From: Acidobacteriota bacterium
GTDB lineage: Bacteria; Acidobacteriota; Terriglobia; Bryobacterales; Bryobacteraceae
DNA: 64,000 nt
Assembly: GCA_025354885.1 (NCBI GenBank)
Contig: JANXLY010000105.1
Coordinates: 1-64,000, forward strand
Direction: 5' to 3'
Part shown: positions 1 through 64,000 of the stretch, in pieces
How the letters are laid out: each line of letters opens with the position of its first letter
Numbering within the stretch: position 1 is the first letter of the stretch
Made by a program: the position numbers and the translations under genes
The notes under the pieces: generated by a model
The model's database searches: none
The model's input: the letters and a program-made list of their open reading frames with translations, nothing else
Told to the model about the DNA's origin: nothing

Positions 1-27
1 AGCGATTGAGTCTGGGCAGCATGGCCT

Positions 28-68
28 AAAAAAACGTTGGTCCCCTCGTTTGCAGCGCGGAGACCAAC
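28..68 (-). terminator. Rho-independent terminator of the metallophosphoesterase gene
   Basis: Read on the minus strand, GTTGGTCTCC and GGGGACCAAC form a stem of about ten base pairs, followed directly by G and seven T. It lies about 20 bases after the stop codon of the gene ending at 87, which is the right place for an intrinsic terminator of that gene. Confidence 0.75.
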
Positions 69-86
69 CATTTGCCGCAATCGCCT

Positions 87-1094
87 TTAAGGATTTGTTT
101 GTGGAAAGAAGTTTTCCGGCACGTCGACATGCTCAACGCCAAAGAGTTGTGTCTTCGCTGGATCCACAGTCACCCGCACGCAGTGGACATCCGTGCTGCC
201 GGGTACTTCGATACGAATCAGGTTGTCGATGGTCAGGCCCGAACGAGCGCCAATCAGAGGCTTGTCGTAATGGAATTCGTGCGAATCTCCGTGGATCAAA
301 AGCACAGGCCGCTTGTAGGTAATCACTTCGTCTTCGATCACGAAGAAGCTGTCGCGTGCGCCCTGTTCGGCCAGATCCGCTACGCGAACGCGAATTCCAG
401 TGAAGCCCGGATTGATCTGCATCACCAGCACGACTCCGGCGAAATTGTTATCCCTCGCTACGCTGAAGATCGTCTTCAGCCAGTTGAAGTTGGCATGGGT
501 TCTTTCGCGCCATTCGATATCATTCGCTGCATTGCGCCCGAAGTTGTTGTTGCTGCCAATGATGTGCACGGTAGCGAACAGGATATTGCCCTGGCTCCAC
601 ATGGAGTTCTCAACGTACTTGAAGTAGCGGCGGTCTTCGCTCTGCTGGCTGAGCGTAATTTTCTTTTTTCCGAGGCTTTGATTGTCCGGGTACAAAATGC
701 GGCGCAGATAATCCAGTCGTTCGAGGGAATCGTAGCTGCCATTATTTTCGCGGTGGCAATCGGTCCATTCATTGTCGCCGGGGGTCAGGATCATCGGCAT
801 TTCAAATTTGTTGAAGTCGTCTCTGCGGCTCGTGTAGGTTGCGTTGTCGCAAGCCGCACTGCCCGACTTGATGTCGCCTGCATGCACGAGAAACTGCAAT
901 GCGGTCGAGCGGTTGATGGAGCTTTGCAAGGCAGGCCATTTTGCGATTCCTGCTGCCCCGTAGTGCTGGTCGCCGATGGCAGCGAATTCAAAGCGCTGGG
1001 CAGTCGGCTTATGCCGGTCGAGCAAAGTGCGGAGAATCGCCGGATCTGGCCCACTCGGGCCAGCTTGCGAATACGCTGAAATGCTGACAAGCAC
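87..1094 (-). CDS. Metallophosphoesterase-like protein, 5' end damaged
   Basis: A 335-residue calcineurin-like phosphoesterase read from a GTG codon. The metal-ligand motifs are recognisable: D-x-H in IGDQHYG (about residue 42), GD in HAGDIKSG (about 74), GDNEW (about 107-110) and a late GDSHE. Such enzymes hydrolyse phosphoesters with a bimetal centre; the substrate cannot be told. The protein begins in the middle of what looks like a signal peptide (LVSISAYSQA, cleavage expected after SQA). A better start lies upstream, at the ATG at 1190-1188, which reads MIRRLLFSLT before a second copy of the same segment. In that copy one base change turns TAT into TAA, and a TGA follows. The gene may therefore be silenced, or translated from GTG without an export signal. 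The family call is fairly safe; whether the gene is functional is open. Confidence 0.7.
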   Translation of the reverse strand: MLVSISAYSQAGPSGPDPAILRTLLDRHKPTAQRFEFAAIGDQHYGAAGIAKWPALQSSINRSTALQFLVHAGDIKSGSAACDNATYTSRRDDFNKFEMPMILTPGDNEWTDCHRENNGSYDSLERLDYLRRILYPDNQSLGKKKITLSQQSEDRRYFKYVENSMWSQGNILFATVHIIGSNNNFGRNAANDIEWRERTHANFNWLKTIFSVARDNNFAGVVLVMQINPGFTGIRVRVADLAEQGARDSFFVIEDEVITYKRPVLLIHGDSHEFHYDKPLIGARSGLTIDNLIRIEVPGSTDVHCVRVTVDPAKTQLFGVEHVDVPENFFPQTNP

Positions 1095-1160
1095 CTGAGC
1101 CGCTGAAAGTCATTCCGCCCGCCCCGGGCCAGCTTGCGATTACGCTGAAATGCTGACAAG
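1057..1160. repeat. 35-bp direct repeat with 34-bp spacer at the 5' end of the metallophosphoesterase gene
   Basis: The segment at 1057-1091 recurs at 1126-1160 with a single mismatch (gcgaatacg against gcgattacg). The period is 69 bases, so reading frame is preserved, but on the minus strand the substitution gives TAA in the upstream copy, and the spacer carries an in-frame TGA. The spacer does not match the gene, so this is not a plain tandem duplication. Confidence 0.85.
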
Positions 1161-1242
1161 AGTTAACGAAAATAGTAAGCGTCGAATCATAGTTAGATCC
1201 GAAGCTAGCAGGCAAATACTTCATCCCGATGACGAATGGGCT

Positions 1243-1731
1243 TCAGTTGTGTTTGCCACTGGCAAGATTTTCGAGAGCCTCGCCGGAGAGGCGAAAGACG
1301 CTCCAGTCCGCAAGGGGCTTTGCGCCCAGGCTTTCGTAAAAACCGATGCTGGGCGTATTCCAGTTCAAGACACTCCACTCCACGCGTCCGCAGCCCCGCA
1401 ACTGAGCCAGTCTCGCGAGATGCAGCAGCAGTGTCTTGCCAATGCCTTTGCCACGCAATTCAGGGCGAACGTACAAATCTTCGAGGTAGATTCCGGGCTG
1501 CCCAAGAAAGGTGGAAAAGGTATGGAAAAAGAGTGCGAAGCCGGCTGCAATCCCATCCCACTCTGCGATCACAACTTCGGCTTTTGGATGTTCGCCGAAG
1601 AGGTGGAGATCGAGATCGGCCTCATTGGCTACACAAGATTCGCGGAGCTTTTCGTATTCGGCCAGTTCACGGATGAAGGCGAGAATCTGAGAGAGGTCAG
1701 CACGTGTCGCAGGACGTAAATGAATGCTCAT
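1243..1731 (-). CDS. GNAT family N-acetyltransferase
   Basis: A 162-residue single-domain GNAT protein that transfers an acetyl group from acetyl-CoA to an amine. The acetyl-CoA loop is RGKGIGK (about residues 93-99), preceded by the typical beta-4 strand YLEDLYVRP. The ending NWNTPSIGFYESLGA is the usual C-terminal part, and its closest look is to the diamine/spermidine acetyltransferase-like branch. The substrate is not predictable. It starts three bases after the ugd stop and is probably the last gene of the phoH-era-ugd transcript. No terminator is evident in the roughly 50 bases between its stop and the damaged start of the metallophosphoesterase gene. Confidence 0.85.
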   Translation of the reverse strand: MSIHLRPATRADLSQILAFIRELAEYEKLRESCVANEADLDLHLFGEHPKAEVVIAEWDGIAAGFALFFHTFSTFLGQPGIYLEDLYVRPELRGKGIGKTLLLHLARLAQLRGCGRVEWSVLNWNTPSIGFYESLGAKPLADWSVFRLSGEALENLASGKHN

Positions 1732-1734
1732 AGT

Positions 1735-3087
1735 TTATGGAAGGCGGATGAGGTTCCAGCCAACACGGCGCAGCGAATCGGCGTCGAGAGTCCAGCGCGT
1801 ATCGAGAACATTTTTTTGCCGTACGACATCTCCCAGCATGGCCCAATCGAGTTCGCGATATTCGTTCCATTCGGTGGCGAGCACCACGGCGTCGCTTTCG
1901 CGCATCGCCTCTTCTGCGGTGTCGCATAAGACGCTGGCGAGATCGGGGTGTTCGATACGGAAGCGCTCCATGGCAATCGGATCATGAGCGTGCACGATTA
2001 CACCGCGGCTTTGCAGGCGGCGGATGATATCGATGGCCGGGGCGTCGCGCAGGTCGTCTGTGTTGGGTTTGAAGGCAAGCCCGAGCACGGCAATGTTTCG
2101 TCCCTTGATGATCTTCAAAATGTCGAGCAAGCGCTCGATCACTTTTTCGCGCATTGCGAAGTTCACCTGGCGAGCAGCCTCTACAATGCCCATCCCGAGC
2201 CCGTATTCTTTTGCGGTTGCGGACAATGCGGCAGTGTCTTTTGCAAAGCAACTGCCACCCCATCCGAGGCCAGCGCTTAGAAAGCGGTTGCCGATGCGGC
2301 TGTCGAGGCCCATGCCACGGGCAATGTGCTGGATGTCGGCACCGACCCTTCCGGCAAGCAGACCAATTTCGTTGATAAAACTGATCTTGGTGGCGAGAAA
2401 TGCATTCGCAGCGTACTTGATCAATTCGGCACTGGCGAGATCGGTGGATACGAGTGGCACCGCACTGAAGCCTTCACGCCGCGGACAGAAGGCCGGGGCG
2501 GGAAAGGTCTGGTCGATGACCGGACGGTAGAGCCGGTAGAGAGTTTCGAGGGCCTTGCCCTGATCTGCCCCAATTACGATTCGATCCGGATAGAGAGAGT
2601 CGAAAATTGCTGAGCCTTCACGCAAGAATTCGGGATTCGAAGCTACAGCAAAATCGGTATGCAGGCCGGCAGCTTTCTGGGATTCGCGAATCAGTGCTCC
2701 AACCCAGTTGCCACTGCCAATCGGCACTGTGGACTTGTTCACAACAACCGTGAACGACGCGCTCAAGTATTTACCCAGGCTTTCGCTGGCACTGCGAAGG
2801 TACTGGAGATCCGGCTGTCCGTCGGGTAAGCTGGGAGTCCCTACGGCAATGAAAATGACTTCCGCATCTGGAATTGCATCTTCGTATTTGCTGGTGAAGT
2901 GAAGCCTGCCTTTGGCGGCATCGAGCAAATCTTCGAGCTGCGGCTCGAAGATTGGAATCTGCCCGGCGCGCAAGGCATTGACCTTGCTCTCATTGACGTC
3001 CAGGCAATGTACTTCATGTCCGACAAATGCAAGGCACACGCCGGTTGTCAGGCCCACGTAGCCGGTTCCGATGACAGCGACTTTCAT
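1735..3087 (-). CDS. ugd: UDP-glucose 6-dehydrogenase
   Basis: Oxidises UDP-glucose to UDP-glucuronate with NAD+, feeding capsule, exopolysaccharide and glycan synthesis in the cytoplasm. The 450-residue protein has the N-terminal Rossmann motif GTGYVG (residues 7-12), the central helix with ELIKYAANAFLATKISFINE (about 221-240), and the catalytic cysteine in GGSCFAKD (Cys280), where most relatives read GGSCFPKD. The C-terminal UDP-binding domain has the typical GLAFKPNTDDLRDAPA. A loop near residues 195-212 is slightly longer than in the shortest family members. It begins one base after the BON-domain gene, so it is co-transcribed with era and phoH. Confidence 0.95.
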   Translation of the reverse strand: MKVAVIGTGYVGLTTGVCLAFVGHEVHCLDVNESKVNALRAGQIPIFEPQLEDLLDAAKGRLHFTSKYEDAIPDAEVIFIAVGTPSLPDGQPDLQYLRSASESLGKYLSASFTVVVNKSTVPIGSGNWVGALIRESQKAAGLHTDFAVASNPEFLREGSAIFDSLYPDRIVIGADQGKALETLYRLYRPVIDQTFPAPAFCPRREGFSAVPLVSTDLASAELIKYAANAFLATKISFINEIGLLAGRVGADIQHIARGMGLDSRIGNRFLSAGLGWGGSCFAKDTAALSATAKEYGLGMGIVEAARQVNFAMREKVIERLLDILKIIKGRNIAVLGLAFKPNTDDLRDAPAIDIIRRLQSRGVIVHAHDPIAMERFRIEHPDLASVLCDTAEEAMRESDAVVLATEWNEYRELDWAMLGDVVRQKNVLDTRWTLDADSLRRVGWNLIRLP

Positions 3088-3088
3088 C

Positions 3089-3370
3089 TTACGGCTCGAC
3101 TTTCACCTGATTGACAACGCTGGTGACGCCCTTCACTTTTTTCACCACACTATCGATCTTTTGCCGTGAACGTTCTTTGTCAACACGGCCCTGCACGGTC
3201 ACTGCGCCATTCTTCACTTCGACCGTCAAAGCGCCACCTTTGATATCCGGATCGTTAGCGAGCTTCATGCGCACCTGGTCATAAACCGTCCCGTCCGTAA
3301 TCTTTTTCTGCTCTGCGGCCGGCAGCAGCATGGCCGCCAGCATAGCCAACATCAATATGATTCGCTTCAT
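3089..3370 (-). CDS. Small secreted BON-domain protein
   Basis: A 93-residue protein with a signal peptide of about 19 residues (MKRIILMLAMLAAMLLPAA) followed by a single BON domain (about residues 27-90). The BON pattern is visible: D..V...V...L..DP.I, then LTVEVKNGAVTVQGRVD, and finally VKGVTSVVNQVKV. BON domains (OsmY-like) bind phospholipid surfaces and act in the periplasm or outer membrane. Its start codon overlaps the era stop by four bases (ATGA), so translation is probably coupled to era, an unusual partner for a BON protein. Confidence 0.88.
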   Translation of the reverse strand: MKRIILMLAMLAAMLLPAAEQKKITDGTVYDQVRMKLANDPDIKGGALTVEVKNGAVTVQGRVDKERSRQKIDSVVKKVKGVTSVVNQVKVEP

Positions 3371-4320
3371 TTGCCCTCACTCGTATTCTGCCATCCCAAT
3401 TCGTTCAGAAACGATTCATTCTCTCGCCACTTTGGTTTTACTTTCACAAAGAGCTCGAGGAAAAATTTACGACCCAGCATTTCTTCAAGCTGGATTCTTG
3501 CCCCTGTACCAATCTTTTTGATCATCGCTCCATTTGCACCGATCAGGATCGGCTTCTGGCCTTCGCGCTCCACGACAATGCTTGCCTGCACCACAGTGAC
3601 GTTGGATTTGTCTTCCCATTTTTCAACAATCACTGCAACGCTGTGCGGAACTTCTTCGCCTGTAAGCCGCAGGATCTGCTCGCGGACCACTTCTGCGGCG
3701 ATATTCTTCTCCGGCATGTCGGTCAGATAATCTTCCTCAAAGCGAGCCTCCCCCTCGGGCAGCCGGGCAAGAATTGCACGCTTCAATGCTGCCACTCCCT
3801 CGCCTTTACTGGCCGAGACCGGGAAGAGTTCGTCAAACTCAAATACGCTCTGAAAGGCCTCAAGCCGGGGCAGCAGCAATCTTTTGTCGTCGATCAGGTC
3901 TACCTTGTTCAAGACGAGAAAGGCAGGAACCGCATTGGCATCTCTCGCCCGGCGTAAAGTATCGAGAGCCTGCTTTTCTTCTTCCGGAACTTCGCCGCTG
4001 GCAGACAGCATTTTTGCATCGGCTACATAGAGCAGCAAATCTTTGCCCTCGAGCGAGGCGCGCACGCTTTGCATCATTCGACGATTGATCAGTGTGTCGC
4101 TGCGGTGAATGCCGGGTGTATCGAAAAAGACAATCTGTCCTTCCTTTTCGGTAGCAACTCCCATGATGCTCGACCTCGTCGTCTGCGGCTTGGCCGAAAC
4201 GATTGCCAGCTTGGTGCCCAGTAGCGCGTTCAAAAGCGTACTCTTGCCTGCGTTGGGCCGTCCGGCGATTGCCACGTGGCCAAACTTCGACTTATTCTTC
4301 GCTTTTTGTCTTCTCGGCAT
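3367..4320 (-). CDS. era: GTPase Era
   Basis: Ribosome-assembly GTPase that binds the 3' end of 16S rRNA during 30S maturation. The 317-residue protein has G1 GRPNAGKS (20-27), G2 around TTRSS (48-52), G3 DTPG (67-70), G4 NKVD (138-141) and G5-like SASKGEG. The C-terminal KH domain includes ILIGANGAMIKKIGTGARI. The length is normal for Era. The start overlaps the preceding CBS-domain gene by 29 bases and the stop overlaps the BON gene by four. The order phoH-ybeY-CBS protein-era is a widespread RNA-metabolism cluster, which strengthens the call. Confidence 0.96.
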   Translation of the reverse strand: MPRRQKAKNKSKFGHVAIAGRPNAGKSTLLNALLGTKLAIVSAKPQTTRSSIMGVATEKEGQIVFFDTPGIHRSDTLINRRMMQSVRASLEGKDLLLYVADAKMLSASGEVPEEEKQALDTLRRARDANAVPAFLVLNKVDLIDDKRLLLPRLEAFQSVFEFDELFPVSASKGEGVAALKRAILARLPEGEARFEEDYLTDMPEKNIAAEVVREQILRLTGEEVPHSVAVIVEKWEDKSNVTVVQASIVVEREGQKPILIGANGAMIKKIGTGARIQLEEMLGRKFFLELFVKVKPKWRENESFLNELGWQNTSEGK

Positions 4321-5581
4321 CTACTTCCTCTTCTAAACTCGTGGCCCGGCAAAGCCGAACCTGTTCCACTCTGCGCTCGTCGCTCGACAGGATCTCAAGC
4401 CGCACACCATGGCGCTCGATCACTTCACCTGCCTTGGGAACCCTGCCGAACCATTCCGTAGCGAGGCCTCCGACGGTGGTTGCTTCCGTTTCCTCATCCG
4501 GGCTGAATTCTAGCAAATCCCGCAAATGATCCACATCAAAGCTTCCTGCAACAACAAAACTTCCATTCGCTTCTGTGATCAAGTCGTGGCCCGGCTCATG
4601 TTCATCCCGAATCTCACCAAACACGATTTCGACCAGATCCTCCATCGTTGAGAGGCCAGCGGTGTTGCCATACTCATCGACTACGATTGCCATATGGTTG
4701 CCGTCGTGCTGCATCTCTTTCAGCAGGTCGGTCACCAGCTTCGTCTCGGGAACAAATGCGATGGGCCGCTGCAGGTCGGCTGCCTTCATCCCGGCACGAT
4801 CCTCATCTTCCACTTCGAACATGTCCCGCACGTGGACAAATCCGGTAATCTTGTCGATATCGCCCTCGTACAATGGAATGCGCGAAAACTGTTCGTGGAT
4901 CACGAGGCGGCGCAATTCTTCCAGCGTCTTGGTACCGTCCATCGCGACAATATTAGGTCGTGCCGTCATCACTTCACGAACCCGCTTGTCGCCAAAAGCA
5001 ACCACCGACTGAATCAGTTTTTTGTCGCCCTCTTCAATGAGCCCTTCTTCTTCGCCTGCGGCAATGAGAGCTTCAATTTCTTCTTGCGGACTGGCACCGT
5101 CTTCAAGACTTTCAGAAGGCTTGCTGATTTCGGCCAGGGTTTCTGCAAAGCTCAACAATGCCGCAAACGGACCCATCAATAGCGCCATAAATCGCAGCAG
5201 GGGAACGAACGGCCCAAGAATTTCGCCCGTTGCGCGGCGATACATCAATTGAGGTATCAGATAGGAAAACACTGCCATCGAGAGCAGTGCGACAGAGATC
5301 CCCTGCATGATGTCGAGGACCGGAGTGGGTCCTCCATCACTCAGGAAAAATGCAAGCACCCCGATGCAGACCAGCAAGCCATGTTTGTAAAGGCTGAACA
5401 CGAGTGCTGCATGATCGGTCTCCATGCCTATTCTCGGAGCGATGATTTCCTTGAAGTGTTCGAGCGCCGCAAAGTCTCGTGCCCTCAGGCGCATGCCTTC
5501 GAGGTAGAGCAACTGCACAAAGGAAAACAGCATCAAGGCTAGCAGCGACGCGATGTAAACTGCGACCCAGAACATCGTCAT
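4292..5581 (-). CDS. CNNM/CorC-type transporter-associated protein with CBS pair
   Basis: A 429-residue membrane protein of the former hemolysin/TlyC/CorC family, probably involved in Mg2+ or other cation homeostasis. The N-terminal DUF21/CNNM region has three to four hydrophobic helices (starting WVAVYIASLLALMLF). A CBS pair follows, beginning at REVMTARPNIVAM and ending at DLVEIVFGEIRDEHE. A C-terminal CorC_HlyC domain holds the VGGLATEWFG segment. I chose the ATG at 5581, which overlaps the ybeY stop as ATGA, rather than an upstream start that would overlap ybeY by 50 bases. It is the third gene of the phoH operon. Confidence 0.9.
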   Translation of the reverse strand: MTMFWVAVYIASLLALMLFSFVQLLYLEGMRLRARDFAALEHFKEIIAPRIGMETDHAALVFSLYKHGLLVCIGVLAFFLSDGGPTPVLDIMQGISVALLSMAVFSYLIPQLMYRRATGEILGPFVPLLRFMALLMGPFAALLSFAETLAEISKPSESLEDGASPQEEIEALIAAGEEEGLIEEGDKKLIQSVVAFGDKRVREVMTARPNIVAMDGTKTLEELRRLVIHEQFSRIPLYEGDIDKITGFVHVRDMFEVEDEDRAGMKAADLQRPIAFVPETKLVTDLLKEMQHDGNHMAIVVDEYGNTAGLSTMEDLVEIVFGEIRDEHEPGHDLITEANGSFVVAGSFDVDHLRDLLEFSPDEETEATTVGGLATEWFGRVPKAGEVIERHGVRLEILSSDERRVEQVRLCRATSLEEEVDAEKTKSEE

Positions 5582-6018
5582 CGCCTGCTCCGTTCGATCA
5601 AGCCCGCAGGCAAGTCGAGGGCTTTGCGCCATTTCGTCTCAAGCCGTTTCATCTCCCCACCATCTTTTTCGTGGTCCATTCCGGACAGGTGGAGTGCCCC
5701 GTGCAGCATCAGGATCTTGAGTTCTTCCAGCAGAGTATGGCCTTGTTCGATTGCCTGCTCGCTAGCTCTCTGGAGCGAAATGGCGAGCTCACCTAACTCT
5801 CCCGTTTCGCCGCTCGGAAAGCTCAATACATCGGTTGGAAAATCATGCCCGAGAAATTCTTTGTTCAATTGATGCAAATGCGCATCGTCGCTCAGAAGGC
5901 AAACAATGGTTCGGCCTTCGAGCACCTTGTCACTCAACTCTTTGGCGAAGGCGCGCAATGCTGCCCGCTCCTCTTTAGGGAGCGGTTTGCGGAACAGGAT
6001 GGAAGATCGTTTGCCCAT
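5578..6018 (-). CDS. ybeY: Endoribonuclease YbeY
   Basis: Zinc-dependent endoribonuclease for 16S rRNA 3' maturation and ribosome quality control. The 146-residue protein carries the H-x3-H-x5-H metal signature in HGALHLSGMDH and the conserved core LNKEFLGHDFPTDVLSFP. The start overlaps the phoH stop (TGATG) and the stop overlaps the CBS-protein start (ATGA), so the genes are translationally coupled. Confidence 0.95.
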   Translation of the reverse strand: MGKRSSILFRKPLPKEERAALRAFAKELSDKVLEGRTIVCLLSDDAHLHQLNKEFLGHDFPTDVLSFPSGETGELGELAISLQRASEQAIEQGHTLLEELKILMLHGALHLSGMDHEKDGGEMKRLETKWRKALDLPAGLIERSRR

Positions 6019-7067
6019 CAGGCTTCTGGTAAATCTAAAGGAGCACCAGGGGTGATACTCGCAGCAGCTGCCACGGCGGGCACCGGCTCGTCCAGCTTTA
6101 AATGCAGCTGTCGACCTATGCCTGTCTTCTCTGAATAACTTTCGTAAGCGCGAACAATCCGCTGCACCAGACTGTGCCTCACGACGTCCATATCGTCGAA
6201 GTGGATGAACGCAACTCCCGTTACGTTCTTCAATATTTCGATCACTTCAATGAGTCCGCTTCTTTTGCCCCCGGGAAGATCGATCTGTGTGATGTCCCCG
6301 GTGACGACCATTTTTGAATTGAAGCCCATACGTGTGAGAATCATTTTCATCTGATCGGGCGTACAGTTCTGGCTTTCATCAATGATGATGTAAGCGTCGT
6401 TGAGGGTTCGTCCACGCATGAAGGCGATCGGCGCCACCTCGATCGTGTGTTTTTCGAGCAATTTTTCGACTTTGTCGGCTTCGATCATGTCGAACAACGC
6501 ATCGTAAAGAGGACGTAAATACGGGTCTACTTTTTCCTGCAGGGTTCCGGGCAGGAAGCCAAGCTTTTCTCCAGCTTCGACAGCGGGGCGAGTCAGGATA
6601 ATGCGGCTCACCTGTTTGTTCATCAGAGCAGAAACGGCCATTGCCACAGCGAGGTAGGTCTTGCCTGTTCCCGCCGGACCAATGCCGAAGGTCAGATCAT
6701 TCTTTTCGATTGCTTCGAGGTAACGCCGCTGGTTTACCGTCTTTGGTGCAAGAATTTTCTTGCCGAAACTACGCTGCCGACCGCTTAGGTAGAACGATTG
6801 CAGGGTAGTCTGATCTTCGACAGTTACAGAACGTAGAAAATTGTTGAGATCGACATTCGAGAGGATATGCCCCTCATTCTGGAGGAAAAGATAATCCTCG
6901 AATATAGAACGGGCGCGCTCCACAGCAAGATCATCGCCATCAATCTCCAGATTGTCGTGACGCAGAAAGGTACGAACGCCAAGATTGCGTTCCAAAAGAC
7001 GAATGTTTTCGTCTCGGGTGCCAAAAAAGGACTCTATGCCCTTGCTAACCGGAACATTGATCTTCAA
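6018..7067 (-). CDS. phoH: PhoH family ATPase
   Basis: Cytoplasmic P-loop ATPase of the PhoH/YbeZ type, thought to work with YbeY in RNA processing. In the 349-residue protein the Walker A motif is GPAGTGKT (130-137) and the Walker B motif is YIIIDESQN (about 226-234). The arginine-bearing segment SKMVVTGDITQIDLP and an N-terminal KH-like region (about 20-70) match YbeZ. The C-terminal tail of about 20 residues (EPVPAVAAAASITPGA) is Ala/Pro-rich and likely disordered. It is the first gene of the minus-strand operon; an AT-rich stretch just upstream (around 7070-7140) could hold its promoter. Confidence 0.94.
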   Translation of the reverse strand: MKINVPVSKGIESFFGTRDENIRLLERNLGVRTFLRHDNLEIDGDDLAVERARSIFEDYLFLQNEGHILSNVDLNNFLRSVTVEDQTTLQSFYLSGRQRSFGKKILAPKTVNQRRYLEAIEKNDLTFGIGPAGTGKTYLAVAMAVSALMNKQVSRIILTRPAVEAGEKLGFLPGTLQEKVDPYLRPLYDALFDMIEADKVEKLLEKHTIEVAPIAFMRGRTLNDAYIIIDESQNCTPDQMKMILTRMGFNSKMVVTGDITQIDLPGGKRSGLIEVIEILKNVTGVAFIHFDDMDVVRHSLVQRIVRAYESYSEKTGIGRQLHLKLDEPVPAVAAAASITPGAPLDLPEA

Positions 7068-7191
7068 CCCTTATTATTATAGAGGAATATCTCCTGAAGC
7101 GTTGCAAGGGTGAAGAGTTCACAATTCTTTACACGTCTTTTTGGATCAACCCTCTAACTTCTTCGTCCTATCATTCGTCAGGACTTTATAG

Positions 7192-8595
7192 ATGCTAACT
7201 ATCGCTTCCATTTTCAGAATGTCCATCCTTGGTATTTTAGGTGCCTCGCTTTGGGCGCAAGCCCCGGCACCCAAGCCTGTGGTTGGTACCGTCTTCGCGG
7301 CAGATGCCGCCGCCCGCACGCTCTCAATCAAAGCCGATGACGGATCGGAAACAAAGGTGAAGGTTGCCGAAACCGCCCGTGTTTCGCAGGTCCCGCCCGG
7401 AGAAACATCCTTGCAGAAGGCCACGCCAGTTGAATTGACGGTTGTCGGGATTGGTGACCGCGTGATTGCGCGGGGTCCGATTGCTGACGGCATCCTGAAC
7501 GCGACGCTGGTCGTTGTAATGAGCAAGACGGATATTGCGAAGAAGCAGCAACAGGAACAGATGCTCTGGACGACCAAGGGTGTTTCTGGCATGGTCACTG
7601 CAGTGGACAAAGCTGCCAACACAGTGACGATCAACTATCGCGGCGCCGAAGGCGTAAAGCCGATGAAGATCACGATTGCTGAAAAGGCGAATGTGAAGCG
7701 GTATTCGGAAGGCAGTGTAAAGTTTGCGGATGCGGTTGTCAGTTCGATTGGCGATATTGATGTGAACGATCAGGTGCGGGCGCTTGGGGTGAAGAGTGCA
7801 GACGGCCTGGCTTATCAGGCGGATCAAGTGGTGAGTGGTGCATTTCGCAACATTGCCGCTACGGTCAAGAGTATCGATCTTGCCAATGGTGTGATTGAAG
7901 TGATCGACCTCGACACGAAGAAGCCGCTGCAGGTCAGAGTGGGTAAAGACGCCAGTCTGAAGAAGCTGGCGCCGATGGCAGCCTCAATGATGGCGATGTC
8001 GATCAACGGCGGTATGCCTGGGATGGCTGGAATGGGCGGTGGGCGCGGCGCTGGTGCGCCGGGTGCGCCGGGTGCTGGCGGTGCTCCTGGTGCTGGTAGT
8101 GGAGCAGGTGGCGGCCCACCGGCCGGAATGTCCATGCGGCCTCCACAGGCTGCAGGTGCCGAAGGTGCAGGCGGTCCTCCCAGTGCAGGCGGTCGGCCCA
8201 GTGCAGGCGGTCCTCCCAGTGCAGGCGGTCCTCCCAGTGCAGGCGGTCCTCCCAGTGCAGGCGGTTGGCCTGGTGCAGGCGGTCCCGGAATGGGCGGTCC
8301 TGGCGGCGGCATGCGTCGCGGCGGCGGCGACATGATGGGCATGGCGATTGATCGTTCTCCTGCCATTCAACTCTCCGATCTGAAGAAAGACGATCCGCTG
8401 ATCTTATCGGTCAGCAAAACAAAAGAACCAAACAAGGTGGTTGCCATTACCATCCTTGCCGGAGTCGAGCCCATTCTGGCTACTCCGGCGAACGGGTCTC
8501 GCGCCTCGCAGCTCGGCACCTGGAACCTGGACGGCGGCGCTGGCATGATGGGCGGCGGTGGTGGTGGCGGTGGAATGGGCGGCCCTCCCCAGTAA
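7192..8595 (+). CDS. Secreted protein with Pro/Ser/Ala/Gly repeats
   Basis: A 467-residue exported protein of unknown function. A signal peptide (about residues 1-22, ending LGASLWAQA) is followed by several repeats of a beta-rich module of about 70 residues. These resemble DUF5666-like domains: GTVFAADAAARTLSIKADDGSETKV-type strands, then VTAVDKAANTVTI, and VKSIDLANGVIEVIDL. A low-complexity stretch (about residues 275-385) rich in G, P, A, S and M contains a PPSAGG repeat, and the C-terminus ends in MMGGGGGGGGMGGPPQ-like sequence. The latter resembles the Gly/Met-rich tract of the receptor encoded next, so the two may act together at the cell surface; this is inference. It is divergent from phoH. 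Confidence 0.75.
   Translation: MLTIASIFRMSILGILGASLWAQAPAPKPVVGTVFAADAAARTLSIKADDGSETKVKVAETARVSQVPPGETSLQKATPVELTVVGIGDRVIARGPIADGILNATLVVVMSKTDIAKKQQQEQMLWTTKGVSGMVTAVDKAANTVTINYRGAEGVKPMKITIAEKANVKRYSEGSVKFADAVVSSIGDIDVNDQVRALGVKSADGLAYQADQVVSGAFRNIAATVKSIDLANGVIEVIDLDTKKPLQVRVGKDASLKKLAPMAASMMAMSINGGMPGMAGMGGGRGAGAPGAPGAGGAPGAGSGAGGGPPAGMSMRPPQAAGAEGAGGPPSAGGRPSAGGPPSAGGPPSAGGPPSAGGWPGAGGPGMGGPGGGMRRGGGDMMGMAIDRSPAIQLSDLKKDDPLILSVSKTKEPNKVVAITILAGVEPILATPANGSRASQLGTWNLDGGAGMMGGGGGGGGMGGPPQ
8167..8283 (+). repeat. 18-bp tandem repeat encoding PPSAGG
   Basis: The core gcaggcggt recurs at exact 18-base spacing from 8167 to 8275, seven registers in all, with tcctcccagt as the usual linker. 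It is in frame and encodes repeats of Pro-Pro-Ser-Ala-Gly-Gly, with Arg and Trp replacements in two units. Such an array can change length by slippage without breaking the frame. Confidence 0.9.
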
Positions 8596-8677
8596 CGAGC
8601 CAGCTCTCATTTCTGTTCTGTCCAGTCTGTTCTGTCAAACGATTTATAAATTCGAAATTCTTGCTTTAGGAGCAACC

Positions 8678-11635
8678 ATGACCTCCCATAGTCGATTACT
8701 GTCCTTATTCCTTGGCCTTGCCGCAATTTGCGCAATGGCTTTTGCCCAAGCCCCTACGGGCTCCGTTTTGAAAGGCGTTGTCACCGATCCATCGGGGGCC
8801 GCAATACCAGGAGCATCCGTCACCGTTAGCGGTACAGGAGGATTTGTCAAAGTGACTTCCTCGGACGCTGATGGTAAATTCAGCGTCGCCGCAATCCCAG
8901 GTGGAGTCTACACGATTCGTGTTGCTTCTACTGGCTTTACCCTTTTCGAGCAAACAAAGTTCGAGATTTTGAGCGGAAAGCAGATCTCTATCAATGCCAA
9001 ACTGAACATCGAGTCCTCCAAACAGGAGATCACCGTCACCGATACCATTTCGATCGACCTCGATCCTTCTAGCAATGTTGGTGCCTTGGTGCTCAAAGCC
9101 GAAGACCTTGCCATGCTCTCGGACAACCCGGATGATCTGCAGGACGAACTGAACGCTCTTGCCGGCCCGGCTGCGGGCCCGAATGGCGCTCAGCTCTTTA
9201 TCGATGGTTTCTCCGGCGGACGTCTCCCACCCAAAGCCTCTATTCGCGAAATTCGCATCAACTCCAATCCCTTCTCGGCCGAATATGACCGCATCGGTTT
9301 TGGACGAATCGAGATTTTCACCAAGCCCGGTTCGGATAAGTTTCGTGGACAATTTTCCTACAACGCCGGCAACAACATCTTCAATTCACGCAATACTTTT
9401 GCTCCGACAAAGCCCGATGCCTATCAGAACAGCATCAGCGGCAGCATCAGCGGGCCACTCACTAAGAAATCCAGCTTCGCTCTCGATGTTGATACCCGCA
9501 TGAACGAAGATGCCAGCCTGATTAACGCCCGTACGATCAACAGTTTTTTTCAGCCGGTGTCCATTGTCCAGAACGTTGCCAACCCCACGCGCTTTCTTAC
9601 CATTTCGCCGCGCGCTGACTTTCAACTGAGTGCAAAGCACACACTCACCAGCCGCTACACCTACCAGCGCAACACCAGTGACAACGGCGGCATCAGTACC
9701 TTTACACTGCCCACTCGGGCCACCAATTCCGAGGGCCACAATCAACAGGTACAACTCACACACACCTGGATTGCCGGTGCCCGGCTGATTAACGAAGATC
9801 GTTTTCAGTTCGTCTCAAGCGCCAGTGATCAGTTCGGACAATCCAACACGCCCTCGATCAACGTTCAGGATGCCTTCAATGGTGGCGGTGCTACTTTCAG
9901 CAGCAACTACACGAAGGAAAAGCGCTTTGAATATTCAAACATTACTTCCTACACGATCAAGAGCCACCTGCTTAAATTTGGTGGCCGTGTGCGTCACGTG
10001 GATCAAAACGACCAAAACACAAATGGCTACAACGGCAGCTATACCTTCCAGACTCTGAACGCTTATGCGATTACCGAGCAAGGTCTGGCGAACGGTCTTT
10101 CCATCGCGCAGATCCGTCTTCTAGGCGGTGGTGCCCAGCAGTTCAGCCTCTCAGCCGGTATCCCCCGACAAAGCATCGGCCAACTCGATGCCGGTCTTTT
10201 TCTACAGGACGAATGGCGCGTTCGCCCTAACTTCAGCCTAAGCAGCGGGATTCGTTTTGAGAGCCAGAGCAACATCTCAAGCAAGATGAATTTCGCACCG
10301 CGCATCGGCATGGCTTACGGGTTGGGCAAGAGCGCCAACGGCCGCCCGCCGAAGACAGTTCTCCGCGCTGGAGCCGGCTTCTTTTATGACCGTTTTTCAG
10401 AAGACCTCACGCTCGAGTCCCGCCGTCTCAACGGTATCGTGCAACAGCAGTACATCGTGAGTGCGCCCAACTTCTATCCGAACATTCCTCCGGTCAGCGA
10501 ACTGCAGGGCTTTGCCCGCCTCGGTACGACTCGTCTGGTCGATCAAACGCTTCACAATCCTTATCTCTTTCAGACCAACCTTGGTGTGGAGCGTGCGTTG
10601 CCCCGCAACATTACGCTCGGCATCAACTACAACCACTCCATCGGCATCCATCAGTTGCGCAGCCGCAACATCAATACGCCGCTTCCAGGTACTTACAATC
10701 CGCTCACTCCGCTCACGGCGGTTTATCCCTACGGTGCTGCCGCCGGCAATCTTTACCTCTACGAATCTACGGGACGCTTCATCCAGGATCAGCTCGTGAT
10801 TAACACCAGCGCCCGCATCAATCCCAAGGTCACTTTGTTTAGCTATTACACGCTGGGCAAGGCCCGCGGAAACACCGATCGTGCCGGAACTTTCCCGAAT
10901 GACACTTACAACGTGTCGCAGGAATGGGGCCGCAACAGTTTTGATGTTCGCCACCGGGCTTTCGTTGGCGGCTCGTTCCGCCTGCCCTATGCGGTCAGCC
11001 TCAGCCCCTTCATGATCATCAGCAGCGGAGGTCCTTTCAACATCGTTACCGGTCGTGACGTGTACGGAGACAACCAGCTCAACATTCATCGCCCCGGGAT
11101 CGCCAGTGGTCCCGGCCCTGGAATCATCTTCTACGATGGCCGTTACCTCGACTCGAACCCCAAATCTGGTCAGGAAATTCTCGCCCGCAATTCGGGTCAG
11201 GCTCCTGGTCAGTTCAACCTCAATCTGCGCCTGAGCCGCACCTGGGGCTTTGGCGGAGAACCCAAGGGCGCCGAGCAAGACCCCATGGGCATGATGATGC
11301 GCCAGGGCGGCGGCGGTGGTGGTGGTGGAAACCGGGGCGGTGGTGGTGGCGGCGGTGGAATGATGGGCGGCATGGGTGGCGGACATGGGGGCCCTCCTGC
11401 CGGCATGTTTGGTTCACAAAGCAGCCGTTACAACATCACGTTGAGCCTGCAGGCTCAGAACGTAACCAATCAGGTGAATCTGGGTGCTCCAGTTGGCACC
11501 ATGACTTCTCCGCTCTTTGGGATCTCCAACTCCACCGGTGGTGGCTTTGGCCCTGGCGGCGGTGGTGGTCCTGGCCGCGGCGGTGGCAGTTCCGCGAATC
11601 GCCGCCTCCAGTTCAGCTTGCGATTCAGTTTCTAA
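8678..11635 (+). CDS. Oar-like TonB-dependent outer-membrane receptor
   Basis: A 985-residue outer-membrane protein. The start is the ATG at 8678, preceded by AGGAGC, and gives a signal peptide ending AMAFAQA. A carboxypeptidase-regulatory-like domain follows (about 27-110: GVVTDPSGAAIPGASVTV). Next is a plug-like region (about 140-230, with ASIREIRINSNPFSAEYDRIGFGRIEIFTK), then a long beta-barrel ending in LRFSF with a C-terminal aromatic residue, as is typical of barrels. A Gly/Met-rich loop near residues 870-910 is low complexity. Oar-like receptors are abundant in Acidobacteria and probably take up large substrates; the substrate is unknown. A strong terminator follows the gene. Confidence 0.85.
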   Translation: MTSHSRLLSLFLGLAAICAMAFAQAPTGSVLKGVVTDPSGAAIPGASVTVSGTGGFVKVTSSDADGKFSVAAIPGGVYTIRVASTGFTLFEQTKFEILSGKQISINAKLNIESSKQEITVTDTISIDLDPSSNVGALVLKAEDLAMLSDNPDDLQDELNALAGPAAGPNGAQLFIDGFSGGRLPPKASIREIRINSNPFSAEYDRIGFGRIEIFTKPGSDKFRGQFSYNAGNNIFNSRNTFAPTKPDAYQNSISGSISGPLTKKSSFALDVDTRMNEDASLINARTINSFFQPVSIVQNVANPTRFLTISPRADFQLSAKHTLTSRYTYQRNTSDNGGISTFTLPTRATNSEGHNQQVQLTHTWIAGARLINEDRFQFVSSASDQFGQSNTPSINVQDAFNGGGATFSSNYTKEKRFEYSNITSYTIKSHLLKFGGRVRHVDQNDQNTNGYNGSYTFQTLNAYAITEQGLANGLSIAQIRLLGGGAQQFSLSAGIPRQSIGQLDAGLFLQDEWRVRPNFSLSSGIRFESQSNISSKMNFAPRIGMAYGLGKSANGRPPKTVLRAGAGFFYDRFSEDLTLESRRLNGIVQQQYIVSAPNFYPNIPPVSELQGFARLGTTRLVDQTLHNPYLFQTNLGVERALPRNITLGINYNHSIGIHQLRSRNINTPLPGTYNPLTPLTAVYPYGAAAGNLYLYESTGRFIQDQLVINTSARINPKVTLFSYYTLGKARGNTDRAGTFPNDTYNVSQEWGRNSFDVRHRAFVGGSFRLPYAVSLSPFMIISSGGPFNIVTGRDVYGDNQLNIHRPGIASGPGPGIIFYDGRYLDSNPKSGQEILARNSGQAPGQFNLNLRLSRTWGFGGEPKGAEQDPMGMMMRQGGGGGGGGNRGGGGGGGGMMGGMGGGHGGPPAGMFGSQSSRYNITLSLQAQNVTNQVNLGAPVGTMTSPLFGISNSTGGGFGPGGGGGPGRGGGSSANRRLQFSLRFSF

Positions 11636-11676
11636 TCTCTTCGTACGTTTCGTTCTCTTGAGATCGGGGCATGCGA

Positions 11677-11715
11677 AACGCGCCGGCCTCCACCCCGTGG
11701 CCGGCGCGTTGCCTA
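11677..11715 (+). terminator. Intrinsic terminator after the Oar-like receptor gene
   Basis: A perfect 12-base stem (AACGCGCCGGCC with GGCCGGCGCGTT) and a 10-base loop, followed by gcctatttt. It lies about 40 bases after the receptor stop codon. Confidence 0.75.
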
Positions 11716-11879
11716 TTTTGGCCGACCAGTCGCCTGAGCCTCTACGAGTGCGGTAGCATTCTCGCACATTTGCTGTAGCCAAGTTCGGTTCCCCTGCGTC
11801 TCAACTGCATTGACTGAGGTGGCGTGGAGGACTATCATTTAGGTAGCTCCCGAAGTCTGTGTTTGTAAGGGAAAACAGT

Positions 11880-13598
11880 ATGAAAGTAAAGCGCTTAATC
11901 CAATTTATCGTCGGCTCCTCACTCGCCTTGTCGCTTGTGACCATTCCGGCGGCCGCGCAAAAGACCAAAAAGAAGGACGCCGAGCAGGGGGAACGCGAAA
12001 CCATCGCCAAGCCTCTCAGCGACCGCGAGAAGAAAAAGCGCGAGGACAAGCTGAGGAAAGAGCTCGAAACTCCCTTCCGCAAATGGCTCAACGAAGACGT
12101 TTTCTACATCATCACGGATGAAGAAAAAACTTCCTTCAAACGCATGAGCACCGACGAAGAGCGCGAACAATTCATCGAGCAGTTCTGGCTGCGCCGCGAC
12201 CCCACGCCCGACACCCAGGAGAACGAATACAAAGAAGAGCATTACCGCCGCATCGCCTATTCGAATGAGCGATTCGCGAGCGGCATCCCGGGCTGGAAAG
12301 CCGACCGTGGCCGCATCTACATTACCTTTGGCCCGCCAGACGAAATTGAAGATCACCCGAGTGGCGGCACTTATCAGCGTCCGATCGAAGAAGGCGGAGG
12401 CACTACCTCCACCTTCCCGTTTCAGAAATGGCGCTATCGCTACATTGACGGCATCGGCAATGACGTCATGATCGAATTTGTAGACACCACCATGACGGGC
12501 GAATTCCGCATGACCATGGACCCGTCTGAAAAAGACGCCCTCCTTTACGTCCCCAATGCCGGACTCACCATGTATGAGCAGATGGGAATGTCGAGTAAGA
12601 ATGACCGCTTTACGCGTACTGACGGTACCCGCCTCGGCACTGGCAACCAGGCTCTCCCACAGCGCATGAACCAGTTCGAGCGCCTGCAGCAGTTTGCGCT
12701 CCTGCAGAAGCCGCCGGCCGTCAAGTTCAAAGATCTTGAGGCCAGTGTCAATTCCAAGGTCACCTTCAACGTGCTTCCGATTCTGGTGCGTACCGACTTT
12801 GTGCGCCTGACGAATTCGACGGTAATGACCTACATCACCATCCAGATGAACAAAGGCGATCTGCAGTTCAAGAACACCGATAACATCGCCAAGGCCATGG
12901 TCAATATCTATGCGCGCATCACCTCGATGACCCGTCGCGTGGTGAACGTCTGGGAAACCCCGGTTGTGATCGAAACGCCCTCGCAAATGCTTGCCGAAGC
13001 TTCTAAAGGCAAGGCCATCTATCAGAACGCTGTTCCGCTACCTCCCGGCACCTATCGTGTAAATGTAGTCGCCAAGGACATTGTTGGCGGCAACATGAAC
13101 AATTACGAGATGGCGATCACCGTGCCTCGCTTTGAAGATGAGCGCCTCGGTGCATCCAGCCTGATCCTTGCTGACCTGATCGAAAAGGTTCCTACCAAGA
13201 ACATTGGTGCTGGCCAATTCGTCATCGGTACTTCGAAGGTTCGGCCGCGTCTGAACGACAGCTTCATGCAGAGCGAGAAGATGGGCATCTATCAGGCCCT
13301 CTACAATTTCTCGCCTGACGAAAAAACCCAGAAGCCGAAGGGCAGCGTTGCTTACGAAATTTCAAAGGCGGATGGCGGCGAGAAAGTTGTCGAATTTACC
13401 GAAGCGTTGTCCGATATTCCAGGCGCTTCCGCTACCCAGATCACAATTGAAAAACTCCTGCCCCTTCAAAGTTTCGCTCCAGGGCGATATACTCTCAAGC
13501 TGAAGGTAACAGACGAGAACAGCAATCAGTCTCTAGTCCAGACCGCGAACTTTAGCGTCACGGTCGATACTGCCACCCGCGCCAGCCTGAAGGAGTAG
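11880..13598 (+). CDS. GWxTD domain-containing secreted protein
   Basis: A 572-residue exported protein. The ATG at 11880 follows an AAGGG ribosome site and gives a clean signal peptide ending PAAAQ; an upstream start seven codons earlier is less likely. A very basic and acidic linker is followed by the GWxTD domain (about residues 65-200). It contains RRDPTPDTQENEYKEEHYRRI and GWKADRGRIYITFGPPDEIE, where the name-giving motif reads GWKAD instead of GWxTD. The rest is beta-rich with Ig-like parts. The function of the family is not known; it is common in Acidobacteria and Bacteroidetes. The next gene begins 14 bases downstream and is probably co-transcribed. Confidence 0.85.
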   Translation: MKVKRLIQFIVGSSLALSLVTIPAAAQKTKKKDAEQGERETIAKPLSDREKKKREDKLRKELETPFRKWLNEDVFYIITDEEKTSFKRMSTDEEREQFIEQFWLRRDPTPDTQENEYKEEHYRRIAYSNERFASGIPGWKADRGRIYITFGPPDEIEDHPSGGTYQRPIEEGGGTTSTFPFQKWRYRYIDGIGNDVMIEFVDTTMTGEFRMTMDPSEKDALLYVPNAGLTMYEQMGMSSKNDRFTRTDGTRLGTGNQALPQRMNQFERLQQFALLQKPPAVKFKDLEASVNSKVTFNVLPILVRTDFVRLTNSTVMTYITIQMNKGDLQFKNTDNIAKAMVNIYARITSMTRRVVNVWETPVVIETPSQMLAEASKGKAIYQNAVPLPPGTYRVNVVAKDIVGGNMNNYEMAITVPRFEDERLGASSLILADLIEKVPTKNIGAGQFVIGTSKVRPRLNDSFMQSEKMGIYQALYNFSPDEKTQKPKGSVAYEISKADGGEKVVEFTEALSDIPGASATQITIEKLLPLQSFAPGRYTLKLKVTDENSNQSLVQTANFSVTVDTATRASLKE

Positions 13599-13612
13599 TC
13601 AAGCACACTCAT

Positions 13613-15454
13613 ATGCGGTTGCGAACGCCTCATCGTTCCGCGACATTCTTGCCCAGCATGGCGCTGGCATCGCTAATGCTGTGCGCTCCGCTCGAAGCCG
13701 CCACGGTTGCCAAATTCACCGGTCGTATCGTTGGCATGGTGAAAGGAGCAGGGGGAGTCGCGCAAATGGGCGCAACCGTCCAGCTTCTCAATCGTTTTGA
13801 AAAGCCGCTGCTTCGCGCGCTTACCGATGAACACGGCGCTTTTGTTTTCGAATCGCTCGGCCCGGAAACTTACGGCATCCGCGTTTCCCTGTCGAGTTTT
13901 GTACCTGCGATGCGAGCCAACATCCAGATCGGTCCTGGCTCCGAACGTTATCTGGCCATTCAACTCGCGAATCTCTTCAGTAGCATCGAGATTTTTTACA
14001 CCCCGCCGCCCGGTACTTTTTTGATGAGCGAAGACTGGCGCGCCGCGCTGCGTGGATCGCTCTCTACCAGGCCTATCCTTCGTGCTTTGCCCAGTTGGGA
14101 CCCCAATCCCAGCCGACGCACTCCCCAAGCCTCTCGTCTCTTTACCGACACGCGCGCCCTTGTACAACTCTCCAGTGGAGACTCGCCAACGAATTTTTCC
14201 TGGGGTTCGCAAACCGATCTTGGGACCGCGTTTGCCGTCGGCACCTCTTTGCTGGGCCGCAATCAGGTCCAGTTCTCCGGCAACCTCGGCTATGGCCTCG
14301 CAAGTGGCATTCCTGTCGCCGGCTTCCGCACCACCTACCGGCGTAGCGTCAACGCTCCTACGGGCTTCGACGTTCCCAATCCCCAATTCAGTCTCACCGT
14401 GAGGCAGTTGTTTCTGCCCATCCGCGCTGGTCAGGGGCTTGCTGGGGCAAGCAGCGGCGCTCCAATCCTGCGTACCGTTAGCGCCACCTTTGCAGACCGC
14501 TGGCAGCTCAATGATTCCCTCCTGCTCGAATATGGCGCTTCGATGGATAGCGTTCAGTTTTTTGAACGTCTGAACTACCTCAGCCCCTTTGCCCGCCTCA
14601 CATGGGATGGTAAAACGATAGGCACAGTCAAGGCTGCTTTCTCCAGCGGTTTCCCCCCCGTTGACATGCTGATCAGAGGGCAAGGCGAAGACGTCGAGAT
14701 GCAGCGGCAGCTCTCTGGCCTTGCACTCTTCCCCAGAATTACCCGTCGTGGAGGAACAACGCAGGTGCAGCGTGTTGAGAATTTTGAGCTCGGCTACACG
14801 AAGAAATTTAGTGTCGGCGAAATCTTTGCTGCTGGTTACCGCGAAGGCGTCTCTAATGCCGGCATTGCCGTGATCGGCGCTCCTTCCGAGCTGCTCGGCC
14901 AGGAACTTGTCCCCGATCTCGCCTCAAACGCAAGCATATTCAACATCGGTGGATATCACCGTACCGGTTTCTTCAGCGGCTGGACGCAGAACCTTCCCGG
15001 AAGCTGGAAACTCTCAACCGGCTATGGCCTGGGCGGCATCCTGCGCACCGATCAACGTGGCTTTGACTTAACCGATGCTCCCACAAGCCAGGCAGGTGCG
15101 ATTCGAAGTGGAATTCATCGCAGCCAGAAAAGCTTTGCCAGCATGCGGCTCAATGGCACTCTCCCCAAGATGGGCACCCGCCTGTACGGCAGCTATCTCT
15201 GGACAGACTACCGTGCCCTCACCCCTTTCCACACTTCCTTGACCAGTCACGGCTTGGCTGAGGCCGGGCTCAACTTGGGGATCCGTCAACCGATTCCAAG
15301 CTTTTTTGGCATACCAGGGCGTCTGGAACTCAACGCCGAGATGCGCAACATGCTCGCCCAGGGCTACATTCCAGTCACAACGCCGAACGGACAAACCATG
15401 TGGCTGATTCCCACTCCCAAGCAAGTCCGCGGCGGCCTCAGCTTCATCTTCTAA
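13613..15454 (+). CDS. Predicted outer-membrane protein with carboxypeptidase-regulatory-like domain
   Basis: A 613-residue protein with a signal peptide (ending about residue 29, PLEAA). A carboxypeptidase-regulatory-like fold follows (about 35-115: GRIVGMVKGAGGVAQMGATVQLLN, then TDEHGAFVFESLGPETYGIRV). The remainder has many alternating aromatic/polar stretches typical of a beta-barrel and ends in LSFIF with a terminal Phe. No TonB plug could be recognised, and it is far shorter than the Oar-like receptors here, so I read it as a plug-less barrel. It is likely in one operon with the GWxTD gene. Confidence 0.65.
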   Translation: MRLRTPHRSATFLPSMALASLMLCAPLEAATVAKFTGRIVGMVKGAGGVAQMGATVQLLNRFEKPLLRALTDEHGAFVFESLGPETYGIRVSLSSFVPAMRANIQIGPGSERYLAIQLANLFSSIEIFYTPPPGTFLMSEDWRAALRGSLSTRPILRALPSWDPNPSRRTPQASRLFTDTRALVQLSSGDSPTNFSWGSQTDLGTAFAVGTSLLGRNQVQFSGNLGYGLASGIPVAGFRTTYRRSVNAPTGFDVPNPQFSLTVRQLFLPIRAGQGLAGASSGAPILRTVSATFADRWQLNDSLLLEYGASMDSVQFFERLNYLSPFARLTWDGKTIGTVKAAFSSGFPPVDMLIRGQGEDVEMQRQLSGLALFPRITRRGGTTQVQRVENFELGYTKKFSVGEIFAAGYREGVSNAGIAVIGAPSELLGQELVPDLASNASIFNIGGYHRTGFFSGWTQNLPGSWKLSTGYGLGGILRTDQRGFDLTDAPTSQAGAIRSGIHRSQKSFASMRLNGTLPKMGTRLYGSYLWTDYRALTPFHTSLTSHGLAEAGLNLGIRQPIPSFFGIPGRLELNAEMRNMLAQGYIPVTTPNGQTMWLIPTPKQVRGGLSFIF

Positions 15455-16741
15455 GGCAGTGTAAACGCGTTTGAAACCGCGTTGCCAATGCGCAATACTG
15501 CCTCGCCTTTCAACGCCAAGTCTCCCTGAAAGTGGACCTCATCATTCCATTCGATTCCCTGCTCCCGCCGCACCAAAAGAGCTGGAAATACTTTCCCCTG
15601 CCATACCAACTCTGCGCCGTTCGCCCCATGCATTCCACTCCCGTGCAGAATCAATCGGCCATTGCGCCTCGAAGTCACCGCTTCCCCTTGCGCATTGCTG
15701 TTTCGCGTCCAGATTGCCGGAACAACCTTTGCAATCTCGATGCGGGCCCTGTGCCCACCAGGGTCGAGAATCAAACTCATCGTACCGGTCTTGGCTTCTC
15801 GGGCATCACAAAATTGATCTATCCAACTACACTGGAAAGGACGCGAGCCTCACGCCGCGCTCCTCCACTGTCCAGGGTCCAGATCTTCATGCCCTTTTCA
15901 ATTTGTTTCCCGTAAAGTATCGTCACTGCGCCAGGCGCGCCCAAAGGCGCTCCCGATGGTCCAACAGCCACAACTTCACCCTCATTGACATTCCACAAAG
16001 AGTACTGCACCAGCTCACCCATCCCCCGTCGCAAATCGGGCTCAACACATTTCCAGGGCCCAAAAATCACGGTTGGCTCATAACTTGAAAAGTCCTGAAT
16101 CAACCACCCTGGGGCAAAGAAATCTGCAAACCAGCCTATCTTGTGTTCCGCAAAATAATCCAGTGCATGCATTACCATTTCGCTGGCATCCTCCGGATCG
16201 TTGGGAACGCTGCGGCGGGCAAGACTGTCCCGACTCGGGTCCAATCCCCAGGAGCGCACGGCGATGGGTAGAGTCTGAGCTGGTTTTCCATAATGCTGAT
16301 CCCGGGCATCGTCCACCTGGTCGCGATCAAAATGGCTCTCCACCGTCCAGATCCATTCGCCTGCCGAAAGCTTCGCACGGGCTTCCAGTGGCACATAGTT
16401 GGCCCTCTGATGCCCCGTGCGCGCAACGCGAGTGCCTCCTCCGCATTTCGGGCCTCGCTCCTTCCTGCTGGCGACAACAGCGGCGGGCCTTTGTCCCCCG
16501 AACTGTACAAGACTTTCAAGCCCACCGTCTCCGCATCTCTCAAAATGAGCCTCAGCAAATCGACGTCGTGGACCTCACCAACAAGCCGTATCGCATCCAA
16601 TTGCCACCGCAGCCGAATCATCGAAAGGGCGCTCAGATGCAAGCGCGCCCAATCCTGTTCCCGCACATTCACGCCTCTCAGATTTTCACCGCAGCAACCG
16701 ATTGAGCCGAGTAGAAGTATCAATACTAGTTTCATGTCCAT
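15451..16741 (-). pseudogene. Decayed glycosidase-like gene with two frameshifts
   Basis: Three consecutive reading frames on the minus strand together make one protein-like sequence of about 430 residues. Part 1 has a lipoprotein-like start (MKLVLILLLGSIGCCG) and then NLRGVNVREQDWARL, as at the start of GH5-like TIM barrels. Part 2 resumes as ANYVPLEARAKLSAGEWIW and includes WFADFFAPGWLIQDF. Part 3 resumes as FCDAREAKTGTMSLILDPGG and runs to the end. The joins fall near the four-C run at 16413-16416 and near 15820, each consistent with one lost base. The glycosidase assignment is tentative. The 3' end overlaps the end of the neighbouring plus-strand gene by four bases. Sequencing error is possible, but two independent shifts favour real decay. 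Confidence 0.6.
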
Positions 16742-16860
16742 GCAGCGGAGTCCATCCTGAACACGAAACACGGCGCTCGTGCTTTAGTTTTTCTTCGAGC
16801 GGGATGCGAGACCCGGAATATTCATTTTGTCCCTTATATCTCCATGTTATTCTGCCTCTC

Positions 16861-17397
16861 ATGAACCTGCTTGAAATGCTCAGCAATGCAAATGGTGGAC
16901 AAAACATCGAAGCCCTCGCCAGCCAATTTGGTCTCACCGGCGAACAGACACAGGGCGTTCTCGGACAACTGCTGCCTGCCCTTGCCCAAGGCGTTCAGAA
17001 CAATGTCGGACAGGAAGGTGGCCTTGAGAGCATTCTCGGAGCACTCTCCGGAGACCGGCACGATCAATACTTCGACAACCCATCTTCAATTGCCGGTGCA
17101 GGAGCCGTTGAAGAAGGCAATGGCATCCTTGGACATCTTCTGGGCAGCAAGGATGCCAGCCGCGCTCTCGCGCATCAAGTGTCCGGCAATACAGGGATCA
17201 GAGACATGCTGATCAAACAGATGCTCCCGGTTGTCGCTTCCATGGCCATGGGCGCAATGTCGAAACAGATGGGCTCCAACCCGTCGGCAAACATGGCGGG
17301 CAGCGCTGAAGGCCTGGCCGGCATGCTTGACTTCAACCACGATGGCAGCTCTGTCGACGACATCATGGGTCTGGTCGGCAAGTTCCTCAACCGTTAA
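16861..17397 (+). CDS. DUF937 (YidB-like) protein
   Basis: A 178-residue cytoplasmic protein with no signal peptide. The pattern LLEMLSNANGGQNIEALASQ, then GVLGQLLPALAQGVQ, is the start of DUF937, whose function is unknown. The C-terminal GMLDFNHDGSSVDDIMGLVGKFL is the standard ending of the family (D-x-N-x-D-G, an EF-hand-like loop). I chose the ATG at 16861 because everything upstream in frame lacks the family pattern. The gene stands alone and is followed by a bidirectional terminator. Confidence 0.85.
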   Translation: MNLLEMLSNANGGQNIEALASQFGLTGEQTQGVLGQLLPALAQGVQNNVGQEGGLESILGALSGDRHDQYFDNPSSIAGAGAVEEGNGILGHLLGSKDASRALAHQVSGNTGIRDMLIKQMLPVVASMAMGAMSKQMGSNPSANMAGSAEGLAGMLDFNHDGSSVDDIMGLVGKFLNR

Positions 17398-17412
17398 CCT
17401 CGAACCCAAACA

Positions 17413-17450
17413 AAAAGGCGGCCCGGAGTGTAGCTCCAGGGCCGCCTTTT
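17413..17450. terminator. Bidirectional terminator between the DUF937 and TolC-like genes
   Basis: A perfect 12-base inverted repeat (AAAAGGCGGCCC with GGGCCGCCTTTT) with a 14-base loop. T-runs on both strands allow it to stop transcription of both convergent genes. Confidence 0.85.
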
Positions 17451-17473
17451 CGTCTCTTCGCAAAGATTCGCGT

Positions 17474-19372
17474 TTATGGAATCACAGTGGGAGCGCGAGT
17501 GACAATCCCCTTCGTCGCTTCTTCGAGGCTGACTGAGTTCACTTCCAGCAGTCGTCCGGACACGACATCCATACTATTCTTTGCCCGGCTGTAATTCGCC
17601 AGCGCTGTCACTTCGACGCCCTGTGAGGTTGCGAGGTCGCGCTGTGCCTGGATCACGAGAAAGATGGTCGAGCTGCCTAATGCGTACTTCTTCTGCTCGG
17701 CCTCAAGTGTCTGCTCCTGCAAGCGGCGGCTTTTTACTGCCGATTCGTGGCGCGCTCGGGCCTGCTGCAATCCGATCGCTGCATTCGTGATGTCCAGCCG
17801 GATCTGATTGATCTGGCGCTGTTCCTGCAATTCCTGCTGTCGCAATCGCAAAGTATCGTTTGCATAGTCGGCCTGTGCAGCTCGATTCCGCAGCGGAATA
17901 TTCAGGTTGAATCCGACGGCGTAATCGGGGAAGTTGCGCTTCGCCAGTTGTCCCAATGCAGTAAAGTAATCGCCAATAAAGAAAGGATCCACCTGTCGAA
18001 TCCGTCCCCCCGCGACTGGCAGATTACTGATGGCACCAGCAAGACCGTTGTTCGTCATGCTGGCAGTCGCATCGAGAGTTGGCAACAGTGCGCTCTTCGA
18101 GCCCTGGATGCCGATCTTCGTGTTGATGATGTTGAGCTTTGTCTGCTCCAGTTCCGGACGGTTGGTCAGTGCCTCCTGAACCAACTCGGTTACCGGTTTC
18201 AATTCCTCCGAAGTCGGAACACGGATCTGGTCTGTCGGGATAATGCGTGCATCGGCTACAGACGGGCTGGCGATACCACTGCGGCTCAACGAGTTCTTGA
18301 TGATCGCTTCCTGCTGCAGCAATTGAGTCTCACTCACCGTAAGATCCTGCTGTGTGCGGGCAACTTCAGCTTCAGCGCGGACAATTTCGATGGGTGCCAG
18401 TGTCCCGATTTCCACCTGCTTTTTATTGTCTTCATACAGCTTCTTTGCAAGATCCACAGCCTTCTGTTTTACCGTTACATCCTGGTTGAAGGAAACCAGA
18501 TCCCAGTAAAGGTTGATCGTCGCGCTCACCGTCGTGATCACTTGCAGCTTGAAGGTCAGGTCGGATACTTTCAGATTGTTGCGCGCGACCCGGATGTTGC
18601 GATTGTTGATCGCCTTGCCAAATCCCTGCAGCAAGCGCTGCGTCAATTGCAACTGCACGTTGCTGCGCGTAAACGGATTCAAGTCGCTATTGGGAGAGTT
18701 GGTTCCCGAGGAGGTACTGCCATAAGCCAGATTCATCGTTGTGCCGGTCAGAAATTGTTTCTGCAAAGATGTGTTGAACTGATCGGAATTCACAACCAGC
18801 GCTGAAATGCCGGTCACGAAGGAATTGGTTTGCGGGTTCGAGGCCTTCGAATGAAAATAGCTGGTCGCTAGCACAGGGTCCAGATTCGGAATTGCAGAAC
18901 CAGTTACCTGGAATACGGTACCCGTGGCGCTGCCGGTCCCTCCTCCTGCCGCTTGGCCGCCGTTACCAGTTCCAAAGCCGCCGGTGATAAGATTCACGGC
19001 AGAACTCGCACCCTGCGTCACCGCAGTTGAAACACCGCGGATCTGGCCACCGGCACTGGCACGGGCAAAGTCATAGCGAGCCAGTTCCGGGCCGTAACGC
19101 TGAATCTCGATGTCGATGTTGTTCTCTAAGGTCAAAGCAATCGAGTCCTGCAGGGAAAGATAGAGTTTTCCTGCACGCAGCAGCGCCTCAAGACGGTTCG
19201 AGTTGTTCATTCTGACGGAGTCAAAATCGCGCGGGCGATAGTTCTTGGTGAGCCAATAAGTATTCTTATCGAGGCTCGTGGTCAGTGGCGGTGCCTGTTG
19301 GGCAAAACCGGCAGTGGAGGTCAAAGTCAGCGATAGACAGAGAACGGCAAGGCTCTCGCGTAAAGTTTTCAT
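17474..19372 (-). CDS. TolC family outer-membrane efflux channel
   Basis: A 632-residue protein with a signal peptide (ending GFAQQA). Two OEP repeats of long coiled-coil helices are visible. The first (about residues 245-400) includes RVARNNLKVSDLTFKL and VKQKAVDLAKKLYEDNKKQVEIGTLAPIEIVRAEAEVA. The second (about 475-610) includes RNRAAQADYANDTLRLRQQELQEQ and KRRLQEQTLEAEQKKYALGSS-type sequence. An N-terminal extension of about 200 residues, with a Gly-rich stretch, is longer than in E. coli TolC. It is not next to an inner-membrane pump, so its partner is unknown; it resembles the second TolC-like protein at 42.0-43.7 kb. Confidence 0.88.
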   Translation of the reverse strand: MKTLRESLAVLCLSLTLTSTAGFAQQAPPLTTSLDKNTYWLTKNYRPRDFDSVRMNNSNRLEALLRAGKLYLSLQDSIALTLENNIDIEIQRYGPELARYDFARASAGGQIRGVSTAVTQGASSAVNLITGGFGTGNGGQAAGGGTGSATGTVFQVTGSAIPNLDPVLATSYFHSKASNPQTNSFVTGISALVVNSDQFNTSLQKQFLTGTTMNLAYGSTSSGTNSPNSDLNPFTRSNVQLQLTQRLLQGFGKAINNRNIRVARNNLKVSDLTFKLQVITTVSATINLYWDLVSFNQDVTVKQKAVDLAKKLYEDNKKQVEIGTLAPIEIVRAEAEVARTQQDLTVSETQLLQQEAIIKNSLSRSGIASPSVADARIIPTDQIRVPTSEELKPVTELVQEALTNRPELEQTKLNIINTKIGIQGSKSALLPTLDATASMTNNGLAGAISNLPVAGGRIRQVDPFFIGDYFTALGQLAKRNFPDYAVGFNLNIPLRNRAAQADYANDTLRLRQQELQEQRQINQIRLDITNAAIGLQQARARHESAVKSRRLQEQTLEAEQKKYALGSSTIFLVIQAQRDLATSQGVEVTALANYSRAKNSMDVVSGRLLEVNSVSLEEATKGIVTRAPTVIP

Positions 19373-19489
19373 GAGTAAATTCCGGGCTAAAAGTGCTGGA
19401 AGTAAAAACGAGACAACAGAGTGGTTTGTTCCCAGCGATTTTGGAAGCTTTCCTTATCCTAACCCGAGAGCGCTATTCTGTGAAGAAAG

Positions 19490-20071
19490 ATGAATGATTC
19501 TAACGCCACAACTTTAGCGGCATTGCGCGAAACTGGCGCTTACCTCAGCGGTCACTTTCGCCTGACCAGCGGTCTGCACAGCCCTGAATACCTGCAATGC
19601 GCCAGGGTGTTGCAATATCCCCAGCATGCCGAACGCTTCGGCCACGAGATGCGCACCGCCCTCAATGACCTCGAAATCGATGTCGTCTGTGCCCCGGCTA
19701 TGGGTGGCCTGATCATTGGTCACGAAGTGGCCCGCGCCTTTGGTGTGCGTTTTATCTTCACCGAACGCGATGGGGAAGGGAAGATGACCCTTCGCCGTGG
19801 CTTCGCCCTCGAACCCGGTGAGCGCGTCCTGATTGTCGAAGACGTCATCACCACCGGCGGCAGCACCCGCGAAGTGGTGCAATTGCTCCAGGCTGCCGGA
19901 GCCAGGGTTCTCGCTGCTGCTTCAATCATCGACCGCAGCGGCGGCAGTGCCGACGTCGGCGTGCCCCGCATCGCACTCGCCACTCTGCACGTTACCGCCT
20001 ACGAAGCGGCGGTTTGCCCGATGTGCGCACAGGGTCTGCCTGTGGTAAAGCCTGGCTCCCGTCCCTCCTGA
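19490..20071 (+). CDS. pyrE: Orotate phosphoribosyltransferase
   Basis: Joins orotate and PRPP to make OMP in pyrimidine synthesis. The 193-residue protein has the PRPP-binding signature VLIVEDVITTGGST (113-126) and an N-terminal SGHFRLTSGLHSPEYLQC segment of the bacterial PyrE type. The start ATG at 19490 follows GAAGAAAG. It is the first of three closely spaced genes with truA and a fabH-like gene. Confidence 0.93.
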   Translation: MNDSNATTLAALRETGAYLSGHFRLTSGLHSPEYLQCARVLQYPQHAERFGHEMRTALNDLEIDVVCAPAMGGLIIGHEVARAFGVRFIFTERDGEGKMTLRRGFALEPGERVLIVEDVITTGGSTREVVQLLQAAGARVLAAASIIDRSGGSADVGVPRIALATLHVTAYEAAVCPMCAQGLPVVKPGSRPS

Positions 20072-20074
20072 GCC

Positions 20075-20824
20075 ATGCGTCGTCTGAGCATCCTCGTCAG
20101 CTACGACGGCACCGCTTATCACGGCTGGCAAGTCCAGCCCGGCCTCCCTACCATCGAGACTGAGATCGAGAAGGCGCTAAAGCAGCTGGAAGGCAAGCCC
20201 GTCCACATTGTGGGCAGCGGTCGTACCGATGCTGGTGTTCACGCCCTCGCCGTCTGTGCTGCCTTCTCTCTCGAAAGCCCCATCCCCGAGGCCAATCTCC
20301 GCAAAGCCCTCAACAATCTTCTTCCCCACGACATCCGTATCAATGAAGTCCGAGAGCGCCATGCCAGCTTCCACCCCCGCTATGATGCCATCGCAAAAAC
20401 TTACGAATACCGCATCTGGCGCGAAGAGATTTGCCCCCCCTTTCTGCGCCGCTACCTGCATCACCATCCCTACCCGCTCGATGAAGCCGCCATGTCCGAT
20501 GCCGCAACGCGATTCCTCGGAGAACATGACTTCACCGCTTTCGCCAGTGCCGATCATGCAAGCAAGGCAGACCGTTCCAAGGTCCGAACCATCTACGACA
20601 GTCGTCTCTGGCGGCACGAGGAAACTCTCATTTTCCGAATCCGGGGAAGCGGCTTTCTCAAACACATGGTGCGCAATATGACCGGCTTTCTGCTTGAGGT
20701 CGGTAAGGGCAACGCAGCCCCCTCTGATCTCGATATCCTCCTGCTCGGCGGCGATGCCAAGGTCGCCCACTCCGCCCCCTCCCAGGGGCTTACCCAAATC
20801 AGCGTCGAATATCCGGTATCCTGA
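20075..20824 (+). CDS. truA: tRNA pseudouridine(38-40) synthase TruA
   Basis: Converts uridines 38-40 in tRNA anticodon arms to pseudouridine. The 249-residue protein has the catalytic aspartate in GSGRTDAGVHA (Asp52), the N-terminal VSYDGTAYHGWQVQ, and the C-terminal FLKHMVRNMTGFLLEVG motif. The length is normal. It starts three bases after the pyrE stop. Confidence 0.96.
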   Translation: MRRLSILVSYDGTAYHGWQVQPGLPTIETEIEKALKQLEGKPVHIVGSGRTDAGVHALAVCAAFSLESPIPEANLRKALNNLLPHDIRINEVRERHASFHPRYDAIAKTYEYRIWREEICPPFLRRYLHHHPYPLDEAAMSDAATRFLGEHDFTAFASADHASKADRSKVRTIYDSRLWRHEETLIFRIRGSGFLKHMVRNMTGFLLEVGKGNAAPSDLDILLLGGDAKVAHSAPSQGLTQISVEYPVS

Positions 20825-20827
20825 AAT

Positions 20828-21829
20828 TTGCAGATTTCAGAAGCTTTAACAAATTTCCGCTTCCGCATAGCCGGTTGCGGAGCCGCTCTCCCTAGCGTTG
20901 CCTTGACGAATGAAACCCTTGCCGGCGAGCTGGGCGTGGAGGAAGGCTGGATCATGGCCCGTTGTGGCATTGAGCAGCGCTTCCAGTCCAACCTTGAGGA
21001 AACAACCCTCAGCCTCGCCGTTGCCGCCTCTCGCAAGGCTCTGGAGTTTGACCCCAGCCCCGACCCCGACCTGCTTCTCTGCGCTACCTTCACTCCCCAG
21101 TACATGCTCTGCCCCACGGCCCCCGCTATCGCTCGCGAGCTTGGCCTGCCCCCCATCGGAGCCTTCGACATCAATGCCGCCTGCAGTGGCGCAGCCATCG
21201 GCTTCCTCACTTCGATCAATTTCCTCGCCACCGGCTTTGCCCGTCGCGTCCTGCTCGTCTGCAGCGATACTCCTACCAAATATCTGAAACAGACAGACCG
21301 CAACACCCGCATCCTCATGGGCGACGGCGCTGCGGCCATCGTTCTCGAAACGAATGACAAATGCCAAAGCCACATCCTCAGCTGGCTCTGGGGCAGCGAT
21401 GGTTCCGGCAACATGATGTTCCATGTTCCTGGTGGCGGCAGTGCTTTGCCTCCTGCTTCACTCAATGGCACGGACGGTGAAATGACGGTCTCCATGGATG
21501 GCCGCAGCCTGTTCCGCTTCGCAGTCGAAAAGGGTTCTGAAGCGATCGCCTCGCTCATCGAAAAAGCCAAACTCCAGGTGGGTGATGTCGATTGGGTGAT
21601 CGTTCATCAGGCCAACCAGCGTATCATCCAGGCTCTGATTGATCGCAGTGGCATCGGTCAGGACCGCTGGATTTCAAACATCGGCGGCGTCGGCAACACT
21701 GTTGCTGCTTCGATTCCCCTCGCACTCGCACATGGCATGGAACAGGGTGTCTTCCAGCAGGGCCACAAGGTTCTCGTACTTGGCTTCGGTGCCGGCCTCA
21801 CTTGGGCTGGCTTCCTCATGCAGTGGTAG
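20828..21829 (+). CDS. FabH-like 3-oxoacyl-ACP synthase III
   Basis: A 333-residue thiolase-fold condensing enzyme that starts fatty-acid chains from acetyl-CoA and malonyl-ACP. The triad is visible: Cys119 in INAACSG, His260 in VIVHQANQR and Asn290 in SNIGGVGNT. The first codon is TTG, three bases after the truA stop; no better start is evident, because the conserved N-terminal FRIAGCGAALP begins only a few residues later. With no other fab genes near, it could be a specialised KAS III rather than the main FabH, so I leave the symbol blank. Confidence 0.88.
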   Translation: MQISEALTNFRFRIAGCGAALPSVALTNETLAGELGVEEGWIMARCGIEQRFQSNLEETTLSLAVAASRKALEFDPSPDPDLLLCATFTPQYMLCPTAPAIARELGLPPIGAFDINAACSGAAIGFLTSINFLATGFARRVLLVCSDTPTKYLKQTDRNTRILMGDGAAAIVLETNDKCQSHILSWLWGSDGSGNMMFHVPGGGSALPPASLNGTDGEMTVSMDGRSLFRFAVEKGSEAIASLIEKAKLQVGDVDWVIVHQANQRIIQALIDRSGIGQDRWISNIGGVGNTVAASIPLALAHGMEQGVFQQGHKVLVLGFGAGLTWAGFLMQW

Positions 21830-22285
21830 CTATTCGATCTTGCCGCTGTCGCCCGTGTGGTGATCGCTAATCTGGAATTTCAGAAATTTGTAGATCGCCT
21901 CCAGCGACTCTTTGTCTTTCGTGACGATCCGCACTCTCGCCCCCTTTGGCAGCTCTTCGAACTGGTAAGTGATCTTGTCCTTGCGCAACTTCATCGTTGG
22001 CACTCCGGGCGGATTCTGATCATGAATCATCATCGGCGCACTGAAATCACCCGCTGCGAATTTCTTCGCGATATGTCCAAGGTGCTGCCGGATCATGTCT
22101 CGGTTTACCTCATCGCTGCTCTCGTTCGCTTCCACTTCAATTGCGCCGCCATCCGCGTGTAGCCGAAAATGATGAGTTGTTTTGTCATGCGGAAATCCCA
22201 TCACCATGTCGCCACGCTTTTCTACGTCGTGAGCATGGTCCTGCCCGGCAAATACCAAGGCCGCCCAAAGAAATATGGATGTCAT
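21830..22285 (-). CDS. Conserved secreted protein of unknown function
   Basis: A 151-residue protein with a short signal peptide (MTSIFLWAALVFAGQ). The body is rich in His and charged residues: GDMVMGFPHDKTTHHFRL, then GGAIEVEAN, MIRQHLGHIAKKFAAGDFSAPMMIH and a final QISDHHTGDSGK. The pattern is reminiscent of an uncharacterised protein family in Acidobacteria and Bacteroidetes, but I cannot name a domain. The clustered His residues could bind metal; this is inference. Its stop abuts the stop of the convergent fabH-like gene. Confidence 0.7.
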   Translation of the reverse strand: MTSIFLWAALVFAGQDHAHDVEKRGDMVMGFPHDKTTHHFRLHADGGAIEVEANESSDEVNRDMIRQHLGHIAKKFAAGDFSAPMMIHDQNPPGVPTMKLRKDKITYQFEELPKGARVRIVTKDKESLEAIYKFLKFQISDHHTGDSGKIE

Positions 22286-22329
22286 ATTTTGGATAGACGA
22301 TGCAGCTCGCGATATGATTCTGTCAGCTT

Positions 22330-23313
22330 ATGAGAATCTTTGCCTTTTTCGCGATTGCCCTCGCCACCTTTGCGCAAGCCCCTACACCCCAGGGCCCGAA
22401 CACCGACGCTTATTACAAACTCGGTCCAGACTCGATGCCGCAGGACGGTGTTCCCAAAGGCAAAATCCTCGGCCCATTCACGCTACCGAGCCAAGCCTAT
22501 CCGGCCACCCAACACACTTACTGGGTCTATGTCCCTGCCCAGTACGATGCCGCCACTCCGGCCAGCCTGATGATCTTTCAGGATGGTCAAGCCTACATGA
22601 ACCCCGAAGGCGACGTGCGCGCGCAAAACGTGATGGACAACCTGATCTACCGCCGCGAGATCCCGGTCATGATTGGCATCTTCATCAACCCGGGCCGCAC
22701 CCCTGAGCAACCGGAACCAAATGCCAAGGAATGGGGAGATCGCACCACGAACCGACCCACTGAATACAACACGCTCAATGACAAGTACGCCCGCGTGATT
22801 GTCGATGAACTTATGCCGGTTCTTTACAAGGAATACAACATCTCGAAAGACCGCAACGACCATGGCATTGGTGGCGCAAGCTCTGGCGCCATCGCCGCCT
22901 TCACAGTTGCCTGGGAACGGCCGGAGCACTTCAGCAAGGTCTTGAGTATTGTCGGTAGTTTTACCAACATTCGCGGCGGCCACATGTATTCCGAGATCGT
23001 TGCCAAGTCGGAGAAAAAGCCCATCCGCGTATTTTTACAGGATGGCCGCAACGACAACCGTGGCCAGCGTCCGGGCGGCGAATATGACGAAAAGCGCGAC
23101 TGGTTCGCCAACAACGTCAAGCTGATGAAAGCTCTTACGGCGAAGGGTTACGACGTGAACTATTCGTGGGGAATTGGCAAGCATGGCCAGAAGCAGGGTG
23201 GCACGATGGTGCCCGAGATGATGCGCTGGCTCTGGCGCGACGCCCCGGTCTCAACCGATGTGAATAACATGGTCGAGCGCAGTTTCAGGGAAGCCGCTCC
23301 GGCCAAGCCCTGA
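22330..23313 (+). CDS. Secreted esterase of the enterochelin-esterase-like family
   Basis: A 327-residue alpha/beta-hydrolase with a signal peptide ([17 protein letters not shown]). The N-terminal [26 protein letters not shown] is the usual start of the Fes-like domain. The nucleophile elbow is GGASSGAI (G-x-S-x-G, about residue 181-186). A late GKHGQK probably provides the catalytic His. Family members cleave esters such as siderophore or carbohydrate esters; the substrate here cannot be read. It appears to be a single-gene unit. Confidence 0.85.
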
Positions 23314-23405
23314 CTCGTTCTGCCAGATCATTCTTAAGGCCGGCTACTTCATTACAAATTAGCGCGCGCCTGTTTAAGTCTCGTGCGATCACCCGCGTTG
23401 GCAAT

Positions 23406-24164
23406 TTGCGAACCTTCAATGCAGTCCTGATCAGCAAACCGCAATACGCTCGTCGCGGAAAAGGGAGCCTCGATTCCAATCAAGACGATCAAGACGCTAG
23501 AATCAAGTTCGCGGAACAGCAAGCTAAGGAATTTGAGATCCGCGATGCTTTTTTTGAAGTAAAGCAGACCTATACTTCGAACTGGGTCGACCGTTGGGTA
23601 ATGCCCAATCCATTTGTTGCCCCCCTCTCTCGCGAACTGGCTCAGTATGGTGTGACCCTGGCTGATTTTTCGTTCTCTCCTGAGGCGAAAAATTTGTCTG
23701 AGACCTCACTCACCATCTCGATTCCGTCGATTTCGTCAGCGGTGGTTCTCGGGCTGCATCAGGTTCTTTATCTGGCAAAGGAACCAACTTGGCAGATGGC
23801 TCCGAACTTGGTCGAAATATTCCAGTTGATTTCCAACGCAGTTGTGCGTGTTGCTGGTTGTGTACCCGCCTCCCAATCATCCTCTCTGGCCTTCCATTTG
23901 TTATCTGGCGAACTGGATCTTGGTGCCGCTACCCAGCAATGGGTCCATCCAGACAGGATCGGCCAATGGGATTTCTGCGGACTCTCTCTCCACCGGCAGG
24001 ATACATCGTTGATTTTGGATCAGTCTTCGCGGCATCCTGCTGCGGCATTTTTCAAGCTCCAGCGTACCTTTGCGGGCGAGGTTGGTTTTGCCGATATTGC
24101 CCTTAACATTATGAAAGATGAACTGGCCGCCTTGAATCTGCTAGGCATTTCCGAAGTACCATAA
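23406..24164 (+). CDS. Unknown protein, first gene of a retropepsin module
   Basis: About 252 residues if read from a TTG codon. The start is uncertain, because the first 40 codons look non-coding and the convincing part begins near EIRDAFFEVKQTYTSNWVD. No signal peptide or transmembrane segment is visible. The C-terminal half (WDFCGLSLHRQDTSLILD, then FKLQRTFAGEVGFADIALNIM) recalls TIGR04255-type proteins, but only faintly. It lies eight bases ahead of a DUF5678-like gene and likely shares its transcript. Confidence 0.65.
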   Translation: MRTFNAVLISKPQYARRGKGSLDSNQDDQDARIKFAEQQAKEFEIRDAFFEVKQTYTSNWVDRWVMPNPFVAPLSRELAQYGVTLADFSFSPEAKNLSETSLTISIPSISSAVVLGLHQVLYLAKEPTWQMAPNLVEIFQLISNAVVRVAGCVPASQSSSLAFHLLSGELDLGAATQQWVHPDRIGQWDFCGLSLHRQDTSLILDQSSRHPAAAFFKLQRTFAGEVGFADIALNIMKDELAALNLLGISEVP

Positions 24165-24172
24165 GGCTAGCA

Positions 24173-24631
24173 ATGGTTATCGGAAACTCAGCGCTCGATC
24201 TCTACTTGGCAGTGGGACAATCTTTTCCTCATGCCGATGATCGTGTGCGTAATCAACAACCAAAGTTTTCACCAGCCGTTGATTGGGATTCTCTCAAGGA
24301 ATCCTTACTTGAGCAGAATCCTCCTAAATTTCCTCCTGCTTCCTCCCTCTATTCGGGATTTGCTGTTGCCCAGATGCGCCGCGAAAAGACAATCTCAATC
24401 TTGGAGCAAATGAGTTCACAATTTTGGGAGCGCACGCGACAGCAGAAGCAAGCAAAATGGCTCCGGGATAATCGTGCCCGATACGCAGGGTTGTGGATCG
24501 CTATTGAAGGCGATGAACTGCTCGCAGCGGGACCACTGGCCAAAGATGTCTTTACTCAGGTCGCCCATCGGGCCGATCCCCCTTTAGTGATGCAGATCGA
24601 ATCGGCCACCTCGCCATTCGCGGGCTGGTAG
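24173..24631 (+). CDS. DUF5678-like protein
   Basis: A 152-residue cytoplasmic protein. The C-terminal 45 residues (YAGLWIAIEGDELLAAGPLA, then KDVFTQVA and ADPPLVMQIES) fit the small DUF5678 domain, of unknown function. The N-terminal 100 residues contain a charged helical stretch (MRREKTISILEQMSSQFWERTR). The next gene, a retropepsin-like protease, begins three bases after the stop. As I recall, DUF5678 genes are often found beside such proteases, which suggests a functional pair. Confidence 0.72.
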   Translation: MVIGNSALDLYLAVGQSFPHADDRVRNQQPKFSPAVDWDSLKESLLEQNPPKFPPASSLYSGFAVAQMRREKTISILEQMSSQFWERTRQQKQAKWLRDNRARYAGLWIAIEGDELLAAGPLAKDVFTQVAHRADPPLVMQIESATSPFAGW

Positions 24632-24634
24632 CTG

Positions 24635-25051
24635 ATGGATCTGGTGTTTCCAGCCAAATCACGCTATATCTATCCCACTGCCACTAGAGACATCGGTATC
24701 GAGATCCCGGTAACGCTTTTCGCTTCCACGCAGCGTTCGGTGCGTTTGCAGTCCAAGCTCGACACCGGAGCATCATTCTGCATCTTCCAGCGCGAATATG
24801 CCGAACAACTGGGCTTGGAGGTGGAATCTGGCATTCCTATGACGCTTGAAACCGTCACAGGGTCATTCCAGGCATTCGGCCACTCTCTGAGGCTACAGTG
24901 CTTTGGCCATGAGATTGAATCAGTGGTCTACTTTGCGGCGACTCTGAATTTTCCACGCAATGTCTTGGGTCGCACCGGTTGGCTGGATCGCTTTCGACTC
25001 GGATTAGTCGACTATGAGTCCGCCCTGTATTTGAGTCCTTACAACGAATGA
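24635..25051 (+). CDS. Retropepsin-like aspartic protease
   Basis: A 138-residue cytoplasmic protein with the single aspartic protease motif DTGASF (Asp43) inside RLQSKLDTGASFCIF. A hydrophobic-hydrophobic-Gly segment, NVLGRTGWLDRFRLGLVDYE, follows at about residues 107-127, as in bacterial retropepsin-like proteins, which work as dimers. Its substrate is unknown. It is the last gene of the three-gene set; nothing recognisable follows for about 300 bases. Confidence 0.82.
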   Translation: MDLVFPAKSRYIYPTATRDIGIEIPVTLFASTQRSVRLQSKLDTGASFCIFQREYAEQLGLEVESGIPMTLETVTGSFQAFGHSLRLQCFGHEIESVVYFAATLNFPRNVLGRTGWLDRFRLGLVDYESALYLSPYNE

Positions 25052-25346
25052 ACTTGAGGAGTTTCTCCTGCCAACCGAAGAATGATTTCCTTCAGCTTCG
25101 ATGAAGCAATTCCCTGCCAGACGTCTTCTCAATGGAAAGGATCCACGCTCAATCCCTGAGAATCGATACCACAAGCTGACATCGCGTTGCCTGCTGATTC
25201 GCCGTCTCGAATTCTGGTCTCAACCGGAATGTAGCCCCCCGGCGATTTGCCAAATCATCTATGTACGATGAGTTCTGCACAGCGTCTCCCCCATCGACAC
25301 ACAGGCCTCGGGCACAGTGAAGGGAATCAAAGACCTCGGCATTGGT
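25052..25346. other. Intergenic stretch, nothing recognised
   Basis: No coding frame, hairpin terminator or repeat was recognised here. It separates the plus-strand protease module from the minus-strand hemerythrin gene, whose stop lies at 25347. Confidence 0.5.
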
Positions 25347-25904
25347 CTAAAGCGCAGGCTTCAGCCCTCGTCGCAAAGCCATTTCCATCCCAATCGCTTT
25401 GCGTTCTGGCGCTGAGAGAACGGCTTCGGCAAGAGGGAACACCTCACCTTCCTCCACCGCGATGTGACCACGATAGAGTTCCGAAACTTCTTCCAGCAAA
25501 CTCGAGAGCAGCGATGCTTGTTCTGGTGTAAGGCTGCCGGCTTCAAGCCACAAACCTCCCAGGCGCTCCACTTCGTCGTGTGCTTTCTCGGCGCAGGCGT
25601 GATCTTCTTCGAGCTGATCCAACTTCGAATGCAATGCCTGCAGCTCCGGAAGCTTCATGCCGCGCAAGCGCGGGAAGAGGCTCTCCTCTTCGTCGGCGCT
25701 ATGTTTCGGCGCAGCTTCACGGAAATATTTCAAGGCAGTCTCAAAGGCCGTGCGCTGTTCGTCTGAAAGCGGGTTGCCGCAGACCTCGGCGGTAACCCGC
25801 ACCAGTATGGAAAGAAAGCGTTCGATGCGGCGATGGCAATCGCCAAGCAGACCGATCGGGTCCTCAAAGGTACTCTCGGGTTTTGCTCCAATTAAGACCG
25901 GCAT
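25347..25904 (-). CDS. Hemerythrin-like (HHE) cation-binding protein
   Basis: A 185-residue four-helix di-iron protein. The ligand pattern is visible in order: HRRIERFL (helix 1), HSADEEESLFPRL (helix 2, H...E), LEEDHACAEKAH (helix 3) and HIAVEEGEVFPLAE (helix 4, H...E). Family members bind oxygen or nitric oxide or sense them. It lies 23 bases downstream of a RIC-type gene, so both probably respond to the same stress. Confidence 0.9.
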   Translation of the reverse strand: MPVLIGAKPESTFEDPIGLLGDCHRRIERFLSILVRVTAEVCGNPLSDEQRTAFETALKYFREAAPKHSADEEESLFPRLRGMKLPELQALHSKLDQLEEDHACAEKAHDEVERLGGLWLEAGSLTPEQASLLSSLLEEVSELYRGHIAVEEGEVFPLAEAVLSAPERKAIGMEMALRRGLKPAL

Positions 25905-25927
25905 GTTGCTCCTCTGCGATGCAAATA

Positions 25928-26638
25928 CTATCGTCCCTCCAGTGCGATCGCGCGCGGAAAGAGAATGTTGTTCTCAAGGTGGATGTGAACATGCAAATCT
26001 GCTTCGAGCGCCTGCAGTCCTGCATAGAGAGCCTGCACCGTACGACAGGCATACGGCGGCAGTTCGTAATCGCGGGTCAACTCACGAATCTTACCCAGTG
26101 CATCCCCTGCGCTGGCGTGCTCATGCTCCATCATCGCAATCGGGTTGGCGATCGATCCGAAGGGTACAGCCGGCATGGGATGACCCTGCGCCGCTGCAGC
26201 ACCGTATCTTTCGATGAAGGGAAACAGAATAGTCTCTTCTTTGTTCATATGCAATTCCATCTCTGCGCGCAAGGCGCAAAACACCTCGGCCATAGGACGT
26301 AGCGTCTCCGGGTCGCGAGTGCCATGAACGGCGAGCACCTTGTCCACACGGCTCCCCAACGCTGGCAGTTCGAGCTTAAGGTACTCGTGATGAGTCGCGA
26401 CAATGTGCCTTACTAGTTCACCAAGCGGCGCAGTCTGCCAGTCCTTCACTTGTGCACCGCTCGCCTCCGCCCCTTCGATCTCCTTGAGAACGGAATCGGG
26501 ATCGAGGCCTTTCGCGAGGCACGCCTCGTCGAACGATTGCTTCCCGCCGCAGCAATAGTCGAGGCCATGATTTTCAAGTGTGCGCACAGCATTGAGCGAT
26601 ACGGCGGCCACATCGGCCAGGGTTTTGGTGATTGTCAT
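25928..26638 (-). CDS. Iron-sulfur cluster repair di-iron protein (RIC/ScdA/YtfE type)
   Basis: A 236-residue protein that helps repair Fe-S clusters after nitrosative or oxidative damage. The N-terminal DUF542 domain has ENHGLDYCCGGKQSFDEAC. The hemerythrin part shows HHEYLKLELP, HMNKEETILFPF, EHEHASAGDALG and HIHLENNILFPRA as the di-iron ligands. I chose the ATG at 26638 (MTITKTLADVAA), because the DUF542 domain begins there; an in-frame start nine codons upstream also exists. A short palindrome lies upstream. Confidence 0.93.
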   Translation of the reverse strand: MTITKTLADVAAVSLNAVRTLENHGLDYCCGGKQSFDEACLAKGLDPDSVLKEIEGAEASGAQVKDWQTAPLGELVRHIVATHHEYLKLELPALGSRVDKVLAVHGTRDPETLRPMAEVFCALRAEMELHMNKEETILFPFIERYGAAAAQGHPMPAVPFGSIANPIAMMEHEHASAGDALGKIRELTRDYELPPYACRTVQALYAGLQALEADLHVHIHLENNILFPRAIALEGR

Positions 26639-26691
26639 CAGATGTATCCAACTTTCAGACACCATCTTGAGCCGAATGACAGAACGAGTCA

Positions 26692-26705
26692 GTGACTTCA
26701 GTCAC
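26692..26705. promoter_or_regulatory. Possible Crp/Fnr-family operator upstream of the RIC-type gene
   Basis: A perfect palindrome, GTGAC-TTCA-GTCAC, 54 bases upstream of the chosen RIC start. The two half-sites with a 4-base gap match the geometry of Fnr/DNR boxes (TTGAT-N4-ATCAA), though the half-site sequence differs. RIC genes are often controlled by NO-sensing regulators of this family. This is inference from shape and place. Confidence 0.35.
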
Positions 26706-26821
26706 ACAGATAAATGGCCCTCAGGCAGTCGCAGCGATCATGCCATCAATGCATGGAAAGCAGGCACAACGGAGCTGCATGAGTCGCCAGTTTTTACCCC
26801 CTCTTTGAAACTACCAGTGAA

Positions 26822-28522
26822 CTAGCGCTGATTGCGAATCACGTATGCCGCGTGGTACATCAGCTGAGTCAGGAAAGGGAGTCCGCTCTGCAACAGGTTC
26901 TCCTTGGTCATATATTTGGCCTCAAAATCCGGACGAACGCCTACATTTTCGAGGATCGCCGTCGCCGGATAATCCGAGGTGCCGAAGTAGTTGGCGCGCA
27001 CTTGCAGCGCCAATGTCATGCCGGTAAAACCCTCAGAGTAAGGTCCGGCATCGAATGACGTGTTATTACCGCCGGCGCCGTTTGTTCTCATCCCGTACAG
27101 CACCCCACGGCGCGCGTCCTGCAGCATGCTCGGCACAGAATCGGCCGTGGACGTCGAGAATTCGTCAATCAACATCACAAGGGGCTTTTGATACGCGATC
27201 ACCTTGCCAGACGGATCCGTCGCCGGATCCCGAGTGAGACTGGCCGAGCAAAGAGGCAGCGGATTGGTGACCAGCCGTCCCTGCTGATTAGCGGCGAGCA
27301 TCTCTTTGTAGTTTTGCTCGTATTGCTGGATCACTTCCTGTGGGGCGTTATTCGCCTTTGCCAGGATCATTGAATTGTAAAATCCAAGAATGCGGGTCCA
27401 GTAGGGGCGAAGCGCGAATCCTGTAGCCTGGAACCGGTAAGGAATGAGCCTGCGAGCAACCTCCTGGCCAAAACAGAGGCTCCCGCCGGTGTTGCGCATC
27501 TCATCCACGATCAGCCCGTCGGTATTGGCGCTCAGATAGGCGAGCTCTTGTTCCAGCTGCAGCAGGGCGACCGGCTGCGAGGCGGGAGAGTAGTTGGGAA
27601 TCCGGATGTAGCCGATCGTAAGCTCTTCAAACTGAAATGTGCCTGAGTAAAAGAAATCGGCCGCTGCGCCACCCAGCCGGCGCGTGAATTTCAGCGCGGG
27701 CAAAGCATTTACGAAAATCGGAGTACGACTTCCGTATCCATTCAGGCCAAGATCCTCAACTCGTAACACGCCCGAGAATCGCGCCTTTTCCAACTCGGCC
27801 ATGTAGTCCGTTTCGTTCGCGACCTGGGCGGCACTTTCCGTGCGGCCTGGTTTCAGCGAAGGCACTCGCCCAACCTGAAGCGGCGTACCCGTCTTTACCC
27901 ATGGAATGCTATAGGTTTCCAGATTGCCGTTCTGCCGCCGGATGACTACGTTGGCGCTACTCCCGAGATCGGCGGCATGCGGCATGAGCGATTGCGGCCG
28001 TCTCGTGATGCGCTGCGCAGCAAGGCGTTTCGTCGAAAGCGGATTTCCCTGGCTCGCGTACTTGGCGAAGTCCTTCAGCAGTTGTTCCACGGGAATGCTG
28101 TCGACCGAAACAAGCTCATCACCGATCACAAACGGAAACGTCGCCTCCGGCAGAAGCGTTCGGTTCAGTGAATCGATAAGCAGAACGTCATCATAAACAT
28201 CGGTCACGAAGCCAAGTTGCGCAAAAAAATCCGAGGGAAGGCTGAATGCATCATGTGTGTCATTCAGGCTGGCCACGTACTCTACGCACACCTCATAAAA
28301 ATCGAGATCCGTGCTGCTCGCCTTGACCCGGTCGAGCCAGGGCTTGAGGTTCAGGGCGTCAAACCCGAACAATTGCTTCTTCCAGTCGTAGCCGCTGTAG
28401 TAAGTCGAATAAAGGCTGGCCAGATACCGGAAGTCCGAGTCCTTCTGAGTCGGCGTTAGGTTCTGTGCGAACAACCCTGACGCCGTCAGAACAAGAATGA
28501 GAATGAGGATTCGCTGTTTCAT
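26822..28522 (-). CDS. S41 family peptidase (tail-specific protease type)
   Basis: A 566-residue exported protein (signal peptide MKQRILILILVLTASGLFA, cleavage near AQ). The C-terminal S41 domain includes GLIVDEMRNTGGS (about residues 330-342), LVMLIDEFSTSTADSVPSML with the likely nucleophile Ser, and GMRTNGAGGNNT. Some PDZ-like character is possible near 90-140, but I cannot delimit it. These proteases act in the periplasm. The upstream neighbour is a clear paralogue of similar length, 11 bases away. Confidence 0.85.
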   Translation of the reverse strand: MKQRILILILVLTASGLFAQNLTPTQKDSDFRYLASLYSTYYSGYDWKKQLFGFDALNLKPWLDRVKASSTDLDFYEVCVEYVASLNDTHDAFSLPSDFFAQLGFVTDVYDDVLLIDSLNRTLLPEATFPFVIGDELVSVDSIPVEQLLKDFAKYASQGNPLSTKRLAAQRITRRPQSLMPHAADLGSSANVVIRRQNGNLETYSIPWVKTGTPLQVGRVPSLKPGRTESAAQVANETDYMAELEKARFSGVLRVEDLGLNGYGSRTPIFVNALPALKFTRRLGGAAADFFYSGTFQFEELTIGYIRIPNYSPASQPVALLQLEQELAYLSANTDGLIVDEMRNTGGSLCFGQEVARRLIPYRFQATGFALRPYWTRILGFYNSMILAKANNAPQEVIQQYEQNYKEMLAANQQGRLVTNPLPLCSASLTRDPATDPSGKVIAYQKPLVMLIDEFSTSTADSVPSMLQDARRGVLYGMRTNGAGGNNTSFDAGPYSEGFTGMTLALQVRANYFGTSDYPATAILENVGVRPDFEAKYMTKENLLQSGLPFLTQLMYHAAYVIRNQR

Positions 28523-28533
28523 AGGTTCTGTTT

Positions 28534-30258
28534 CTATTTGCTCTTCTGAATATATTCGGTCATCGCCGCAACGAAGGCATCGACGAAAGGCTTACCGTTC
28601 TGAACCAGATTGTCTCGCGTCATGTAGTCGACCGGAATGTCCGGACGCACGCCGATGTTTTCGACGTACGGAGCGGCCGGATAATCGCTGGTAACAATGG
28701 GATTCTTTCGGATCATCAGCGATTGTGTCAGGCTAACCGTTCCGAGCGAATAGGAGCCGGCCTCCCAACTTACGACATTGCCGCCGGCACCCATAGTTCG
28801 CCAGCCGAGCAGTGTTCCACGAGCGTTGTCCTGGATGGTTGCGGCGAACGCGTCGCCTCCGGAAGCGCTCATCTCGTCCACAAGGACCATGATGGGCTTG
28901 TCGTAGGCGATTACAATTCCCTTGCTGTCCATGGCTGGGTTGCGGTCGATGACGACGTCGTCGAGGGGGATCGGTACGGTACGACCTCTGTTGGCACGGT
29001 TGGCGGAGACGAGCGCGTCCTTGATAAACAAGAGCTGATCGAGGATCGATTGCGGCGCCCCCTGCGCCTTGGCAGATTCATAAGACGAAGAAATCGAAGC
29101 AATCCAGTTGGAAGTTGCGCGAACCTCAAAAGGAATGCTCCGCCACGTCTTGGGCATGAGGAAGCTCGTAAGCTGATTGAGATACGAAACTGATCCGCCG
29201 GGATTCCGCATTTCATCGACAATCAGTCCATCGGTATTCTTTTCAAAAAAATCGATCTCTCTCTGGAAGGCTGCCAGCGCCGCTGTCGCATTGGGCGGCG
29301 AGTAGCTGGGAATGCGAATGAAGCCGATCATGTACTTTCCCGACACGAAGGTTCCTGAGAAAAAGACGTCTGCCGGCGACCCGCCCAAGCGGACCTTGAA
29401 GCCAGCGGGCAAAGCGTTGACGAAGATCGGCAATTGAGAACCGAAGCCATTTACCGCGCGATCCGGGAGCTTGCAATTCCAAAGCGCGAGTAACGGCTGC
29501 ACATAGTCCGGCGTGGCATCGGGGGCAGGTCCCTGCTCGTCGTCGATGCGGTCTGTGGATCGCAGTCGCGCTTGGGTGATCGGACTCGGCGTGATGTATC
29601 TGCCTACGCTCGTAAGCGCTAGCCCTGATTTTGTCCAGGGTATGCGATAGGCTTCCAACCCACCATCGGGACGGCGAAACACGACAGTGGAGATTTCGGG
29701 CACGTCTGCAGCGTGCGGCATAAGCACTTGAAATCGGTTCGTCAATAATGTGGCAGCAAGGCGTCGTGTACTGCGCGGATTGGCGGCAATTTGGTACTGG
29801 AGCAACCCATCAAGCATCTTCTCCGCGTCCTGCCCGTCGATGCTTACCAACTCGTATCCGTTCAGGAACGGGAACTCGCTTGCGGGCAGCCGCGAACGGT
29901 TTATGGTATCGACCAGAAGTTTTTGGTCGTAAATATCGACGCCGAAGTTTAACCGCGCGGTGAAGTTCGAGGGCAGCGTGTAGTTGTCGTGTGCGTCGTT
30001 GAGGCTGGCGACATAGGACACCATAACCTCGTAGAAATCGAGGTCGTTCTTTGTGGCAACCACTTTATCGAGCCATGGGGCGACATTGAGAAGGTCGAAC
30101 CCGAGTGCGTCCCGCTTCCATTCATAGGGTCCGTAGTTCTTGTTGTAGACTGCCACGACATTCATGAAGTCGGATGTCTTCTGGTCTGTGGTGAGCTGGC
30201 CAAATAATGCGGCGCTTGTTAGAAGCGCCAATACGAATGCTCGGTTGTGTGGGCACAT
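28534..30258 (-). CDS. S41 family peptidase, paralogue of the next gene
   Basis: A 574-residue exported protein with a signal peptide (ending ALFGQ). The same landmarks as in the downstream gene occur: GLIVDEMRNPGGS, IMVLVDEMSASGGDAFAATI with the presumed nucleophile Ser, and GWRTMGAGGN. Its start is preceded by GGAGGTAACTT, a strong ribosome site, so this is probably the first gene of the pair. The two sequences align over nearly their whole length, which points to tandem duplication. Confidence 0.85.
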   Translation of the reverse strand: MCPHNRAFVLALLTSAALFGQLTTDQKTSDFMNVVAVYNKNYGPYEWKRDALGFDLLNVAPWLDKVVATKNDLDFYEVMVSYVASLNDAHDNYTLPSNFTARLNFGVDIYDQKLLVDTINRSRLPASEFPFLNGYELVSIDGQDAEKMLDGLLQYQIAANPRSTRRLAATLLTNRFQVLMPHAADVPEISTVVFRRPDGGLEAYRIPWTKSGLALTSVGRYITPSPITQARLRSTDRIDDEQGPAPDATPDYVQPLLALWNCKLPDRAVNGFGSQLPIFVNALPAGFKVRLGGSPADVFFSGTFVSGKYMIGFIRIPSYSPPNATAALAAFQREIDFFEKNTDGLIVDEMRNPGGSVSYLNQLTSFLMPKTWRSIPFEVRATSNWIASISSSYESAKAQGAPQSILDQLLFIKDALVSANRANRGRTVPIPLDDVVIDRNPAMDSKGIVIAYDKPIMVLVDEMSASGGDAFAATIQDNARGTLLGWRTMGAGGNVVSWEAGSYSLGTVSLTQSLMIRKNPIVTSDYPAAPYVENIGVRPDIPVDYMTRDNLVQNGKPFVDAFVAAMTEYIQKSK

Positions 30259-31007
30259 AAGTTACCTCCAAAATCGAATGTCCGATCAGCGTGCATCGGC
30301 TCCTTCGTAATCGCCCAAGTGTTAGCAGGGAGATTTACTCACAGAGTATAGCGGATGGAGATGTGGTGCGGGGAAACTTCAAATGGCAGCTGATTTAAGA
30401 CAAATATCGGGCCTGGAGATACATCGCGATCTGCCACACGCGCTCTTTTGCGAATCCTTCGGATCTCAGCAAATACAGCGATCTCGAACAACTCTTCAAA
30501 CTGCGACGAGCAATTAGAAACGCGGTTTAGTTCTTCAGTCACTTCAGCTCGCGCCCTGTCCAGCATCGCGTTCCGCTAACCCAAAGACGAATTTATTGGG
30601 TAGTGTTGTCGAAAGAAGCTGAGACGAAGAACACCTGATGACGCGATCCATAGAGAGCTACGCTGATGCTTGGTAAGTTATGGATTCTGTTTGTGGCGCG
30701 AGTGAGCGATCTGGGGTAGGCGCTAAGCCACCGATACAAAAAGACACATTGGAATGGCTCCCCATCGTGGACTCGTTTCGAACTTTTTCGGCTTGCCTGC
30801 CGCTGGCGATCAAGGCGTTTCTTGATCAGGTGCGCGAACTTGCCGTCACCTGAGGAGCAGTCCGCTGCACAAGGTGGCCGAAGCTGCCGGCTCGAACTTT
30901 GCCGCGAGACGCACGCGTTTCTTGAGAAGTTGCAATAAGAAACCGCCACCTTCTCGCCAGCCTCAAAAGACGCGCAATGACCTTGCGGACCCAAATTGAG
31001 ATACCTT
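30259..31007. other. Intergenic stretch with one short copy of the dispersed repeat
   Basis: No gene with convincing codon pattern was found. A 39-base copy of the island repeat lies at 30755-30793 (ggctccccatcgtggactcg then tttcgaactttttcggc). Short open frames of 75 and 133 residues on the minus strand have no recognised motif; the longer one simply translates the repeat copy and its surroundings. Confidence 0.5.
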
Positions 31008-31304
31008 ATGCAGTATCATCTATTCGGGTCTGCAGCCCCTAAGACTCTCCAGAAGATGCGCAGAAATCAGGCTGGCTGGAGCATCGACACGTTGCAATCG
31101 GTTGCGGTCGAAAATGGTGTAGGCTGGCGAAGACCAGGGAACGGCGGCAGCCACGTGATCTTCAGCGCTTCGGGAGTTCGCGAGATCGTATCGGTTCCGG
31201 CGAAGCGACCGATTAAGTCGGTTTACATCAAACAGTTTCTGGCGCTGATCGACAGTGCAGTGGAGGTGAAGCAGGATGAGAACAAGAACGAATCGAAACC
31301 TTGA
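31008..31304 (+). CDS. hicA: HicA-type toxin (mRNA interferase)
   Basis: A 98-residue protein matching the HicA dsRBD-like fold, which cleaves mRNA. The core WRRPGNGGSHVIFS carries the catalytic His (in GSH), and the ending VSVPAKRPIKSVYIKQFLALID is typical. An N-terminal stretch, TLQKMRRNQAGWSIDTLQSV, is seen in the longer HicA subgroup. Start codons at 30996 (TTG), 31008 (ATG) and 31056 (ATG) are all possible; I prefer 31008. It overlaps hicB by 29 bases, the usual arrangement. Confidence 0.88.
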   Translation: MQYHLFGSAAPKTLQKMRRNQAGWSIDTLQSVAVENGVGWRRPGNGGSHVIFSASGVREIVSVPAKRPIKSVYIKQFLALIDSAVEVKQDENKNESKP

Positions 31305-31653
31305 CGCATACCAGTTCACCGTCCGCCCGCTTTCGAAAGAAGAGGGTGGCGGTTACCTGGTGGAGTACCCCGATATCCCCGGTTGCATGTCCGACGGCGA
31401 GACAATTGAGGAAGCGATTGCCAACGGCAGGCAAGCACTGCGCGACTGCGTTGCGGTGTTCCAGGAGTCTGGCAGGAAGGTCCCGAAGCCGGGTATTGAA
31501 GCGGCACAATGGCGCCAACGGGTCCCTCGCACGCTCTACTCAAAACTGACTCTGCACGCGGAGAATGAGGGAGTGAGTATTAACAGCTTCGTGACCGCGA
31601 TTATCGCCGAGGCGATCGGAGCCAGACAGGCGAACACAAACAAACGCCGCTGA
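31276..31653 (+). CDS. hicB: HicB-type antitoxin
   Basis: A 125-residue antitoxin that binds HicA and represses its own operon. The N-terminal RNase-H-like HicB domain shows GGYLVEYPDIPGCMSDGETIEEAIANG. The C-terminal part (VPRTLYSKLTLHAENEGVSINSFVTAII) is a ribbon-helix-helix DNA-binding domain. The start lies inside hicA, so translation is coupled. Confidence 0.9.
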   Translation: MRTRTNRNLDAYQFTVRPLSKEEGGGYLVEYPDIPGCMSDGETIEEAIANGRQALRDCVAVFQESGRKVPKPGIEAAQWRQRVPRTLYSKLTLHAENEGVSINSFVTAIIAEAIGARQANTNKRR

Positions 31654-31823
31654 GGACCGCAGCCAACGCAGGGCCAGCCATCAAACCTCTCTGATTTGAA
31701 GAACACGCCAAAAGAGTTCGAATCCATATTGGGTAAACGCAAGAAGGCTGAAAACTCGCAAAACTTGGCCTGACAAACCCAATGGAATCAATTGGATAGA
31801 AGGGAGTGCGAGAATTTACAACT

Positions 31824-31973
31824 GGCTCCCCCCCACACTGGACGCATTTTGAACTCTTGCGGCGTAACTCCCCTCCGCTCAAACCGAGTCAACTCCTTTG
31901 CACTAGTTGGCATACAGTCGAGAATCACAATCTCGTCCGGGCTGGGCACTCAACTTGGATGAATCTCGAAACT
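31824..31973. repeat. Island repeat, copy 2 (about 150 bp)
   Basis: It begins ggctcccccccacactggac and continues gcattttgaactcttgcggc, then a stretch with ccgctcaaaccgag, and ends with a second block (gggctgggcactcaacttgg). The same order and spacing are seen at 34262-34413 and 37003-37151, with about 70-80 percent similarity by eye. Confidence 0.7.
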
Positions 31974-32159
31974 TTAACTCGAAAATCGGCACTGATTGGC
32001 CTTTGCACATGGCGACAAAACCAGATGGCCTCCCGATACCGCCTCAACGAGTACTGATCTCTCTGGCGACCAGTGAGTTTTGCATCAAGCAGAGAAAAGC
32101 TAGATGGTGGACCATCGCAAGCACAGGGTAGCCTCGGCCACGGAAACAGCAGCGACTCC

Positions 32160-33616
32160 CTACAGGGTTCTCAGAAACGCGATCAGATCCTTGCGGTCAT
32201 CCGGCGGTATCCTGAGCCCGAATTCATGGCCCTTGATGGGGCCCGGACCAAGATGAAAGCCTTTCGCTACATAGTTGTCGTTCAGTCGTGCCGGGTCAAA
32301 CCATTCCTCAAGCGTTTCCGCCCAGCCCCCATGGCCAAAAGCATTGCGGTACCACACGCCGCGTAATGAAGGCACTTTGTAGAATCCTGTCCCGCGCCTG
32401 GTCTTGAGGGCAAGGGTCGGGTCTGTCCCCACGGAAACATTCAAGACGTCGCCCGACTTGAGAAGGTCGTCCGGGACGCTGAAGCCTGTGGCCGGTGTCA
32501 GCTTGTTGTTCGTGTACAGCGGAGGAGTGTGGCATCCGGCGCAACCTTGCTGCCCGAAGATGCGCTGGCCGCGGCGGACGCGATCGTCAACCCGGTTCGT
32601 GTTGGGAGGAGGCTGAAGCGATCCTATGCAGAGTGCCATGGCGTAGAGTTGTTCGTCGCTATAGCGCGTGCCGTCCTCTGCCGCAACCGAAGAAGTATGT
32701 GCGCTCGGCCGGAAATCCCCGTATTCAGCCAGCATGTCCAATCCCGAGTTGATGACTGCATAACGCATCAGATCACCGATCGAACGGTGGCGTACCAGCC
32801 CGGTTGCATCGAGAAATCGGATATCCTGAATGCCGATCAGCGACGGTGCATGGACCGGGTGAGTCAGGCTCGTGCCCTGCCGGGGAAACACGCCATTCCG
32901 TGACGCCTGGAGAAGTTTGGTGTACCAGTCGATCGTGACGAGTTCGCGAAACGACTCTTTACTCTGCACCCAGGGGGCGCCAACACGAGCCCAAAGCGCG
33001 TCCTGCAAGTCGCGCAATCGTTCCGGCGTCATCCCGGCCGAAGAGCCGAAGAGCCTGACCATTCCCTGGGCGCCTTCGAGAAGTGTTCCGTCCGGCATCA
33101 CGCGGGTGTGGCATGAAGCGCAGGAACGTCTGCCAAGCTCCACTACTCCTTTTTTGCGAATCACGAACTTGCAAAGAAGGTAGGGACAGCTCCATCCTTT
33201 GTCGTTGGCAAGTTCCACACTTCAGGCGGCACCACCTCTTTCGGAGCAGCCGCAAAACTGACGTCGGATTCGAAGACCAACTTCCCGGCCTCAATCCAAT
33301 CCTCCTTCGTCCGCAGTTTGGACGGATCGAAAACGATCTCGGGCTCTTTCTGCTCAAGTGATTTCCTATAGCCGACGGGTTCGCGGCCCGGTAGATAGGT
33401 GGGATAGCTTCGATAAACTGGCCGTACCCGCAAGGCGTAGTATTCCTTGGCCGTCATGTAGCGAGGGGAACGGTCCCTTTGAGCCAGGGGCAGCTCGAAG
33501 CGCTCAACCTCTTTGTCGTCCCACACTTTGGGAATATCGGGATGGAAGGTTTGCGCAGTGCCCCTTCCCGCGACCGTAAGAATAGATAGTGCAATGAAGC
33601 ATGCAGTGTGTCTCAT
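32160..33616 (-). pseudogene. Di-heme cytochrome c / oxidoreductase-like gene with a frameshift
   Basis: Two overlapping frames together encode one exported c-type cytochrome of about 480 residues. The first part (start 33616, signal peptide ending GRGTAQ) runs to VPPEVWNLPTTKDGAVPTFF. The frame then shifts near 33173-33180, and the second part continues KFVIRKKGVVELGRRSCASCH. Two heme-binding motifs are present, CASCH and CAGCH (in QQGCAGCHTPPLY). The arrangement recalls acidobacterial di-heme proteins related to cytochrome c peroxidases and DHO-type oxidoreductases. One missing base explains the break. If it is not a sequencing error, the heme domain is no longer exported. Confidence 0.7.
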
Positions 33617-34173
33617 ATCTCCCCTGGATGCTCGTGCCTTGCGAAAGCGGCAAGCGCCTGACGATCATATCATCCGAGTGCCGAAAACAGGGCCGTGTTT
33701 CGCACAGAGCGCTCGGCTCGAAGGCGTCAGCTTACTCTGCGGTGGCCGCAGGCAAGAAAGAACCAATGCCAGCCAGGTTGGGTGCCTATTCGACTCTGAA
33801 ACTTTTCCAGATGGCAACTGTTGTCGTTTGGCTGCGGGGTTTGGATCAAGAAACTCCCTGGACTTGATGCCGATTTGGCGCCCGGACATCTAGCGCGTGG
33901 CCGTGATGAAGCCGCTGGAATCTGCGGAGGCTCCCAATCTGGATCATGAGATCGTGATGCTCCAAAAGTCTTCGATGAACTGCGGCGCAAAGCGCAGGTT
34001 GGGAAATAAGCTCAGGCGCCGCTAATGGCTGAACGACCTCGTAAGCAAGTTATTGGAAATGTGTTCTTCGGATAGGGCGCGGTTGGTCGGCCAACCGGAA
34101 CTTATCCGCTGCTTTGGTTATTGGGCTGTTATCTGGCTGAGTGAATAAACTGCGTATCGGAGAGTGAGGTTCC
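33617..34173. other. Intergenic stretch, possible decayed repeat
   Basis: No gene was recognised. Bases 33773-33802 (ccaggttgggtgcctattcg and onward) resemble the second block of the 150-bp island repeat, but weakly. Short frames here have no motif. Confidence 0.4.
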
Positions 34174-34236
34174 ATACCCCAGTCAGGACTCGAACCTGAA
34201 CACAAAGGACTTAACCGATTCTTCCACTTCGCGGCC
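34174..34236 (-). other. tRNA 3'-end-like sequence (copy A)
   Basis: Read on the minus strand, TCAGG-TTCGAGT-CCTGA is a perfect T-arm, followed by CTGGGGTA as an acceptor-like end, and is preceded by GGTTAAGTCCTTTG. No matching 5' acceptor strand or complete anticodon arm is found, so it is not a functional tRNA gene. Such 3' fragments are typical scars of elements that integrate in tRNA genes. A related sequence lies at 38231-38285. Confidence 0.5.
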
Positions 34237-34261
34237 TTATGATTTCAATGGGTTGGAATTT

Positions 34262-34413
34262 GGCTCCCCAGTCTGGACACGTTTCGAACTTTTGCGGCCT
34301 AAATCCCCATTCGCTCGAACCAACAAGACTCTTTTGTTCACAAGAGTATCTGGCCAGAAATCACCTCGCCATCCAGGCTGGGCACCCAGGCCGGACGCAT
34401 CTCGAACTGCGGA
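34262..34413. repeat. Island repeat, copy 3 (about 150 bp)
   Basis: It starts ggctccccagtctggacacg then tttcgaacttttgcggcc, continues with cattcgctcgaacc and ttttgttcacaagagtatc, and ends with ggctgggcacccaggccgga and catctcgaactgcgg. It aligns with copies at 31824 and 37003. It ends about 90 bases before the next gene start. Confidence 0.72.
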
Positions 34414-34504
34414 AGTGTACCACCTTCAGCCCAGCCTCCGAGTCGCCAATTTGGCCACGTTGACCAGTACGAATATTCTGCGTACACTCGTACCTGTGCG
34501 AACA

Positions 34505-36838
34505 ATGATCTCTCTTTGTACGTTGCTGTTCGCCGCAACTGCTGGCTTCGCCGCCGAGAACCCCCAACTCGTGTGGTTGGCCCCGCTCCCCAACACCCGC
34601 TTGCCTGATGGCCGGATCGGGGCAGTGGATTACATGAACCTTTTCAGTCCGGCAGCCCCTTGGATATCGGCTGCATCGCGCGTCCAGGTGTTCAAGATCT
34701 ATGCGTTGTTCAACCCAGCTCTTCCAGGGGCCTTGACCGACAGCCAGTGGCGGCAGCTTTTCGCCGATCTCGACCGGCGCGGAATTGCTCTGGCGCTGGA
34801 GTGGGGGCCGCTGTTGAATACGACTTGCGGCATTGGCGTGGAGGGATTCGGGGATGCCAGCGCGCTAACGACAATACAGAAAATCAAGAGCTTGGGCGGG
34901 AATCTCCGGTATCTGGCGATGGATGAGCCCTTCTACGGCGCAAGTATCTTCAATGGGGCGAATGCTTGTCAGTGGACTCCAAAGCAGACCGCCGCCGACG
35001 CGGTGCGTAATATCGCTCAAGTCCGCGCGATTTTTCCCAATGTCATCGTTGGGGACATCGAACCCGCACCCCCTCCAGGTGCACCAGATTGGGTGCAAAG
35101 GTACACGGAATGGCTCGACGCGTGGAAAGAGGCGGCGGGGACTCCGCTCGCCTTCTTCCACCTCGACGTGAACTACCCCTCCTTTCCTAATTGGGTCAGC
35201 GATGTCGACCCCTTCCGCCGGGTATTGGCTGGCCGCAGTATTCCCTTGGGAGTAATTTACAACGGCTTGAGCGCAAAGACTGACTCGGACTGGATGCGCG
35301 CCGCCGAAGATCACATCTTCCAGTACGAGGTGCTGGGCGGCAACAAACCGGAACAAGCAGTCTTTCAGACTTGGGAGTCACTGCCCACGCATGTTCTGCC
35401 GGAGACTGACCCGAATGCCCTCACCTATCTCGTCAATCGTTATTCCCGGCGGAGAACGGCGATTTCCCTAACTTCGACGGCCACTCAGGTGTCGGGGAAG
35501 CTGTTGGACAACCAAGGCAATCCGGTCGCCTCCAGCACGGTGGACATCACGCTTCAGCCTACTGCCGGGCCTGGGTTTGTTTCCACCTACACACTGACAG
35601 GCAAGGTTCCTGAAGTCGCCACGCGGGTGACCCAGGGCGTGCTGCAAATCTGCGTGAACGAGTGTGGAAGTCAGGGTCCTAACGACATGAACCTCTATTC
35701 GTACCGCTATGCGGACTCAGGGATGAATGCCGCCCAGGATTTCTCGAAGGGTCTCACGGGATGGGCTATTCCGCCCCCGCCGAATCGTACGGCGTCCGTG
35801 CAACTGGTCTCCGACTCCACCGGTCCATCGCTCCTGATTAAGGCCACGCCTACCCAACACACGTTTGTGAATTCCACGTTCTTCCCTATTACCCCAGGCA
35901 GCACGTTCACCTTGACGGTGCAAGCCCGCGTCTCGCCTGCCTCGGTAGGCAGCGGCTATTTCGCGATGATTTTCCTCGACGCGACCGGGGGGAGTCCCGT
36001 GCCACGCGTCACGCTTCCCTTTGCGCCCGGAATCTCCCGACTCGGCAGCCCGCGCACTACCGGCGATGGAACCTACAGCCTGGTATTTCCAGCTCAGCCC
36101 GCCGGATCAATGCGATTAGATGCCTCCTTCGCGGGCTCGGACACTTTGTGGCCGGCAATTGCCAGCGCGCCACTTGGGAACATCCCAGCAATCAATGCCA
36201 ACGGCATCGTGAACGCCGCCACCTTCCAGGTGACGCCGCTTTCCCCTGGCGCCTGGTTCAGTATCTTCGGCCAGAACCTCGGCGCGGCCGGGCAGTGGGC
36301 CGAGGCGAATACGACTGCCTTGGGCGGCGCCGAGGTTTCCGTCTGCGGCCTGTCGGCCCTTATGTCCTACAACTCCGGACCGATTACCAACAACGGGGCG
36401 ACGGGTTGGCAGATCAATGCGCTAACGCCAGAAGGAGTTGCGGGACAAAAGTCGTGCCCCGTGCTGGTCACGGTGAGCGGCGTGGCCGCGCCGCCCGCAA
36501 CCGTGACCATTGCCAGCGGTATTGCCGAGCTGTTCTCCTTCACGTCCCAAGCCGGCGTGTTACCCATCGTCTCCCACGCCGACTACAGTCTGGTCGGACC
36601 CGCCAGCGCTGGGCTCGTTCCCGCCAAGCCCGGAGAGATGGTGATCGCCTGGGGAACCGGTGATTGCGTGACGCCCGCGGTCACGGTCGCCGGCAGCGCC
36701 GCCATTGTCGCCTTTGCCGGACAGGCCGGGCCCGGTCTCTGCCAATTCAACTTCGTCGTCCCGCATGGCGTAACCGGCGGCACAGACTTGAGAGTCTCGA
36801 CCTCGCCCACCCGTTACACGCTATGGGTCTCGCCGTAG
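34505..36838 (+). CDS. Secreted protein with C-terminal TIGR03437-like domain
   Basis: A 777-residue exported protein. I chose the ATG at 34505, which opens a clean signal peptide (MISLCTLLFAATAGFAAE); the longer open frame upstream only reads through the repeat. The N-terminal 300 residues look like a TIM-barrel-type fold (FADLDRRGIALALEWGPLL, then LRYLAMDEPFYGASIF), possibly glycosidase-like. A beta-sandwich region follows. The last 215 residues (AINANGIVNAATFQVTPLSP, SIFGQNLGAAGQWAEA, GWQINALTPEG and LCQFNFVVPHGVTGG) match my memory of the TIGR03437 domain, which is expanded in Solibacter. Function unknown. Confidence 0.75.
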   Translation: MISLCTLLFAATAGFAAENPQLVWLAPLPNTRLPDGRIGAVDYMNLFSPAAPWISAASRVQVFKIYALFNPALPGALTDSQWRQLFADLDRRGIALALEWGPLLNTTCGIGVEGFGDASALTTIQKIKSLGGNLRYLAMDEPFYGASIFNGANACQWTPKQTAADAVRNIAQVRAIFPNVIVGDIEPAPPPGAPDWVQRYTEWLDAWKEAAGTPLAFFHLDVNYPSFPNWVSDVDPFRRVLAGRSIPLGVIYNGLSAKTDSDWMRAAEDHIFQYEVLGGNKPEQAVFQTWESLPTHVLPETDPNALTYLVNRYSRRRTAISLTSTATQVSGKLLDNQGNPVASSTVDITLQPTAGPGFVSTYTLTGKVPEVATRVTQGVLQICVNECGSQGPNDMNLYSYRYADSGMNAAQDFSKGLTGWAIPPPPNRTASVQLVSDSTGPSLLIKATPTQHTFVNSTFFPITPGSTFTLTVQARVSPASVGSGYFAMIFLDATGGSPVPRVTLPFAPGISRLGSPRTTGDGTYSLVFPAQPAGSMRLDASFAGSDTLWPAIASAPLGNIPAINANGIVNAATFQVTPLSPGAWFSIFGQNLGAAGQWAEANTTALGGAEVSVCGLSALMSYNSGPITNNGATGWQINALTPEGVAGQKSCPVLVTVSGVAAPPATVTIASGIAELFSFTSQAGVLPIVSHADYSLVGPASAGLVPAKPGEMVIAWGTGDCVTPAVTVAGSAAIVAFAGQAGPGLCQFNFVVPHGVTGGTDLRVSTSPTRYTLWVSP

Positions 36839-37002
36839 TATGGCCCTGCATGCGCCGTGCGCCGCCCAAATGACCGTAATGTAGGGGAATGCGGAGCCTC
36901 GGGCTCCGCGAAGGAGTTCGAGTCCACACTGGGGCCTCATTGGCGTTCGAACCGGCAAGTTGAAGAGACAAGAAAGGAAAGTCGGAAAACGGCGAGTTGG
37001 GG

Positions 37003-37151
37003 TGCCTCCCCACACTGGACGCATTTAGAACTCTTGCGGCATAAATTACCCTCTGCTCGAACCGAGATAATTTCTTTGTTCACAGGGGCATCCGCGTTAA
37101 ACCGGTAGGGGCGTCCAGGCTGGGTGCCCAACTGGGCAAATCTCCGCGCTG
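37003..37151. repeat. Island repeat, copy 4 (about 150 bp)
   Basis: It starts tgcctccccacactggacgc then atttagaactcttgcggc, continues with ctctgctcgaaccgagataa and tttgttcacaggggcatc, and ends with ccaggctgggtgcccaactg. About 95 bases before it, gttcgagtccacactgggg (36913-36931) is an inverted look-alike of the start of the repeat, so the two could pair as a large hairpin. Confidence 0.72.
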
Positions 37152-37228
37152 GAGTAGGCAGATCTACGGCTTGACCGCCTCAGAATGTTCAGGAGGTGGA
37201 GAGTCCATGCTATAGCTGGTTGTACGAA

Positions 37229-38194
37229 ATGTCGACATTTTGGCGCAGTGATCACCTTGATCTCTCCGATTCTTTGAATGAAACAATCTGGTCCGATTCT
37301 CCAGATGAACAACTCCTCATTCAGACGCCGGACTCCGTTCAAGCGGCGAGTGCCATCGGAGCACAGCAGTGCATGGTCGATGGGCTTGAGAAGCCCCTTC
37401 CGTGGGTGCCAGACCTGGTGGGGTTGGGTTGGCAGCAACCCGAAAGCCTCATAGTCATTGGCTCCGCATATGCGCCATTCATTAGGGGCTTATCGAAGCG
37501 ACGTTGCACTATGCCATTGGCCGATTATGTAGACGCTCGGTCGGCAAGCCGCTTTCTTTCGAAGTTTCTTGAAAGCGTGGTCATACCTGACACGTCTTAC
37601 TACAGTAAAATTGCCTTGCTGGCTGGCGATCTGGGAACGCAGCAACGCGTCATTATATTTGATCTATGTCGCGCCAGCTACACGATCCGAGGCTCTCGCA
37701 AGGCCGGGAATGATCTCGACGGTGCCGCAGAGTTCACCTTCAAAAACACCATTCGTAACCAACGGGATGAAGCCCGTGCGAATCAATCACGGCGACTTTT
37801 CACTGCGTATGTCGAGTCAAAGAAGCAACGCGAGTGGACCCTTGAACGCCTCGCTTTGTCGCGTGCGCGGAGAATCGTTACGCTTGGAACTATTGCCGAA
37901 TACGGTTTCCTCAAGCTCCTCTGGCACTCAGGCATAAAGACGATCCACCGGATGAGGAATCCCAATGCTGTCTGGTCACCAGATGCCAGCCACGGAGACC
38001 AGTGGATGCTCCGATATGCTGCCAAGGGTCAGACGTTGGAGAAGTGGCTAACCGACAAGGACTGGTGGATCGTCAAGGGCCGACTTAAAAGCGATGAGCG
38101 CGAGTGGCACGTACTTCCAGTCCTTCATCCGGCGGCGCGGAATTCTACGGACATTGATTACCTCAGAACCCGTGCACTGATCATGTCCATGTGA
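37229..38194 (+). CDS. Orphan protein of unknown function, faintly uracil-DNA-glycosylase-like
   Basis: A 321-residue soluble protein from the ATG at 37229. An in-frame GTG at 37196 overlaps an AGGAGG and is less likely as a start. No signal peptide or membrane segment is visible. Three features recall the UDG fold: LIVIGSAYAPF (early strand plus loop), RRIVTLGTIAEYGFLKLL (middle) and WHVLPVLHPAARN (the HP motif in the late loop). The similarity is too weak to claim catalysis. It stands alone between island repeats and a tRNA-like scar and could have arrived by transfer. Confidence 0.6.
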   Translation: MSTFWRSDHLDLSDSLNETIWSDSPDEQLLIQTPDSVQAASAIGAQQCMVDGLEKPLPWVPDLVGLGWQQPESLIVIGSAYAPFIRGLSKRRCTMPLADYVDARSASRFLSKFLESVVIPDTSYYSKIALLAGDLGTQQRVIIFDLCRASYTIRGSRKAGNDLDGAAEFTFKNTIRNQRDEARANQSRRLFTAYVESKKQREWTLERLALSRARRIVTLGTIAEYGFLKLLWHSGIKTIHRMRNPNAVWSPDASHGDQWMLRYAAKGQTLEKWLTDKDWWIVKGRLKSDEREWHVLPVLHPAARNSTDIDYLRTRALIMSM

Positions 38195-38230
38195 CTGGTC
38201 ATGCGTAAGGTAGTTGCTGATCAGGACGCA

Positions 38231-38285
38231 TATACCCCAGCTAGGATTCGAACTGCAAACCAAAGGGCTAAGCGATAAAGCGGCC
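38231..38285 (-). other. tRNA 3'-end-like sequence (copy B)
   Basis: On the minus strand the sequence GCAGTTCGAATCCTAGCTGG then GGTATA resembles a tRNA T-arm and acceptor end, but its T-stem is no longer perfect. It aligns with the copy at 34174-34236 (accccag, then gga-tcgaac, then caaag and cgat and cggcc). No 5' half is present. Confidence 0.4.
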
Positions 38286-38363
38286 CAACGTGGACGCTGC
38301 GAGCTTTTCGCCTCGACGGCGCACTCCTGGGAGAAAAAGGAGCATCGCACGTCTGCCCCATCT

Positions 38364-38896
38364 CTACCTACTGTTGATCGTCATTTTGATCGGAGCATGA
38401 TAGGTATAGCCATACCGGAATACCCACGGATCACCTGAGTGGTACTTCAGATTCCCGCCGTCGCCATTGACAATGTTTTGCGACTGGACGACCCATTGAG
38501 TCGTGGACACCCGCTTAGCCGACAGAAACTGTCCACCGGTCATATTGAGCTGGTTGAAACTGAGTGTCACCGTCCAAAGCACCGCGGTGGCGTCCGTGTA
38601 TTGCTCAAGGCCGACCCAGGACCGCACCAAAGCCGTACCGCCTACTGGAATCTGGTTGAGGTCCTTGATGGTGAATGTGGCGATGGTTTTCGGTGAGTAG
38701 GTACGAATATTGGTGAAGGGCGAGGTCGGAGGATCGACCGGATTGCCGAAGTTCACCTTGATCGATCGGGTAGAGCTGGAGCCGAATCTCATCACGAAAC
38801 TCCCGTCGCCTTGGAAGCCGACAAAGACCCCGGACTCTCCTGCGATATAAGCACCCCCTCCATCACTGGTGACCGACTTTGAATCGTCGAGAACTA
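38364..38896 (-). pseudogene. 5'-truncated fragment of a secreted-protein-like gene
   Basis: An open frame of about 175 residues outside the IS, ending at 38364. Recognisable text is SVTSDGGGAYIAGESGVFVG, then NLKYHSGDPWVFRYGYTYHA near the end; it is beta-rich. In the present sequence the frame runs into the IS630 element. If the IS is removed it runs into the 3' end of mutL without a start codon in view. I read it as a 3' fragment that lost its head before the IS arrived. The family is not known to me. Confidence 0.5.
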
Positions 38897-40092
38897 GTTC
38901 TTTGACCGCTTGAAAAGATTCTGATAAAACATTTGAGTGCTGAAATGTTTCAGGGCATACTTGGGTAAGCCCCGGCCTCCCATGCAAATCCGGCTTTCTT
39001 CTAAGGATCGCCAGCAATTGCAAGATCATCTCAGCGGCGGCGTACAGCCTGTCCGGTCCGTCCTGCGGGCTCTGGTCTTATTGCAAATGGCGGATGAGGT
39101 CAGCGCTTCGCAGATCGCCCGGTTCGTTCCGCTGACCGCCCAGGCTATCCGGAAGGTGGGACACCGGTTTGAGCAGGGCGGGTTGGATCGCGCCTTGTTC
39201 GACAAGTCTCGTCCTGGCGCCGCCTCTTTGCTTGACGCCGCCCAGCAGCAACGGATCATCGCCATGGTCTGCAGCGAACCACCGGTTGGCCGGAGTCGCT
39301 GGACAGTACGCCTGGTGGCTGAGGAAGCCGTCAAACGGCGACTGGTTCCCCGCGTGGGTAGGGAAGCAATTCGAGTGATGCTCCTGAGCCACGACCTTAA
39401 GCCGTGGCGGGAAAAAAATGTGGTGCGTTCCGGAACTGAATGAACGCTATGTGGCTAATATGGAGGATGTCTTGGCCGTTTACGAGAAACCGTACAACCC
39501 CGAGCAACCGGTGATTTGCTTAGACGAAAAGCCCATCACCCTTCACGGGGAAGTCCGTCCGGCGACGGTGGCTCAGCCAGGACGGGAAGCCCGACGCGAC
39601 AGCGAATACGAGCGCCGCGGAACAGCCAACGCCTTCCTGGCCGTCGAGCCGAAAGCAGGCAAGCACTTTTGTTTTCCGACACCGGACCGATCCGGGTTTC
39701 AATTCGCGCAGGTCGTACTGGAACTGGTCATGTCGTACCCGGATGCCAAGAAAATTCACCTGGTGATGGACAACCTCAATATACACTCCAAGAAGTCGCT
39801 CACCGACGCCTTCGGACTAAAGATGGGTTCCCAAGTTTGGCGGCGATTCGCTATCCACTACACGCCAAAGCATGGCAGTTGGCTCAACCAGGCGGAGATC
39901 GAGATTGGCATTTTTGCCAGGCAGTGCCTCGGAAAACGCAGGATTCCAGATCTTCGAACCCTGCGCCGTCAGTGCAAGGCCTGGGCGCGGCGAATCAATA
40001 AGGCCGGCACGAAGATCGATTGGAAGTTCGACCGTAAGGCAGCCAGAAAGACATTCGGCTACAAAAGGAACTCTTTCATGCGGTCAGAGAAC
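38897..40092 (+). mobile_element. IS630-family insertion sequence, 1196 bp
   Basis: The inverted ends are visible: left gttctttgaccgcttgaaaa from 38897, right (reverse complement from 40092) gttctctgaccgcatgaaag. They match at 17 of 20 positions. The element is flanked by TA on both sides (38895-38896 and 40093-40094), the target duplication expected for IS630. It encodes a transposase in two frames. It sits exactly in the mutL stop codon without changing it. Confidence 0.88.
38982..39443 (+). CDS. IS630 transposase, N-terminal part
   Basis: A 153-residue helix-turn-helix region that binds the IS ends. VSASQIARFVPLTAQAIRKV is the HTH, followed by a second winged-helix part (VGRSRWTVRLVAEEAVKRR). 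The ATG at 38982 (MQIRLSS) is preferred over one 15 codons upstream. The frame ends just after a run of seven A (39412-39418), where the second frame takes over, so a fused product needs a frame change. Confidence 0.85.
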   Translation: MQIRLSSKDRQQLQDHLSGGVQPVRSVLRALVLLQMADEVSASQIARFVPLTAQAIRKVGHRFEQGGLDRALFDKSRPGAASLLDAAQQQRIIAMVCSEPPVGRSRWTVRLVAEEAVKRRLVPRVGREAIRVMLLSHDLKPWREKNVVRSGTE

Positions 40093-40095
40093 TAG
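39418..40095 (+). CDS. IS630 transposase, catalytic DDE part
   Basis: A 225-residue frame with the DDE catalytic core: CLDEKPI (first D), HLVMDNLNIH (second D) and SWLNQAEIEIG (E). MWCVPELNERYVANMEDVL continues smoothly from the first frame's LKPWREK, so both are one protein. To join them the ribosome or polymerase must lose one base or step back two in the A7 run. The stop codon TAG uses the target TA plus one flanking base. Confidence 0.87.
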   Translation: MWCVPELNERYVANMEDVLAVYEKPYNPEQPVICLDEKPITLHGEVRPATVAQPGREARRDSEYERRGTANAFLAVEPKAGKHFCFPTPDRSGFQFAQVVLELVMSYPDAKKIHLVMDNLNIHSKKSLTDAFGLKMGSQVWRRFAIHYTPKHGSWLNQAEIEIGIFARQCLGKRRIPDLRTLRRQCKAWARRINKAGTKIDWKFDRKAARKTFGYKRNSFMRSEN

Positions 40096-41999
40096 ATGCG
40101 GTGAAAGCCGCGCAGGATTTCGCGCGTTGAATAGCGTAAGGCGATGGGCCGACCATGTGGGCAGGCCATTGGATATTCGCACTTTGCCAATTCCACGAGT
40201 AGCCATTCCATCTTTTGGTGGTCGAGGGGAGTATTGATTTTGATGGCTGCGCGGCAGGAAACACTGGCGGCAATATTGCGGCGCAGATCCTCAACAGAAG
40301 ATTTGCGCAATTCTGTTTCGGCGATATCGAGAATCTCGAAGATCACTTTCTCGATTTCGCCCGGCCCAAGGCCAGTGGGGGCGGCCTGGATCGCGATGGT
40401 GCGATTGCCAAAGGGTTCTGTTTCAAAGCCAGCCTTCGCCAGTTCGTCGGCGATACGAGCATATTCGAGCTGCTGGCCTACGGTCAATTCCATGATCATA
40501 GGCATTAACAATCTCTGCTGTTGCGCTTCGCGTCGCGCGAATTGCCGCAGCACCTGCTCGAAGAGGATGCGCTCATGAGCAACGTGCTGGTCGATAATCC
40601 ACAAGCCGTCGCGGCCTGCAGCGATGATAAAGCTGTTGTGGATCTGCCCGATGGGACGCAGATCACCGAGCGAGCCAAGGCTTTCATAATCGTTGAGCGA
40701 AGCCACTCCGGGAGGAAGCGGACCGTGGGTGTCGGGGATGCGCATTCGCGCCGGTGGATTGACTGAACCGGTGTCGGAGAAATCGAAGCGCTGCTCCGGC
40801 CCTCGTGGCATCTCGAGACGCAAGGCTGGAACTTCGCGGGGCATAGCAGTGGGAGCGATGGGCACGATTGGATCGTAGAGATCCGGCGCAGCATTCTCGA
40901 TACGCTGCGTAAACTCGCTGAACTGCAAACCCGCTCCGGGTTGCGTGTGTGACGCGGGCAGGGGCAAACTGGAGACGGGCTTCGATTCCATCAATTTGCC
41001 GCGTACGGCATCGCGAACGAAATCATGCACAAAGGAGCTGTGGCGGAAGCGGACCTCCGTTTTTGAGGGATGGACGTTTACATCGACCTCGCCAAAATCG
41101 CAATCCAGAAAGATCAGTGCAAATGGATAACAGGCGGGCGGGATGAGGTTGTGATAGGCGCTGGTCAATGCATGGAGCAGGAGCTTGTCGCGGATGAGCC
41201 GACCATTCACAAACAGGTAGATCGAGTTGCGGTTCAGCTTCTGGACATGCGGTTTTGATACGAAGCCGGAAAGTGAAAACTGCTTCTGTTCTCCTTCGGC
41301 AGTGGATAGCGTTTTCGACTCGGGACCGAACTCGACGAGGTCTTCGAGAATGCGGTTTCCGAAAATCTGAAACACTCGCTCTTGCGCACTGCCAACCGGG
41401 GTTACACGAAGCAATTCTGTGGGCCCATGCTGGAGCTCAAATGACTTGTCGGGATGAGCAAGGCTGTAGTGCGTTACGAGAGAAGCGATGTGGGCCAGTT
41501 CGGTTTGTTCGCTACGCAGGAACTTCTTTCGCGCCGGGACATTGTAGAAAAGATCGCGGATCGTGATTACGGTGCCAGCAGCCAAGCCGGCTTCTTCACA
41601 CATCACCATCTTGCCGCCGTTGATTGCGACACGGGTGCCTGTCGATTCTTCGCGGGCATGGGTTTCGAGGGTCAAGCGTGAGACAGAGGCAATGGATGGG
41701 AGCGCTTCGCCTCGAAATCCGAGAGTCCCAATCTGCTCCAGATCATGCACAGAGCTGAGCTTGGAGGTAGCATGCCTTTCAAAAGCAAGCAGGGCATCAT
41801 CACGCATCATGCCGCAGCCGTTGTCGGTGATGCGAATGAGACGCCGCCCACCTGCCTCTACTTCAACGCGGATATCGGAGGAGCCTGCATCGAGCGAGTT
41901 CTCAAGCAGTTCTTTCACCACTGAGGCCGGACGCTCGACAACCTCCCCGGCTGCGATCTGATTCGCAACGGCGTCAGGGAGTACTTTGATTTTTCCCAC
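40092..41999 (-). CDS. mutL: DNA mismatch repair protein MutL
   Basis: A 635-residue GHKL ATPase that links MutS to strand incision. The N-terminal motifs are complete: ENSLDAG, DNGCGM, GFRGEALPSI and the KTEVRF segment. The C-terminal domain carries the endonuclease motif DQHVAHERILFE (usual DQHA-x2-E-x4-E, Ala replaced by Val) and CPHGRP, so this is a nicking MutL of the kind found where MutH is absent. It starts at GTG directly after the stop of a TolC-like gene (TGAGTG). Its stop codon is the insertion point of the IS630 element and remains TAG. Confidence 0.96.
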   Translation of the reverse strand: MGKIKVLPDAVANQIAAGEVVERPASVVKELLENSLDAGSSDIRVEVEAGGRRLIRITDNGCGMMRDDALLAFERHATSKLSSVHDLEQIGTLGFRGEALPSIASVSRLTLETHAREESTGTRVAINGGKMVMCEEAGLAAGTVITIRDLFYNVPARKKFLRSEQTELAHIASLVTHYSLAHPDKSFELQHGPTELLRVTPVGSAQERVFQIFGNRILEDLVEFGPESKTLSTAEGEQKQFSLSGFVSKPHVQKLNRNSIYLFVNGRLIRDKLLLHALTSAYHNLIPPACYPFALIFLDCDFGEVDVNVHPSKTEVRFRHSSFVHDFVRDAVRGKLMESKPVSSLPLPASHTQPGAGLQFSEFTQRIENAAPDLYDPIVPIAPTAMPREVPALRLEMPRGPEQRFDFSDTGSVNPPARMRIPDTHGPLPPGVASLNDYESLGSLGDLRPIGQIHNSFIIAAGRDGLWIIDQHVAHERILFEQVLRQFARREAQQQRLLMPMIMELTVGQQLEYARIADELAKAGFETEPFGNRTIAIQAAPTGLGPGEIEKVIFEILDIAETELRKSSVEDLRRNIAASVSCRAAIKINTPLDHQKMEWLLVELAKCEYPMACPHGRPIALRYSTREILRGFHRI

Positions 42000-43697
42000 T
42001 CAGTTCGTAGTAATACCACGCTCGGTGAGCAGAGTGCCGAGGCGACGATAAAGGGTCAACTGATTGCGGCGATATTGAACGCTCTGGGTTACAAGATCGC
42101 TTTGGGCCTGGGTAAGGGCATTTTGAGAATCGAGCAGAAAGAAGAGTGTGATCGTGCCAAGTTCGTAGCGCTTCTGGTCGGCTTCTACGCGCTTCTGCGC
42201 AAGGTCTGCGGCAATCTTTGCCAGATCCACACTGGCGCGGCTGTTCTCCACCTGGTTGATTGCGGTTAGGACATCGAGGCGAACGTTCTGTTCGACAGTA
42301 CGAATGCGCAACTGGTCCAGGCGCTTGGTGACGACAGCGTCAGCATAATTTGCGGCCGCGTTGCGATCCTTGATTGGCAGGCGCAGTTGGATGCCGCCGC
42401 CAATGATCGGGAAGCCGAAACCCCACATCTGATCTGCTGCATCGCCAAAACCGCCCGGGATCACGGACGAAATTGGAGAGGTTGTGCCATCAGGATTGAA
42501 GATTGTCTGACGGCGAAGTGTCGGGCCACCACGGCCCTGAGAAGAGTAGTTTCCGAAAAACGAAAAGTCGGGCCTCAGGCTATCGCTGGTTACTTTCAGG
42601 TTGATGTCATCGATGTCGATCTGCTGCCGCTGCACCATGAGATCAGGGCGAACCCGCAAAGCATTGGCCACCAGACCTTCCTTGTCAAAAGGCGTATTGT
42701 CGGTTGGAGGCAATACTGACTCCGTTAAAGAGATTGCCAATTTGCGCAGTTCGGGATCGAGATCGATTCCCATCTGACGTCGCAATGCATCTTCTGTCTG
42801 CGCTAGACGGTAGCGGGCCTGAGTAACAAGAATTTCCGCACGCGCGTAGACGGCCTGTGGCTGGAAGATTTCGAGAGCGGGAAGTGCCCCGAGTTCAAGT
42901 TCGCGCTGTGCGCGTTTCAAGCTGGTGTCGGCTAGCGCAAGCGCCTGCTCCTGCACCTTCAAATTTTCGCGAGCACCGATGACATCCCAATAGGCGTTTT
43001 CGGCATTGGTGAGCAGTTGCTGCAACTGATCCTGGAATCCATATTCGTTCGCGCGAAGCCGGGACTTGGCGAGAGTGATTGGAGCACGAACTACCTGTAA
43101 GTCGCGTCCTCGCAGAAGCGGCTGGTTGAAGCTCAAATTGAGGTTGGAACCATAGGCCGGATTCAGGTTGGCGAAGGCGCTGTTCGTGCTGTTTTTCGAT
43201 GCAGAGTAGTTGATGGTGTATTGAGTACCGGTAGGAGCGGTTTGTTGCCAGTTCAACGTGAGGGGCTGAGCGAGTGAAGAGAGCGTGGAGGCGCCGGCAA
43301 GGGCGTCAGTCGTGATGGTTTTGACACGAGTGGAACTGAATCGGCCTACAAACTGGGGATCGAAAATCGAATAGGATCGCGTGATTGCGTTTTTCGGAAT
43401 TTCGAGCACCAGACGCTGGATCTGTATGTCCGTGTTGTTGTTCAGCGCCAGCTCGAGGTAAGCCTTGAGCGACAATTCGAGCTTGTCGCCAGAGACGTAA
43501 TCCTGCAGTTTGACTGGCCCCTGAAGTTCAAATTTAGGAGTTTCGCGGCGGAGGATCCTGCGGAAATAGTCTTTGGTGCCGAACTGCGGATAAGCTGCGA
43601 GTTCAGAATCCTTGAAGACATTGGGAGCAGTGGTTGTAGTAATTTGCCCGGACATGGAAATGCCGAGCAACAGAAGAGTGCTAAAGGTACGGAGCAT
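42000..43697 (-). CDS. TolC family outer-membrane efflux protein
   Basis: A 565-residue protein with a signal peptide from the ATG at 43697 (MLRTFSTLLLLGISMSG). The OEP pattern occurs twice: LALNNNTDIQIQRLVLEIPK with RGRDLQVVRAPITLAKSRLR, then LRLPIKDRNAAANYADAVVT with AQKRVEADQKRYELGTITLF. It follows the permease gene by one base and should provide the outer-membrane exit of the export complex encoded upstream. Confidence 0.92.
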   Translation of the reverse strand: MLRTFSTLLLLGISMSGQITTTTAPNVFKDSELAAYPQFGTKDYFRRILRRETPKFELQGPVKLQDYVSGDKLELSLKAYLELALNNNTDIQIQRLVLEIPKNAITRSYSIFDPQFVGRFSSTRVKTITTDALAGASTLSSLAQPLTLNWQQTAPTGTQYTINYSASKNSTNSAFANLNPAYGSNLNLSFNQPLLRGRDLQVVRAPITLAKSRLRANEYGFQDQLQQLLTNAENAYWDVIGARENLKVQEQALALADTSLKRAQRELELGALPALEIFQPQAVYARAEILVTQARYRLAQTEDALRRQMGIDLDPELRKLAISLTESVLPPTDNTPFDKEGLVANALRVRPDLMVQRQQIDIDDINLKVTSDSLRPDFSFFGNYSSQGRGGPTLRRQTIFNPDGTTSPISSVIPGGFGDAADQMWGFGFPIIGGGIQLRLPIKDRNAAANYADAVVTKRLDQLRIRTVEQNVRLDVLTAINQVENSRASVDLAKIAADLAQKRVEADQKRYELGTITLFFLLDSQNALTQAQSDLVTQSVQYRRNQLTLYRRLGTLLTERGITTN

Positions 43698-43698
43698 A

Positions 43699-44958
43699 TT
43701 ATTCGTAGCGAATCGCCTCAATTGGATCCAGTTTAGCGGCCTGCATGGCCGGATAAATTCCAAAGAGCAGTCCGATGCCGACGGACACACCGAAGGCGAC
43801 TGCAATGGAACTTGTGGTGACGACTGTGGACCATCCGGCCGCTGTTGCGATTACCTTGGACAAGGTGAAACCGAAGGCAATGCCGATCATGCCGCCAAGC
43901 ATCGAGATCAGCAAAGCTTCCATAAGAAATTGACGGATGATGTCGACTTGCCGAGCACCAATAGCGCGGCGAATACCGATTTCTTTGGTGCGCTCGAGAA
44001 CCGTTGCCAGCATGATGTTCATGATGCCGATGCCGCCCACGAGGAGCGAGATGCCAGCGATGCAAAGCATGACGACGCTAAAAATGAAGGAAGTGCGGCG
44101 GCGCTGCTCGAGCAGCCCAGCTGGCACGATGGTGTTGTAGTCACCAGCATCTTTGTGTGTGGAATCGAGAATCGCACGGACGATGCCCGCTGTTTCAATC
44201 GAATCGGTTCCGGGAGCAACACGCATGTAGATTCCGTCAATCTCATCCTTGAGATAACTGTTATTGTCCTCAAAGCGACGCATTACCGTATTGAGGGGCG
44301 CAATGATCAGGTTGTTGCGGTTTGATACTTCGACGCCTTCGGAGTCGGAGTCTGCTGTGGCCTGCTGCGACAGCACGCCGATCACCTGCAACCAGGTGTC
44401 GTTCACTTTCACATATTTTCCTGTTGCCGGCTCATAACCCAGCAGATTGACCTTGGCGGCCTCACCAAGAACACAAACCGGGGCCGAGGTGTCGTTGTCT
44501 TTGTCGTTGAAGAAGCGGCCTTCGATAACTTTCAGACTATTGATTACGAGATAACTGGGATCCACGCCAATCAGCAGCGGCGGCTCAGCAGAAGTCTTCG
44601 GCAAGATTTTGAGCGGCTTGAACCGTTTGCGGGGAGTGGAAGCTTCAAGACCCTGGACATTTTCTTTGATCGCGCGATAGTCGCGGAAAGTCAGCCCGGG
44701 AGAGATGAGACGCCGAGCCTGCAACTCATTGCGATCCACAGATTCCTTTGCTTCGACAATGATATTGTTTACGCCGAGCAGATCGATATAGCTCATCATT
44801 TCTTTTTGAGCGCCGGCAGTAATGGACAACATCGCCACCACCGCGCCGACTCCGAAGATCATGCCAAGCATCGTGAGCAGGCTGCGCAACTTGTGCACAA
44901 GCAGGCTGCTGAGACCCATGTATAGTTCGGGCAACAAACCCTGGAATAAACCCTTCAT
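43699..44958 (-). CDS. MacB-like ABC transporter permease (FtsX fold)
   Basis: A 419-residue inner-membrane protein. The N-terminal helix (RSLLTMLGMIFGVGAVVAML), a periplasmic MacB_PCD domain (about residues 45-260) and a C-terminal block of three helices (FIFSVVMLCIAGISLLVGG, VLERTKEIGIRRAIGARQ, ISMLGGMIGIAFGF) are clear. Unlike E. coli MacB it has no fused ATPase, and none is encoded in this operon. Its ATP supply must come from a separate LolD/MacB-like ATPase elsewhere. Confidence 0.92.
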   Translation of the reverse strand: MKGLFQGLLPELYMGLSSLLVHKLRSLLTMLGMIFGVGAVVAMLSITAGAQKEMMSYIDLLGVNNIIVEAKESVDRNELQARRLISPGLTFRDYRAIKENVQGLEASTPRKRFKPLKILPKTSAEPPLLIGVDPSYLVINSLKVIEGRFFNDKDNDTSAPVCVLGEAAKVNLLGYEPATGKYVKVNDTWLQVIGVLSQQATADSDSEGVEVSNRNNLIIAPLNTVMRRFEDNNSYLKDEIDGIYMRVAPGTDSIETAGIVRAILDSTHKDAGDYNTIVPAGLLEQRRRTSFIFSVVMLCIAGISLLVGGIGIMNIMLATVLERTKEIGIRRAIGARQVDIIRQFLMEALLISMLGGMIGIAFGFTLSKVIATAAGWSTVVTTSSIAVAFGVSVGIGLLFGIYPAMQAAKLDPIEAIRYE

Positions 44959-44963
44959 CAGCC

Positions 44964-46787
44964 TTACATGCCTCCCTTGCCGCCAGGCAGCGATGCTGCA
45001 GCGCCACCACTCTTTTGTGCGCCTTTTTTCTTGTCGTCGGACTTGGCTTCGGGATTCGCCATCGCGATTGTGTCGCCGGGCTTGACGCCGCTTGAAAGGA
45101 TCATGACATTCTCGCTTCGCTTTAAGGGCTTGATTTCACGGGCTTCGAAACGATTGCCAACCTTGAGGTAAACAACCGGCTTGCCGTCTTTCTCGAAGAC
45201 TGCCTGAATTGGCACATTCACTACGTTCTGGACTTTGTCGACGATAATTTCGACATCGGCGAGCAGCCCGGGCCGCAGAAGCACATCCAACTGGCTATCT
45301 TCTTCAGGAGGTGTTGGGAGCCTGGCATTGTCGAGCTCTTTTTGAGAAACCATGATGCCGCCCACGTTGAACATCTGCGGCAGGCCAGGCTGTGCGCCAC
45401 CATTGCGATTGCCGCGATTGACGGCCGCTGCAGGCATGGCACCGGTCTTTACGAGTTCGGCCGTAACCTTGGCCATGATTTCGGTGCGTTCTTCCGGGGT
45501 CATGTCCGCCATGATCTTGCCCTTACTGAATTTCGTGACTAGTTCGCGGCGCTTGCGCTGCAGCTCGGGGTCCATATTGCCCTGTCCGCCTCGCTGACGC
45601 TGCCCGGCCTGCTCGCCTTGCCCTGGCTGAGCAGATGCAGGAGGGGCGCCCATCGAAGGCATTTCGCCACCTGCCGGAGCACCACCTGCGGCCATTCCGG
45701 AATAGCTCGGGAGTGGCGGTTTCTTTCGGTTCGTATCTGCCTGAGCCAGAATCCGGCTGATTTGCGTCTCGTTTGCGCCCAGTGCGCTCAAGAGCTGGCG
45801 CATCTCAATCGAGAAAATTACGTCAAATTTTTTGGCTGGGTCGGAACTGAACATGTTGGAGGAAGCGGTGCCGCTCATCGACTTGATCTTGCCGGTGAAG
45901 CGCTTCTCCGGGAGGGCATCGAGGCGCATTGATACTTCCTGGCCTTCGGTCAGATTCGCACGATCCAGCTCGCCGACTTTTGCCACAACTTCCATTTCGG
46001 ACAAATCCAGAATATCGGCGACAGGCATGCCAGGCTGTACCTGGTCGCCTTCGCGAATATCCGGCAACTGCATACCAAACATCATCGAGGTGGAACGGTT
46101 CTGCTTCACCGCGACGAGGCCGCTCATGGGGGCAATTAGTTTGACCTGTGCCAGGCGCTGTTTCTCGCGATTCAACTCGAGCTTTGATTTGTTGATTTTT
46201 TCCCGCAAAACGGCCAGTTCGGCTTGTGCCTGTTCGCGACGGCTCTTAATATCGCTTTCGAGCTGCAACAAACGGCGCTTGGACTCTTCAAGAGTCAACT
46301 GATTTTTCTTGGCATCGATCACGCTGATCAACTCATTGCGTTTTACCTCGAGCTCTGCACGGCGAACCCCATAACGAGCGCGCAATAGCTCCACCTGATC
46401 CTGGTTGTCACGGATGGCGAGATCGGCCTGCGCTTTCTTCACCTGCTCATCGATCTGGTCGAGTTCGAGCTGCTTCTCTTCGAGACGAGAGATGACCTCG
46501 GCATCATCAAATTCAATAATGAGATCGCGTTCGCGAGCAAGCGCGCCGAGGGTTGCAAGCTTAGTCACTTGTACGGTGCCAAACAAATTGGGGGCCGTTA
46601 ACGTCGCCGTACGCACAGCTCGCAGCTCGCCTCTGGCAAAACTTCGCACGACTACGTCTCCCTGACGGACTTTCGTTGTAGCAATAGTCTCCTGTCGCTG
46701 CGGTATTTGCTCATAGAGGCGGTACGCAGCATAAGATGCGCCCACGATCACCAGTAGGATGAGAATTCGAATAATAAATTTGCGCAT
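44964..46787 (-). CDS. HlyD/MacA-like periplasmic adaptor 3
   Basis: A 607-residue adaptor anchored by one N-terminal helix (IIRILILLVIVGASYAAY). Lipoyl and coiled-coil halves are clear (DLIIEFDDAEVISRLEEKQL, then NREKQRLAQVKLIAPMSGLV). Between the beta-barrel and the C-terminal domain lies an insertion of about 150 residues that is Gly/Pro-rich and contains MTPEERTEIMAKV, a motif reminiscent of LTxxQ-type Spy helices. It ends in a Gly/Lys-rich tail (KKKGAQKSGGAAAS). It lies five bases before the permease gene. Confidence 0.85.
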   Translation of the reverse strand: MRKFIIRILILLVIVGASYAAYRLYEQIPQRQETIATTKVRQGDVVVRSFARGELRAVRTATLTAPNLFGTVQVTKLATLGALARERDLIIEFDDAEVISRLEEKQLELDQIDEQVKKAQADLAIRDNQDQVELLRARYGVRRAELEVKRNELISVIDAKKNQLTLEESKRRLLQLESDIKSRREQAQAELAVLREKINKSKLELNREKQRLAQVKLIAPMSGLVAVKQNRSTSMMFGMQLPDIREGDQVQPGMPVADILDLSEMEVVAKVGELDRANLTEGQEVSMRLDALPEKRFTGKIKSMSGTASSNMFSSDPAKKFDVIFSIEMRQLLSALGANETQISRILAQADTNRKKPPLPSYSGMAAGGAPAGGEMPSMGAPPASAQPGQGEQAGQRQRGGQGNMDPELQRKRRELVTKFSKGKIMADMTPEERTEIMAKVTAELVKTGAMPAAAVNRGNRNGGAQPGLPQMFNVGGIMVSQKELDNARLPTPPEEDSQLDVLLRPGLLADVEIIVDKVQNVVNVPIQAVFEKDGKPVVYLKVGNRFEAREIKPLKRSENVMILSSGVKPGDTIAMANPEAKSDDKKKGAQKSGGAAASLPGGKGGM

Positions 46788-46796
46788 GTCTGGGAG

Positions 46797-48101
46797 TTAG
46801 AGTTTCTTTTGCTTGCGTGCTGCTTCGGCAGGATTTTCAAGTGTTACTACTTCGCCTTCCTTCAGGCCTTTGAGCACTACCGTTTCGTTGTCGTTCCGCT
46901 TGCCGACCTGAATCTGCCGGACCGCGAAGTTCGGGCCCTTTTGGACATAGACCGAAGGCTTGCCGCCGACCGTAAAACTTGCCCGCGTGGGGATGAGCAA
47001 CTGGTTTGCATCGCTCTCGATCAGAATCTCGGCCGAAGCGCTCATTCCAGGCCGCAAGCGCTTATCGGTGCCGTCAATCGTGGCGCGCGCCGGAAAGGTC
47101 TTCTCCGTCATGCCCATGCCGCGCCATTGCACGGAAGCGATCGGGCTGATCCAGTCGAGTTTGGCGTCGAATTCGCGATCCGGGATCGCGTCAATGCGAA
47201 CCTTCAATTTTTGACCGAGTTCCAACTTGCCACGGTCTACTTCGTCGAGTTTCAGATCAATACGCAGCAGGGAGAGATCGGGGATTTCGGCAATCGCCGC
47301 ACCGGTCCAGGCGCGGTCGCCCTCTTTGAATGGAGGAGGGCTTGACCCCCAACTCCCCTGACTGCGGAAGTTGGGCAGTAGGTTGACGATGCCATCACCC
47401 GGCGCGCGCAACACCATATTGCCCAGATAGCCACGCGCACGATTCACATCTCGCACGGCTTTATCCTTGTTCTGGTCGAGCCGCTCGAGATCCGCGTTTT
47501 GAGTCGCCTTGTGCGTATTCACAGTCTGGGCCACCTGGCCCAGCTCGCCTTGCGAGATGCCTACGTCAATGCGGCTCTTGGCACCCTCAATCTCGCTCAC
47601 TACCTCGGCCTTGCTTGCCTCAAGCTTCGAACGCTCCAGGTTGTATTCGGCCGTCATCTTGTTCATCCCGTCCATTTCGGTGACGATCCGGTGGGACGCT
47701 TTGGTCTGTACAATCTGGCTGTCTATCGTACGAACACTGGTGTTCCGTTCGAGCAGCGTCTGTTCCTGCTGGGCCGCATCAAACTCCACAACCACATCAC
47801 CCTTGTGGATGGGTTTGCCGCTCTCGGCAATCATCACAATCCTCGGATCTGGAACTTGCGGCGCAATAATCGTGGTCGATTTTACGCTACGAATTTCTCC
47901 GCGTGCACGAACCACGATTGTGAATTCGCCTTTGCGCACCTTTGCCACCGGAACTTCTACAACGCTTGTCTTCTGGTTGTAATTGAACGCGGCATAGCCG
48001 CCTCCAGCGCAGGCAATTGCAAAAACTACCATGGAGATGCGTTTATTGCGGACAGACGACTCCGACTGTCCAATGCGAATCTTCGGCTTGATCTCTGACA
48101 T
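46797..48101 (-). CDS. HlyD/MacA-like periplasmic adaptor 2
   Basis: A 434-residue adaptor with one N-terminal membrane helix (ISMVVFAIACAGGGYAAF). The lipoyl motif is KGEFTIVVRARGEIRSVKS, followed by a coiled coil, then VLRAPGDGIVNLLP and the membrane-proximal domain (RPGMSASAEILIESDANQLL). It has the simplest architecture of the three adaptors. Four bases separate it from the first adaptor gene. Confidence 0.9.
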   Translation of the reverse strand: MSEIKPKIRIGQSESSVRNKRISMVVFAIACAGGGYAAFNYNQKTSVVEVPVAKVRKGEFTIVVRARGEIRSVKSTTIIAPQVPDPRIVMIAESGKPIHKGDVVVEFDAAQQEQTLLERNTSVRTIDSQIVQTKASHRIVTEMDGMNKMTAEYNLERSKLEASKAEVVSEIEGAKSRIDVGISQGELGQVAQTVNTHKATQNADLERLDQNKDKAVRDVNRARGYLGNMVLRAPGDGIVNLLPNFRSQGSWGSSPPPFKEGDRAWTGAAIAEIPDLSLLRIDLKLDEVDRGKLELGQKLKVRIDAIPDREFDAKLDWISPIASVQWRGMGMTEKTFPARATIDGTDKRLRPGMSASAEILIESDANQLLIPTRASFTVGGKPSVYVQKGPNFAVRQIQVGKRNDNETVVLKGLKEGEVVTLENPAEAARKQKKL

Positions 48102-48105
48102 ACTG

Positions 48106-49854
48106 CTACCCTTTGTTGGTTGCCGCAGAACCGGAGGGCGGCATGTCGAGGGCGATTACTTCACCCTTGTGCAAGCCCTTTATCGAGGCAACCAGATAAT
48201 TTTCCAGGCCAACTTCAACTTCGCGGCGATTCCACGCTTCGCCCACTTTGATGTAGACCACTTTCTTGCCAGTCTCGGCGTCAGCAAACACACCAGCCAG
48301 CGGGGCGATGGTGGCTTCTTTTTCTTCTTCGATTACCACGTCGACACTGCAACTCAAATCGGGGATGATCCGCAGATCCATCTGATCGATTTTGAGTCGC
48401 ACCGGAATCTCGCGAACAAAACTTGCACGCATTCCGCCTGTTTTGGGGACCGCAGCAATGCTTACGACATGAGCAGGTACTTCAAGGCCGGGATAGGCAT
48501 CAAAACGAACTCGCGCCTTCATGCCAAGCCGCAATTGCTCTCCATCCACCTGGTTCACCGTCGCATTGATGACCATCGATTTTGGATCTACGATCTGCAT
48601 GAAGAACTGCCCTGGATACAACTGATCTCCCTGCTGAATCTGCGAGAATTCACCGCCCCGAAAGATGTTCTGCATCACGGCCATGCCCTCAATATTTGCC
48701 TTGGACAACATACGGTCGGCATTCTGCTCAGAACGCTTGTACTCAATTTCAAGGGTCTTGAACTCAAGCTCGGCATACTTCAACTGGGCCTTTTCCTGTT
48801 GATCGATAAACTTGCCTTCTGCCAGCTGTTGTTTGTATTGCGCGTCGGATTCTTCGAGCGACAACTTCACTCGTTCGGCATCGATTGTGCTCAACACCGG
48901 AATGGTTTTCATGTCGAGCTTGGCTTTTTCGAGGGCAGCCTTGGCTTTCTCAACATTCTGGTTGTGCGTGTAGCGAGCCAATTCAAGATTCGCCTTTTGC
49001 TGAGCAAGTTGCGCTTTGGCTGTCTCCATTGTCGCTTTGTAGTCTTCGAGACGAAGCAGCATGTATTGGCGGTCAAACTCGGCGACCACATCACCCTTTT
49101 TGACCATTACGCCAGATTTTACAAGTTGCTGCAGCACGAGGGTGAAATCACCACCACCGCCGCCACCACCCCCGCCACCGCCACCGCCTCCTCTGCCTCC
49201 ATCCAAATCTTTTGAAGTAGAGCCCAGACCATCTCCACCAAGGGCAGAACTGGTGCCACTACTTGCTCCGCCAGATGAACTTCGAGCAGAAGTCTGACTG
49301 GAAGAACTCACTCGACTGGATGCAGCTTTTGTAGCACCCGAGCCTCCGAAGCTGCGGCTTGCAGAAGCACCTGAAGATTCCAGTGAACCCGCAGCACCGG
49401 CTGCGGCGGCAGAACCAGAGCTGCTCGATCCGCTACTTCTTGATCCACCACCGAGCGACGGCAAGGCGGAAACTGAGGCTTGGTCCATGCCAGCAAGATT
49501 AAAGCCACCCCTTCCGCGTCCAGATCGGCTGCCGCGAATCTGCGGGGCGATGAGCGAAACAAACCTTTCGGCGGAAGTGGAGCCAGCCAAGCGCATTGTC
49601 TTTTCCAAATTTCCGGATTGGACAGTTGCGGTACGGACACCTGCGCGCACCTCTTGAGCGGCGCGGTCTGCAGCTGCCTGCTGCTGCCAAAGCCAATAAC
49701 CAGCGCCTACTGCAATCGCTAACCCCAAGAAAATCTTCCACTTGGGGGTAGAGCGGCGATCCTCTGCCTTGGCGGCTACCTTTTGGGGGCCACTCGGAGA
49801 GGACGGCGATTCTGGAGCCGGCAAACTAGAGCCGGGTGTCACGTTGGGCTGCAT
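48106..49854 (-). CDS. HlyD/MacA-like adaptor 1 with a long low-complexity insertion
   Basis: A 582-residue adaptor from the ATG at 49854 (MQPNVTPGS); an in-frame TTG seven codons upstream is possible but weaker. It has one N-terminal membrane helix (WKIFLGLAIAVGAGYWLW). The lipoyl strand RFVSLIAPQIRG is interrupted by roughly 130 residues of Ser/Gly/Ala, ending in an uninterrupted run of about 14 Gly, after which FTLVLQQLVKSGVMVKKGDVVAEFD completes the fold. A coiled coil and barrel follow. It is the first gene of the export operon. Confidence 0.85.
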   Translation of the reverse strand: MQPNVTPGSSLPAPESPSSPSGPQKVAAKAEDRRSTPKWKIFLGLAIAVGAGYWLWQQQAAADRAAQEVRAGVRTATVQSGNLEKTMRLAGSTSAERFVSLIAPQIRGSRSGRGRGGFNLAGMDQASVSALPSLGGGSRSSGSSSSGSAAAAGAAGSLESSGASASRSFGGSGATKAASSRVSSSSQTSARSSSGGASSGTSSALGGDGLGSTSKDLDGGRGGGGGGGGGGGGGGDFTLVLQQLVKSGVMVKKGDVVAEFDRQYMLLRLEDYKATMETAKAQLAQQKANLELARYTHNQNVEKAKAALEKAKLDMKTIPVLSTIDAERVKLSLEESDAQYKQQLAEGKFIDQQEKAQLKYAELEFKTLEIEYKRSEQNADRMLSKANIEGMAVMQNIFRGGEFSQIQQGDQLYPGQFFMQIVDPKSMVINATVNQVDGEQLRLGMKARVRFDAYPGLEVPAHVVSIAAVPKTGGMRASFVREIPVRLKIDQMDLRIIPDLSCSVDVVIEEEKEATIAPLAGVFADAETGKKVVYIKVGEAWNRREVEVGLENYLVASIKGLHKGEVIALDMPPSGSAATNKG

Positions 49855-49951
49855 AAACTTAATCTCATTATGCAAGACGCTGAATTATAAAGAAAGGTTA
49901 GCCTCACGATAAATCGTTGCAGCCACAAGAGAAATGGCAAATGTTGCAGAC

Positions 49952-51361
49952 TTATTTCGCCCGGGCCATCTGATCGACCAGATCGTAGTGAAATTTGACG
50001 AAAGTATATAGGGCAGATTCGAGAATGCGTTCCTGATCAGAATGGGCTCCGAATCCCTTGGGGCCATCTTCGGAATCGATCATGGGGCCGATTCCATAGC
50101 ACTGGACGCCTTTGGTGCGAAGAAACGCCATGTCGGTTGCGCCGGTGGACATCGTTGGCAAGGTCGGGACGCCGGGGTAATGAATTTTCGCGACGGCTTC
50201 GATGGTTTTGAAAGCTTCGTTATCGAGTCGTGAAGGCAATGCGCCGGGACGGCTGGAACCAGCATCACGAACAAACTTCACAGCGGGGTCGTTGATTACG
50301 CCTTTGAGCATTTCAAGGAATTTGGGGAGATCTTCGTCCGGGAGCACTCGAATATCGAGGCTCGCCTGGGCTTCTGAAGGGATCACGTTACGGCGATAGC
50401 CGGCATTGATCATGTTGGGCGAGATGGAGGTGCGAAGCATCGAGTTGTGTCGAGGCTCGTTGATTGCGAGAAATTCCTGAATCGCGTCGGTCTTTTCGGG
50501 ATTCAGGAGGCCATTGTAGCGATCCCGCTCTTCGGGCGTGGATACGGTGGCGAGGCGCTCGAAGTAGGTGCGGGTCGTGTCATTGAGACGCATGGGAGGC
50601 TGCCAGGCGGCGACCTTCGAGACAGCTTGGGCGATGTGAACAACGGCGTTTGATTTTAGCGGCACCGAACCGTGGCCGGCCACACCGTTTGCGACCAGGG
50701 TAATGCCGAAGGGGATTTTTTCGGTAGTTTGGACAGAAACGAAGCGGAGACGATTGCCTGTGCGGGTCGCGGAGCCACCTTCAGCAAAGCAGTATTCCGC
50801 ATCGATCTCGGCCCAGTGTTCGCGAACCAGGTAGGCGATACCGAGTACGGGCGCGCCTTCTTCCCCTGCTTCGGCGAGAAAGATGACATCGCGATCAAGA
50901 GGAACATTCTGGCGCTTTACCAGAATGATCGACATCAGCGCGGCAACGAGATTGTCTTTGTCATCGAGAGTGCCGCGACCATAAACGTAGCCGCCTTCGC
51001 GGTGCGCAGAGAAGGGGCCGTGAGTCCATTTCTTTGCGTCGACGTTTACGGTGTCGGTGTGGCCGACGATCAGGATGGGCCTCTTTTTACCGTTACCATT
51101 GAGGCGGGCAACGATGTTGGGGCGTTTGATTTCCGGGTTTGCGAGGTTGTCCATGGTGAAGATTTTGGACTCGATGCCTTCCTTGTCGAGGACGCTCTTG
51201 ACGTAATCGACGACCGGCTTTTCGCTACCGCCTGGGTCGGCGCTGTTGATCTGAACGAGGGCCGTATAGTGCTTGAGAGTTTCGGCTTCGACTTTGGCCC
51301 AATCGATTGCCTGGGCAATTAGAATAGGGGCGATCAGGAGGAAAAGAAATGCGCGCATCAT
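49952..51361 (-). CDS. Exported M20/M25/M40 family metallopeptidase
   Basis: A 469-residue zinc peptidase. I chose the ATG at 51361, which gives the signal peptide MMRAFLFLLIAPILIAQA; a much longer upstream start has no support. The metal ligands are visible in VGHTDTVNVD, GRGTLDDKDN and AEAGEEGAP, and a dimerisation domain with GVAGHGSVPLKSN follows. The C-terminal MSTGATDMAFLR with nearby His completes the site. Members hydrolyse dipeptides or acylated amino acids. Confidence 0.9.
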   Translation of the reverse strand: MMRAFLFLLIAPILIAQAIDWAKVEAETLKHYTALVQINSADPGGSEKPVVDYVKSVLDKEGIESKIFTMDNLANPEIKRPNIVARLNGNGKKRPILIVGHTDTVNVDAKKWTHGPFSAHREGGYVYGRGTLDDKDNLVAALMSIILVKRQNVPLDRDVIFLAEAGEEGAPVLGIAYLVREHWAEIDAEYCFAEGGSATRTGNRLRFVSVQTTEKIPFGITLVANGVAGHGSVPLKSNAVVHIAQAVSKVAAWQPPMRLNDTTRTYFERLATVSTPEERDRYNGLLNPEKTDAIQEFLAINEPRHNSMLRTSISPNMINAGYRRNVIPSEAQASLDIRVLPDEDLPKFLEMLKGVINDPAVKFVRDAGSSRPGALPSRLDNEAFKTIEAVAKIHYPGVPTLPTMSTGATDMAFLRTKGVQCYGIGPMIDSEDGPKGFGAHSDQERILESALYTFVKFHYDLVDQMARAK

Positions 51362-51464
51362 GCGAGACAGGTTAACAGATGCCCGAGAAGTGCGTCCGCC
51401 TTGCGAGAGAGTTGGCACCAGAGAGATCATCGAAGCCGTTGAGAGGCGTTGAGCGAGTCCCAGG

Positions 51465-54400
51465 TTAAGGGGGGGCCAGCATCTTCGCAAGATCTTCTAA
51501 CGCCTTCCTGGCAACACTACTTTCGGGGTTTATGCGCAGCAAGCGCTGCATTGCAGCTTTCGCTTCGGCATAACGCTTTGTCTGGACATAGATCCGCCCC
51601 AAATTCAAATACAACAACTCATCCCCAGGAGCTGAGGAAATACCGCGTTCCAGTGCGTCGGCGGCCTTCTGGGGTGCCCCCTGATTCAAATACAAGACCC
51701 CGAGATTATTCCAGGCCGCCGAGAGCGATGGGCGCAGCCCTACAGCCTCGAGCAGATGCTTCTCGCCCTCAGATGCTTTTCCGCTCTTAGCGAGAGCCAG
51801 GCCCAGGCCATGATGCCCGTCCGGCGACTTTGGCTCAAGAGCCAATGCCTTGCGAAAATACTTTTCCGCCGGTACAAATTGTCCCAACTTATCTGCTGCC
51901 TGCCCCGCGTTCAAGAGCGCATATGCCAAGTCGTCTTTGGAAGCTACGGCCTGCTCAAAGTGTTCCAGCGCCGCCGCGTACTCTTCCCGGGCCATTGCAA
52001 CTCCACCCATCTCATTCCAGGCCTCTGCCGATCCCGGTTCGAGAAGCAACGCTCTATCAAGCAGCGCCACTGCCTTCTCCAACCGCTTGGCTTCGCGGTG
52101 AATTTGTGCCACCAGCACCAGCGTTCGAACATTCTCCGGCTGCTGTTGCAATACAGCATCCAGATAGGGTAAAGCCTGCTCTGGATAACCGCACCATAAC
52201 AGTGACGCACCCAGCTTGAAATAGTCTCGTCGCGGCCTGGCCAATTGCCGCCCCGCGTATGGCAGCGCGCCCGACTTGCCGATCAGCAGCAGATCTGCTT
52301 TCACCTGCTCAGTTGAAGGAACAGCAGCATATACTTTGCAGACCCGGCCTTGCTCATCGAGTAACAATGCGAGCGGCAAATCGAGCTCAGTGCGGTACTC
52401 AAACAGATAGCGCCGGAACAGCGTGTACGCTGCTGCTAAATCCTGATCCCCCCGCAGCACCTCTGATCGAACAACATACAACCCCGGACCAGCCTGCTTT
52501 TCTGGCAGTGGAAGCGGATCCTGCAGCCAGGTATCTTGCAAGCGAGGCGTATTGTCGCCAATTGTTGTCTTCGGCGGAATCGCTCGAGCTGCCGCGAATT
52601 CCCTCCCCCGGACCGCCTGCCTTCCCTCGCTTATCTCATAAACCGCTCCCGCCTCCAACCCGACAAAACGCTGCAACTCACCGCTCGGCCACTCAATCTC
52701 AACAGTCTTCACGGATTTAGATCTCAAGCCGAAATACAGCGTCTTCGTGTGTTGCGAAATATACCCCGATCCGGCCGTCACCCATTTTGTCTGGCCATCT
52801 AAAGTGACGCGCGCCCCGATCGCATCGCGATTGGACTTCGTCCCGATCAAGCGCAGGGCGATCCGCTCCCGCCCCTGACCGCAAAGGTTCTGGAAGAGGC
52901 GCAACTGCGGGCCTAGTCGGCTCTTCACGCAAAGATCAAGACAACCATCACCATCAAAATCTGTAATTGCAAACGCCCGCGAATCGGCCGCAAAATTCAA
53001 TCCACTCTCTGCCGACGCATCACGATAGCCAGCCCCATCACGAACATAAAAGACATTCGGCTCACTACCATTCCACGAATACCCTTCGCGAATAAACTGA
53101 TTGATCGCGTTCCAGCCGTTCTCATACACCGCACTGGGGCTGGCCGTTGCCGGAGTCTTCGCTACAACCTGACGCCAAAAGAAGCCCATCAAATCAGGCT
53201 GCTTTGGCCCCGTGAGCATCCCGCAGGTCAGGAACAGTTCCGGCTTGCCATCGTTGTCAAAATCGGCAGCGTCGGCCGACCAGCCCCAGCGTCCCATCTC
53301 GATGCCCAACTCCGCCGCCTCACTTGCAAAACTGCCATCACCGCGATTCCGGTAAAACGAATTCCCTTTTGTATGTCCCCGCCACGCAGCATCCAGCTGG
53401 AACGGAAATTTCGGACTTTTCACAACGTTCTGGCCCACCGCAGTCCACATATTCGCAACATATAAATCGGGCCGACCATCGCCATCGTGATCAAACCAGC
53501 AGGCGCTCATTCCGGGTCCGATGTCTTCTACTCCCGCCTCAGAGGCGACATCCTGAAACTTGCCCCCGACATTGCGATACAGGTTGTTCCGCCCAAAATC
53601 ATTCGCCACATACAGGCTGGGCCAGCCAGATCCGTTGTAGTCACACCAGGCGGGCGCAAAGCTATAGCGATTGTTGTTTTTGTCTAGGCCCACTGCCGCA
53701 GTTACATCTTCAAAATAACCTGTCCCATCCGCCGCCAGCCGGTTCCGGAACAGAAAATTCGGTGGCCCGTTCTGTGCGTCAAAATAAGGGGAGGGATAGC
53801 GAAACTGCGCCTCGCTTTGAAAGAAGCTATAACAACATAGATACAGATCTAGGTTGCCGTCACGGTCATAGTCTGCAGCTGCCATCCCGGTAAAGCCGCC
53901 TTGGGGGGGATTAGCAAACCGAAACGCATCAGGTGCCAGCGTAAATCGTCCCTTGCCATCGTTCAAAAACAGCAGCGGCCCGCCGCCGCGCAGCACTACA
54001 AGGTCTTGCCGTCCGAGTTTTCGCAAATCCAAAAACAGCGCCGAACTCGTGTCATCAAGCAGGTCCAATCCAGCCGCCGCAGTGATATCCACAAATCGAC
54101 CATCCTGCCAGCGAAACAGCTTGTTCGGCAACCCGGCGGGTTGGCAGACATACAATTCATCGCGCCCGTCGCCGTCAATGTCCCCCACCGCAATCCCGTT
54201 GTTTCCGTAGATATCGATGCCCGTTGCAGGGTCAAGTCTCGATATCCAATACGGAATACCCCGGGAAAGTTGTTCCGAGTCAAGAACGCTTCCAGTAACG
54301 TCAGCAAAGAGGCCATCCCTTCGGGCGGGAGCGGGCGGCATGACCGGATCGACAGAAAATTCGTCGTGGCCGCTTTCGATCAGCGGAGTGTATGCGAAAT

Positions 54401-54494
54401 GCGCTGGATCGTTGCGATACTGCACCGCCACAGTTTCCGCATCCACCGAGAACGGTGCTAACAAGGGCAGAGCCAATAAATCGCGCCGGGTCAC
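51465..54494 (-). CDS. CRTAC1-like FG-GAP / ASPIC-UnbV / TPR protein
   Basis: A 1009-residue exported protein. The N-terminus MTRRDLLALPLLAPFSVDA is Tat-like. At least five FG-GAP/VCBS calcium-loop repeats follow (such as DIDGDGRDELYV and DFDNDGKPELFL, about residues 90-540). The ASPIC/UnbV domain is at about 565-625 (GARVTLDGQTKWVTAGSGYI). A thioredoxin-like stretch (VYAAVPSTEQVKADLLLIG) and then a TPR array (about 760-1005) close the protein. The start overlaps the preceding TPR gene by four bases (ATGA), so they are coupled. Function is unknown; family members are surface or periplasmic. Confidence 0.85.
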   Translation of the reverse strand: MTRRDLLALPLLAPFSVDAETVAVQYRNDPAHFAYTPLIESGHDEFSVDPVMPPAPARRDGLFADVTGSVLDSEQLSRGIPYWISRLDPATGIDIYGNNGIAVGDIDGDGRDELYVCQPAGLPNKLFRWQDGRFVDITAAAGLDLLDDTSSALFLDLRKLGRQDLVVLRGGGPLLFLNDGKGRFTLAPDAFRFANPPQGGFTGMAAADYDRDGNLDLYLCCYSFFQSEAQFRYPSPYFDAQNGPPNFLFRNRLAADGTGYFEDVTAAVGLDKNNNRYSFAPAWCDYNGSGWPSLYVANDFGRNNLYRNVGGKFQDVASEAGVEDIGPGMSACWFDHDGDGRPDLYVANMWTAVGQNVVKSPKFPFQLDAAWRGHTKGNSFYRNRGDGSFASEAAELGIEMGRWGWSADAADFDNDGKPELFLTCGMLTGPKQPDLMGFFWRQVVAKTPATASPSAVYENGWNAINQFIREGYSWNGSEPNVFYVRDGAGYRDASAESGLNFAADSRAFAITDFDGDGCLDLCVKSRLGPQLRLFQNLCGQGRERIALRLIGTKSNRDAIGARVTLDGQTKWVTAGSGYISQHTKTLYFGLRSKSVKTVEIEWPSGELQRFVGLEAGAVYEISEGRQAVRGREFAAARAIPPKTTIGDNTPRLQDTWLQDPLPLPEKQAGPGLYVVRSEVLRGDQDLAAAYTLFRRYLFEYRTELDLPLALLLDEQGRVCKVYAAVPSTEQVKADLLLIGKSGALPYAGRQLARPRRDYFKLGASLLWCGYPEQALPYLDAVLQQQPENVRTLVLVAQIHREAKRLEKAVALLDRALLLEPGSAEAWNEMGGVAMAREEYAAALEHFEQAVASKDDLAYALLNAGQAADKLGQFVPAEKYFRKALALEPKSPDGHHGLGLALAKSGKASEGEKHLLEAVGLRPSLSAAWNNLGVLYLNQGAPQKAADALERGISSAPGDELLYLNLGRIYVQTKRYAEAKAAMQRLLRINPESSVARKALEDLAKMLAPP

Positions 54495-55645
54495 TGCATC
54501 CCGCCTTTTGAATCAGGACGGGGTGAGGCCAACAATTTCTCGTGTAGCTGCCTCTCACTCGCAGCCTTCAGTGTCTGGCCCAGTCGATCATAAACTCGCG
54601 CTAGGCGATAGTGGGGCTCTGGTGCCTGGGAATTCAGGCGGATCGCTTTTTCATAGGCATGAGCAGCACCTGAAAAATCCCGCTCTCGTTCCAGCAGTTG
54701 CCCAAGTTCAAAAGGAAAATCCCAGACGGTCGGGTCGCGCCGCATGGCTTCGACAAGCATCGGTTTCGTTTCGCTGTCCGCTGCTCCCCCGGAGTGCATG
54801 GCTCGCGCCACCACAAAAGGCGCAAACCCGTTCAACGGCTCTACGCGCAACCACGCCTCCGCTCGGGCGCGAATCTCAGACACTCGCTCCGGCAACTGAT
54901 CCATCATGCGAGCAAGAAAAATATAAGGTTGAGGCACCTCCGGTGCTAAATCAATCACCCGGAAGAACCGCTCTGCCGATTCAGTAAATCGGCGCTGTGT
55001 GTAAAGCGCTACGCCGTAAGCCAATTCGATTTGCGGGCTTTTGTCAAATGTGCCAAGGGCCTTTGCAAGAAAGGCCGACGCATCATTAAACCGCCCCATC
55101 CGCAAAAGGGCCTGGCCATAAGCGGCATGAGTTGGTTCGTCGTAAGGCAACAGTTCGAGCAATACAAGGTATTGCGCTACCGCAGCATCGGGTTTGCCTG
55201 TCGCTTCAAAGCCCCTCGCCAGCATGAGCCGTATTTCCGTGCGCTCCCCTCGCTTGAGCGCTGCAGTTCCAAACGCAATCGCTTCAGGCCACTGTTTCAC
55301 TTCGCCGAACAACAACGCCGCCCGCAACACCGCAGCATCGTCCGCTTCTTTCGATTGTGCGAATCGTCCTTCCCAAAGCGCCGCAAGTTTTCGCTGTCCC
55401 GACTGCGCAAAATACAAAGCCAATGTATGTTGAACTGCTGGAATCGACGCACCCAATCGCTCCGCTTGTCGCGCCGCAGTTACAGCCCTTTGTGGCATGT
55501 TCAGCATTAAATACAGTCTGGCCAGAAGGGCCTGCGCCCGCCCATCTAGAGGTGAAGCTTCCAGCAACACACGTGCTTCAGCCAATCTGCCCGCCTCAAG
55601 GGCAGATTGCGCGGTTCCAATCGTATCGGCGGCAAATAGGTACAT
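54491..55645 (-). CDS. TPR-repeat protein
   Basis: A 384-residue protein built of tetratricopeptide repeats: ALEAGRLAEARVLLEASPL near the start, RFNDASAFLAKALGTFDKSP in the middle, and SGAAHAYEKAIRLNSQAPEP near the end. No enzymatic domain is visible. I prefer the ATG at 55645; a longer start at 55675 (MLEPAAASF) would begin inside a terminator hairpin. Neither has a clear ribosome site. It is coupled to the CRTAC1-like gene by an ATGA overlap, so the proteins may form a scaffold. Confidence 0.72.
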   Translation of the reverse strand: MYLFAADTIGTAQSALEAGRLAEARVLLEASPLDGRAQALLARLYLMLNMPQRAVTAARQAERLGASIPAVQHTLALYFAQSGQRKLAALWEGRFAQSKEADDAAVLRAALLFGEVKQWPEAIAFGTAALKRGERTEIRLMLARGFEATGKPDAAVAQYLVLLELLPYDEPTHAAYGQALLRMGRFNDASAFLAKALGTFDKSPQIELAYGVALYTQRRFTESAERFFRVIDLAPEVPQPYIFLARMMDQLPERVSEIRARAEAWLRVEPLNGFAPFVVARAMHSGGAADSETKPMLVEAMRRDPTVWDFPFELGQLLERERDFSGAAHAYEKAIRLNSQAPEPHYRLARVYDRLGQTLKAASERQLHEKLLASPRPDSKGGMQ

Positions 55646-55702
55646 AAAAAAGGAAGCGGCCGCTGGCTCCAGCATACTGCATGGCTGAAACCAACGGCCG
55701 CT
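55646..55702 (-). terminator. Intrinsic terminator of the large receptor gene
   Basis: On the minus strand AGCGGCCG and CGGCCGCT form the outer stem, extended inward by TGGTTTCAGC with GCTGGAGCCA using G-U pairs, and followed by TCC and six T. It lies just after the receptor stop codon at 55722 and overlaps the beginning of the TPR gene. Confidence 0.72.
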
Positions 55703-55721
55703 CTTTACAGCGCTTCGAGAC

Positions 55722-58700
55722 TTAGAACATCAGCCGCAGCGCGAACTGCGTGCGCCGCTGTGTGCCCTGCTGCGTACCCGTGATCACGCCGAAGTTGGGA
55801 TTGCCCTGGGTGTTATTCGGGCGATCATACTGCGGAGTGTTTGCCAGGTTGAAGGCTTCAGCGCGGAATTGCACTTTGAAGCGCTCGCTGATGTTGACTG
55901 CTTTGAACAACGAGAGGTCAAGATACTTCTGACCAGGCTGGTTGTTGCTCTGCAGACCAAGGTTGCCATTGGTACCAGGTCGCGGTGCAGTGACTGCGCT
56001 GGTGTCGAACCACTGAGCTGCCCTACGGCCGCCTGAGGGTTCGCTCTTCGGATCCTTACCTGCAACTACATCGGGAGTACAGAGGCTAAAGCTGCCGACG
56101 CAGTTATTGGTTCCGAGCGTAAAGGGCGATCCCGTCCGGAGGGTCAGAATGCCGTTCAATTGCCAGCCGCCAATTACGGCGTTGGCCGGCCGGTTGGCCG
56201 AATTCATGAAGCGCTTACCCTTGCCAAAAGGCAGGTCATAGAGAAAGCTGGACGTCATGCTGTGGCGAATATCCCAGGCGGCGCTGGAGTAATTCAGACC
56301 GTAATCGCGCTGATCCTTGGACCCGAATCCGGCAGAACCGCTGAGCGTAGTTCCTGAGTTCGACAGAGCATGACCATAGGTGTAAGCGACCAGGTATTGC
56401 AAGCCGCTCGAATAGCGCTTTTCCCACTTGGCAGTGAGGCCAGCATAGTTACCAAAGCCAAAAGTGGTGGTGTTATTCACACCAGCAATATTAGGAACGG
56501 GCCGGCGAGCATTGGTGTTGATGTCCGGACGCGGATCGTTGACCGCCGCGTTGGGATCGGAAAAGAAGAGCTGGTGTGCCTGGCGGTTGCCAACATAAGC
56601 CAACTCAAAAGCGTTACCGCCGCGGAACTCACGCTGTAGGGAAAAGTTCCACTTGTGTACGAGAGGATTGCGGAAGTTCTGTGCCACAGAGCGGAAGCTT
56701 ACCGGAGCGTTCAGCGAGAATACATTCACGGGGAAGCCGTTCTGGACCCCGTTGAAGAACTTGTTCTGTTCATAAGGTCCAATGCCGATGCGGTCCAGGT
56801 TAGTCGTTTGATTAAACGGTACACCTTCACCACGGTTGGGGTTGCCACCCTGATTCTCTTCGCCACCGTAGAAGATGCCGTAGCCGGCACGGATCGCGGT
56901 CTTGGGGTTCATTGCATAGGCGAAACCGATGCGGGGGGCAATGCTGGTTTTATCCCAGGGGATAAGATAGCTGCTCACTTCGCCTCGTGAAACTTTCACG
57001 TTGGCAAAGTCCGTAGCAAAGTTCGGAGGTAGTTTGGCGTCTTGGTCCTTACCCTTGGGGATAAACAAAGTCAGCTTGTCAAAGTCAAAATTCGCCTGAC
57101 GACCAAACTTCTCGTCGATCGGCGAAAACAGCTCATAACGAATACCGTAAGTGATCGTCAGCTTGGAGTTGAACTTCCAGTCATCTTGCGCATAGAAAGC
57201 CCAGGCGGACTTCTGTGACGAGATGAAGTTGGTGGTAGAAATCTGACCGTTCGTAACTTGACCAACCAGGAATGAGGCATAGCCATCACCGGTATTGTTC
57301 CTGAGATTGTCTAAGCCGTTCGGGAAGGAAGTTTCGTTACGGTTGAAGCTCCAGTTACCATGCGGGCTTGGGAACTGGAAGAAGGGGAACTTGATGGGCC
57401 GGAACTCTGCGCCAAACTTAAGTGAGTGCTTGTTCTTCTGGATCGCCACGTTCTGGATGAAGTCCCAAACGTTGTTGTACTCTTTTGAAGGCAACCAGTC
57501 TGACGCTCCAAAGCCGCTGTAGCGGTCGATGTTGGTCGACGGGAGGCCGCCATTCAGAGGACCTGTAGGATTGTAGCCTCCAATACCGAAGGCCTTGAAT
57601 TGGTCGGTATTCGGATCGGCCTGCGTGCGGGACGTGACCAGGCGGCTGTAGCCAGCGCGAGTCTCAGTTACAAAGTTGGGCGACCATGTGCGCGTGTAGC
57701 TGAGCATCGCATTGCGGGCCAGGTTCTGTGCAACATTGGAATTGAAATAGGTAGCATCAAGCGCACCCGGCAACGGCTGACCGTTGATCAGGTTGTTGTT
57801 CGACCAACTCACACTACCAAAGATGCTGTCTTTTTCACTGATGCGGTGGTCAGCACGGATGTCGAATTGCTTCGTTCCGGCGGTACCAGATGTCGTGGTG
57901 AAGTAGTTATTCTCAGGAAATCCTGGAAGCACAGTCACATTCGGGGCTGGGAACAAATTCACCAGCTTCTGCGCTACGGGGTCAATGCGGTTCGCTGGGA
58001 TCCGGTTGCCAGGGAATGGCGTACGGCTCAGTCCAGTTGTGCCATTGGGATAAGTCACTGTGGCGTTAGAGCGTGGATCGTATATTGTGCCTTCGAGAGC
58101 ACTCACACCAAGGGAGTTAGTGATCGCCTTGTTGGTAGCAGTGAGTGCCGAAAAATCTCCGGTACGCATCGCTGCCGTGGGGATCGTAAAGAACCCGGAG
58201 GTACCCAGACCAGGAACAGCGCCACCCGTGGAACGGATTTCAGTGCCCTGATAATCAGCGAACCAGAATGTACGATTCTTGATCACCGGACCGCCGATTG
58301 CGGCGCCAAACTGATTCTGTTTGAAAGGACCGCGCTTCACACCATTGCGATTATTCTCCCAGCGATTGGCGTTCAGCTTATCATTCTGCAAGTATTCAAA
58401 AAGCGAACCATGAATCGAGTTTGTACCGCCTTTGATCGTGACGTTCACAACGCCGCCAGCGCCACGGCCATACTCGGCGTTGTAACCGTTGGTCATGACA
58501 CGCATTTCGCCAATTGCTTCTACCGAAGGTCCAATAACGAAAGAAGTCTGGTTGAGGAAGTCGATCACGTTTACGTTGTTATCGACGCCGTTCAACAGAA
58601 AGTTGTTTTGTCCATTCGAACGGACACCGTTAGCTGAAAACCCTCCACCTGTAGCATCGCGAGCGCCAGGCTCATTCGGCACCACACCCGGCGACAAGCG

Positions 58701-59171
58701 TGCGAGATAAGCGAAGTTGCGCGTGCCGCCTAGCGGTAGTTCGCTCACCTGCTTTGCGTCCACACTTGCACCAATGATGGTCGATTCCGTCTGCAACACG
58801 GGCGAATCACTCGTCACTTCAATGTTCACGGATACTTCACCGACTTGCATCTGAAAGTCGATGCCCGTACGGTCGCCTGCGGTTAGTTGAATATTGCGGC
58901 GAGTCGATTTTTTGAAACCGGAGGCTTCCACTGAAATTGTGTAGATTCCAGGCTTTAGTGCCGGACGTGCATATTCGCCACCACTTGCGGTGACAAGATC
59001 ATACTTCAGGCCAGTAGCTTCTTCACTAATGGCAATCTTCGCTCCTGGAATTCCCGCTCCCGTGGGATCCGAAACCGTTCCTACCAGTGTTGCCAAGTCT
59101 CGCTGCGCAAAAGCGCAAATTGCGAGCACCATAGACAAAGCAGTAATCCTCAACAAGGGGATTAATTTCAT
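55722..59171 (-). CDS. Oar-like TonB-dependent receptor
   Basis: An 1149-residue outer-membrane receptor with signal peptide (ending ICAFAQ). The carboxypeptidase-regulatory domain is at about 27-110 (LVGTVSDPTGAGIPGAKIAI). The plug region follows (VSELPLGGTRNFAYLARLSPG, then GAGGVVNVTIKGGTNSIHG). The long barrel closes with RTQFALRLMF at the C-terminus. This is the fuller, canonical type, larger than the receptor at 8.7-11.6 kb. Its partner CRTAC1-like genes on both sides suggest a shared uptake or surface system. Confidence 0.9.
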   Translation of the reverse strand: MKLIPLLRITALSMVLAICAFAQRDLATLVGTVSDPTGAGIPGAKIAISEEATGLKYDLVTASGGEYARPALKPGIYTISVEASGFKKSTRRNIQLTAGDRTGIDFQMQVGEVSVNIEVTSDSPVLQTESTIIGASVDAKQVSELPLGGTRNFAYLARLSPGVVPNEPGARDATGGGFSANGVRSNGQNNFLLNGVDNNVNVIDFLNQTSFVIGPSVEAIGEMRVMTNGYNAEYGRGAGGVVNVTIKGGTNSIHGSLFEYLQNDKLNANRWENNRNGVKRGPFKQNQFGAAIGGPVIKNRTFWFADYQGTEIRSTGGAVPGLGTSGFFTIPTAAMRTGDFSALTATNKAITNSLGVSALEGTIYDPRSNATVTYPNGTTGLSRTPFPGNRIPANRIDPVAQKLVNLFPAPNVTVLPGFPENNYFTTTSGTAGTKQFDIRADHRISEKDSIFGSVSWSNNNLINGQPLPGALDATYFNSNVAQNLARNAMLSYTRTWSPNFVTETRAGYSRLVTSRTQADPNTDQFKAFGIGGYNPTGPLNGGLPSTNIDRYSGFGASDWLPSKEYNNVWDFIQNVAIQKNKHSLKFGAEFRPIKFPFFQFPSPHGNWSFNRNETSFPNGLDNLRNNTGDGYASFLVGQVTNGQISTTNFISSQKSAWAFYAQDDWKFNSKLTITYGIRYELFSPIDEKFGRQANFDFDKLTLFIPKGKDQDAKLPPNFATDFANVKVSRGEVSSYLIPWDKTSIAPRIGFAYAMNPKTAIRAGYGIFYGGEENQGGNPNRGEGVPFNQTTNLDRIGIGPYEQNKFFNGVQNGFPVNVFSLNAPVSFRSVAQNFRNPLVHKWNFSLQREFRGGNAFELAYVGNRQAHQLFFSDPNAAVNDPRPDINTNARRPVPNIAGVNNTTTFGFGNYAGLTAKWEKRYSSGLQYLVAYTYGHALSNSGTTLSGSAGFGSKDQRDYGLNYSSAAWDIRHSMTSSFLYDLPFGKGKRFMNSANRPANAVIGGWQLNGILTLRTGSPFTLGTNNCVGSFSLCTPDVVAGKDPKSEPSGGRRAAQWFDTSAVTAPRPGTNGNLGLQSNNQPGQKYLDLSLFKAVNISERFKVQFRAEAFNLANTPQYDRPNNTQGNPNFGVITGTQQGTQRRTQFALRLMF

Positions 59172-59228
59172 GTGTTAAATGTCTCTTCTCAGTTTGGAAT
59201 ACCAAACAGTGTGACATTATCATCAATA

Positions 59229-61580
59229 ATGGTCGACTTCAAGCGTTTGAAAATTAAGAAAAATATTGGCGCAAGAATATGGTTTTTCATATCGCTTGCG
59301 CTATTGTTTTTCATATCCGCTGAAGCACCTAACCTCGTTTCTTTTGTTGATCTTGCGATTTCCTCTGGCCTGAGCGCCAGCAACGAATATGGCGGACGGG
59401 ATCGAAAAGATTTTATCGTTGAGACAACGGGCAATGGCGTTGCAATTTTTGACGCCGATCAGGACGGCACTCCCGACCTTCTTTTGCTCAACGGCACCAC
59501 CCTCACGGGACCAGTTCAGGGAGCGCCACGTTTGCCCCAACTCTACCGAAATGATGGCAGGGGAAAGTTTCGCCTTTCTGGCAAAGAAAGTGGCTTCACC
59601 CACGAAGGTTGGGCCCAGGGCGTATGCGCCGGCGACTATGATAACGATGGTCGAACTGACCTGCTGCTCACCTACTACGGCCATAACCGGCTCTACCGCA
59701 ATTTGGGAGATGCCAAATTTGAAGATGTAACGGCAAAAGTCGGCTTGCCCACTACGGGCGTCCGTTTCGGTTCCGGCTGTACTTTCTTCGATTACGACCG
59801 CGATGGCCGTCTCGATTTCTTTGTATCCAATTACATCAATCTCGACCTCGCCAAAACGCCCCGTCCCGGCAAAGGCGAATTCTGTACATGGAAGGAAATT
59901 CCGGTGATGTGCGGGCCGCGTGGCCTCCCGCTGGCCACAAACGTCCTCTATCATCAGGAAGCAGATGGCACTTTTCGAGACGTCTCGCTCGCCAGTGGCA
60001 TTACCAAACCCGGTGGCCGATACGCGCTCCAGGCCATCGCCGCCGACTTCGACAACGACGGTTGGCCCGATCTCTATGTCGCCTGCGACATGACACCCAG
60101 TCTCTTGTTTCATAACCGTGGCAACGGCACTTTTGAAGAACGTGCTGTCACATCCGGGGTCGCTTACAACGCCGACGGTCGGCTTCAGGCGGGCATGGGA
60201 GTTGCCGTCGCCGACTTCAATAATGATGGCTTCCTCGATATCGCCAAAACAAATTTCTCCGGTGATCTTACATCCATTTTCTTGAACGAGGACGGCAAGT
60301 TCTTTACAGACGTCGCCGGGCCTGCAGGTCTTGGAGTGAGGCAATTACTGGGCTGGGGTATCGCCTTTTTCGATGCGGACGAAGACGGCTGGCGTGACCT
60401 ACTGCTCGTCAACGGGCATGTTTACCCCGAAGTAGAGCACGCGCAGGTTGGCGACAAGTACCGGCAGGAGACGCTGTTCTTTCGAAATCTTGGCAATGGA
60501 AAGTTTGCCGATCTCAGCGCCAAAGCAGGCCCTGCACTGCAAGTTCCGCGCCCTGCCCGCGGCCTTGCTCTCGGCGATCTCGATGGCGATGGCCGTCCTG
60601 AAGCAGTGATCCTGAACATGAACGACACGCCCTCGCTGCTCAAGAACGTCGCCCCGCCCCAGGGAAACTTTCTAAACCTCGACCTTCGCGGTATACAGTC
60701 CAACCGATCCGCAATCGGAGCCCGCGTCACAGTAGAGGCTACTGGGGGCAGATGGATCGATGAAGTCCAGAGTGGCTCCAGTTTTTATTCCCAGTCGTCA
60801 TTTACTCTTCACTTCGGCCTTGGCGCATCAAAGTCGGTCAGTACTGTCACAATTCGCTGGCCCGCTGGAAAGTCCGAGTCCTGGAAAGACCTTCCCGTGA
60901 ACGCCCGTTGCACCCTTATCGAAGGCGACCCTAAAGCTGCCTGCCGTCCCTACGCCTCTACGCTGGCAACCGCAGCTCAATTTCAGGATGGGGCAAAGTT
61001 CCAGACAAGCGGCGCTGCTGGTCGCGTGGACGGAACTTCCCACGTTTCCGCAGAGCGTGCAGAAACGAATGAACGCCTACTCGCCCTCCTGCGTGTTCAC
61101 CCTGTCTATACAGCCGCTATCAACCACTACATCGCCGGCGATGCGAATGCCAGCGCCGCTGACCTGCTTGCATTCCCGGCTAACCTCGAAGTGCTTCCCT
61201 TCCTTGGTGAGACGCTCACCGGCTCACCGCAGTTGATCGACCGGATCGCTGCCATCGCCAAGGCACATCCCCAGAGCGCTGACGCCGCGTTCTATCTTGC
61301 CCGCGCCCTCGTCGAGCAGGATCCACCTCAAGTGGAGGCTGCGCTCCCTCATCTTCGTCGCTCCGCAGATCTCGACCAAGCAGGCACACGGGCGCTCATC
61401 GAGCTCGGGCGTCAGTTCACCAATCTCAGTAGAAAACCCGAAGCCATCGCCGCTCTGGAAGAAGCCCTCCTTCGCGACCCAACCTTGAAGGTTGCCCACT
61501 TCCGACTGGCGCAGCTCTTCCGCGCCACAGGCAATCTCGAAAAAAGCCGTGAACACCTCCGCCTCTCTCAGCTTCGCTAA
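59229..61580 (+). CDS. CRTAC1-like FG-GAP / ASPIC-UnbV / TPR protein
   Basis: A 783-residue protein. I chose the ATG at 59229 (MVDFKRLKIKKN), which leads into one membrane helix (IWFFISLALLFFIS); an upstream ATG abutting the divergent receptor start is less likely. Calcium-binding repeats are clear: DADQDGTPDLLL, DYDNDGRTDLLL, DYDRDGRLDFFV, DFDNDGWPDLYV, DFNNDGFLDIAK and DADEDGWRDLLL (about residues 75-430). ASPIC/UnbV follows (GARVTVEATGGRWIDEVQSG). The last 150 residues are TPR-like (TNLSRKPEAIAALEEALLRD). It is divergent from the receptor gene. Confidence 0.87.
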   Translation: MVDFKRLKIKKNIGARIWFFISLALLFFISAEAPNLVSFVDLAISSGLSASNEYGGRDRKDFIVETTGNGVAIFDADQDGTPDLLLLNGTTLTGPVQGAPRLPQLYRNDGRGKFRLSGKESGFTHEGWAQGVCAGDYDNDGRTDLLLTYYGHNRLYRNLGDAKFEDVTAKVGLPTTGVRFGSGCTFFDYDRDGRLDFFVSNYINLDLAKTPRPGKGEFCTWKEIPVMCGPRGLPLATNVLYHQEADGTFRDVSLASGITKPGGRYALQAIAADFDNDGWPDLYVACDMTPSLLFHNRGNGTFEERAVTSGVAYNADGRLQAGMGVAVADFNNDGFLDIAKTNFSGDLTSIFLNEDGKFFTDVAGPAGLGVRQLLGWGIAFFDADEDGWRDLLLVNGHVYPEVEHAQVGDKYRQETLFFRNLGNGKFADLSAKAGPALQVPRPARGLALGDLDGDGRPEAVILNMNDTPSLLKNVAPPQGNFLNLDLRGIQSNRSAIGARVTVEATGGRWIDEVQSGSSFYSQSSFTLHFGLGASKSVSTVTIRWPAGKSESWKDLPVNARCTLIEGDPKAACRPYASTLATAAQFQDGAKFQTSGAAGRVDGTSHVSAERAETNERLLALLRVHPVYTAAINHYIAGDANASAADLLAFPANLEVLPFLGETLTGSPQLIDRIAAIAKAHPQSADAAFYLARALVEQDPPQVEAALPHLRRSADLDQAGTRALIELGRQFTNLSRKPEAIAALEEALLRDPTLKVAHFRLAQLFRATGNLEKSREHLRLSQLR

Positions 61581-61591
61581 AATTCTGCTGC

Positions 61592-62791
61592 GTGATACTG
61601 TCATTTGTGAGGACCCAATTGCGCCTTCGAGACTTCAATAACAGCAGCCCGCGAGAGCTTTCGCAGGCCATCTCTTCCGGCCGCCGCAACTTCCTGCGCT
61701 CGGTGACGGGTGCCACCGCAGCCTCTACGATTTTCGGCTCTTCTCCCCTGTATGGCATGCTCGCCAACCGAACCAAGAAAGCAATCGTTGTTACCTTTGG
61801 CGGCGGCGCTCGTGACGACGAAACCTTCTTGCCCGACGGACAGGAGAATATTCCCCATCTGCTCAAAGAATTGATGCCCCAGGCTACGTTTTTTTCGCAG
61901 ATGGTCAATCGCGGAATCCTCGGTCACTACGTTGCAACCGCCAGTATCGTCACTGGAGCCTACGAAACATTCAATAATTTCGCTGCGGTATCGCCCAATA
62001 ACCCGACAGTCTTCGAATACTTCCGACGAGACCTTGAACGCCCGGCTACCGATTGTTGGGTTGTAGCGCCCAGCAACGGGTTTGCCCGTATCGGCGAGAG
62101 TGCCCACAAGTTGTTTGGGCCGGGTCTGGGTGCCGGCGTAATTCTGCCCAAGAGATTACTCTCCGCGGCCCTATCCGCCAATAGCGATTCAGCTCGCTAC
62201 CAGCACCTTCTCCGCGATAACTACGAGACGCCACTCTACGCGCCCACACTGACAGGCAAACAGATTGAACTAAGTCGCATGGCAGACTTGCTCAAACTAT
62301 CAGTCGACGATTTCGCTGCCCACGCCCGCAGTCTGGTTAGCCCTGACGAACTATCGGTTTACGTCGCCAAACAACTCATGCGGCAGCTCTCCCCCAGTCT
62401 GCTTTGGGTCACCCTGCATGACATTGACATTGCGCATTCCGGAACTTTTTCACTTTATGTCGATGCCATCAAGCGTTGTGACCGTCACTGCGCCGAGCTT
62501 TGGCAGGCGGTTCAGAAAGATCCCGAATATTCGGGGAACACAACCATGTTTATCCTTCCTGATTTCGGGCGCGATTCCGATATTGATTCCGGCGGCAATG
62601 GATTTCAGCATCACCGCACTGGCGACGCAAGGTCGCGCACTACCTGGATGATGGTTCTCGGGCCGGGGATTCGCCAGAACGTGGTCGTGGATCGCCCTGT
62701 GGATTCCACCGATCTCGTCCCAACCCTGGGATCGTTGCTGGGCTTTGACGCCCGCTATTCGCAGGGCAAGCCGCTGGCAGAAGTGGCCTGA
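61592..62791 (+). CDS. Tat-exported alkaline-phosphatase-superfamily protein
   Basis: A 399-residue protein of the sulfatase / DUF1501-like group. A twin-arginine signal SGRRNFLRSVTGATAAS precedes the core (AIVVTFGGGARDDETF). Later metal-site-like text includes LHDIDIAHSGTFSLYVDAI and TTMFILPDFGRDSD, and the ending (PVDSTDLVPTLGSLLGF) is typical. I did not identify the nucleophile residue with certainty, so activity is uncertain. The start codon is GTG at 61592, with another GTG at 61607. It lies 11 bases after the CRTAC1-like gene. Confidence 0.78.
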   Translation: MILSFVRTQLRLRDFNNSSPRELSQAISSGRRNFLRSVTGATAASTIFGSSPLYGMLANRTKKAIVVTFGGGARDDETFLPDGQENIPHLLKELMPQATFFSQMVNRGILGHYVATASIVTGAYETFNNFAAVSPNNPTVFEYFRRDLERPATDCWVVAPSNGFARIGESAHKLFGPGLGAGVILPKRLLSAALSANSDSARYQHLLRDNYETPLYAPTLTGKQIELSRMADLLKLSVDDFAAHARSLVSPDELSVYVAKQLMRQLSPSLLWVTLHDIDIAHSGTFSLYVDAIKRCDRHCAELWQAVQKDPEYSGNTTMFILPDFGRDSDIDSGGNGFQHHRTGDARSRTTWMMVLGPGIRQNVVVDRPVDSTDLVPTLGSLLGFDARYSQGKPLAEVA

Positions 62792-62793
62792 GC

Positions 62794-64000
62794 ATGTTAC
62801 CCGATCAACTGCTTCCAAAAAACTTTGCAGCCTATCCACCAGAGGCCCGCCGTCTGGCCGAAAGCCAAATCGCTTTGCTACGCAGATTGCCTCTCAGTTT
62901 CGTGCCTCTCCTGCTCCGCGAGTTGTTGGCCTACGATTGGAAGTTTCCAACAGAGCGTGAGGACCTCGACCGGCAATTTACCTATCTCGCAAATCTTTCT
63001 TCGCAAGACTTGGCAAATGCCATGGCCTCTTTCTCCCAACTTCGGCTTTCGGGCGATCTGGAGAAAACGGATTGGGTTAACGCACCTGCGGCCTTTACTG
63101 AACAGTTGACGGCACAACTCTGGACAACCCATCAGATCGATGCCTTCCGCAGCGCCGCAGTGGAGTATATTGCCAAGTCCAGCGCTGCGGCAAAAGAAGA
63201 TCCATTGCCCACACATCGACTAGGCATCGCGGTCATCGGGCAGGGCGTCAAAAACAATTCGTATCGCCTCTTCCGCAAGCTTCGCCCGCATGGTGTCTAC
63301 TTCACACAGTTGCAGCAGAATGGCGGCCTGAAAACACTTGTCGAAGCGGTAGCAAGGCGAGCGGCAACAAACCCCGTGCCCTATGGCCACTGGTATATCG
63401 ACGGGGCTAGGGCTACTAGTCCAAATACCGCAAGTGTGTCCCGAGTTTCTTACGCTACGATCTCTGCTGCCCGCGCGAATTTACAAAACCGCATGCAGAA
63501 ACTTTACCAGGCCAAGGTATTTGATCCAGAGGCCTTCCGGACGCGAATGGCCCAAATACAACCCGAAGACATCGGTCTCGATTCCGGGTCGGATAGGGTT
63601 CTCAATCGTTTCCAGCTCAGTCTCCTCACGGAAGGCTCCGGCACACAAGTCTTCGCAACCACATTCGTTCAATGGGCCGCGAGAGAAGCATTGCGGCGCG
63701 CCCAGCCGCTTACGCTATTGGCCCACTTTGCTCCGCGCCAGCGAGAGAACCCGATGAACGAGCTGCTCAGCGAAGCACAGCGCCGACCCGAACTGGATCC
63801 GCAGGGTTCGCTAGTAGATTCCGACATGGGGGCCTATTACACGTGGCTCAATCAGCAGCGATTATCCGGCGCAGAAAAGGCCAGGTTCCTTGTCTGGTTT
63901 GAAGATCACCACGAAGCAGTCGCGATTGGGCCAGGCATGGGAAAAGGCACACAATCAAATACTCCGATTGAATTGCAAGATCTAATCGCAAAAATCATTT
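62794..64000 (+). CDS. Unrecognised protein, runs off the window
   Basis: At least 402 codons open from the ATG at 62794, two bases after the previous stop, to the window edge. I read the frame through without finding a stop. No signal peptide is seen. The first 130 residues are helical (RRLAESQIALLRRLPLSFVP, then LLLRELLAYDW). The middle part has LGIAVIGQGVKNNSYRLFRKL and PVPYGHWYIDGARA. No family is recognised. The context (CRTAC1-like and Tat-exported phosphatase-like genes) suggests one transcript. Confidence 0.8.
   Translation, partial: MLPDQLLPKNFAAYPPEARRLAESQIALLRRLPLSFVPLLLRELLAYDWKFPTEREDLDRQFTYLANLSSQDLANAMASFSQLRLSGDLEKTDWVNAPAAFTEQLTAQLWTTHQIDAFRSAAVEYIAKSSAAAKEDPLPTHRLGIAVIGQGVKNNSYRLFRKLRPHGVYFTQLQQNGGLKTLVEAVARRAATNPVPYGHWYIDGARATSPNTASVSRVSYATISAARANLQNRMQKLYQAKVFDPEAFRTRMAQIQPEDIGLDSGSDRVLNRFQLSLLTEGSGTQVFATTFVQWAAREALRRAQPLTLLAHFAPRQRENPMNELLSEAQRRPELDPQGSLVDSDMGAYYTWLNQQRLSGAEKARFLVWFEDHHEAVAIGPGMGKGTQSNTPIELQDLIAKII

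Follow-up and report, generated by a model that had tools for sequence, protein, structure and literature searches.

Repeats resembling a tRNA 3' end in Bryobacterales are probable attachment sites of serine-recombinase islands

Results

A repeat with a constant core and two kinds of tail

The window, by which we mean the whole 64,000-nt stretch of Bryobacteraceae DNA analyzed, contains an array of four repeat copies (c1 to c4), all on the + strand, with cargo genes between them. The features of the array are:

30755..30853, + strand: c1, core (30755-30784) and coding-like tail WLPIVDSFRTFSACLPLAIKAFLDQVRELAVT followed by a stop; read as the putative cut-off 3' end of a gene for a large serine recombinase (LSR), and as a left attachment (att) site
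30996..31304, + strand: HicA-like toxin, cargo (PF07927, 6.6e-05, 23.4 bits, under the curated cut-off of 27)
31276..31653, + strand: HicB-like antitoxin, cargo (PF15919, 3.4e-09); the HicAB module is common to loci L072 and L235
31660..31822, + strand: right-end module of the HicAB unit, in common with L235 and L072 up to TGG and different beyond; holds an S1 element (31716-31734)
31823..31973, + strand: c2, core and group-1 tail (mid block and block B)
32160..33218, - strand: cytochrome c family protein, cargo (PF00034, 1.2e-06)
33161..33616, - strand: ORF beside the cytochrome protein, cargo (no Pfam match)
34174..34237, - strand: remnant resembling a tRNA 3' half, upstream of c3, seen by eye (uncalled by ARAGORN and Rfam; related module in L044)
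34261..34413, + strand: c3, core (34261-34290) and group-1 tail
34430..36838, + strand: 802-aa ORF, cargo (no Pfam match)
36916-36934, + strand: S1 element before c4, GTTCGAGTCCACACTGGGG
37003..37151, + strand: c4, core (37003-37032) and group-1 tail
37196..38194, + strand: 332-aa ORF after c4 (no Pfam match)

All four copies begin with a common core, TGGCTCCCCANNNTGGACRCGTTTCGAACT on the + strand, and continue in a tail of either of two kinds. The group-1 tail of c2, c3 and c4 is ~120 nt long and consists of a mid block and block B, which partly repeats the core. The group-2 tail of c1 is 32 codons and a stop, ending at 30853; c1 has only the first block in common with the other copies and then its own continuation. 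The four copies reported in a preliminary description of this DNA were borne out by nhmmer (20 bits for c1 and 148-153 bits for c2, c3 and c4, the latter scores not being independent because the model was built from these three copies). Pattern searches, which are independent tests of the copies, also found them, with a chance expectation of ~0 (0.00 and 0.01). A suspected fifth remnant at 33773-33802 scored 5.6 bits (E 0.31) and is unsupported. The minus-strand peptide RKSSKxVxxGE, pointed out earlier as conserved, is antisense to the meaningful frame, which is on the + strand and reads W-L-P-x-[VL]-D-[AT]-F-R-T.

Two other features lie to the right of c4. A second T-arm-like stretch, ATACCCCAGCTAGGATTCGAACT (38232-38269), resembles the one before c3. 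Just right of the array (38937-40095) are HTH and DDE ORFs (PF13565, PF13358) that look like an IS630-type transposase.

The sites form arrays with a single orientation

We found hundreds of copies of the core in Bryobacterales MAGs, and copies in some Fermentibacteria and Kofleriaceae. The family had been described as confined to one accessory island. It is not: first-block copies are also present on two other contigs of the same genome (C152 and C284 of G000), and 16 of the 101 genomes searched, this one counted, carry copies. In the named-genome collection, more than 116 stretches among the matches listed contain copies. These are mostly from Bryobacterales/Solibacter MAGs, with others from Candidatus Sabulitectum, Aegiribacteria, Fermentibacteria, a Kofleriaceae bin and elsewhere.

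We surveyed 264 sites in 141 non-redundant loci. Neighbouring sites had the same orientation in 123/123 pairs (0 opposite), some of these pairs being a core plus its own block B. Spacing was mostly 0.5-3 kb, with 1-2 foreign genes between sites, and toxin-antitoxin genes recurred as cargo. Among 91 cargo proteins PIN domains were commonest (8), and HicB, MazE, Phd and nucleotidyltransferase members were found too. In a Fermentibacteria array (L233/L234), the GC3 of the cargo was low relative to the flanking chromosome. Most arrays sit on MAG fragments, and few tRNAs were seen near them.

Sites that all point the same way, intervals of one or two genes, recurring toxin-antitoxin cargo, modules common to different neighbourhoods and the low-GC3 Fermentibacteria cargo are all features of an integron-like cassette array, in which the cores would act like attC and a recombinase supplied in trans would shuffle single-gene cassettes. 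We consider this unlikely. The attC boxes (RYYYAAC...GTTRRRY) occurred in 0/202 regions, compared to 2.9 in shuffles; no conserved fold was found for the group-1 element, and S1 and core showed no covariation. IntI was above the cut-off in Fermentibacteria only, with none in the Acidobacteriota array genomes tested, and the LSR and tRNA evidence described below accounts for the site itself. The IntI-like integrases of Fermentibacteria (L260, L261 and L262; above the TIGR02249 cut-off) have an N-terminal extension of ~90 aa and lie away from arrays.

The inverted look-alike of the core, from which hairpin formation had been suggested, is real. This element, S1, is T-arm-like, is inverted relative to the core and has a second copy in the window at 31716-31734. 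It was found no more than 260 nt upstream of 46/210 sites, compared to 9-10 in controls. Regarding the hairpin, S1 and core could pair in 31/40 cases; the centre of the pairing did not covary. A structured RNA or regulatory element, also raised in the preliminary description, would fit the conservation of an intergenic sequence. This explanation is the least probable of those considered and we give it almost no weight: RNAalifold found no consensus fold (only -0.78 on 72 copies), the covariation check was negative, Rfam gave no meaningful match, and the interval genes lie on either strand (66 on that of the site, 49 on the opposite one).

Modules break at the TGG of the core

The left border of the repeat is sharp. 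The HicAB module of the window and its ~160-nt right-end module are also present in L235 and L072, and homology stops at TGG. After this TGG, L235 has a core with a different tail and L072 has no core. A VapBC module (L041, L046, L132, L091 and L177) gives the converse picture: these loci are alike from TGG rightward and differ to its left, except for the near-identical pair L132/L091. Core variants track the right-hand tail and hardly the left module. The border, the uniform orientation and the module breaks are visible in the sequence itself. Because modules break at TGG and core variants go with the tail, the unit appears to run from a core through its cargo to just before the next TGG.

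This bears on the suggestion that the repeat is a non-autonomous mobile element. The relation to mobile DNA stands. The stand-alone repeat is unsupported, as it is the interval, rather than the repeat, that would move, and a check for target-site duplications around copies found none. A MITE or IS end copying itself around the genome would be expected to look like a ~150-nt conserved element with an inverted partner, as the repeat does with S1. Yet no terminal inverted pair was detected, orientation is never mixed, the tail differs by subfamily and no transposase recurs beside the element, which makes this explanation highly improbable. A possible resemblance to the oriIS of IS91/ISCR was set aside, as no transposase of that kind recurs beside cores. 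Separately, in L263 and L264 (G114 and the same-genus G003), a tyrosine recombinase adjoins a gene that by eye looks like an IS91-like transposase.

The core resembles a tRNA 3' end with five extra bases

The likeness of the first block to a reversed tRNA T-arm proved to be a real clue. The sequence TGGCTCCCC is the reverse complement of the tRNA-Gln/Asn 3' end GGGGAGCCA. With five bases (NCGTT) removed, a choice made after both sequences had been seen, the core matched tRNA-Gln(UUG) at 20/20 positions and, among the 32 tRNAs compared, a tRNA-Asn and a second tRNA-Gln at 19/20. The motif bound by the zinc ribbon of serine integrases is 5 bp nearer the centre in attB than in attP (Rutherford et al. 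2013, PMC3783163). The core shows this 5-bp displacement relative to tRNA-Gln. Given this rule and the tRNA match, the core has the appearance of an attP half-site, with a tRNA 3' end as the attB of the same LSR. The target sequence TGGCTCC(CC) is present at both island ends in L169 and in Kofleriaceae G102; the sites in the window are in tandem.

LSR genes end at tRNA genes and LSR remnants read into cores

We found LSR genes (Resolvase, Recombinase and zinc-ribbon domains) that end inside tRNA genes. In G102, an intact 518-aa LSR (56892-58448) ends ...NTEI/WLRQTG (NTEI/WLRQTGLNRRPSD, then a stop) inside the 3' end of a tRNA-Asn. On a phage contig (L302), an LSR likewise ends inside a tRNA-Gln(UUG) with the 3' end GGGGAGCCA. 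The LSR frame runs into the TGG at the tRNA in both cases. G102 also carries, in order, an LSR remnant ending ...SRKSKI/WLP, a core with WLPLVDAFRTFCVAPTAEMKSVFNELRAVAA and a stop 2.9 kb on, and the intact LSR 5.8 kb further.

LSR remnants were also found at cores. In L152, an LSR C-terminus (EYRQPFD...LEN; E about 5e-05) leads into WLPVVDAFRT with no change of frame, and this frame stays open through the tail up to the stop. LSR frames enter TGG in L302, L333 and L152. The LSR remnant of L144 is frameshifted and extends as far as the core. In L169, 1.4 kb of other sequence lies between a core and a remnant that resembles an LSR tail, and a tRNA-Gln is found there too; since the remnant may be only the tRNA's own translation, the tRNA is the more secure part of this case. 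These junctions and remnants are seen in the sequence. LSR traces adjoin only a few of the 264 sites.

Many tails are coding-like (32 codons and a stop). The group-2 tail had an excess of variation at third codon positions (P=0.0016, possibly inflated because the tails had been preselected for an open frame and a stop) and therefore has the look of a gene's 3' end. Judging from the sequences, this gene is most likely an LSR. The preliminary description had allowed that the copies might be 3' remnants of one known gene family, and this has largely emerged, in the form of LSR 3' ends that would be cut exactly at the attachment site. No intact LSR was found that carries all of the WLPxVDAFRT tail in a single frame, and the tail peptide had no relative in the plasmid and phage collections. 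We rejected a small conserved protein as the source of the tail: almost all copies are preceded by unrelated sequence, and no intact gene with the tail in a single frame was found. One locus does not fit simply. In L327, a near-complete genome, a weak core match is followed, ~75 nt further downstream, by the start of an LSR (1556-1589 and 2-1480), an arrangement opposite to that of the LSR-island model.

Some sites are next to phage genes. In L270 and L230, prophage genes lie after the core, and in L250 a phage integrase ends 34 nt before the core, as if the core were the att site of a temperate phage with a tyrosine recombinase or PrimPol and the arrays were prophage scars. This is very unlikely. 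Among the 30 loci listed for homologues of the L250 integrase, a core lies within ~1.5 kb only at its own locus; the PrimPol relatives L302 and L303 have no core beside PrimPol; and a second tyrosine recombinase, of 308 aa, which is present in 20/101 relatives and absent from G000, has a distribution that does not follow that of the arrays. A PrimPol/D5 helicase phage is found right of the core, at a distance of a few bases to ~1.3 kb, in three IMG/VR contigs (L270/L271, L230 and L231); its relatives L302 and L303 sit elsewhere.

Discussion

We think it probable that each copy is the left attachment site, together with the severed last LSR codons, of an island whose LSR targets a tRNA gene, and that repeated insertion built the array. 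The target would be the 3' end of a tRNA-Gln(UUG) or tRNA-Asn gene. The first bases of the repeat, TGG(CTCCCC), would be that 3' end on the opposite strand, CCA included, which would explain the sharp left border. NNNTGGAC-NCGTT-TCGAACT would be the attP half-site of the island, that is, tRNA sequence with the outer motif shifted out by 5 bp. The att site would overlap the 3' end of the LSR gene (...W/LPxVDAFRT...stop), so that insertion would put the last ~32 codons at the left end of the island and the body of the LSR gene at its right end, bordering on the tRNA or on the following island. Islands entering one after another at this spot would accumulate in a single direction, and decay would have reduced most of them to one or two cargo genes between sites.

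In the window, the cargo would be HicAB, the cytochrome c protein and the ORFs of no assigned family. No LSR match was found in the window and no tRNA gene was called there; its array would be decayed. Read as left att sites with severed LSR codons, the copies leave the earlier interpretation partly supported. LSR islands do not account for the group-1 tail (block B) or for S1.

From these arrangements we infer recombination, splitting of the LSR gene and repair of the split gene in a circle or an array. If the tail is needed, insertion would split the LSR gene, and the circle or the next island would restore it, as in SSV-type integrases (PMC8371274). A broader idea is tentative, and we hold it to be possible but somewhat doubtful: that there are bacterial "suicidal" serine integrases, with attP in the last ~32 codons of the LSR, whose genes are split by insertion into a tRNA gene and restored by the circle or a tandem neighbour, and that integrase-less islets consisting of sites only, moved in trans, could have produced integron-like single-gene arrays in several phyla with no integron.

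LSR islands would account for a repeat that occurs widely among little-studied soil bacteria, and TGGCTCCCCANNNTGGACRCGTTTCGAACT would be an exact sequence marker for delimiting small mobile islands in MAGs. Integron-like toxin-antitoxin arrays could arise without integrons. If gene splitting occurs, control by self-splitting, as known from the tyrosine integrases of archaea, would have arisen independently in serine integrases.

The arrays share same-direction sites, one- or two-gene units and toxin-antitoxin cargo with integron cassette arrays and CALIN, and differ from them in having no attC boxes and, in the Acidobacteriota genomes tested, no IntI above the cut-off. Genomic islands in tRNA genes (Islander, PMC4383910) likewise target the tRNA 3' end, with the tRNA intact at one end, a displaced fragment at the other and same-direction accretion; their integration is described as usually the work of tyrosine integrases, in contrast to the serine recombinase proposed here. 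Known LSR islands and phages (PMC3783163) have the same Resolvase, Recombinase and zinc-ribbon enzymes, the 5-bp shift of the outer motif and directional insertion. They differ from the islands proposed here, which would have as their target a tRNA 3' end with its CCA and a site overlapping the LSR 3' end, and which would be stacked in arrays. As in the archaeal SSV-type "suicidal" integrases (PMC8371274), the att site would lie inside the integrase gene and insertion would split that gene. The SSV-type enzymes are tyrosine recombinases, whereas the enzyme here would belong to the serine recombinases and the swap would involve only the final 32 codons or so.
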